A DNA stretch of 20,882 nucleotides, taken from a virus. The position numbers and the translations under genes were made by a program. How positions within the stretch are numbered: position 1 is the stretch's first letter; the number at the start of each line of letters is the position of its first letter. The DNA lies in IMG/VR virus record IMGVR_UViG_3300008625_001118, positions 1-20,882 of that record, one strand, 5' to 3'. The notes beneath the pieces are model-generated. The model was not told the DNA's origin. It saw nothing but the letters and a program-made list of their open reading frames with translations, and did no database searches. Of the stretch, positions 1 to 20,882 are shown piece after piece.

Positions 1-210
1 GAATGGACTGCTTCTGCAGATGATGACGCAAAAATAGGGTTTATTGCACAACATTTAACAGCAAGTGCACCAGAATTGGTAGATATGAGAGATTTAAGTG
101 GATTAAGTGTAGATGATGGTGGTATTACTGCATTACTTACAAAAGCATTTCAGGAAGTATCCTCATCTTTATCAGATTTGGGATCAAGGATAGCGGTATT
201 AGAATCTTAG
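1..210 (+). CDS. Tail spike/fibre C-terminus with S74-type intramolecular chaperone (5' partial)
   Basis: The reading frame is open from base 1 and ends at TAG 208-210, giving the last 69 residues of a longer protein. The visible part has the usual ending of the Peptidase_S74 intramolecular chaperone found on phage tail spikes and fibres: IGFIAQ at about residues 12-17, PELV at about 24-27, a short SVDDGG..TALLTKAF stretch, and a final amphipathic helix ending in RIAVLES. In the family this domain trimerises, helps the preceding beta-structured fibre to fold, and then cuts itself off. The catalytic Ser and Lys of that cleavage lie upstream of the window and cannot be checked. The position directly before a glycosyltransferase cassette makes this protein a plausible target of the modification enzymes. 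Which fibre or spike it belongs to cannot be said. Confidence 0.85.
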   Translation, partial: EWTASADDDAKIGFIAQHLTASAPELVDMRDLSGLSVDDGGITALLTKAFQEVSSSLSDLGSRIAVLES

Positions 211-229
211 TATAAAATAATAGGTATTA

Positions 230-2518
230 ATGGTTGTATTTGAACATAAAAAATTATTAATTAATTTAGACTTCAACGATTCGTGTCAATTAAACCTTAC
301 ATCTTTAACAGATGAAGATTTAGACATTAAGATTTATTATGGTAAAAATGGTGAAGAGTTATTAGAATATTCAATTGAATTATTAGGAAGAGATTCTACT
401 AGTTTTAATGGTTATCAAGTATATTTTATAGATTGGCATGTAGAAGTACATATAAATGATGAATTAGTTTTTTTCCATGACATAAATTTAGAAGATCAAG
501 ATGTACGAATTGTAATGGTATCTAAAAATTTAGGAGATTCAACTACGTGGATACCATATGTGGAACAATTTAGGCAAAAACATAAATGTAATATATATCT
601 TGTAACTGTAAATAAAGAACTTTTTGAAACTGAGTATCCATTTATTACTTTTTTAGATGAATATGATAGTTCTATAGATTATCATGCAACTTATTGGTTA
701 GGTGGCTTTGATATTCTTGATAAAAAGAAAACCCCTGGAAAACATCATCCTACACCCACATATTTAGGAGATATGCAAAAAATTGCTTCGGATATATTAG
801 GTCTTGAATATAAAGAAGAAAGAGCTAAACTTACAGTATATAAAGATTTTAAATTACCTTCTAAAAAACCATATGTTACAATAGCTCCATTTGCAACTGC
901 TAGAGCAAAGATGTGGAACTATAAAGGTAATGATGGTTGGCAAGAATTAGTTGATTATTTAAAAAATAAAGGTTATGATGTTGTAAATTGTTCAAGGGAA
1001 TCGGATGGAGAAAAATATTTTAAAATTCCAAAGGGAGTAATTACAAAACCAAAAGATACTTCGATAGAAGAGAGAGTATTTGATATAAAACATTCAGAAT
1101 TTTTTATAGGGGGGAGTTCAGGATTATATTGGGTAGCTCATTCTCTCGGAGTTTGGTCTATTATGATAACAGGACATACTCATAAATTTTTTGATGGAAA
1201 ATCAAAAACAGTAAGAGTTTCGTTAGAAGAAGATGAAAATGTTTGTACTGGATGTTGGCATAACGAAGAAATAGATTGGAATTTTGATAATTATTTCTGT
1301 CCTTTACAACAAGAAGATGATTTTTCAGGATTCCCAAACTTAGATTCAACTTCAAGAAAATGGGAATGTACTAAAAAAATAACAACGGATATGGTTATTG
1401 ATGCGATAAAAGAAGTTGAATCTAAAAAAAGTAAAATAGAAAAAGTAAAAGAAAATTATATTAGTTTAGGAATTAATATTGGACATGATGCAAGTGCTGC
1501 TTTATGTATTAATGGAGAATTAATTTCTAATATAGCAGAGGAACGATTATCAAGATCTAAACATGATAAATGTGAAAATGGACTACCTTTAGAATCTATG
1601 AAATATGTGTTAGGTTGTAATTCTATTGATTTACCACAAGTAAATTCAGTAGTTTATAATGGACCTGGAGAAGGACATGGAGTAGATTATGTTTTACAAC
1701 ATCAACAAAAATTTCATAAAATGGGAATTACAGATTTAAAATTAACATATGGATTACACCATTTAATGCATGCATATTCAACATATTATTCATTTCCTGG
1801 TAAGAAAGGAACTGCTGTAATAGTAGATAATGGTGGTGATATAGCATATCATTGGCATGTTAGTAGATTAGGACAAAAATATAATGTAGATAATACTAAC
1901 GCAGAAAATGCTTCAATATATAAAATAGAAAAAAATACATTTGAAACAGTTTATAAACACTACCATAATTATTTTCCAACAAACCCTGGTACTGATTATC
2001 TTGGATTCTCTTTAGGGGCTTTTTATGAAATGGCTTGTGGAGTAGTTGGTTTGGGAAAAGATGGATTTTCAGCAGGTAAATTAATGGGGCTGGCTTCATA
2101 TGGTAAAAAAGAAAATTTATTTGATAAGATGGGAAAGCCAATCCATAGGGATTTTATTCGAATAGATGAAAGTTTATATGGAGATTTCTATATTCCAAGA
2201 GATAAGGAGAATCAAAATTTAATGCAGTGGTATAAATATGATTTACGAGAAGAAGATTTCCAAACTCAGGCAGATTTTGCTTTACAAGTACAATTACAAT
2301 TTGAAAGAGCAATTTTATTTCTAATTAAAAAAGCAAATCTTTTAGCACCAAATGAAAATCTTTATTTAGCAGGTGGAAGTTTCCTAAATTCCACAGTAAA
2401 TCAAAAAATAGTTGATAGTGGGTTATTTGAGAATGTATATATAATACCAGCAGCAGATGATACTGGTATTTCAATAGGATGTGCATATTATGGGTATTGG
2501 AGAAATTTCCGTGAGTAA
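230..2518 (+). CDS. TibC-like heptosyltransferase fused to Kae1-like carbamoyltransferase domain
   Basis: This 762-residue protein has two enzymes in one chain. Residues ~1-400 resemble the TibC/BAHTCr O-heptosyltransferases that place heptose from ADP-heptose on Ser/Thr of autotransporters. Visible marks are LGDSTTWIPYVEQF (101-114, likely base D103), APFATARAKMWNY (219-231, K227 for nucleotide-sugar phosphate), GGSSGLYWVAHSLG (294-307) and four Cys (C339, C342, C357, C380) matching the family's metal finger. Residues ~408-762 are the N-terminal Kae1-like half of a NodU/TobZ O-carbamoyltransferase: GINIGHDASAAL (414-425), metal ligands H510 and H514 with D533, KLMGLASYG (617-625), LAGGSFLN (713-720) and DDTGISIG (743-750). 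The usual C-terminal YrdC-like half is absent; it is supplied two genes downstream. The start ATG 230 has only a weak TAGGT upstream. The next gene begins inside its last codons, suggesting translational coupling. The domain calls are firm; the acceptor is unknown. Confidence 0.87.
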   Translation: MVVFEHKKLLINLDFNDSCQLNLTSLTDEDLDIKIYYGKNGEELLEYSIELLGRDSTSFNGYQVYFIDWHVEVHINDELVFFHDINLEDQDVRIVMVSKNLGDSTTWIPYVEQFRQKHKCNIYLVTVNKELFETEYPFITFLDEYDSSIDYHATYWLGGFDILDKKKTPGKHHPTPTYLGDMQKIASDILGLEYKEERAKLTVYKDFKLPSKKPYVTIAPFATARAKMWNYKGNDGWQELVDYLKNKGYDVVNCSRESDGEKYFKIPKGVITKPKDTSIEERVFDIKHSEFFIGGSSGLYWVAHSLGVWSIMITGHTHKFFDGKSKTVRVSLEEDENVCTGCWHNEEIDWNFDNYFCPLQQEDDFSGFPNLDSTSRKWECTKKITTDMVIDAIKEVESKKSKIEKVKENYISLGINIGHDASAALCINGELISNIAEERLSRSKHDKCENGLPLESMKYVLGCNSIDLPQVNSVVYNGPGEGHGVDYVLQHQQKFHKMGITDLKLTYGLHHLMHAYSTYYSFPGKKGTAVIVDNGGDIAYHWHVSRLGQKYNVDNTNAENASIYKIEKNTFETVYKHYHNYFPTNPGTDYLGFSLGAFYEMACGVVGLGKDGFSAGKLMGLASYGKKENLFDKMGKPIHRDFIRIDESLYGDFYIPRDKENQNLMQWYKYDLREEDFQTQADFALQVQLQFERAILFLIKKANLLAPNENLYLAGGSFLNSTVNQKIVDSGLFENVYIIPAADDTGISIGCAYYGYWRNFRE
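2499..2503 (+). promoter_or_regulatory. Ribosome binding site GGAGA deciding a GTG start
   Basis: GGAGA lies seven bases before GTG 2511 and within the last codons of the preceding gene. It favours GTG 2511 over GTG 2481 and ATG 2490, which have no comparable site. It also removes an extra N-terminus that would not align with the family, whose first strand starts at SLGIHIGHD. Confidence 0.7.
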
Positions 2519-3512
2519 AACTTCATTAGGAATACATATTGGACATGATAGTGGGGTATCTTTAGTAAAAGATGGTGTATTAGTTAATAGTATATGTCAA
2601 GAAAGATTAAGTAGATTAAAGCATGATGGATTTGATCTTAAATTTCCAAAAAAAGCTTTAGATTATATACTTTCAACAACAAATACACAATTAGATAATA
2701 TAGATAATATAACATATTCAATATGTACCCAACATGAGTATGAAGAAGATTATAATGAGTTAAAAGAGAGCGTAAATTCAGTAGTACCAATTAAAAATTC
2801 AATTAAACATCATACTGCACATGTTATATCAACATATGACTTTTTTGGTTTAAAAGAAGAGGCTGTAGGTTTAGTAGTAGATATGGGCGGTAGTATTTTT
2901 TATAAAGATGGAGAAAAAAATAGGGTTGAAGCACATACTATATTTGATATAAATCAAACAGAACTAAAAACATTATATCAATATAAAACTCCGAAAATAT
3001 CAAATCCAATTTCAGATAATTTAAATACATTCTGTTCATTAGGAGCTTTTTATGAAAACGCTGGACTAAAATTAAACTTAGGTACTTTTAATACTTGTTC
3101 AGGAAAATTAATGGGATTAGCTGGATATGGAAATGAAAAAACAGTACAAAAACGTTGGCCAGAACCATTTATTAATATTCCAGAAGATTTAAATGGAGAA
3201 TTAACTTTAAAATTTAAAACTTGGGATTGGAATGATTTTGATTTTTCTAATATAAAAACACACAATGATATGGCAGATTTTAGTCTTAAAGTTCAAATGG
3301 AATTTGAAAATGCTATAATGTTTTTAGTTAAAAAAGCAAAATTTTTAAAAAATTGCGATACTTTAGTGTTGGCAGGTGGGTGTTTTTTAAATTCTATTGT
3401 AAATCAAAAAATAATTGATTCTGAAATTTTTAATAATATTTATATAATACCAGCAACAGACGATAGTGGTGTATCTATAGGTTGCGCGTTTTATGGTTAT
3501 AGGGAATTATAA
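2511..3512 (+). CDS. Stand-alone Kae1-like carbamoyltransferase domain (second copy)
   Basis: A 333-residue protein from GTG 2511, overlapping the previous gene by eight bases. It is only the Kae1-like transferase half of a NodU/TobZ-type O-carbamoyltransferase. Visible marks are SLGIHIGHDSGVSL (5-18), a metal site H100-x3-H104 with D124 in LVVDMGG, KLMGLAGYG near residue 200, LAGGCFLNS and a C-terminal DDSGVSIGCAFYGY. It clearly resembles the second half of the upstream protein along its full length, and the two look like tandem duplicates that have diverged, with differences concentrated in the middle where the acceptor should bind. In the family this domain moves the carbamoyl group from carbamoyl-adenylate to a sugar hydroxyl. 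It lacks the YrdC-like activating half, so it should need the protein encoded next (TAATG overlap). Acceptor specificity is not readable from sequence. Confidence 0.85.
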   Translation: MSKTSLGIHIGHDSGVSLVKDGVLVNSICQERLSRLKHDGFDLKFPKKALDYILSTTNTQLDNIDNITYSICTQHEYEEDYNELKESVNSVVPIKNSIKHHTAHVISTYDFFGLKEEAVGLVVDMGGSIFYKDGEKNRVEAHTIFDINQTELKTLYQYKTPKISNPISDNLNTFCSLGAFYENAGLKLNLGTFNTCSGKLMGLAGYGNEKTVQKRWPEPFINIPEDLNGELTLKFKTWDWNDFDFSNIKTHNDMADFSLKVQMEFENAIMFLVKKAKFLKNCDTLVLAGGCFLNSIVNQKIIDSEIFNNIYIIPATDDSGVSIGCAFYGYREL

Positions 3513-4990
3513 TGAAAAAAGATGTTTATTTAGGAAAAGAGTATAGTGATAAAGAAATTTTAGGTAAGATTACAGCTAATATTTCGAATATTGATTATAA
3601 AAAACTTCCTATGAATAAAATTATTGAAGAGACTGCTCGATTAATATATGAGCAAAATATAGTAGGTTGGTTCCAAGGAGCATCAGAAACAGGACCAAGG
3701 GCTCTTGGAAATCGTAGTATTTTAGCAGATGCTAGAAATCCTGATATGAAAGATAGGATAAATAGTTCTGTAAAACACAGAGAATGGTTTAGACCATTCG
3801 CTCCAAGTTGTTTGGAAGAAGAAGCACATAAATATTTTAGTCATACAACAAAAAGTCCTCATATGTTATTAATTTCAGATGTTAAAGAAGAATGGAAAAC
3901 GAGATTACCAGCTATTACTCATATTGATGGTACTGCAAGACTTCAAACTGTATCTAAAGATACAAATAAAAAATATTGGCAAGTTATAAAAGAATTTGAA
4001 AAACTTTCTGGTATTCCAGTGATTTTGAACACTTCTTTTAATGATAATGGAGAACCAATTGTAGAAGATCCAGGAAATGCTATAAATTGTTTTATAAGAA
4101 ATAATATGGATTATCTTGTAATAGGAAATTACCTTGTTAGTAAGAAAAAGAGAAATATTAATTATTTAAAACCTATAAATAAAAAACATCGTGTTGGAAT
4201 AGTATGTTTTAGTTATAATCGAGCAGATTATCTTGAAAAAACTATTGATAGTTTGATTAAAACTATGGATAAGAGAGATAAACTATTTTTATTAGAACAA
4301 TCTTCTGATCCAGAGGAAAAAAAGAAATCTTTAGAAATTATAAAAAAGGCAGGAGAAAAAATAGATGTTGTAATATATGATATGCCGTATAATCTTGGAT
4401 GTAGATTGGGAACTAATAGAGTTTGGGAAACTGGGTTTTTTGATGATTGTGAATATTATATGAATATAGATCATGATATGATAATTAAAGAACCACTAAC
4501 TACAGGTATAGAAAAATTAGATTCTTCACCATATATTTGGATGGTAACATATCATAATAGTCCAGAACATGATGTTATGAATGTAGATGGAGATTGGATA
4601 TTAAAAAGTCATACTCGTGGGTGTCATATGATGTTAAGGATAGAAGATTTTCTAAAAATGATGCCAATATGGATGCATCATAATGGTGGACACGATAATT
4701 TAAATTGGCATGGTGGGTTGGATTGGTATTTAATGGATTATGCAGAAGCAGCTCCTGGACCACACACTAAAGAAATAATAGCTGTATTACCAGGGGCATC
4801 AGAACATATTGGTAGAGAATCTGCATGGCAAGGTGAGTATGATGATGAATATAAAGAAGAAGATGAAAAAATGTTTTTAAAAGTAAGAAGTATGAAAGAA
4901 TTGTTAGAATATTATCGTCCCGATCATAGATATGATGGAGATGATGTTTTTTGGTATGAGAAAGAATATGCGGATATTATTAACGGGTAG
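3512..4990 (+). CDS. YrdC-like carbamoyltransferase C-domain fused to GT2 glycosyltransferase
   Basis: A 492-residue fusion starting in a TAATG overlap with the gene before, with AGGGA six bases upstream of the ATG. Residues ~33-212 are the C-terminal YrdC-like domain of NodU/TobZ carbamoyltransferases: GWFQGASETGPRALGNRSIL (52-71), KHREWFRPFAPS (88-99), HIDGTARLQTV (137-147), NTSFNDNGEPIV (173-184) and DYLVIGNYLVSKK at the end. In the family this part makes carbamoyl-adenylate from carbamoyl phosphate and ATP. Residues ~227-480 are a GT-A family 2 type glycosyltransferase starting RVGIVCFSYNRADYLEKTI, with the metal-binding DHD at 320-322 and a later HGGLDWYLMDY that may hold the catalytic base. 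The domain would complete the two Kae1-like proteins upstream. The GT2 sugar donor and acceptor are unknown. Confidence 0.85.
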   Translation: MKKDVYLGKEYSDKEILGKITANISNIDYKKLPMNKIIEETARLIYEQNIVGWFQGASETGPRALGNRSILADARNPDMKDRINSSVKHREWFRPFAPSCLEEEAHKYFSHTTKSPHMLLISDVKEEWKTRLPAITHIDGTARLQTVSKDTNKKYWQVIKEFEKLSGIPVILNTSFNDNGEPIVEDPGNAINCFIRNNMDYLVIGNYLVSKKKRNINYLKPINKKHRVGIVCFSYNRADYLEKTIDSLIKTMDKRDKLFLLEQSSDPEEKKKSLEIIKKAGEKIDVVIYDMPYNLGCRLGTNRVWETGFFDDCEYYMNIDHDMIIKEPLTTGIEKLDSSPYIWMVTYHNSPEHDVMNVDGDWILKSHTRGCHMMLRIEDFLKMMPIWMHHNGGHDNLNWHGGLDWYLMDYAEAAPGPHTKEIIAVLPGASEHIGRESAWQGEYDDEYKEEDEKMFLKVRSMKELLEYYRPDHRYDGDDVFWYEKEYADIING

Positions 4991-5843
4991 CGAAGGATTT
5001 ATAGGTAAAAACTTACAAGCAGCTTTATTAGATAATGGGGCTGCTTCTGTAACAACTATAGAACAAAATTATATGGATTATATAGGTTGGGAAACCAGTT
5101 TATTTAAGGCTTTAGATAAAATTGATATAATTTTTCATGTAGGTGCTATAACAGATACTATGGAAAAAGATGTTAATTTTATGATGAAATATAATTTTGA
5201 ATTTAGTAAAGTATTATTTGATTTAGCTGAAATTTCTAAAATACCAATAGTATATTCATCTTCAGCTGCTTGTTATGGAACAGAAACCGCTGGTATGCCT
5301 ACAAATTTATATGGTTGGAGTAAATATGTAACTGAGTGTTATGGAGTAGCAAAATGTACTAATTTTATTGCATTAAGATATTTTAATGTATATGGAGAAG
5401 GAGAAAGTCATAAAGGTAAAATGGCATCAGTAGCATATCAAGCTATGCTAAATGGACAGGATAAAAAAGTACTTTCACCATTAGCATTAAAAGAAAAGTT
5501 TAAATTATTTCCTAAAAAAGTTATTAAACAAGAAGATGGTTCAACTATTATTAAGCAACCAAAAAGAGATTTTGTATATATAAAGGATGTAGTAAGTGCT
5601 AATATACATTGTTTAGATAAAATAGAATCAGGAATATATGATGTTGGAACAGGAGAAAGTAATACTTTTGAAGAAGTTTTAAAAAATTTAAGTATAGGTT
5701 ATAATTATTATGAAGAATCTAAAATACCTACAGGTTATCAATTTAACACTAAATCAGACAAAACTAAGTGGTTACCAGATTGGAAACCAGAGTATAATTT
5801 AAAAACAGGATTAAAAGAATACAAAACTATTATAGGAGTATAA
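4968..5843 (+). CDS. hldD: HldD-like ADP-glycero-manno-heptose 6-epimerase
   Basis: A 291-residue extended short-chain dehydrogenase. ATG 4968 is chosen because the Rossmann strand MRILLTGSEGFIGKNL begins there; an open frame extends further upstream to 4932 but that adds no conserved residues. The gene overlaps the previous one by 23 bases. Visible marks are GSEGFIG for NAD(P) (7-13), IIFHVGAITDT (54-64), YSSSAACYG (96-104), catalytic Y115 and K119 in YGWSKY, and FNVYGEGESHKGKMASV (139-155), which is close to the HldD signature, then RDFVYIKDVV (200-209) and YDVGTGESNTF. HldD interconverts ADP-D-glycero- and ADP-L-glycero-D-manno-heptose. Its presence beside a TibC-like heptosyltransferase supports an ADP-heptose route. 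The phage has no other heptose-synthesis gene here, so it would draw on the host's ADP-heptose. A related sugar epimerase remains possible. Confidence 0.82.
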   Translation: MRILLTGSEGFIGKNLQAALLDNGAASVTTIEQNYMDYIGWETSLFKALDKIDIIFHVGAITDTMEKDVNFMMKYNFEFSKVLFDLAEISKIPIVYSSSAACYGTETAGMPTNLYGWSKYVTECYGVAKCTNFIALRYFNVYGEGESHKGKMASVAYQAMLNGQDKKVLSPLALKEKFKLFPKKVIKQEDGSTIIKQPKRDFVYIKDVVSANIHCLDKIESGIYDVGTGESNTFEEVLKNLSIGYNYYEESKIPTGYQFNTKSDKTKWLPDWKPEYNLKTGLKEYKTIIGV

Positions 5844-5844
5844 T

Positions 5845-6126
5845 ATGGCAAAAAAAGACAAAGTTCAATTTACTGAAGAAGAAGTTAATGAACTTAAAAC
5901 AATAAGTGCTACTTATGTTAATTTACAACAAACACTAGGGCAAATTGCAGTACAACGATTAATCTTACAACGACAGTTAGATGGATTAGATATTACTGAA
6001 CAAGAGACTCAAGATAGTTATGTTAAAAATCAACAAGAAGAGCAAAAATCTCTTGCAAAACTACAGGAAAAGTATGGTGAGGGTAGTTATGATACTAAAA
6101 CTAACGAATTTACGAAACAAAGTTAA
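5845..6126 (+). CDS. Small coiled-coil protein, function unknown
   Basis: A 93-residue acidic, Gln- and Glu-rich protein with AGGAG (5834-5838) seven bases before ATG 5845, one base after the stop of the epimerase gene. Residues ~8-75 look like one long alpha-helical coiled coil, without Pro and with few aromatics. It ends in KYGEGSYDTKTNEF, a tail similar to small proteins I recall from other marine T4-like phages. It could be a virion or assembly factor because it is followed by the sheath gene, but nothing in the sequence assigns a role. Confidence 0.7.
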   Translation: MAKKDKVQFTEEEVNELKTISATYVNLQQTLGQIAVQRLILQRQLDGLDITEQETQDSYVKNQQEEQKSLAKLQEKYGEGSYDTKTNEFTKQS

Positions 6127-6247
6127 TAAATTTGATCAAAACACATCTTTTTGAAAATTCTCTTTATATTTATAATTGAGTTTTTTTAAATAAAATTTAT
6201 AATCTCATTTTAAACTTTAATAACGTAAACAGATAAGGGAGACAATA
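6127..6247 (+). promoter_or_regulatory. Intergenic leader of the sheath gene with late-promoter-like motif and strong RBS
   Basis: A 121-base AT-rich gap. It holds ATATTTATAATTGA at 6166-6179, identical over 14 bases to the motif before the tail tube gene, and the strong ribosome site AAGGGAGA at 6235-6242, five bases before the sheath ATG. No -35 box at proper spacing is visible; TTGAAA at 6151 is only 14 bases before TATAAT. The absence of a -35 fits T4-type late promoters. About 70 bases of untranslated leader would result. No convincing terminator hairpin was found for the upstream operon. Confidence 0.5.
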
Positions 6248-8800
6248 ATGGCGGAAACAATTATTAGTCCTGGCGTTTTTACAGAAGAACGCGACTTATC
6301 ATTTTTACCTCAAGGAATTTCTGGCATTGGCGCAGCAATTGTTGGTCCTACAGAAAAAGGACCTGCATTTACACCAACTACTGTAACAAGTATTAGTGAA
6401 TTTAATAGAATTTTTGGTGATAATACAGAGGATAAAAATGAATATTTTGTACCTATAACTGCAAGGCAGTATTTTGAAGGTGGTGCAACTTCATTAACGG
6501 TTGTAAGAACATTACATTTAGATGGATATCATTATGGAGCTGGAGAAGCAATATATGTATATGCTTCTGGTAGCGACGGTGCTACTAATCAAGGGGTTGG
6601 CCAACAATCAGAATCAGGTAGTGCGTTGTTAGCAGTACTTGCTCCAGCAGAAGGAACACACGATGCTACTAACATTAGTTGGGCAACATCTACTCAATAT
6701 TCAGCTAGTTCATGGGATTTGAATATGTCATCTAGCAATTATTCACAAGTAGATGTAGGAATGTCGTTTGATTCATCTAGTGGAGAATATTTAGATAAGG
6801 TGTTACCTACAGATTCAAAAGCGATAACACGCGCTGGTGGAACAAGTGCACTTTTTTATGTACATTCTCATTTCAGAAAAACAAGTAATTTTAGAGCAAA
6901 TTTAACAGATGGACTACCCTCTAAGGCAGTATATGTTATAACAGGCTCTCTTAATTTTACAAGTGGTTCAACTTCATATGGTAATACAGGACAAGCAGCT
7001 GCTTGGACGGGTAATAAAGAAGCTTCTACTGCAAGAACACCATATATACAATCACAATTGGTTGGTTCAACAAGACAAGATTTATTTAGATGCTATACAA
7101 GAAGTGCAGGAACTAGAGCTAATAAAATATGTTATGTTGAAATAAATAACATTGTTCCTCCAGCAGATGTACCAGGATCAGATTATGGTACATTTACTGT
7201 AGTTGTTAAACAGTATGATGAAGTTGGTGATAAACAAGGACAGAAAATTGAAGAATTTCCTGATTGTAGTATGGATCCAAGTGCTACTAACTTTTTTGCA
7301 AGACGAATTGGAGATAAGTTTATGACAACGGATTCCAATGGAGATATAACAGAATATGGTGATTATCCTAATAAATCAGATTGGATAAGAGTTGGTGATT
7401 ATGTTGATATTAAAAATGGTATAGTAGCTAAATCATTAGTTCCAATGGGACATAGTGCAGTAAATTTACCAGTACAACCACCTGCCGTAGCAGGAGCAAC
7501 TGGACCATCAGGAACAGGTCATTCAATGTATTCAAATGTAAGTGCAGTAGTAACTGCAAGTATGACAACACATCAAAATGATAAACATGGTAATCTAAAA
7601 ATGGTACCAGAAGCATATGGATTTGATTTTAAAGATGAAGATAATAGAAACTTCTTAGCTCCGATACCTGCAAATGCTACAGGTGCTACATTGGGTGTTG
7701 GTGCTCAATTATCAATGAGTCTTGAAGATATGAAGGGTAATGCAAATACTGGTACTAATTTTAGTACAAGCACATATGCAGATGCAAGTACTCTAATAAC
7801 TCTTACTAATTCACATAAAAGTCAAAGGAAATTTAAAGTTCCTTTCCAATGGGGATTTGATGGAAACGATCCACATACAGCAATTAATACTGGATTGAAT
7901 ATATCAGCAACTAATACTCAAGGATTTAATATTAATAGTACTTCAGCAGCTGGATATACTGCGTATAAGAGAGCGGTTGATACTATTAAAGAACCAGAGA
8001 GAATAGATTTTAATCTATTGTTGATGCCTGGTGTAAATCATAATCAGCATTCATCTATTACCAATTATGCATTGTCAGCAGTTGAAGATAGAGCTGATGC
8101 ATTTTTTGTACTCGATCCAAGTGCTTATGGAGATTCAATTTCTACTACAAAGACAACTGTTAAACCATTAGATACAAATTATGCAGGTGTTTATTATCCT
8201 TGGGTTAAGGTAGTAGGTAATGTGAATGGTATGACTTGGGCGCCGCCTTCAGTAGTAATTGCTCATGCAATTGCTAATAATGATGCGGTAGCAAGTGAAT
8301 GGTTCGCACCAGCAGGGTTAAATCGTGGTGGATTAGGTATGGTTCAAGGTGCAGAGAAAAAGTTAAGAGGACCTGAAAGAGATGATCTATATGATGCTAG
8401 AATTAATCCTATAGCTCACTTTACAGGACAAGGATTTTCTGTATTTGGACAGAAAACATTACAAGGATTACCTTCAGCATTAGATAGAATTAATGTTCGT
8501 AGATTGTTGATTACAGTTAAGAAGTTTATTGCTTCTGCTTCAAGATTCTTAGTATTTGAACAAAATGATGTTCAGACAAGAAATAGATTCTTGAATATTG
8601 TAAATCCATATCTTGAATCAATTCAACAGGCTCGTGGGTTAACTTCTTTTAGAGTTGTTATGGATGATTCCAATAACACACCTGATGTGATTGATAGAAA
8701 TCGTCTTGTTGGACAAATTCTATTACAACCTACAAGAACTGCAGAATTTATAGTGTTAGATTTTGTAGTATTACCAACTGGAGCATCATTCCCTGAATAA
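6248..8800 (+). CDS. 18: Tail sheath protein (T4 gp18-like)
   Basis: An 850-residue contractile tail sheath subunit, which polymerises around the tail tube and shortens during DNA injection. The N-terminus has the family pattern ISPGVFTEERDLSFLP, GIGAAIVGPTEKGPAF and FGGATSLTVVRT-like sequence (here YFEGGATSLTVVRT). The C-terminus has the conserved packing domain: GQGFSVFGQKTL, INVRRLLITVKKFI, FEQNDVQTRNRFLNIVNPYL and a final ILLQPTRTAEFIVLDFVV. T4 gp18 is 659 residues, so about 190 residues are added, apparently in the Gly/Ser/Thr/Asn-rich middle (about 90-600), which in T4 forms the protruding surface domains. It has its own leader and a strong terminator after it, so it can be transcribed as a single high-level unit. 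Confidence 0.96.
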   Translation: MAETIISPGVFTEERDLSFLPQGISGIGAAIVGPTEKGPAFTPTTVTSISEFNRIFGDNTEDKNEYFVPITARQYFEGGATSLTVVRTLHLDGYHYGAGEAIYVYASGSDGATNQGVGQQSESGSALLAVLAPAEGTHDATNISWATSTQYSASSWDLNMSSSNYSQVDVGMSFDSSSGEYLDKVLPTDSKAITRAGGTSALFYVHSHFRKTSNFRANLTDGLPSKAVYVITGSLNFTSGSTSYGNTGQAAAWTGNKEASTARTPYIQSQLVGSTRQDLFRCYTRSAGTRANKICYVEINNIVPPADVPGSDYGTFTVVVKQYDEVGDKQGQKIEEFPDCSMDPSATNFFARRIGDKFMTTDSNGDITEYGDYPNKSDWIRVGDYVDIKNGIVAKSLVPMGHSAVNLPVQPPAVAGATGPSGTGHSMYSNVSAVVTASMTTHQNDKHGNLKMVPEAYGFDFKDEDNRNFLAPIPANATGATLGVGAQLSMSLEDMKGNANTGTNFSTSTYADASTLITLTNSHKSQRKFKVPFQWGFDGNDPHTAINTGLNISATNTQGFNINSTSAAGYTAYKRAVDTIKEPERIDFNLLLMPGVNHNQHSSITNYALSAVEDRADAFFVLDPSAYGDSISTTKTTVKPLDTNYAGVYYPWVKVVGNVNGMTWAPPSVVIAHAIANNDAVASEWFAPAGLNRGGLGMVQGAEKKLRGPERDDLYDARINPIAHFTGQGFSVFGQKTLQGLPSALDRINVRRLLITVKKFIASASRFLVFEQNDVQTRNRFLNIVNPYLESIQQARGLTSFRVVMDDSNNTPDVIDRNRLVGQILLQPTRTAEFIVLDFVVLPTGASFPE

Positions 8801-8808
8801 GTTTGACT

Positions 8809-8816
8809 TATAAATA
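8809..8816 (+). promoter_or_regulatory. TATAAATA late-promoter-like octamer after the sheath gene
   Basis: An exact match to the T4 late promoter core lies eight bases after the sheath stop codon, but 17 bases before the terminator stem. A transcript from here would end almost at once. In DNA this AT-rich the octamer is expected by chance every few kilobases, so it is probably incidental. Confidence 0.2.
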
Positions 8817-8832
8817 AAGTTGGCGTATAATC

Positions 8833-8871
8833 AAAAAACCCCTCTTGTATTTGAGGGGTTTTTTGTTTTTT
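8833..8871 (+). terminator. Rho-independent terminator after the tail sheath gene
   Basis: Bases 8833-8844 (AAAAAACCCCTC) pair perfectly with 8853-8864 (GAGGGGTTTTTT): a 12-bp stem, an eight-base loop TTGTATTT, and a T-rich tail to 8871. The A-run before and T-run after also make it work on the opposite strand. It separates sheath from tube transcription. Confidence 0.92.
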
Positions 8872-8957
8872 CTATATTTATTTTATAGAGAAGTAAATAT
8901 TAATAAAACTATGAAAAAACTATGAAGAAATACGAATATCGTTTTTATAGTTAGTTG

Positions 8958-8971
8958 ATATTTATAATTGA
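8958..8971 (+). promoter_or_regulatory. Candidate late promoter of the tail tube gene
   Basis: ATATTTATAATTGA is identical to 6166-6179 before the sheath gene. It lies 34 bases before the tube start codon and downstream of the terminator, so the tube gene needs a promoter in just this place. It contains TATAAT and the reverse complement of TATAAATA (TATTTATA). No -35 box is visible. Confidence 0.5.
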
Positions 8972-9004
8972 AGTGAAAAATATTATTTTAATTTGGAGAT
9001 AGAA

Positions 9005-9493
9005 ATGCCAGATGTTTTATCAGCACAAGAGATTTTCTTTACAACCTTCGAACCAAAGGTTAAAAATAGGTATATATGGTACATTGATGGAATACCTTCT
9101 TTTTTAGTAAAGGCAGCAAATAGACCAAGCGTACAGTTTGAAACTATTACATTAGATCATATTAATGTAAAAAGGTTTCTTAAAGGTAAAGCAACTTGGC
9201 AGCCTGTAGAATTAACTCTGTATGATCCAATTGTACCATCAGGTGCACAATCAGTTATTGAATGGATTAGACTTTCACATGAATCAGTAACAGGTCGTGA
9301 TGGGTATGCAGATTTTTATAAGAAAGACGTAACTTTTAATATGTTAGGTCCGACTGGAGATATCGTTGAGGAATGGAATTTAAAGGGAGCTTTTATATCA
9401 CAAGCTAACTGGAATACATTAGAATATAATTCAAGCGAAGTAGCAGATATCACAGTTCAGTTAACATATGATTACGCAATCTTAAACTTTTAA
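9005..9493 (+). CDS. 19: Tail tube protein (T4 gp19-like)
   Basis: A 162-residue tail tube subunit; T4 gp19 is 163 residues. The subunit forms stacked hexameric rings inside the sheath through which DNA passes. ATG 9005 is chosen because GGAGAT (8995-9000) lies just before it; the frame is open from TTG 8993, but that codon overlaps the ribosome site. Residues FEPKVKNRYIWYIDGIPSFL followed by AANRPSVQFETITLDHINVK, then KATWQPVELTLYDPI and a final ADITVQLTYDYAIL match the family. It directly follows the sheath gene, as in T4. Confidence 0.93.
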   Translation: MPDVLSAQEIFFTTFEPKVKNRYIWYIDGIPSFLVKAANRPSVQFETITLDHINVKRFLKGKATWQPVELTLYDPIVPSGAQSVIEWIRLSHESVTGRDGYADFYKKDVTFNMLGPTGDIVEEWNLKGAFISQANWNTLEYNSSEVADITVQLTYDYAILNF

Positions 9494-9511
9494 TTAAATC
9501 GGAGAATAAAA

Positions 9512-9667
9512 ATGACTGAATGGATAGCAGCAAATTGGGAATATGTTTTGGTAGTTATTTACGCTTTAGAAAAAATCGTGAAAATGACCCCAACAAAATA
9601 TGACGATATCTTATTTGATATGTTACTTAAACCAATTAAAGAGAAATTCGCCCCAAGCAAAAAGTAA
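9512..9667 (+). CDS. Small single-span membrane protein, possibly holin-like
   Basis: A 51-residue peptide starting at ATG 9512 with GGAGA at 9501-9505 and ending TAA 9665-9667, 18 bases after the tube gene stop. Residues ~8-22 (NWEYVLVVIYALEKI) are a short hydrophobic segment, followed by a charged part with TPTKYDDILFDMLLKPI and a Lys-rich end. The T-x-TKYDD pattern after one hydrophobic helix is seen in a number of small phage holin-like or membrane-associated proteins, but that is only a resemblance. Its good ribosome site and conserved-looking composition argue for a real gene. Confidence 0.65.
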   Translation: MTEWIAANWEYVLVVIYALEKIVKMTPTKYDDILFDMLLKPIKEKFAPSKK

Positions 9668-9692
9668 ATTTGTTATTTCGTACATAAAGGTT

Positions 9693-9706
9693 ATACTTAT
9701 AATTGG
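9693..9706 (+). promoter_or_regulatory. Variant late-promoter-like motif before the gp26-like gene
   Basis: ATACTTATAATTGG differs from the sheath and tube motif at two of 14 positions and keeps TTATAATTG. It lies 31 bases before ATG 9738, in a 70-base gap with AGGAG at 9727-9731. Confidence 0.4.
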
Positions 9707-9737
9707 TTATTGATATAATTCAAAATAGGAGTCAATT

Positions 9738-10484
9738 ATGGCTAATGAGAACAAATTCCCTACTGAAGTAGTGGAATTACCGTCTAAAGGATATTTTTAT
9801 CCTAAAGAAAATCCTCTTTCTACGGGTAAAGTAGAAATAAAATATATGACAGCAAAAGAAGAAGATATTCTTACTTCTGTAAACTTGATAGAACAAGGTA
9901 TAGTATTAGATGTACTTTTAAAGGCATTGATTGTAGATAAAGATATTGATTTAGATACTATGTTGCTTGGAGATAAAAATGCATTGTTTATAAGTGCTCG
10001 TGTTCTTGCATATGGTAATGAATATGAATTTACTTTAGGTAATGAAACTGGAACTGTGGATTTAAGTACATTAAAAACTAGAGATATAGATTTTTCAAAA
10101 GTTGAACGTGGAATAAATAGTTTCGAGTATAAAATTCCTTCTGCTAAAAGAGAATTGACATTCAAATTATTAACACAGAAAGATGATGCTAGTATACGTG
10201 AAGAGGTGGAAGCATTGAAAAAGGCTGGAGTAAGTATTGATAAAGAAGTTAGTACACGTCTTAAACATATAATAACTTCAGTAGATGGAAAAGCAGATAA
10301 AGCATATATTAATAACTTCGTTGATAATGAATTTTTATCACGAGATACGTTGGCATTTAGGAAGCATGTTGCTACTGTAACGCCAGATTTAGATATGGAA
10401 GCGGAAGTTACATTATCTAATGGTGAAAGGAGAAAAGTATCGGTCCCTATGACCGTTACGTTTTTTTGGCCTACAGTCAAGTGA
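9738..10484 (+). CDS. 26: gp26-like baseplate hub / tail assembly protein
   Basis: A 248-residue protein with AGGAG six bases before its ATG. It matches the T4 gp26-type baseplate family (T4_baseplate): VVELPSKGYFYP at residues 11-22, then GKVEIKYMTAKEEDILTSVNLI and VLLKALIVDKDIDLDTMLLGDKNALFISARVLAYG, a region found in many phage tail-assembly-chaperone-like proteins. T4 gp26 is 208 residues and is needed to build the hub. Near its end, codons 242-243 (TTT TTT) sit on a run of seven T beyond which a conserved-looking open frame without a start codon continues, so a fraction of ribosomes may make an extended form of 312-313 residues. The 227-residue antisense open frame here has no support. 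Confidence 0.85.
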   Translation: MANENKFPTEVVELPSKGYFYPKENPLSTGKVEIKYMTAKEEDILTSVNLIEQGIVLDVLLKALIVDKDIDLDTMLLGDKNALFISARVLAYGNEYEFTLGNETGTVDLSTLKTRDIDFSKVERGINSFEYKIPSAKRELTFKLLTQKDDASIREEVEALKKAGVSIDKEVSTRLKHIITSVDGKADKAYINNFVDNEFLSRDTLAFRKHVATVTPDLDMEAEVTLSNGERRKVSVPMTVTFFWPTVK

Positions 10485-10677
10485 TTCGGTAAATATACAC
10501 GAAGAAATCTTTCAATTAATTTTTAATACAAATGGTGGCTTTTCTTTTACGGAAGGCTATAACCTACCTATATACCTCAGAAAGTTCTATTTAAAAAGAA
10601 CTATAAAAGAATATAAAGACAGAAACGCAGAGTTAGAGAAGATGCGTCAACAATCTAATATTCCATTTAAAAAGTAA
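10453..10677 (+). CDS. Frameshift-dependent extension of the gp26-like protein (gp51/GT-type)
   Basis: This frame is open after TGA 10450-10452 and ends at TAA 10675-10677. It has no ATG, GTG or TTG before ATG 10642, only eleven codons from the end, so independent translation is unlikely. From GGC 10468 it encodes 69 residues with gene-like composition: NIHEEIFQLIFNTNGGFSFT, YNLPIYLRKFYLKRTIKEYK and a charged C-terminal helix. The HEEIFQLI...GFSF..YNLP.YLR pattern recalls the short proteins that follow gp26-like genes in T4-like phages (gp51-type) and the second frame of tail assembly chaperones. The likely product is a fusion to the upstream protein through the T7 run. It overlaps the gp26-like gene by 32 bases. 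Confidence 0.65.
   Translation, partial: PLRFFGLQSSDSVNIHEEIFQLIFNTNGGFSFTEGYNLPIYLRKFYLKRTIKEYKDRNAELEKMRQQSNIPFKK
10461..10467 (+). other. Putative programmed frameshift site (T7 run)
   Basis: The gp26-like gene reads ACG TTT TTT TGG here. The following open frame is displaced by +1 (equal to -2). The run of seven T lets the tRNA re-pair perfectly after a -2 slip (TTT at 10465-10467, then GGC) or proceed after a +1 slip. Mu-like phages are known to use a -2 shift in the equivalent tail-assembly gene pair. A sequencing error turning six T into seven would give the same picture and must be excluded. Confidence 0.6.
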
Positions 10678-10685
10678 CAATTTTT

Positions 10686-10699
10686 ATATTTATATTAAA
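10686..10699 (+). promoter_or_regulatory. Weak late-promoter-like match before the 80-residue gene
   Basis: ATATTTATATTAAA shares ATATTTATA with the sheath and tube motif and lies 16 bases before ATG 10716. The second half differs, so it is a weak candidate. Confidence 0.22.
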
Positions 10700-10715
10700 C
10701 AGACGAAAGATTATA

Positions 10716-10958
10716 ATGTCCAAAAAACAGATTTCAGAAGGAATAATAGATAAGGCACTTCAGAAAATTTTTGGTGCAATAGCCAAAGGTTCTCAATCAG
10801 CAGCTATTAATAAGTTAAAAAAAGATGATCCATCTTTAGCTAAAGACTTAGAAGTTCTTGAAAAAAAGAAAAAAGAAATCAGACAAAAAATGATTAAAAA
10901 ATATGGTAATTATGCTAATTATGAAAAAGCTGTTTTGAGTAAATACGGCATAAAATAA
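10716..10958 (+). CDS. Small basic protein, function unknown
   Basis: An 80-residue, Lys-rich protein (MSKKQISEGIIDKALQKIF at the start) predicted mostly helical: an amphipathic first 30 residues with IFGAIAKGSQSAAINKLKK, then a Lys/Glu coiled-coil-like helix and a KKYGNYANYEKAVLSKYGIK end. No ribosome site better than AAAGA at 10707-10710 is visible. It sits between the gp26-like pair and the tape-measure-like gene and could be a minor tail or assembly protein. I do not recognise a family. Confidence 0.65.
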   Translation: MSKKQISEGIIDKALQKIFGAIAKGSQSAAINKLKKDDPSLAKDLEVLEKKKKEIRQKMIKKYGNYANYEKAVLSKYGIK

Positions 10959-10992
10959 ATTTTAATTTAGGTTTTACAGTTTGGAATAAATT

Positions 10993-12312
10993 ATGGCAGA
11001 AAATCTAAAAGATACCAAAGATATAGTAGCGGAGCTTGAAGGCTTATTAGCAAAGAGTGCAGAACATGCCAGTAAATTACCTGGATTTATGCGTGAGTTG
11101 TTAGGCATAACTGATGAAATGGCAGTTATGGAAGAGCAAAAGACAAGAGCACAAGAAGAAGGTACAGAAGCTATTGATGAATCAGATGATGCTTCTAGGA
11201 GAGCACTCAAAGGACAGCTCGCTGCTAGAGATGCTATTATGGGTCAGTTAGAATTTCTGACGGGCTTGTATAATCAATTAAAAGGGGTACTTGCTACAGT
11301 AAGAGCTATGGTGGCAGGGATGAATCCTCTTACTTTAATCTTTGCAGCAATTGCCATAGTTGGTGCTGATTTTTTACGAACTTGGAGTAAAGTTCGTGAA
11401 GAAATAGGTGGAGCTGTAGGGCAATCTGCAGAATTAGCTTTTGAAATTCAAAAAGCACAGAGGAGTAGTTTTCTTTTACAATTTGATGGTGAAAAAGTAC
11501 GGCAATCTGCAAAAGCAATTGCTGACGAGTATGGAACAATAAATGCAGCATCTAGACAAGCTATAAAAAATGTAGCTGAATTTGCAAAATTAAATGGTGC
11601 TAGTGTAGACGATGTGGCTAAGTTAGCCAGATTGTTTGATGGATTAGTACTTGATTCTAAAGAAGTACAGAAAAATATGAAAGCAGCGGCTATTGAAGCT
11701 GGTGTATTAGTAAATGTTGCATTTAAAGAAGTTGCTACTAATGCCGAATTTTTTGCAAGATATACTGATGAAGGTGCAAAAAATATACAACAAGCATTAA
11801 TATTTGCTAAACAATTAGGTTTATCTCTTGATACAACAGCAAAAATTTCAGATAAACTTCTTGATGTAGAAAGTGCTATAACTGGACAGTTTAAACTTTC
11901 TGCTATGCTTGGTAGACAGATAAATTATGAAGAAGCTATTAGATTAAATTTTCTTGGTAAAGCAGATGAAGCTCAGAGAGAAATTGTAAATCAAGTAAGA
12001 AATACAGTACAAGAGTTAGGTGGAATTAATACGATAGGACCATTAGTAAGAAAAACGATGGCAGAAACTTTTGGATTAAGTGAACCTGAACTATTAAAGA
12101 TAATTAGTGCTGATCTTGGTGGAGTTGGAGCAACAGCAGTGGGTAGAAGAACTGCATCCCAAGCCTTAACAGTTCCTACAGGAGAATTATTACAAGTTAA
12201 TCAAAAACCAGTAGTTGATGAATTACAGAATGGATTTTCAACTATTGTTGCAGCACTATATGAAACGAGTGAAAATAGTGTAAGAGCAATAAATAAAGGT
12301 AGGCCAAGGTAA
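10993..12312 (+). CDS. Tail tape measure-like protein (possible gp29 equivalent)
   Basis: A 439-residue, mostly helical, Ala-rich protein. Residues ~85-130 include a hydrophobic span NPLTLIFAAIAIVGADFL (111-128) of the type found in tape measure proteins. The part after it (GTINAASRQAIKNVAEFAK, ARYTDEGAKNIQQALIFAK, KISDKLLDVESAITGQFKL) reads like the repeated helical layers seen in tape measures of phages and contractile systems. Tape measures fill the tail tube and set its length. The place after the gp26-like chaperone pair and before the tube initiator and hub genes is the usual tape measure position. T4 gp29 is 590 residues, so this one is short; at 1.5 angstrom per residue fully helical it spans about 66 nm. 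GGA lies nine bases before ATG 10993. Confidence rests mainly on composition and position. Confidence 0.6.
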   Translation: MAENLKDTKDIVAELEGLLAKSAEHASKLPGFMRELLGITDEMAVMEEQKTRAQEEGTEAIDESDDASRRALKGQLAARDAIMGQLEFLTGLYNQLKGVLATVRAMVAGMNPLTLIFAAIAIVGADFLRTWSKVREEIGGAVGQSAELAFEIQKAQRSSFLLQFDGEKVRQSAKAIADEYGTINAASRQAIKNVAEFAKLNGASVDDVAKLARLFDGLVLDSKEVQKNMKAAAIEAGVLVNVAFKEVATNAEFFARYTDEGAKNIQQALIFAKQLGLSLDTTAKISDKLLDVESAITGQFKLSAMLGRQINYEEAIRLNFLGKADEAQREIVNQVRNTVQELGGINTIGPLVRKTMAETFGLSEPELLKIISADLGGVGATAVGRRTASQALTVPTGELLQVNQKPVVDELQNGFSTIVAALYETSENSVRAINKGRPR

Positions 12313-12314
12313 CA

Positions 12315-14738
12315 ATGAGCATATTAGATATAAAAACAAATTTATCAGAAGCGTTCGGAAAAACTGGCTATAGTAAATCTAAACCATTTGAATCAATAAA
12401 CCCTCCAAAGCAAGGTGAATTCCCACAATTATTACCAAAAGAAGTAAAAGAAACATTTTCTAATCAAACATCTGATACTCTTTCTATTGATAGAAATCAA
12501 ACAAAATTTAAAATATCAGATTTTAGTGTAGGAGATATTATACATACACAACCTTATATATCCCAAGAAATAAGAAGAGAAGTAACTTTTCCAGTTACAC
12601 AAATAAGTGATCACATACTTAGAATTGGTGCATTTTTAGATTCACAAGAAGGAGCTTTATTTATAGCAAATCAAGCTATGCTGCAATCTTATAATACTAT
12701 GCCAAAATCATTCGCAGGACTTACAGCTGCAAATGGAGTATATAAAGTTTATAAAAGTGATAATACAAGATTTTCACCAATAGGAATAAGAGGTTCTTTA
12801 ATACCTGGATTTCATATAGAAAGACATGAGATTACTAGAAGTAAGAAGGAAGAAGCTTATGGTAGATTTGCTATAGATATAGGTGGAACTAGAAGTACTT
12901 ATCTTACAGAAAATTTTCCTAATTTAGCACCTAATAAATTTAGATTGAATAATGAGAATGTAGAAGCACAAACTAAGTCTGCATTTGGTATTATTGGATC
13001 TGGATTTGCAAAAAGGATACAGCCAGCATTTGAAAATCAAATGATGTCTATTGTAGAACAAGCATTTACTGATCCAAGAAATATATCAATTAAAGCGGTT
13101 AAATCAGACTTTAAAAAACTTGCAGCAGAATCACTTGGTGGAGCATTTGGTGATTTATTAGGGGCAGGAGCAAAATCTTTAGTAAATCAGGGTACAGATG
13201 CAATTTCTGATTTCTTTGGTGGATTTAATTCTAATATAAAATTTGGTAAAAGTGACTTTGCGAAAATATCAAGTGCTGTAGTTAATACTGGAGTAAACAT
13301 ACTTGTAGATACTATAAATAATGTTGCACAGCAAAAGTTTTCAGAGGCGGTAAATACACAAACACATAAATTAGGAGTTTATGTTGGTAAAAGATTAGGT
13401 ATAGATTCTAAATTTGTAACTAATTCTATACAAGCTGCATTTCAAAAAAATGCTGTAGTTGTATCACAAGTAAGTCCTCCAAATAATTTAAATAAGTATA
13501 ATATATTAGCGCCATATTATGGGCCATCAACACAACATGGATATAGTTTGGGAGATGTTAATCAATTTGTCCGTAGTGAGGTTGAAACTCTAGGTGGTGG
13601 TAAACGAGCAGGATATGGTACGCATTTACACGCGGAAAGTAAGATATTTTCTTTTGTACATATTAGTCGTGTATCTTTAATTGATGAATCACAAGCAAAT
13701 ATATTAATGAAAAACCCTGATACATTATATCGAGATCAGGATATATTGGGGAATGGTTTAAATACTGATGGTGCACATAGACAAATATCATACAGAGTTT
13801 TACCATATTCTCAACTACAAACAGATAGTAAAGGATTAGGTGGATGGCATCCAGCTAAATTGGCAGGAGAAGAGTCAGTAGGTGCATTTTTACAAAAAGA
13901 AAAAGCAGAAACATTAGGAAAATATTCTGAAGGACGTGGGCAAGATGGATTAACAGGTTATAGAGAAGATCCCGATTTTGGAGTAATGAAGCCATCTATT
14001 AAATCTGATCAAGTTACTTTACATAGACCTAACCACGAGGATGATAAATTAAGAGATGATTTTGTTAGTTTTGCATTTCATGATACGGTTAATAAGAAGC
14101 ATATTCAGTTTAGAGCAGTGTTAGGAGCAATAACTGATACAATTCGTCCTGAATGGGATTCAATAAGATATCTTGGACGTCCTGATCAAGTTTATATGTA
14201 TAAAGGAGCTATACGAAATATTAACTTCACATTTAAAGTTGCTGCTTTTACAAAACAAGAATTAATATTTGGTTGGGAAAAATTAAATTACCTTGTTGGG
14301 TTGGCATATCCTGCAAAATATCAAGAAGGTGGTATCGGTGGTGGACAAATGGTAGCACCATTAGTTAAATTAACAATTGGTGGAATGTTTAAACAGACTC
14401 CTGGGTTGGTAAATAATATTTCATTAACAGTACCCGATCAATCACCTTGGGATATTAATCCTAACTTAGAATTACCTAAATATATAGAAGCATCAGTAGA
14501 TTTTCAGTATATTGGAGATAATAAATTACAAGCACTAAGTAAACATTATAGTTTACCTTATATGGATCAAGATGGTCCATTAAATGAAAAAGTAAATACA
14601 ACAATTGCAGATGTAGAAAAAAGTAATAACGCACCATCTCATGCTATGGGTGGAAGAGGTGATTATTCAGGTAGAATAAGTGCACCAGTGAAGAATACCG
14701 ATAAATTTAATTCAATTAGAGATAGATTGTTAGGATAA
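12315..14738 (+). CDS. Large baseplate protein, tail tube initiator/cap-like C-terminus (gp48/gp54-like)
   Basis: An 807-residue protein starting two bases after the previous stop. Residues ~578-755 (DDFVSFAFHDTVNKKHIQFR, RYLGRPDQVYMYKGAIRNIN, ELIFGWEKLNYLVGLAYP, PKYIEASVDFQYIG) look like the beta-structured tube-fold region of proteins that nucleate the tail tube on the baseplate, such as T4 gp54 and gp48. Residues ~70-110 (PYISQEIRREVTFPVTQISD) and the Gly/Ala-rich middle are not recognised. T4 gp54 and gp48 have 320 and 364 residues; this protein is more than twice as long, so it may combine roles or carry extra domains. Its place beside LysM and hub genes supports a baseplate role. The exact T4 counterpart is an inference. 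Confidence 0.6.
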   Translation: MSILDIKTNLSEAFGKTGYSKSKPFESINPPKQGEFPQLLPKEVKETFSNQTSDTLSIDRNQTKFKISDFSVGDIIHTQPYISQEIRREVTFPVTQISDHILRIGAFLDSQEGALFIANQAMLQSYNTMPKSFAGLTAANGVYKVYKSDNTRFSPIGIRGSLIPGFHIERHEITRSKKEEAYGRFAIDIGGTRSTYLTENFPNLAPNKFRLNNENVEAQTKSAFGIIGSGFAKRIQPAFENQMMSIVEQAFTDPRNISIKAVKSDFKKLAAESLGGAFGDLLGAGAKSLVNQGTDAISDFFGGFNSNIKFGKSDFAKISSAVVNTGVNILVDTINNVAQQKFSEAVNTQTHKLGVYVGKRLGIDSKFVTNSIQAAFQKNAVVVSQVSPPNNLNKYNILAPYYGPSTQHGYSLGDVNQFVRSEVETLGGGKRAGYGTHLHAESKIFSFVHISRVSLIDESQANILMKNPDTLYRDQDILGNGLNTDGAHRQISYRVLPYSQLQTDSKGLGGWHPAKLAGEESVGAFLQKEKAETLGKYSEGRGQDGLTGYREDPDFGVMKPSIKSDQVTLHRPNHEDDKLRDDFVSFAFHDTVNKKHIQFRAVLGAITDTIRPEWDSIRYLGRPDQVYMYKGAIRNINFTFKVAAFTKQELIFGWEKLNYLVGLAYPAKYQEGGIGGGQMVAPLVKLTIGGMFKQTPGLVNNISLTVPDQSPWDINPNLELPKYIEASVDFQYIGDNKLQALSKHYSLPYMDQDGPLNEKVNTTIADVEKSNNAPSHAMGGRGDYSGRISAPVKNTDKFNSIRDRLLG

Positions 14739-15037
14739 TGAGTAGATATAAAACAGAAAATACAATAAAAATAGATAAAGAAGGAAAAAAATCTTTTGTA
14801 TCTAAAATATTACCACGCATAGAAGTAGATGATACAGATATTTTTGTATATCGAGTTGATGGAGTTGGATTAAGTGCACTTGCTAAAGAATATTATGATG
14901 ATGAATCTTTGTGGTGGGTTATAGCTAAAGCAAATAATACAGGTATACGAGGATTTGGTATAGATAAAAGTTTAGATGTAGTAAGAATACCTAATCCAAC
15001 TCGATTAAATGAAATTATACAAGATAATGGTTACTAA
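14738..15037 (+). CDS. 53: LysM-containing baseplate wedge protein (gp53-like)
   Basis: A 99-residue protein that starts in a TAATG overlap with the gene before and ends in an overlap with the next start. Residues ~37-85 form a LysM-like unit: VYRVDGVGLSALAKEYYDDE, then SLWWVIAKANN and a loop ending in DVVRIPNP. The same fold occurs in T4 gp53 and in the small P2 gpX-type proteins that bind the tail hub of contractile tails. T4 gp53 is 196 residues, so this is a short form. It would join wedge or hub parts of the baseplate, not bind peptidoglycan. Confidence 0.75.
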   Translation: MSRYKTENTIKIDKEGKKSFVSKILPRIEVDDTDIFVYRVDGVGLSALAKEYYDDESLWWVIAKANNTGIRGFGIDKSLDVVRIPNPTRLNEIIQDNGY

Positions 15038-18030
15038 TGGAAAATGCATTACTTTCCGATATAAGTCCTAATGTAAGAGCCCTTCTAGAACGTCGTGGTA
15101 AGAATTTAGCTGATAGAAGCAAAAATGCAAGCGCATCTGAGCAAGAAGCAGTAAAAGCTATATATATTCGTGCAGTTCCTTTGTTAACTGATTTTGATAA
15201 AGATACTTGGGCTGAATCACCACAAGACGCTCAAGCTGTAAGAAATATGTTAATGCTCAAAGGGGGCAATCTTGGTGAAAATAGTACTGTAGGACCTCCA
15301 AGTCTTGAATATAATCCTACAAAAAGGCAAGGAAAACCAACCGCAGGCTTAACAGGATTAACTGTAGAACAAAGAGGGTTAGGAGAAGGATTAATCTCTG
15401 TTATTACTCTTAAAGGAGTTATACCAAGTATAGATAACTTGGAAACTTATTTACCTTTTTTATTTACTCCAGGAAATTATTGGTTATTAGAATGGGGATT
15501 TACTAAAACAAAAGGTAATACTAAATTAATTAATTTAACACAATTTTTTGCTCAAACAGATGTGCAAAAATTGTATGATATTGTAAATACTCATAGAAAA
15601 TCAACAGGAGAAAATGACGCAGTAATAGGTTGTACAAAAACATATGAGTATAGTGTGAATGAAGCAGGTGGATTTGAATTTAGTATAGAAATGTTATCTA
15701 ATTCTACTCTTTTTAAAAAGAATATTCAAGCTACCACAAACTATACAATTGGTTATTATGAAAAACCTGAAGAAATTAAAAAAACTAAAAAAGGAGTTTC
15801 TCTAGATAGTATCGAAGCTTCAAAGGAAGCAGTTAAAAACCAGATTTCAAAAGCAGCGGGACTTGATACAGAAAAAATAATAGAAAATCAGCTAAAATTT
15901 AATACAGCAACTCCAAAAGATTTTTTTAGTAAATTAAAAGAGTATATGATTAGATATTGTTTAGCCGTTGGAAGTAACGGGAAGAAAGGACTTGGTAGTA
16001 AATCAGAATTTAAAGAAGGAAACTTGTTTCGTTTGGGAAAACGAAACATAAAAAAAGTTGAAATAGATACGGGATTCGATAGTATAAAAAAACGAGGTAT
16101 ATTTTATAAAAATGATTATCCGTGGAACACTAGAACAAATTATGTCATAATTGATCCCATTTCAAAAGAAAAAACAAAAAAGAAAGTAGACCGCCATAAT
16201 GGAGTTATTGATGATGTGGGTTTAGGACCATATTGTACTTGGGGATGGATGGAAGATAATATATTATCAATTGCATATGGAATGGTAGGTTCAGAAATTG
16301 GAGAAACATTTAAAATAGAATCTACAGATCATGAGGGACTTCCAAATATATTAAATTCACATGAAAGTTTATATACAACTGATCCATCAAAATTTATTAT
16401 ACCAGGAAGAACCGCAGAAATATTTGAAAAGACTATTCAAGAAGAAAAAGCCTATACAAGGACAGGGCGAGGAGATACTGGACAAATAAAGAATAAATTA
16501 GATGTATTAGATACATACCAACCAATTGTAAAAGAGTATACTAAATTATCAGAAGCAGCATTACCATTTGATAGTAATAATTTATCAGATGAACAACAAT
16601 TTCTATCTAGGGAAGTAAGAAATTTAATGTCAGATGATGCAAAAAAAGTTCATAGAGAATTAATCGAACAAGGTGGAGCTATTGGGCAAGCAGATATGTA
16701 TGATCAAAGAGAGATTGATGTACCAGTTAGTAAGGATTTAAAAGGATCTGTAAGAAGATTGGTATTACATTGGAAAGTTATTCAAGAGGCTTTTATTAAT
16801 GCACCGACAGTAGATATAGGATTAAAAAAGTTATATAGTATTATTGAAAGAGAATATACGGGATTTTGGAAATTTGATCAAATGTCAACTGATACAAAAT
16901 TATCTACAATAGAACTTAATTCTATACAAGAAATAGATCCTCCTGCCGTTAAAACAGAACATAAAACAAATACACCAATATATACTTTTCCATCATTTGG
17001 GCGTGTTAGCGTAGGAGATGCTATACATGATCCTTTAGTAATAAGCCAACAGTTAACGGTAACTGTACCAGATTCAGCTGGATTAGCTATGATGTTTGCA
17101 AATAATAAATCAGGACAAGAAGCTTTGGCAAATAGTAATTTTGGTAATAATATAGATAATCAATTAATTACAGTATTGACACAACAAGAGACAGCTAATT
17201 CTAAGATATTGGTTAAACCTACATTTCAAAGAGGGAAAATAAAAATTTGCAGTAGTATCAGTAGAAGTGGAGTGTATGCAAGAACTAGAGAAATAAAACC
17301 AGGAGAAATTTTTAGCACATATAAATTACCAAAATCAAAGTTTACGATTGCTGATGAACAGATTCAATCATTTATAGCTAATGGTTGGAAGAGCACTAGC
17401 GGTGTAGTAAGTGATATAGGTGAAAGATTATCGAAAATTCAATTTGGAGAAGATTGGCAAGTTAAGAGAGCTAATACGGATCCTACAAAATTATCATATA
17501 AATTTGGAATGGCCATAGATGCCGAAGGTAAGATGTATCCTGGGTATCATTCAAGGATGTTATTTTATTTGAATAATCAGATAATGGTAGATGAAAAACT
17601 TGTAACAGGTAAAACTACACGATTATTAGAACCAGTTAAATTAACTTTTAAGGTGCTAGGAGTAGCAGGATTAAATTGGGGTAATAAATTTAATATATCA
17701 TATATACCAGAAAAATTTAGAAAACAAACTTGCTTTATGATAAGTGGGATAACACATAATATATCTGAAAACAAATGGACTACTGATATAACTGGAACTA
17801 TGAGATATCTTCCAAGTAAACAAATTCTTGTGAATAAGTTAAGTGTAGACCCTAACCTTTTAGCACCAATAAATGATTCGATGAGTAAGGCTGATGATGA
17901 TTTCTTCAATCAATTAAAAACAGAATGGGGAGATGAAACTAACGTATTGTTAGGTGGAGCTATGAGTAGATATATGTTAATGACTAAACGTGAAGCGGAA
18001 ACTGAAGAACGGAAAGCTCAGAGTGGCTAG
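15037..18030 (+). CDS. Large baseplate hub-like protein (gp27-like C-terminus)
   Basis: A 997-residue protein, starting in ATG 15037 that shares one base with the stop of the LysM gene. Residues ~109-155 (VEQRGLGEGLISVITLKGVI then FTPGNYWLLEWGF) and the C-terminal part (LEPVKLTFKVLGVAGLNWGN near 867, CFMISGITHNISENKWTTDI at about 898-917) have the pattern of tail hub domains, where the last beta strands read 'v.gi.H.is...W.T.i.g'. Hubs form the ring that closes the tube and carries the spike. T4 gp27 is only 391 residues; more than 500 extra residues lie between the two recognisable ends. No lysozyme motif like that of T4 gp5 was seen. The hub call is good at the C-terminus and inferential elsewhere. 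Confidence 0.65.
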   Translation: MENALLSDISPNVRALLERRGKNLADRSKNASASEQEAVKAIYIRAVPLLTDFDKDTWAESPQDAQAVRNMLMLKGGNLGENSTVGPPSLEYNPTKRQGKPTAGLTGLTVEQRGLGEGLISVITLKGVIPSIDNLETYLPFLFTPGNYWLLEWGFTKTKGNTKLINLTQFFAQTDVQKLYDIVNTHRKSTGENDAVIGCTKTYEYSVNEAGGFEFSIEMLSNSTLFKKNIQATTNYTIGYYEKPEEIKKTKKGVSLDSIEASKEAVKNQISKAAGLDTEKIIENQLKFNTATPKDFFSKLKEYMIRYCLAVGSNGKKGLGSKSEFKEGNLFRLGKRNIKKVEIDTGFDSIKKRGIFYKNDYPWNTRTNYVIIDPISKEKTKKKVDRHNGVIDDVGLGPYCTWGWMEDNILSIAYGMVGSEIGETFKIESTDHEGLPNILNSHESLYTTDPSKFIIPGRTAEIFEKTIQEEKAYTRTGRGDTGQIKNKLDVLDTYQPIVKEYTKLSEAALPFDSNNLSDEQQFLSREVRNLMSDDAKKVHRELIEQGGAIGQADMYDQREIDVPVSKDLKGSVRRLVLHWKVIQEAFINAPTVDIGLKKLYSIIEREYTGFWKFDQMSTDTKLSTIELNSIQEIDPPAVKTEHKTNTPIYTFPSFGRVSVGDAIHDPLVISQQLTVTVPDSAGLAMMFANNKSGQEALANSNFGNNIDNQLITVLTQQETANSKILVKPTFQRGKIKICSSISRSGVYARTREIKPGEIFSTYKLPKSKFTIADEQIQSFIANGWKSTSGVVSDIGERLSKIQFGEDWQVKRANTDPTKLSYKFGMAIDAEGKMYPGYHSRMLFYLNNQIMVDEKLVTGKTTRLLEPVKLTFKVLGVAGLNWGNKFNISYIPEKFRKQTCFMISGITHNISENKWTTDITGTMRYLPSKQILVNKLSVDPNLLAPINDSMSKADDDFFNQLKTEWGDETNVLLGGAMSRYMLMTKREAETEERKAQSG

Positions 18031-18574
18031 AATACATAGAATATTAAAACAAAGTTTAGAAGAAAAATCTTTAGGTAAAATAAAACCAAAGAGTTTTGTA
18101 TATTCTGGAGATGGTGGATTTGTACCTGCGGGACTTGAGCACCATTTACATTATTTAAATTCGGGACAAATAGTATATATGACTGGAAAAACTCATGATA
18201 AAAGTTCTGTAATTATAAATCCAGTTAACGAAATAGACGTTGAAGATGATAGACAAAAATATCAAGTGTTAACAAATGATTTTAATTTTATTAATCCAGT
18301 AAAATCAGGCAAACAACTTCCATTAGATATAGATTATGTTAATGGATTTTTTACGAGATTTTTTGCTAAAAAAATTGGTGAAAAAGTTCCGTTTGAAATT
18401 AAAAGAACTTTTATGAATATAGATTCTTTATATACATATTATACTTTAGATTGGAAGCTAACAGGTGATAGATTTGATGTAATGAGTTCTAATAGTAAGG
18501 CAGTTTTATTAGCTGAAAAAGAATTTAAAGGTTTAAAAGCATTAATTAATAATTATATTAAATACTATAAATAA
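18023..18574 (+). CDS. Conserved-type phage protein, function unknown
   Basis: A 183-residue protein from GTG 18023, overlapping the hub gene by eight bases with GGAAAG (18011-18016) six bases before it. The frame is also open from GTG 17990, which lacks a ribosome site and would add only Lys-rich residues. Visible parts are SFVYSGDGGFVPAGLEHHLH (a site where such tail proteins often carry a Gly-rich turn), TNDFNFINPVKSGKQLPLDI and LYTYYTLDWKLTGDRFDVM near the C-terminus. The last pattern recalls short virion-associated proteins of marine T4-like phages, but I cannot name it. No signal peptide or membrane segment is seen. Position after the hub suggests a baseplate part. Confidence 0.65.
   Translation: MARIHRILKQSLEEKSLGKIKPKSFVYSGDGGFVPAGLEHHLHYLNSGQIVYMTGKTHDKSSVIINPVNEIDVEDDRQKYQVLTNDFNFINPVKSGKQLPLDIDYVNGFFTRFFAKKIGEKVPFEIKRTFMNIDSLYTYYTLDWKLTGDRFDVMSSNSKAVLLAEKEFKGLKALINNYIKYYK
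18566..18573 (+). promoter_or_regulatory. Candidate T4-type late promoter TATAAATA
   Basis: An exact T4 late promoter core at the very end of the preceding gene, 33 bases before the TTG start of the oxygenase gene. Transcription would start near 18579 and give a short leader with AAAGG at 18592-18596. Chance occurrence is possible in this AT-rich DNA, but the position at an operon boundary is right. Confidence 0.4.
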
Positions 18575-18606
18575 ATATATATAGTTAAAAATAAAGGTTA
18601 TATTCA

Positions 18607-19239
18607 TTGAGTCAAGAAGCTTGGAACATATTTTCTAAAATTATAGATACCTATTCTTATGATGACCATCGTAGGTTAGCTATAGAAGAGTGTTATTATT
18701 CAAATAATACAACGTTTGAAACAGAAGTTTTATTATCAGATGAATCTTGTAAATCATTAATAGATTATACAAATAGATATGTAAATGATAAGATACTTGA
18801 TAGTGTAGATGGTTTACCTGATTGGCAGATAACCTACTTACAAAAAGATATAGAAAACTTATGTACTGTTTCAGAGATTAGAAATATAATAAAAATTGCG
18901 TATGATAAGTATCCAAATATTAGTAATGTAGAGTTTTTTGTTAGAAAGTATGGAGTAGGTGCGAGAGAAAAATTACCTTGGCATATTGATGATGCAGTTG
19001 TATCTTCTACAATACACTTGTCAAATTATTTTGAATATGATGGCGGCGACATTTTATTTATAGAAGATGAAGAGATAAAAAGAAAAAGTGAATTAAAAAA
19101 AGGATGTGGATTTTTTTTTGATGGAAATGTTATACATAGTGTAGAACCCATTACTACAGGTAATAGGTGGACTTTAATAGTATTTTTCTTTGCCAAACAT
19201 AGTGAATGGTCTAAAGAAGAAAATAAGGTTATATTTTGA
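18607..19239 (+). CDS. 2OG-Fe(II) oxygenase (prolyl-hydroxylase type)
   Basis: A 210-residue protein starting at TTG 18607 (no in-frame ATG or GTG is available nearby, and AAAGG lies ten bases before). Residues ~108-195 are a double-stranded beta-helix dioxygenase core: WHIDDA gives the iron ligands H126 and D128, YDGGDILFIED is the usual strand with the GG turn, GCGFFFDGNVIHSVEPI supplies the distal iron ligand H177, and TGNRWTLIVFF supplies R187, which binds the 2-oxoglutarate carboxylate. These enzymes hydroxylate a protein side chain or small molecule using oxygen and 2-oxoglutarate. T4-like marine phages often carry several, usually among virion genes; the substrate is unknown. It overlaps the next start by four bases (TTGA). 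Confidence 0.88.
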   Translation: MSQEAWNIFSKIIDTYSYDDHRRLAIEECYYSNNTTFETEVLLSDESCKSLIDYTNRYVNDKILDSVDGLPDWQITYLQKDIENLCTVSEIRNIIKIAYDKYPNISNVEFFVRKYGVGAREKLPWHIDDAVVSSTIHLSNYFEYDGGDILFIEDEEIKRKSELKKGCGFFFDGNVIHSVEPITTGNRWTLIVFFFAKHSEWSKEENKVIF

Positions 19240-20507
19240 ATAAAATACAAATAATAGAAACTAATAATATAGCAAATGAGTTATATTCTAAATTAGAAAA
19301 CAAAGAAGTTTTCGTACAGTTTATATATGATGATATTAATAGGCATAGTTTATTCAATCCAATTTCTACAGTATATTTAAATGATTTTGAAAATGAATAT
19401 TTGATTAATATTTCAAATAGTGATGCTAAAAAAGTAGATATTACAGATATAAATTTAAACTTTAAAAAAACGTATATATTTGGAGCAAAAGAAGCTCTTC
19501 ATCAAATTAAGTTACAAAATTATGTTGATCTACATTATTATTTACATTCGGTAAGTAATAGACATTATATAGTTGATGAATTATTTAATTTTGAAACACA
19601 TAAGTGGTATCAGATGAATTACTTTAATATTGAAGATTTAAATAAATATATTCCAATATTGAAACATCTTGAATATTGTAGGTTTGCATTTCAATATGCA
19701 GAATATATTCTAGATAATTTTAATTTTGATGAATATAATAATGAGATGATTGATAATTTAAATTTCATTGAATCAGGTGGATTATATACAGAAAATGGAT
19801 ATGAATATACTCAATATAATTTATTAACTTCTACAGGACGTCCTTCAAATAGTTTTGGGGGAATAAATTATGCGGCATTAAATAAAAAGGATGGAAGTAG
19901 GGAACGATTTGTTAGTAGATTTAAAGATGAAGGTATGCTAGTAGAATATGATTTTGATTCATACCATTTAAGATTAGTTGGAAATAAAATAGGATATGAT
20001 TTACCAAAAGAATCTGTACATAAATATTTTGCGCAACAGTATAATACAAATTATGAAGATTCTAAAAAGTTAAGTTTTAAATATCTATATGGTGGTATTA
20101 CAGATGAAATAGCAAAACAAATACCATATTTTGATGGAGTTAATCAGTATATTAATACACTTTGGAACACATATAATAAGGAAAAACAAGTGGTTTCCGA
20201 TATTTATAACAGAAGGTTTATTAAAAGCAATTTATTTGATATGAATCCAAATAAATTATTTAATTATATGATTCAGTTAATGGAAACTGAAAGAAATATG
20301 AGCTTGATAACAGCCTTAAAAGAAAGTTTACAGAATAAGAAAAGTAAATTGATATTGTATAATTATGATGCTTTTCTTTTTGATTATTGTAAAAAAGATG
20401 GTGAAAATATATTGAATGATATTAAAAAAATACTTGAGGTAGATGGTTATCCGACCAAAATTACAGCAGGAAAAAATTATCACACTATGGAACGTTATGA
20501 GATTTGA
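19236..20507 (+). CDS. Divergent family A DNA polymerase-like protein
   Basis: A 423-residue protein starting at TTG 19236 with AAGG at 19225-19228. Residues ~196-423 follow the order of family A (Pol I type) polymerase motifs. LLTSTGRPSN (196-205) matches the 'T.TGRLS' entry motif and is followed by NYAALN. EYDFDSYHLRL (237-247) matches motif A with catalytic D239 kept but the E of 'SQIELR' replaced by H244. K277, F281 and Y285-G286 match motif B, with the usual Arg replaced by Y273. LYNYDAFLFDY (374-384) matches motif C with D378 kept, but HDE is changed to YDA. Residues ~1-170 could be a degenerate exonuclease-like domain without its acidic residues. No 5'-nuclease is present. It lies among late tail genes, far from a replication module, so it may be an active repair-type enzyme or a repurposed fold. 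Confidence 0.72.
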   Translation: MNKIQIIETNNIANELYSKLENKEVFVQFIYDDINRHSLFNPISTVYLNDFENEYLINISNSDAKKVDITDINLNFKKTYIFGAKEALHQIKLQNYVDLHYYLHSVSNRHYIVDELFNFETHKWYQMNYFNIEDLNKYIPILKHLEYCRFAFQYAEYILDNFNFDEYNNEMIDNLNFIESGGLYTENGYEYTQYNLLTSTGRPSNSFGGINYAALNKKDGSRERFVSRFKDEGMLVEYDFDSYHLRLVGNKIGYDLPKESVHKYFAQQYNTNYEDSKKLSFKYLYGGITDEIAKQIPYFDGVNQYINTLWNTYNKEKQVVSDIYNRRFIKSNLFDMNPNKLFNYMIQLMETERNMSLITALKESLQNKKSKLILYNYDAFLFDYCKKDGENILNDIKKILEVDGYPTKITAGKNYHTMERYEI

Positions 20508-20882
20508 TGATATAATAAATGAGATAGCTTGGAGATGTAAGGATGGTATGCCCAACTTTAAAAGAGCTGATGATGTAATGTTATTAAAGAATCAACTTGT
20601 AAAAGAAGGTTGGAGTTCTGAGGTTATATATGCATTATTAGATAATTTAGGTCTTACTGAAGATGATAAATGGTGGGCAAAGTTATCACCAGAACAACAA
20701 GCACAATATATTAAAGATCATCCTAAATCTCAAAAAGCTCAAGATGCAAAAAGAAAAGAAAAAGAAGTAGAACCTAAAAAACCTGTAGATAAAGAAAAGG
20801 AAGAATTATCTGTAGATTATCATGATGAATTAGAATCTGAACATAAAAATCCAATGGTTGAAAAACAAATTAAAGAAGCAGA
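20497..20882 (+). CDS. Unknown charged phage protein (3' partial)
   Basis: The frame starts at ATG 20497, eleven bases inside the end of the polymerase-like gene, and runs off the window, giving 128 residues. The first ~55 residues (MRFDDIINEIAWRCKDGMPN, then DVMLLKNQLVKEGWSSEVIY) look like a small helical domain. WWAKLSPEQQAQYIKDHPKS at about 65-84 is a pattern I recall from other phage structural proteins. After that comes a long Lys/Glu-rich, probably disordered or coiled region. The full length and role are not visible; a virion or scaffold-type protein would fit the context. Confidence 0.75.
   Translation, partial: MRFDDIINEIAWRCKDGMPNFKRADDVMLLKNQLVKEGWSSEVIYALLDNLGLTEDDKWWAKLSPEQQAQYIKDHPKSQKAQDAKRKEKEVEPKKPVDKEKEELSVDYHDELESEHKNPMVEKQIKEA

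Follow-up and report, generated by a model that had tools for sequence, protein, structure and literature searches.

A phage cassette encoding a TibC-like heptosyltransferase, and the linkage of such enzymes to collagen-like tail fibre genes

A four-gene cassette resides within a tail gene block

The DNA analysed here (termed the window) is a stretch of 20,882 nucleotides from a marine phage, positions 1 to 20,882 of the IMG/VR record IMGVR_UViG_3300008625_001118, and represents a fragment of a genome. Four open reading frames (ORF1 to ORF4) are located on the same strand at positions 230-2518, 2481-3512, 3512-4990 and 4932-5843, and consecutive frames overlap (Table 1). These coordinates confirm the initial annotation, which had described four overlapping genes directly after the end of a tail spike gene. 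The cassette lies inside a tail gene block, where the small protein that separates it from the tail sheath gene is kept at the same site in L337, L338, L339, L343 and L344, whether the cassette is present or not. A Pelagibacter host is not supported; the nearest tail sheaths are those of Mel-JY01 and Flavobacterium phage immuto. The late-promoter motif TATAAATA has 12 matches against 7.8 expected, which is not informative.

Table 1. Features of the window and of its sister contig (L003).
Feature	Position	Strand	Basis or remark
S74-chaperone C-terminal end of collagen-like tail fibre	1..210	+	PHROG tail fibre matches for 1-207
TibC-like O-heptosyltransferase domain, residues 1-401 of 762-aa protein (ORF1)	230..1432	+	TIGR04414, 4rap, structure model
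Kae1-like N-half of NodU/TobZ-type O-carbamoyltransferase, fused to TibC-like domain (ORF1)	1433..2518	+	PF02543, 3e-24
Second, free-standing Kae1-like carbamoyltransferase half (ORF2)	2481..3512	+	PF02543, 2e-27
YrdC-like C-half of carbamoyltransferase (ORF3)	3512..4159	+	PF16861 (Carbam_trans_C), 1.4e-73, full length
Probable GT-A (GT2-like) glycosyltransferase domain, fused to carbamoyltransferase C-half (ORF3)	4160..4990	+	
ADP-glycero-manno-heptose 6-epimerase-like (HldD-like) gene (ORF4)	4932..5843	+	True start likely 4968
Small conserved tail-module protein, between cassette and tail sheath gene	5845..6126	+	
Tail sheath protein	6248..8800	+	tblastn to annotated sheaths of Mel-JY01 and Flavobacterium phage immuto
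Complete fibre gene, third of three tandem collagen-like fibre genes	L003:2238-3581		

The complete fibre protein can be seen on the sister contig, a 19-kb fragment that shares 11.4 kb of identical sequence with the window. The S74 match within the window end (1-207) is under the Pfam cut-off, and the full protein exceeds the cut-offs for both PF01391 Collagen (34.1 bits) and PF13884 S74 (23.0 bits). PF01391 is also above cut-off in all three of the fibres that precede the cassette on this contig. Because the complete protein is a collagen-like fibre with an S74 end, we prefer 'fibre' to the 'spike' of the initial annotation, whose S74 chaperone end stands. The same layout, with three collagen-like fibres ahead of the cassette at the same locus, is found in a diverged relative (L343). 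In another close relative the cassette is absent, and in L338 unrelated metabolic genes occupy its position.

The N-terminal part of ORF1 is a TibC-like domain

The N-terminal part of the ORF1 product scores 213.5 bits against TIGR04414 (hepto_Aah_TibC) over residues 11-396, where the curated cut-off is 200, and matches the TibC structure 4rap at 4e-27. A structure model of the domain (range 1-401, pLDDT 88.8) aligns with TibC over 362 residues that include the N-terminal barrel (Z 40.8, rmsd 2.1), whereas GT9 enzymes, LPS heptosyltransferases among them, match the catalytic part only (Z about 19-22). The catalytic base Asp110 of TibC and its donor contacts Thr226, Lys230, Arg286 and Trp305, with roles taken from published work (PMC4358343), are all retained, and alignments give D103, T223, K227, R282 and W301 as the probable active-site residues of the window protein. 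Residue S296 occupies the position that sets donor stereoselectivity (PMC4358343) and predicts acceptance of both ADP-D,D- and ADP-L,D-heptose, as with AAH, and C339, C342, C357 and C380 make up a four-cysteine iron finger. Profile, active-site residues, iron finger and predicted fold thus agree with the TibC assignment made initially; the possibility then raised of an unrelated GT-B family is contradicted by the profile search, which puts the domain in the TibC/AAH family.

Phage relatives reach TIGR04414 scores of up to 347 bits. Among 56 non-redundant phage domains, the catalytic Asp, the sugar-binding Trp and iron-finger cysteines 1, 2 and 4 are invariant, and all four cysteines are invariant in 40 of 40 aligned phage domains; the Arg286 position is poorly kept across the family (13/56). 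In a quick tree, the autotransporter-type enzymes including TibC form one 20-member clade with support of 100. The window enzyme and the collagen-linked enzymes fall outside this clade, and the former is a long branch, so its acceptor may have shifted.

The window enzyme shares with TibC/AAH (BAHT; TIGR04414; PMC4358343) the N-terminal-barrel fold, the catalytic Asp, the donor residues, the iron finger and an above-cut-off score. The phage enzymes differ in their place outside the autotransporter clade, in having collagen-like genes rather than TIGR04415 target repeats as partners, and in their frequent fusion to GT4, to FkbM methyltransferase or, in the window, to a carbamoyltransferase half.

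A split carbamoyltransferase and putative sugar enzymes complete the cassette

The C-terminal part of ORF1, which carries HHxxH and PAADDTGISIGCA motifs, and the product of ORF2 (starting at GTG, or at ATG in position 2490) both exceed the cut-off of Pfam Carbam_trans_N (PF02543) and are 41% identical. ORF2 is without a counterpart in L343 and hence is probably a duplication. Structure matches of ORF3 include 7xb6 (1e-56), TobZ and GdmN. Above-cut-off Pfam matches in ORF1, ORF2 and ORF3 accord with the two Kae1-like domains and one YrdC-like domain of the initial annotation. When compared with the single-chain phage carbamoyltransferase phrog_1601, ORF1 and ORF2 match residues 3-322 and ORF3 matches residues 328-527, which indicates an enzyme split in two with its N-half present twice. 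The split falls near phrog_1601 position 325, and L343 is split alike, the halves not being in one chain. The Kae1-like half, the C-terminal half and the motifs of each are shared with NodU, TobZ, GdmN and the phage 'Nol-like carbamoyltransferase' phrog_1601. Unlike these, the window enzyme is spread over two genes, with the N-half duplicated and one copy fused to the heptosyltransferase, and its C-half is joined in one chain to a GT2-like domain.

This last domain is labelled GT2-like because of a match to PF00535 (0.0014; 19.1 bits, under the 23.3-bit cut-off) and a DxD-like motif, NIDHDM; the GT2 enzyme proposed earlier keeps this support but misses the family cut-off. The domain has an 80% identical counterpart in L343, a search for phage matches found none, and its structure model (pLDDT 38) is unusable.

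For ORF4 the best family is TIGR02197 (ADP-heptose 6-epimerase), and the four best solved structures (1eq2, 2x6t, 4ej0 and 3sxp) are all HldD enzymes, in keeping with the HldD-like epimerase recognized at the outset. The protein carries the motifs GSEGFIG, SSAA, YGWSK at 127 and HKGKMAS at 160; YxxxK and the Lys of HKGxMAS are kept in an alignment with 1eq2. The catalytic YxxxK and HKGxMAS are thus common to ORF4 and HldD, from which ORF4 departs in scoring below the family cut-off (184.4 versus 274.6 bits).

HldD-like genes are found beside TibC-like genes in the window, L343 and L008, and HldE-like pairs, also below family cut-offs, in L008, L028, L062, L069, L073 and L094. GmhA is above cut-off in the huge phage LR756504. 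HldD- and HldE-like genes are nevertheless carried by a minority of TibC phages, most being without recognizable heptose genes. A heptose route encoded wholly by the phage is not supported for the window, as the HldD-like gene alone is present in this fragment.

TibC-like enzymes of phages are linked to collagen-like genes

Scans of viral_contigs with single proteins (the TibC domain or the carbamoyltransferase C-half) matched the sister contig only, and therefore alignments were needed as queries. TibC-type enzymes are encoded at 579 or more viral loci, a count made without dereplication. Linkage was counted as a Ser/Thr-rich Gly-X-Y (collagen-like) gene at most 10 kb away, in TibC loci 17 kb or longer. 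Such a gene is present in 34 of 39 TibC loci, as against none of 80 random viral loci and none of 47 phage carbamoyltransferase loci used as a comparison set. After dereplication at 80% identity, 22 of 27 well-flanked TibC loci have a collagen-like neighbour, and a pattern search of whole records found Gly-X-Y genes in 25/28 TibC records versus 0/14. In the reverse direction, TIGR04414 matches 20 of 50 records with Ser/Thr-rich Gly-X-Y fibres and 0 of 44 random records; the remaining 30, some of them fragments, have no match. The suggested link with a tail fibre recurs at the same locus in L343, and dozens of other phages show it for the TibC domain. The isolate Mel-JY01 has the pairing as well. 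Homologues mostly adjoin fibre-like genes, the opposite of the distribution away from spike genes that would have spoken against the link.

Carbamoyltransferase genes occur in only 3 of 80 TibC loci, the sister contig being one, and the predicted carbamoylation is specific to the window lineage. The autotransporter target repeat TIGR04415, whose profile is positive in an E. coli control, is found in none of 48 TibC phage records, sister contig included, so an autotransporter as acceptor in these phages is not supported.

The bacterial relatives divide along the same line, between a collagen-like neighbour and the autotransporter repeat. TIGR04415 is present in none of nine bacterial genomes with a collagen-like neighbour at the TibC locus, versus 18 of 20 others. 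Methylococcaceae and other bacteria have small gene pairs in which a TibC-like enzyme accompanies an exported protein of GTSGTSG repeats; the simplest, with a Gly-Thr-Ser protein, is that of Methylomicrobium sp. RS1 (L356). Given the random, carbamoyltransferase-matched, whole-record, reverse and bacterial comparisons, chance or a bias of phage type is unlikely to account for the collagen link.

Most relatives have Gly-(T/S)-(S/N) fibres, whereas the Gly-X-Y parts of the fibres of the window lineage and L343 are moderate in Thr and low in Ser. Those of the sister contig contain 11-21 T and 1-5 S in 34-51 Gly-X-Y triplets, and those of L343 contain 8-12 T and 1-3 S in their Gly-X-Y parts.

Discussion

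From the computed families, key residues, fold, gene order and collagen linkage in phages and bacteria, we propose, with a probability of roughly 0.6, that the targets of the cassette are the collagen-like tail fibres of the phage itself, modified by O-heptosylation, here with an extended and carbamoylated glycan. The TibC-like domain would transfer heptose, presumably from ADP-heptose, onto Ser/Thr in the Gly-X-Y parts of the fibres whose genes immediately precede its own, an acceptor suggested by gene linkage. The GT2-like domain would then add one more sugar, and the split NodU/TobZ-type carbamoyltransferase, with its N-half physically fused to the heptosyltransferase, would carbamoylate the glycan, perhaps at the time of virion assembly. 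The benefit may lie in fibre stiffness or solubility, in masking or in interplay with the receptor. Decoration of the phage's own spike with a heptose glycan, as first suggested, is supported in part, in its fibre linkage and TibC identity, although the likely acceptor is the Gly-X-Y part of a fibre and not a spike head. The moderate Thr and low Ser content of the window and L343 fibres speaks against our proposal, as does the finding that TibC modified Ser but not Thr in TibA (PMC4358343). Phage glycan genes tend to gather in the fibre region anyway, and linkage is not proof of substrate.

This clustering is also the starting point for a different view, which we consider unlikely, that what the cassette alters in the infected cell is a glycan of the host surface (LPS O-chain or core), one conceivable purpose being to block superinfection, and that it lies near the fibres because this is a plastic host-recognition region. 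Published work takes this view of the glycosyltransferases in the pelagimyophage host recognition cluster (PMC7029224), a heptosyltransferase of a huge phage was interpreted as an LPS enzyme (PMC10747093), roles on glycans are known for GT9 enzymes, for HldD and for NodU-type carbamoyltransferases, and the metabolic genes in L338 fit a plastic site. However, the domain has the N-terminal barrel and iron finger of TibC, of which the compared LPS heptosyltransferases match the catalytic part only, and host glycan modification leaves unexplained the tight Gly-X-Y pairing seen in phages and in the small bacterial gene pairs; the phage carbamoyltransferase loci show none (0/47).

Rather improbable, in our estimate, is O-heptosylation outside the collagen-like stretch, be it in a different part of the fibre, in another protein of the virion or in one on the host surface. 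The known acceptors of TibC are beta-helices rather than collagen (PMC4358343); the Gly-X-Y stretches of the window lineage are poor in Ser, and the window enzyme is divergent. Against this, the 48 phage records lack the autotransporter repeat, a Gly-X-Y protein is the constant neighbour in phages and bacteria, and in both the window lineage and L343 the gene comes immediately after three collagen-like fibres. That the acceptor is a protein but the donor another ADP- or UDP-sugar made by the HldD-like gene product is very improbable: the sub-threshold HldD- and HldE-like scores and the scarcity of heptose genes in TibC phages would allow it, but all four TibC donor contacts are kept in the window, HldD and HldE are the best-matching families each time, GmhA is above cut-off in one phage, and ADP-heptose could come from hosts.

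Mycobacteriophages glycosylate their virions with phage-encoded glycosyltransferases, whose family and sugar probably differ from those of the TibC system. Capsid glycosylation has been suggested for Maravista (PMC11256854). As in these phages, fibre glycosylation would be phage-encoded sugar transfer to the phage's own structural proteins, but the target protein differs. The pelagimyophage cluster likewise brings together glycosyltransferase, sugar and fibre genes in T4-like marine phages (PMC7029224). That paper notes collagen repeats in unidentified structural proteins and reads the cluster as modifying the host O-chain, whereas we read the window cassette as glycosylating fibres; a text search of it gave a single match to 'heptos', in a reference title on rfaE, and none to carbamoyltransferase. 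Within full-text literature drawn mostly from outside subscription journals, a pairing of TibC or O-heptosyltransferase with phage or collagen-like proteins is not described. One public phage protein in UniProt is named 'Glycosyltransferase Aah/TibC'.

The phenomenon appears to extend far beyond the cassette of the window. We lean slightly towards a second widespread branch of TibC-type enzymes reserved for collagen-like repeats of the form Gly-(Ser/Thr)-X, acting in hyper-glycosylation of phage tail fibres and on small exported bacterial Gly-Thr-Ser proteins. If so, and with the same slight preference, the acceptor class would be new and the chemistry would not, and the system would be a heptose-using bacterial and viral counterpart of collagen glycosylation. 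Hundreds of environmental phage contigs, huge phages included, would then encode a heptose-glycan coating of collagen-like fibres, and phage glycosyltransferases of the fibre region, until now taken to modify the surface of the host, would gain a specific and testable virion target. An enzyme family of virulence autotransporters would have a second acceptor class, and a Gly-Thr-Ser repeat protein with one enzyme would offer a simple model for repetitive protein O-glycosylation.

The TibC-like cassette of the window phage

The initial annotation assigned the N-terminal domain of the first cassette gene to the TibC-type enzymes, and profile comparison bears this out, with a score of 213.5 bits against the TibC/AAH heptosyltransferase profile TIGR04414 (cut-off 200). 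In alignment, D103 takes the place of Asp110, the catalytic base of TibC, while T223, K227, R282 and W301 align with its donor residues Thr226, Lys230, Arg286 and Trp305, respectively; the source of these residue roles is the paper on the TibC structure (PMC4358343). The iron-finger cysteines (C339, C342, C357 and C380) are all invariant among 40 aligned phage domains. A structure model of the domain (pLDDT 88.8) matches TibC over 362 residues, N-terminal barrel included (Z 40.8, rmsd 2.1), and the next-best fold matches, GT9 enzymes at Z 19-22, cover the catalytic part only.

The window, 20.9 kb long, is a fragment of a T4-like phage with tail sheath, baseplate hub and further tail genes, and its sheath is closest to those of Mel-JY01 (41% identity) and Flavobacterium phage immuto (36%). 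The cassette is flanked by a fibre gene and the sheath gene, and its four genes lie on one strand and overlap pairwise. A sister contig shares 11.4 kb with the window at full identity and extends it by 3.4 kb upstream, where three tandem fibre genes each carry collagen-like Gly-X-Y stretches and S74 ends.

Locations of cassette genes, bacterial repeat proteins and other features (positions without a handle are in the window)
Feature	Location	Remarks
Cassette gene 1	230-2518	TibC-like domain (TIGR04414 match) fused to carbamoyltransferase N-half (Kae1-like)
Cassette gene 2	2481-3512	Further N-half, free-standing
Cassette gene 3	3512-4990	Carbamoyltransferase C-half (YrdC-like) fused to GT2-like domain
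Cassette gene 4	4932-5843	HldD-like epimerase
Oxygenase-like protein	18607-19239	
423-aa protein	19236-20507	
Heptose gene run	L008:2381-8810	Viral
Shikimate-pathway genes	L338:4426-8645	IMGVR_UViG_3300010883_000885
Exported or lipoprotein-like Gly-Thr/Ser repeat protein near TibC-like enzyme	L356:9695-11765	Bacterial
Same	L357:8761-10978	Bacterial
Same	L373:8948-11101	Bacterial
Same	L375:8572-11095	Bacterial
Same	L347:10001-11920	Bacterial
Same	L385:3596-5175	Bacterial

The two kinds of carbamoyltransferase half match coordinates 3-322 and 328-527 of the single-chain phage carbamoyltransferase profile phrog_1601, which shows one enzyme divided in two, with the N-half in two copies. The free N-half keeps the metal-site motif, and one C-half would serve both. 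Because the cassette of a diverged relative, L343, has a single N-half, the free copy is probably a duplicate. In L343, whose sheath is 61% identical, the order is three collagen-like fibres, TibC plus N-half, C-half plus GT2-like, HldD-like, a small protein and the sheath, whereas a relative with an 81% identical sheath, L338, has different genes at this position; the cassette is thus an exchangeable tail-region module. Shortly upstream of its sheath, the possibly chimeric L338 contig carries shikimate-pathway genes: chorismate mutase/DAHP synthase, chorismate synthase and a shikimate kinase fused to dehydroquinate synthase, with a weak, partial EPSP synthase match.

Two other window genes deserve mention. 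One product resembles Fe(II)/2-oxoglutarate oxygenases, with a match to the PKHD family at 6.7e-9 that does not reach the cut-off; it also weakly matches PiuC, and a procollagen lysyl hydroxylase/glycosyltransferase at E 0.02, and could act on collagen-like fibres. The 423-aa protein has no sequence match in Pfam, PHROG, NCBIfam or PDB, and its TGRPSN...DFDSYHLRL segments are visually similar to family A DNA polymerase motif regions.

TibC-type enzymes and Gly-X-Y proteins in phages and bacteria

When viral_contigs was scanned with five aligned phage domains, relatives turned up at no fewer than 579 loci before dereplication, and 80 of these were retained. A Ser/Thr-rich Gly-X-Y gene lies within 10 kb in 34 of the 39 retained loci of at least 17 kb (22/27 after dereplication at 80% identity). 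Neither control set contains such a case: there were 80 random viral loci, 31 with a length of 9 kb or more, and 47 phage carbamoyltransferase loci, each 17 kb or longer. Searching for a DNA pattern of six Ser/Thr-rich Gly-X-Y triplets gave hits in 25/28 TibC records and 0/14 random long records. Sixteen of 57 Gly-X-Y neighbours are within 200 bases of the TibC gene. In the pooled triplets X is Thr or Ser in 85% and Y is Ser, Thr or Asn in about 90%, and the tested repeat proteins gave matches to families of collagen and tail fibres. In the reverse direction, 20 of 50 repeat-selected viral records match TIGR04414 (19 above the curated cut-off), compared with 0/44 random records. Known TibC/AAH targets are marked by the strand-loop-strand autotransporter repeat TIGR04415, but this was found in none of 48 TibC phage records tested, so an acceptor of the autotransporter kind is not supported for these phages. 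Carbamoyltransferase genes occur in only three of the 80 loci, the sister contig among them, so the predicted carbamoylation is a lineage-specific addition.

The two kinds of partner are kept apart in bacteria too. Bacterial genomes were scanned with the phage-domain alignment, 80 relatives were kept, and TIGR04415 was sought in 29 genomes; it is present in none of the nine with a Ser/Thr-rich Gly-X-Y gene at the locus and in 18 of the remaining 20. Several collagen-linked bacteria, including Methylomicrobium, Methylobacter and Acidiferrobacterales, have small pairs in which an exported or lipoprotein-like GTSGTSG-repeat protein adjoins the enzyme, with no phage signs among the neighbouring genes inspected. 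In a quick maximum-likelihood tree without outgroup, a single clade of 20 members (support 100) holds TibC and the other autotransporter-type enzymes; every collagen-linked enzyme falls outside it, as does the long-branched window enzyme.

Donor supply and proposed function

An HldD-like gene adjoins the TibC domain in the window, L343 and the viral locus L008, and HldE-like kinase and adenylyltransferase genes do so in L008, L062, L069, L073 and L094; L028 has such a kinase as well. For the neighbours scanned, heptose families are the best match, with scores under curated cut-offs. The cut-offs are exceeded by HldD in the L026 record, by the HldE adenylyltransferase in the L037 record and by GmhA in the huge phage LR756504. 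As most TibC phages show no heptose genes, ADP-heptose probably comes from their hosts. The contiguous L008 run holds heptose kinase-like, adenylyltransferase-like and cupin-like genes, a methyltransferase-GT4-TibC fusion, and FkbM methyltransferase-like and HldD-like genes.

We favour a function, at a probability of roughly 0.6, in which the collagen-like fibres would first be O-heptosylated and the glycan would then be extended and carbamoylated. Its weak point is local to the window: the Gly-X-Y stretches of these fibres hold 11-21 Thr and only 1-5 Ser (those of L343 have fewer still of both), and TibC is reported to modify Ser, not Thr, in TibA (PMC4358343). The main alternative is that the cassette modifies the host surface instead, the published reading for pelagimyophages (PMC7029224). 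Glycosylation of phage virions, phage carbamoyltransferases and this enzyme family are all already known; a pairing of TibC-type enzymes with collagen-like proteins, whether phage or bacterial, was not described in the literature searched, which covered few subscription journals. The link of this enzyme family to Gly-X-Y proteins is firmer than the fibre O-heptosylation proposed for the window.

Follow-up and report, generated by a model that had tools for sequence, protein, structure and literature searches.

A putative split class III O-carbamoyltransferase in a virus, with two Kae1-like transfer proteins and one YrdC-like activating protein

Results

Three genes carry the two domain types of a class III O-carbamoyltransferase

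The window, the whole stretch of DNA analyzed here, from a virus of bacteria (20,882 nucleotides; IMG/VR virus record IMGVR_UViG_3300008625_001118), carries near its 5' end three overlapping genes flanked by a fibre gene and an epimerase gene (Table 1). We refer to the Kae1-like (Carbam_trans_N) domain as N, to the YrdC-like (Carbam_trans_C) domain as C, and to a protein in which both are fused as NC. The window record is itself a fragment, and a second YrdC-like domain may sit beyond the 20.9 kb.

Table 1. Features at the 5' end of the window and the evidence or residues that define them
Feature	Coordinates	Strand	Remarks
Collagen-like fibre protein with endosialidase-type chaperone, 3' end	1..210	+	full length in contig L001, 2238-3581
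Gene 1: TibC-like (GT9, autotransporter heptosyltransferase) residues ~1-400 and Kae1-like transfer domain residues ~406-762	230..2518	+	Pfam, PDB matches, NCBIfam
Kae1-like (Carbam_trans_N) domain of gene 1	1445..2515	+	H510, H514, D533, D744, base H419
Overlap of gene 1 stop with gene 2 GTG start, 8 nt	2511..2518	+	read from sequence
Gene 2: stand-alone Kae1-like domain	2511..3512	+	GTG 2511 or alternative ATG 2490; H100, H104, D124, D318, base H12
Gene 2 stretch with a relic in L470 and L471	3406..3446	+	38/41 bases; relic spans gene 1 end and gap before gene 3
Gene 3: YrdC-like activating domain (Carbam_trans_C) and GT2-like domain	3512..4990	+	first base = last base of gene 2 stop (1-nt overlap)
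YrdC-like domain proper, the record's only one	3635..4144	+	K88xR90, S175xN177
GT2-like glycosyltransferase domain of gene 3	4148..4987	+	Pfam match weak; L470 counterpart 78% identical
Gene 4: HldD-like NAD-dependent epimerase	4965..5843	+	nearest solved: ADP-heptose 6-epimerase 1eq2

Gene 1 matches Glyco_transf_9 (residues 199-322) and Carbam_trans_N (E = 3e-24) in Pfam, and its PDB sequence matches include the heptosyltransferase TibC beside the class III O-carbamoyltransferases TobZ, GdmN, NovN and VtdB. Its TibC-like, amino-terminal half passes the cut-off of NCBIfam TIGR04414 (213.5 bits vs. 200), the likeness that links it to the TibC/AAH autotransporter heptosyltransferases; in a sequence alignment LGD, compared for the catalytic Asp, falls at residues 101-103 and cysteines at 339/342/357/380, compared with 339/342/358/370 for the iron finger of TibC in the excerpted source, so that the last spacing is different. 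Unlike TibC/AAH, this half is joined to a Kae1-like domain; it is encoded by a phage, and its neighbours are collagen-like fibres, not an autotransporter.

Gene 2, whose overlap with gene 1 makes translational coupling of the two possible, matches Carbam_trans_N (E = 2e-27) and the same four enzymes in the PDB. Its predicted structure (pLDDT 87.8, pTM 0.90) is similar to TobZ entries (Z 31.0-31.3), NovN (Z 31.6) and GdmN entries (Z 27.6-32.1), matches that cover only the first ~350 residues of these enzymes; the modeled fold is that of the class III carbamoyltransferases (Z 27.6-32.1). In gene 3, Carbam_trans_C is matched by residues 42-211 (E = 1.4e-73) and TobZ, GdmN, NovN and VtdB again by PDB sequence search, while the Glycos_transf_2 match is weak (E = 1.4e-3, under the Pfam cut-off) and a PDB sequence search with the GT2-like half returned no match with E < 0.1. 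When all six frames of the window were scanned with our own profiles, N was found twice and C once (remaining matches E > 0.1).

These results bear out the initial annotation, which had placed Kae1-like domains at the C-terminus of gene 1 and in gene 2 and the only YrdC-like half in gene 3. It had also tied each transfer domain to a different glycosyltransferase, which does not hold: only the gene 1 copy is fused to one, gene 2 is a Kae1-like domain alone, and the other glycosyltransferase-like fusion is on the activating domain of gene 3.

Both Kae1-like copies keep the catalytic residues

We mapped residues by alignment, following the GdmN paper for the metal ligands and base and a second source for KxR/SxN (background on known systems throughout is from excerpts of PMC9633730, PMC9654439, PMC8670742, PMC4358343, PMC3037559 and PMC7824862). 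The motifs noted earlier in both copies are real, with all four metal ligands and the base histidine kept. Moreover, genes 1 and 2 each keep 20/20 of the highly conserved columns (at least 95% in 379 distinct sequences, all from ORFs with both ends complete and including the window's own two via contig L001). A loss of essential residues in one copy, which would have marked it as a non-catalytic paralogue, was looked for and none was found; likewise, a TsaB-like loss of the metal/nucleotide site was sought in gene 2, and its metal ligands are all kept. The H, H, D, D set of class III enzymes is thus present in genes 1 and 2 and the KxR and SxN motifs in gene 3, but not in a single polypeptide. 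As three separate ORFs hold both domain sets with their catalytic residues, we regard them as a split variant of the class III carbamoyltransferase.

Genes 1 and 2 are ~43% identical. Identity in the approximate acceptor-loop regions (10/22, 4/7 and 9/21) is not clearly lower than overall (129/310), so the loops give no clear sign of different acceptors. For genes 1 and 2, viral_contigs yielded no direct relative other than the near-identical contig L001/L002.

Orthologous operons have lost gene 2

Two orthologous operons, L470 and L471, contain genes 1 and 3 and lack gene 2; each whole record (44 kb and 7.8 kb, respectively) has exactly one N (TibC-N) and one C (C-GT). Both retain a short stretch resembling the end of gene 2, with an alignment score of 66 (vs. 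a maximum of 46.5 in 2000 mononucleotide shuffles; elsewhere in the window the best score was 35.5). These 2000 shuffles, under one alignment scheme, reject a chance match; 60 shuffles against the whole window peaked at 49.5, which is also below 66. Judged by this alignment, the stretch is a relic of the gene 2 3' end and marks the loss of gene 2 in both operons. Genes 1 and 3, kept where gene 2 is missing, thus probably form the core pair, and gene 2 looks like an accessory copy.

Split arrangements with a single YrdC-like domain recur in other viruses

Similar divided N/C sets turn up repeatedly in further viruses, most of them marine. Our locus scan covered 382 loci, including L001 and eight named-phage loci and leaving out the window copies L002 and L003; the first eight phage loci examined all carried fused enzymes, and split forms emerged in the alignment scans. 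Viral contigs repeatedly put a stand-alone N beside a single C (N-N-C, N-C-N, N-N-NC and N+NC). In the two N-queried locus sets, a stand-alone N had a C in its locus in 126/128 and 16/16 cases (N shorter than 200 aa, as in L060 and L069, omitted). These sets have L159 and L160 in common, hence a recount as distinct proteins: of the 119 distinct stand-alone N from Kae1-like queries, 117 share their locus with a C and two are truncated by a contig end. Where N and C lay less than 2000 bp apart, 483-1655 bp separated them at 27/55 junctions.

After loci sharing an identical ORF were merged, 46 of 312 groups carried two N and one C, each in its own ORF, a ratio that is no population frequency because three scans targeted split forms and near-identical loci were counted apart. 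Two complete fused enzymes, which do not share, occur in 17/312 groups; these run against sharing.

Metal ligands are complete in all 74 full-length stand-alone N scored (both window copies included, via L001), and KxR/SxN is kept in 91/91 distinct C-only ORFs, including 4 that a contig end truncates. A short stand-alone family, N', misses ~50 profile positions; it keeps H, H, D in 78/79 and the last D in 77/79, the remainder being gaps, and has Asn at the base position in 75/79. By our reading of the alignment, this equals the change in the TobZ H14N variant, of which PDB 3vex, by its title, is a structure with carbamoyl adenylate bound.

Among the 80 nearest cellular loci, N and C occupy separate complete ORFs only in L385 and L386, and a cellular origin of the split was rejected on this ground; in L391 and L464 a fused ORF is preceded by a short one for N (105 or 86 aa), and five loci are cut. 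The neighbours of L385/L386 are ones that we take to resemble phage virion genes. In cyanobacteria, each of 22 matches, from 20/117 genomes, falls within an open frame of at least 489 aa (a statement about frame length, not domain content).

Trees and selection

The N tree places gene 2 as the sister of a group of gene 1 and L470 (98*), on a longer branch (0.85 vs. 0.33). The stand-alone state accounts for 11 changes in this tree, 7 of them forced by starred branches, and for five in the C-domain tree, where starred branches force only two. Both trees are quick ones, and in that of N there are long branches and a single join that drew a warning; C ORFs cut at the 5' contig end were excluded from the C tree, and N ORFs cut at either end (thus L471) and L469 from the N tree. 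Purifying selection acts on the short N' family: median dN/dS was 0.117 for N, 0.087 for C and 0.115 for N' (25 random pairs with dS 0.1-1.2, members recurring across pairs, from 39/42 N-C-N groups of cyanophage-like relatives; gene 2 itself is a single known sequence).

Discussion

We propose, with a probability of roughly two in three, that the window encodes a split class III O-carbamoyltransferase in which the gene 3 activator feeds gene 1 and, where present, gene 2. By analogy with class III chemistry via carbamoyl-AMP, the YrdC-like domain of gene 3 would convert carbamoyl phosphate and ATP to carbamoyl-AMP, which would pass in trans to the Kae1-like subunit of gene 1 (the core pair) and, in phages with gene 2, also to that protein, apparently an old tandem duplicate with intact catalytic residues. 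Gene 2 probably provides a second acceptor or acceptor position for the same activator. The split in trans with two transfer domains per activating domain, as the initial annotation had it, is supported in the window record and its pattern in other viral lineages, and the data are best read as a recurrent design of one activator with several transfer subunits. That the proteins touch each other, are active and use different acceptors is what we infer. The longer branch of gene 2 and its absence from L470/L471 run against this explanation, as does the Asn at the base position of most N' copies, on account of which part of the extra copies may lack the usual kind of transfer.

A different role is possible but unlikely: gene 2, and N' elsewhere, may be a non-transferring partner, as TsaB is for TsaD, acting on the form or regulation of the enzyme of genes 1 and 3, or a holder of carbamoyl-AMP. 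TsaB is a precedent, being a TsaD paralogue that, according to the excerpts cited, does not support nucleotide and metal binding as TsaD does, and N' has the H14N-like Asn and the missing profile stretch; gene 2 evolves faster in the N tree. However, gene 2 of the window has its base histidine, all metal ligands and every highly conserved column, the stand-alone copies scored keep their metal ligands, gaps aside, L470 and L471 manage without gene 2, and dN/dS of N' is that of N. Less likely still, gene 2 could be redundant, adding transferase capacity for gene 1's own acceptor and heading for loss, as its long branch, its deletion with a relic left behind and the unremarkable divergence of the acceptor loops would allow; against this, ~43% identity with all highly conserved columns intact argues for long maintenance of two copies. 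That the split is artificial, an ordinary fused enzyme broken up by a frameshift or another error of assembly or sequencing, to which the coincidence of the gene 3 start with the gene 2 stop might point, is rejected as extremely improbable: L001 agrees with the window over 9509 bases with no mismatch (possibly from the same sample), the distances at 27/55 junctions separate N from C elsewhere, and the relatives L470 (55-78% identical by domain) and L471, with separate genes and the same domain ends, rule it out.

The preferred reading, a split enzyme with a shared activator, combines features of known systems. Class III enzymes (TobZ, GdmN, NovN, VtdB; NodU family) have the same two domains and catalytic residues, but the solved members hold both in one chain, whereas the window has separate chains, two transfer copies per activator, and glycosyltransferases fused to genes 1 and 3. 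In t6A synthesis (TsaC/Sua5 with TsaD/TsaB/TsaE or Kae1/KEOPS), YrdC-like and Kae1-like functions are on separate chains and a Kae1 paralogue pair exists, as far as the excerpts go, like the window; unlike t6A proteins, the window genes fall in carbamoyltransferase families by sequence, and both of their N copies keep the metal ligands, which TsaB, per the same excerpts, does not. HypF was considered and rejected: its acylphosphatase and zinc-finger domains precede a YrdC-Kae1 order in the excerpted source, and genes 1-3 have no such Pfam domains, only a sub-threshold HypF_C_2 match in the Kae1-like half of gene 2. The phage Nol-like carbamoyltransferases (PHROG 1601; S-SSM7; the phage 5hmC carbamoyltransferase) belong to the same family as the window genes, and in the cultured Synechococcus phage S-SSM7 the fused SSSM7_121 has a stand-alone N, SSSM7_123 (369 aa), in its vicinity; the excerpts describe these enzymes as carbamoyltransferases and mention neither a split nor a shared activator. 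Similarly, no title or abstract opening in our literature search, which covered subscription journals thinly, describes a split or shared-activator carbamoyltransferase.

The TibC-like, GT2-like and HldD-like neighbours are suggestive of a sugar acceptor, which may be a heptose and perhaps sits on the collagen-like fibre encoded next door; gene 4 scores 184.6 bits against TIGR02197 (HldD), below the curated cut-off of 274.6. More broadly, and at somewhat under even odds, viruses of bacteria may repeatedly have evolved modular carbamoylation machinery whose single carbamoyl-AMP-making subunit serves interchangeable transfer subunits that are gained by tandem duplication, lost by deletion and each have their own acceptor on a virion or host glycan.

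If true, sharing of one activator by a split enzyme would imply that carbamoyl-AMP moves from one protein to another, as threonylcarbamoyl-AMP must in t6A synthesis, and would offer a simple system for studying the path of this labile intermediate. Natural variation in arrangement (N-N-C, N-relic-C, N-C-N', NC-N' and N-N-NC), together with cultured S-SSM7 and its stand-alone copy, makes the proposal testable, and the proposal draws attention to carbamoylated sugars as a little explored side of phage glycan modification.

One activating domain and two transfer domains on separate genes

Six-frame profile scans found two Kae1-like transfer domains (Carbam_trans_N, here N) and one YrdC-like activating domain (Carbam_trans_C, here C) in the window, an entire virus record of 20.9 kb with a tail sheath and other virion genes, and so confirmed the initial annotation's count of two Kae1-like domains and a single YrdC-like half. 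The N-terminal half of gene 1 scored above the cut-off for NCBIfam TIGR04414 and matched PDB 4rap (E 4e-27). Over 9509 bases the near-copy L001 does not differ from the window, and it extends a further 3371 bases upstream, where it encodes collagen-like proteins; both full-length collagen-like proteins in L001 1-3581 end in an endosialidase-type chaperone. Among the matches listed for the window's tail sheath, the best relative comes from Microcystis phage Mel-JY01, at 41% identity. The same phage encodes a protein of 1227 aa (L468 2400-6083), annotated methyltransferase FkbM, that ends in a TibC-like domain, with a structural protein gene one gene away.

Genes and features of the window
Feature	Position	Strand	Remarks
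Collagen-like fibre gene, 3' end	1-210	+	First in + strand order
Gene 1, TibC-like GT9 heptosyltransferase fused to Carbam_trans_N	230-2518	+	NCBIfam, PDB match
Gene 2, Carbam_trans_N alone	2511-3512	+	Domain search
Gene 3, Carbam_trans_C fused to GT2-like domain	3512-4990	+	Domain search
HldD-like epimerase	4965-5843	+	Followed by a small gene, then the tail sheath
Endonuclease-labelled gene	18607-19239		DNA endonuclease by PHROGs families; best NCBIfam matches are Fe2+-dependent dioxygenases (E 7e-9, under cut-offs)
423-aa protein gene	19236-20507		No Pfam or PHROGs match, no convincing PDB match; relatives in six phage records, 4/6 annotated DNA polymerase family A

The endonuclease label in the window may be wrong, as possibly may that of denV beside the carbamoyltransferase of S-SSM7, and the 423-aa product is possibly a divergent polymerase.

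The solved class III enzymes have two domains in a single chain, whereas the window has them on separate genes. A 2022 paper describes all characterised class III holoenzymes with both domains, and we found no description of a split or shared-activator carbamoyltransferase in the titles and abstract openings of the literature searched. A phage 5hmC carbamoyltransferase is known, as are carbamoyltransferase genes from cyanophages and a predicted metabolite cluster of S-SSM6a.

Both transfer domains keep their catalytic residues

The predicted model of gene 2 (pLDDT 87.8, pTM 0.90) corresponds to TobZ, GdmN and NovN across their Kae1-like region (Z 27.6-32.1), stopping where their YrdC-like part starts. 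GdmN is reported to bind metal through H133, H137, D156 and D333, with H27 as the proposed base; aligned to it, genes 1 and 2 both have all four ligands and the base His, and each keeps 20/20 of the columns whose conservation across 379 sequences reaches 95% or more. The initial annotation had proposed two active copies with different acceptors: the metal and conserved residues are indeed kept, but the acceptor-loop regions are not clearly more divergent between the copies than the remainder. Gene 3 has the KxR and SxN motifs, which a t6A review gives as TsaC motifs conserved in TobZ.

Loss of gene 2 from orthologous operons

The same operon occurs in L470 (55-78% protein identity to the window by domain) and in L471, which is cut inside gene 1. 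It runs from collagen-like fibre through TibC-N (the gene 1 type), C-GT (the gene 3 type) and epimerase to sheath, the fibre being seen in L470. Gene 2 is absent from both operons, where 51 bases separate TibC-N from C-GT. A relic of its 3' end (38/41 bases, window 3406-3446) reaches from the last TibC-N codons into this gap, with an alignment score of 66 vs a maximum of 46.5 in 2000 shuffles, which shows that the common ancestor had gene 2 and that it was deleted in L470 and L471. The N tree agrees with this loss: it pairs window gene 1 with L470 (98, starred), places gene 2 as the sister of that pair (98, starred) and has fused enzymes as the next relatives (97, starred). The split over separate genes is real and old. 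Since the records of L470 (44 kb) and L471 (7.8 kb), both fragments, each hold one N and one C in all, TibC-N has no C but that of C-GT, which points to genes 1 and 3 as the core pair.

Split forms recur in viral contigs

Following scans of viral contigs, three of which were aimed at split forms, 382 loci (8 from named phages) were searched for the domains; every one had N or C, and they merged into 312 groups by identical ORFs; stand-alone N was counted from 200 aa upwards.

Composition of the 312 groups (near-identical loci count apart; counts are not population frequencies)
Composition	Groups
One fused enzyme	192/312
Two fused enzymes	17/312
Two N + one C	46/312
One N + one C	34/312
One N + one fused	13/312
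Two N + one fused	2/312
Other compositions	8/312

N outnumbered C in 62/312 groups (64 counting two cut orphans), and C outnumbered N in 3/312, each with C cut at a contig end. The order N-N-C was found in the window and in L143, which carries a fused enzyme besides; N-N-fused in L062; and N-C-N', where N' is a short stand-alone copy, in many marine, cyanophage-like contigs, with L165 having two full-length N. Fused enzyme plus N includes cultured phage S-SSM7 (SSSM7_121 fused, SSSM7_123 N only). Changes between stand-alone and fused forms number 11 in the N tree (7 forced by starred branches) and 5 in the C tree (2 forced), and tandem N copies are often sisters (L062 trio 100, L165 97 and L317 95, all starred; L143 93).

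Several loci depart from these layouts. L202, L205, L196 and L465 have a YrdC-like gene then N' only, the usual upstream N being absent in the stretch scanned; the L202 record has a second N-C pair elsewhere, whose C match reads through one stop. Fused enzymes in L005 3939-6236 (XacN1) and L011 3927-6227 (RAS14) carry a tail of ~230 aa with no Pfam match where window gene 3 has its GT2-like half. L043 429-3335 and L046 4667-7573 encode 968-aa proteins with the Kae1-like/YrdC-like pair, preceded in L043 by a fused radical SAM domain.

Stand-alone N was accompanied by C in the same locus for 126/128 and 16/16 ORFs in two sets of N-queried loci (117/119 as distinct proteins); both exceptions start right at the beginning of their contigs. 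Across a hand-picked set of 36 records, Carbam_trans_C was present in 36 and Carbam_trans_N in 35. In cells, N and C usually occur together: among the 80 nearest cellular loci, two (L385, L386) are split, and 22/22 cyanobacterial matches lie in open frames of at least 489 aa. The two split loci, filed under Pelagibacterales and Chloroflexi MAGs, have similar neighbourhoods and, judged by neighbouring genes, are presumably phage contigs mis-binned into MAGs.

In favour of catalytic extra copies, metal ligands are kept in 74/74 full-length stand-alone N, and in short N' the H, H and D in 78/79 and the last D in 77/79, the rest being gaps; KxR and SxN are kept in 91/91 C-only ORFs. Median dN/dS in the N-C-N' family is 0.117 for N, 0.087 for C and 0.115 for N' (25 pairs). 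Pointing the other way, the base position is His in 44 and Lys in 30 of the full-length copies, and Asn in 75/79 N' (including L159 1927-2742); unlike most N', window genes 1 and 2 have His. By alignment this Asn would correspond to the position of TobZ H14N, a mutant whose crystal structure contains carbamoyl adenylate; N' may thus retain the intermediate or carry out the transfer in another way.

A proposed shared activator and its acceptors

Most likely, gene 3 would make carbamoyl-AMP for gene 1 and also for gene 2 in those phages that have it, a hand-over between chains that we infer from domain content and co-occurrence. The gene overlaps (8 nt between genes 1 and 2, 1 nt between genes 2 and 3; across groups, 65/77 C-to-N junctions overlap) suggest coupled translation and a complex of the products. 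Sugars may be the acceptors, judging by the GT9 and GT2 domains to which the N of gene 1 and the C of gene 3 are fused and by the nearby HldD-like gene. L470 549-1904, beside the glycosyltransferase/carbamoyltransferase genes, encodes a collagen-like (Gly-X-Y) protein, assigned from its similar start only. Because TibC heptosylates protein and a fibre gene keeps its place beside gene 1 in L001 and L470, the fibre may be the target, and the collagen-like proteins adjoining these genes in L001 and L470 are possible candidates for glycosylation.

Follow-up and report, generated by a model that had tools for sequence, protein, structure and literature searches.

The window, by which we mean the whole 20.9-kb viral record analysed, ends 375 bases past an open reading frame whose product carries motifs of Pol I-type polymerases, and the locus raises the question of what this protein is and what it does in a phage. 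The earlier note on this DNA had read the frame as a divergent family A polymerase lying inside the late tail module, and had offered translesion or repair synthesis, ribonucleotide use or a virion function as its role. We addressed the question by computation.

The frame is a real gene under purifying selection (dN/dS about 0.16). The dN/dS values of the window gene against its two nearest relatives were 0.163 and 0.158, and the value against the L018 homologue was 0.132, with dS near saturation in that comparison. The TTG start and the length were the same in the full-length relatives closest to the window gene, L001 (92% identity) and L002 (91%). The coordinates of the frame and the residues that had been listed for it (T200-G-R-P-S-N205, D239, H244, Y273, K277, F281, Y285-G286 and Y377-D378-A379) were correct. 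Table 1 shows the gene, its parts and its neighbors.

Table 1. Positions in the window of the divPolA1 gene, its domains and motifs, and neighboring genes
Feature	Position	Strand	Remarks
Baseplate wedge gene, which we take to be gp25-like (our own naming)	14738..15037	+	PHROG 7145 'baseplate wedge subunit', E 7e-9
2OG-Fe(II) oxygenase-like gene, upstream	18607..19239	+	PHROG 2297 and weak PHROG 81 matches; Pfam 2OG match of the L018 homologue
divPolA1 gene, 423 aa	19236..20507	+	TTG start; overlaps the stop of the upstream 2OG gene (TTGA)
N-terminal domain, residues 1-139, aligned with the Pol I 3'-5' exonuclease-type domain	19236..19652	+	Border estimated
Shortened thumb, residues 140-199	19653..19832	+	Two helices, 141-161 and 168-181 (secondary structure of the model); border estimated
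TGRPSN, residues 200-205	19833..19850	+	R202 aligned with the Arg of Pol I TGR
Motif A, DFDSYHLR, residues 239-246	19950..19973	+	D239 catalytic; H244 at the steric-gate Glu position
Motif B (O-helix), residues 273-286	20052..20093	+	Y273 in place of Arg; K277, F281, Y285-G286
Motif C, YDAFLFD, residues 377-383	20364..20384	+	D378 catalytic; YDA for HDE (YDS in most relatives)
Next gene, cut by the window end	20497..20880	+	ATG just before the polymerase stop; longer frame from 20443

When the window protein was used alone, a Pfam search gave no match, searches of PHROGs and of PDB sequences gave nothing useful, and a model built from the single sequence failed, with a pLDDT of 36; the fold therefore rests on an alignment of relatives. 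With 73 aligned sequences as input, AlphaFold2 produced a model with a pLDDT of 90.4 and a pTM of 0.89. The best match of this model among solved structures was the Bacillus (Bst) Pol I large fragment (Z 29.0, rmsd 2.9 A, 388 residues aligned), and the match spanned the whole chain, with residues 1-418 of the model placed against residues 298-875 of Bst. Foldseek matched the model to Klenow with an E value of 8e-16, and all 50 matches listed in the structural comparison were Pol I DNA polymerases. The Pfam profile PF00476 (DNA_pol_A) was matched at E 0.01 or better by 23 of the 73 aligned sequences (best E, 1.9e-11), and the homologue in phage immuto scored 43.9 bits in two joined pieces (cut-off, 34.3). 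The structure prediction and the profile search that the earlier note had proposed as checks thus returned a Pol I palm and fingers fold and matches to DNA_pol_A among the relatives, which, together with the kept catalytic residues, bear out its assignment to a divergent branch of family A.

Judged from the model, the window protein appears as a shrunken Klenow-like enzyme. It shares the fold over the whole chain and the motif order with Klenow, the Bst Pol I large fragment and KlenTaq, but it has 423 residues instead of about 580 and is only about 15% identical to them. It further differs from these enzymes in having His for Glu at the gate, Tyr for Arg in motif B and YDA for HDE in motif C, and the 5' nuclease is encoded by a separate gene.

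A tblastn search of annotated phages with the window protein matched seven records. Four of these were immuto records, annotated as 'DNA polymerase family A', and the alignment with immuto gene 1 (E 8e-53) covered 92% of the query at 33% identity. The other records were the Microcystis phage Mel-JY01, where the product is a hypothetical protein, the 484-kb uncultured phage LR756508 and, as a weak match (E 7e-3), the polymerase of Pelagibacter phage HTVC033P. The window protein is almost certainly a compact polymerase of family A and a member of divPolA1, a name that, among the papers searched, only Yutin et al. (2024) and its preprint use. In its main text, that paper (PMC11348598) describes divPolA1 from the group of Flavobacterium phage vB_FspM_immuto as an extra, exonuclease-dead and short-thumb PolA beside a regular replicase, and reports it from 14 phages with genomes of 155-190 kb, all of which encode a regular polymerase (PolA, PolB or PolC) and have conserved replication genes downstream. 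The window gene belongs to this described family and is therefore not new as a kind. The immuto protein is homologous to the window protein and of the same length class, the immuto genome carries a second polymerase, and the main text of PMC11348598 describes for this group a kept palm, a dead exonuclease and a short thumb. Downstream of the immuto gene, the order SSB-RecA-5'-3' exonuclease-DnaB is that of the window's relatives. The main text also describes divPolA2 of the barbaviruses, likewise an extra exonuclease-less PolA beside PolB, and sets it apart from divPolA1 by a different N-terminal domain and a variable neighborhood.

Compared with the 14 phages in the main text of that report (PMC11348598), we found the family in at least 579 IMG/VR stretches and in one 484-kb phage. 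A scan of contigs in genome collections gave seven more loci, all in metagenome-assembled genomes; one of these was titled Nitrosopelagicus (archaeal) and one Rickettsiaceae, and both are probably phage contigs that were binned with them. A recently named second polymerase is thus widespread in contractile-tailed phages, many of them from environmental metagenomes. To the picture of 2024 our analysis adds this spread, the presence of the His gate across the family, and a precise location for the gene, with baseplate genes on one side and replication genes on the other.

The motif register was then compared with that of Pol I. In the alignment of the 73-sequence profile with KlenTaq, all three motifs were in register, although the match itself was weak (E 0.029): D-Y-S-Q-I-E-L-R lay over D-y-D-a-Y-H-l-R, V-H-D-E lay over s-Y-D-s, and the K, F and YG of motif B were aligned. 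The alignment to the HTVC033P polymerase gave the same register. That polymerase is the nearest ordinary phage PolA by sequence and has H-D-S in motif C and FKPLYGG in motif B; unlike divPolA1, it has 678 residues, keeps the gate Glu and the motif C His, and lies in a primase-helicase-polymerase cluster. With the conservation of residues in two differently patterned scans and the Z 29 fold, the motif match that the earlier note had read from the letters is far beyond chance.

Residue conservation was tallied in overlapping sets of relatives. The patterns of the first scan were motifs A and C themselves, so its residue tallies are biased; it recovered at least 579 relatives among 600 candidate stretches, of which 80 were kept, and the tally comprised 85 family sequences (window included) plus HTVC033P. 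The patterns of the second scan, chosen against circularity, were taken from residues 190-236, outside motifs A to C, and the best 80 of at least 589 relatives gave 76 distinct sequences, 51 of them new. In the alignment behind these patterns the L006 and L004 rows were shifted, that of L006 into motif A, and both chosen patterns lay outside that stretch. His was found at the gate in 84 of 84 covered family sequences of the first tally, where the lone Glu was that of the non-member HTVC033P, and in all 76 sequences of the second, which had been recovered with neither motif A nor motif C patterns. A third tally took in the seven genome-collection loci, whose scan patterns avoid motif A, and three phage records, and gave His in 9 of 9 covered sequences. 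The second tally also gave D239 in 76/76, K277 in 75/75, Y285-G286 in 75/75, F281 in 73/75, and Y377 and D378 in 74/74 sequences, with Ser (53) or Ala (21) at position 379. With HTVC033P set aside, D239, K277, Y285, G286, D378 and the gate His were kept in every covered relative in both scans, and N343 and Q347 were conserved almost without exception across the tallies. Phe and Tyr-Gly of the O-helix are features of accurate family A enzymes.

The residues found changed were the gate Glu (to His), the motif B Arg (lost) and the His-Asp-Glu of motif C (to Tyr-Asp-Ser or Tyr-Asp-Ala), all of which are conserved in family A without strictly defining it. The His in 76/76 and 9/9 sequences and the Ser or Ala at position 379 indicate that, in the sequences recovered, the whole family carries the substitutions at the gate and in motif C. 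The motif B Arg was absent from all 75 covered members of the second tally, which had Tyr (48), Ile (20), Leu (3), Val (2) or Met (2) in its place. D241, seemingly invariant in the first tally, was variable in the second (D, E, S, N or T); since both D241 and Y273 varied there, neither was counted as a family signature. The motif B Arg contacts the dNTP phosphates in Pol I, and its loss could mean weak activity. For motif C a precedent exists in the family A polymerase of Thermus phage Tt72, which has Ser for the Glu after the motif C Asp, as do most divPolA1 proteins. According to passages of the Tt72 report (PMC9324360), the S616A variant retains 76% activity while D384A and D615A fall to 4%; because Tt72 with Ser at that place is active, a missing motif C Glu does not by itself disable a polymerase. 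Tt72 PolA differs from divPolA1 in that the gate Glu (E389) is retained and the exonuclease is active and strong (same passages of PMC9324360).

The main text of PMC11348598, figures and supplements aside, does not contain the words 'steric' or 'histidine', and its passages hold no mention of the His gate or of the loss of the motif B Arg. That a whole family naturally carries His in place of Glu is relevant to the exclusion of ribonucleotides by family A enzymes and to the question why large phages keep two polymerases. It is conceivable that the His gate makes divPolA1 an rNTP-using polymerase, that is, a primer maker, an enzyme of ribo-patches or an RNA polymerase. The occurrence of the swap in every covered member of the overlapping tallies is consistent with this, as are the apicoplast Pol, in which replacement of the gate Glu by Ala lets GTP in (PMC12529929), and the co-option of PolA as RNA polymerase in T7 and related phages (main text of PMC11348598). 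However, His is bulky, unlike Gly or Ala, Phe281 is a DNA polymerase-type residue, and the listed structural matches were without exception Pol I DNA polymerases. We therefore consider rNTP use improbable, and we expect that the His gate still hinders rNTPs, perhaps less tightly than Glu. It is very doubtful, too, that the invariant His gate and the missing motif B Arg mark a distinct, ribonucleotide-tolerating polymerase class that makes or processes mixed RNA/DNA patches with the flap nuclease; if true, such an enzyme could give the phage its own means of lagging-strand completion or repair when dNTPs run short.

The N-terminal domain and the thumb were also examined. The structural alignment of the N-terminal domain begins at Bst residue 298, and inspection of the N-terminal part of the window protein revealed no DxE exo I motif. 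The main text of PMC11348598 reports that, in the divPolA1 family, all three exonuclease Asp residues are replaced and the thumb is truncated while the palm residues are retained. In the same domain we observed a D-x-x-K/R-H pattern (D33 and H37; positions 19332-19346), with D33 in 67 and H37 in 72 of 73 relatives.

We surveyed the gene neighborhood in 86 loci, namely the 80 kept from the first scan (of at least 579) and six others, with near-duplicates such as L053/L054 included, and neighbors were counted only in loci with enough flank to tell. The gp25-like gene was upstream in 36 of the 36 loci that have at least 7 kb of upstream sequence. Downstream, a gp32-like SSB was found in 45/46 loci, RecA/UvsX in 41/42, a 5'-3' exonuclease in 32/35 and a DnaB helicase in 28/32, and no neighbor match in the surveyed loci was on the opposite strand. 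Pfam confirmed the identities of SSB, RecA, exonuclease and DnaB on the L018 copies. In the relatives, divPolA1 thus lies between the baseplate genes and an SSB-UvsX/RecA-exonuclease-DnaB block, in a fixed gene order. The placement inside the late tail module was an effect of where the window ends; in the relatives, the close L001 and L018 among them, a replication and recombination block follows.

Homologues of the gene that follows in the window were found after the polymerase in L001, L002 and L018. A 137-aa protein (L001 6521-6934; L018 9995-10408) was encoded downstream in 57 of the 57 loci with at least 5 kb of downstream sequence; it matched nothing in Pfam or PHROGs and is an obvious candidate replication partner. 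In part of the loci, a protein of 716-738 aa was encoded between the 137-aa gene and SSB (L018 10697-12913; L001 7232-9382), with a weak PHROG match to 'cobalamin biosynthesis protein'. The 2OG oxygenase, which had been taken for an associated neighbor, was present in only 2 of the 43 loci with at least 5 kb of upstream sequence and in five of the 86 overall. On the former count we rejected a functional partnership, and the oxygenase is a local feature.

The earlier note also proposed that a former polymerase may have been turned into a virion protein. Such a catalytically dead virion or scaffold protein would fit the position of the gene directly after the baseplate genes, the short thumb and the altered motifs. 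Both metal-binding Asp residues, the O-helix Lys and Tyr-Gly, and N343/Q347 are nevertheless kept almost without exception, and the conserved downstream partners (SSB, UvsX, 5'-3' exonuclease and DnaB) are replicative. Since the catalytic residues are invariant and these partners replicative, the virion reading is unsupported; a virion role is unlikely, and dead-polymerase reuse of this kind extremely improbable. The virion-protein and RNA-polymerase readings both rank low.

The linkage to UvsX would fit another role in the earlier note, that of a translesion or damage-tolerance polymerase whose exonuclease-free site, changed gate and motif B would be tuned to lesion bypass. Such a role would agree with the fact that the whole family has lost the gate Glu and the motif B Arg, and with the absence of exonuclease catalytic residues described in the main text of PMC11348598. 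We found no sequence feature specific to lesion bypass, and Phe281 and the O-helix Tyr-Gly are kept in nearly all members, which argues against the translesion role and makes it quite unlikely.

To determine which other polymerases accompany divPolA1, we searched the phage records and the longer contigs. Immuto has another PolA besides divPolA1 (a frame of 778 aa), Mel-JY01 has PolB, and LR756508 has pieces of PolB, so that 3 of 3 phage records had a second polymerase. PolB was found in 23 of 32 longer IMG/VR contigs carrying the gene (14/22 and 9/10), and the alpha subunit of PolC in none of the 32. PolB was not seen in 9 of the 32 contigs, all contigs being linear and possibly fragments. In PF00476 searches of the same contigs, every matching frame was of the size of the compact gene (351-467 aa). 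The earlier claim of a second polymerase beside the phage replicase thus held for the relatives; it is a statement about them and not about the window itself, which spans 20.9 kb. Literature searches found no paper on marine T4-like phages with a second polymerase and none on Mel-JY01. The PolB matches of LR756508 (260623-266900 of the record) fell into one open frame of 1022 aa and another of 625 aa, separated by about 4 kb, and this PolB may be split or interrupted. In the L167 record (G027), the PolB match at 69652-71978 also fell in two frames, one of which contained one TGA and one TAG, and the break would be a frameshift, stop-codon recoding or an assembly error.

On the other hand, divPolA1 itself may be the main replicase, with the 'regular' polymerase serving another task. 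It sits in a conserved replication block while the regular polymerases vary among families A, B and C, and the main text of Yutin et al. (PMC11348598) infers a replication role for divPolA1 and finds that of the regular DNA polymerases less obvious. Because 9 of the 32 contigs had no PolB and none had PolC, some phages might use divPolA1 as replicase, if these contigs are not fragments. However, divPolA1 appears to have no working proofreading domain despite genomes of 155-484 kb, the truncated thumb suggests low processivity, and most contigs tested have a full-length family B polymerase frame. We therefore regard the main replicase role as unlikely.

We favor, and hold to be probable, a role in filling gaps or in synthesis linked to recombination, in either case without proofreading and next to the flap nuclease. 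divPolA1 is predicted to be catalytically active, as a DNA-templated DNA polymerase that provides the synthetic half of a 'split Pol I': a miniature Klenow-like enzyme with the catalytic Asp residues intact, a short thumb and an exonuclease-type domain without catalysis. The gene opens the recombination and replication block, and the enzyme would be used alongside a separate replicative polymerase, which is of family B in most relatives tested. The separate 5'-3' exonuclease of the same block would remove RNA primers or flaps, and divPolA1 would fill the resulting gaps, or extend recombination intermediates made by UvsX, on gp32-coated DNA, without proofreading and with modest processivity. 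The two genes would thus jointly do the job of one bacterial Pol I chain. The partnership with the flap nuclease is suggested by gene order, and repair-type synthesis is plausible.

A further observation concerns the other end of the window. Two carbamoyltransferase N-terminal domains and one C-terminal domain are distributed over three consecutive genes (positions 230-4990). One of the N-terminal domains is fused to a GT9-like domain, and the C-terminal domain begins a longer protein. An epimerase gene follows, which makes this an unusual split sugar-carbamoylation cluster adjoining the tail genes.
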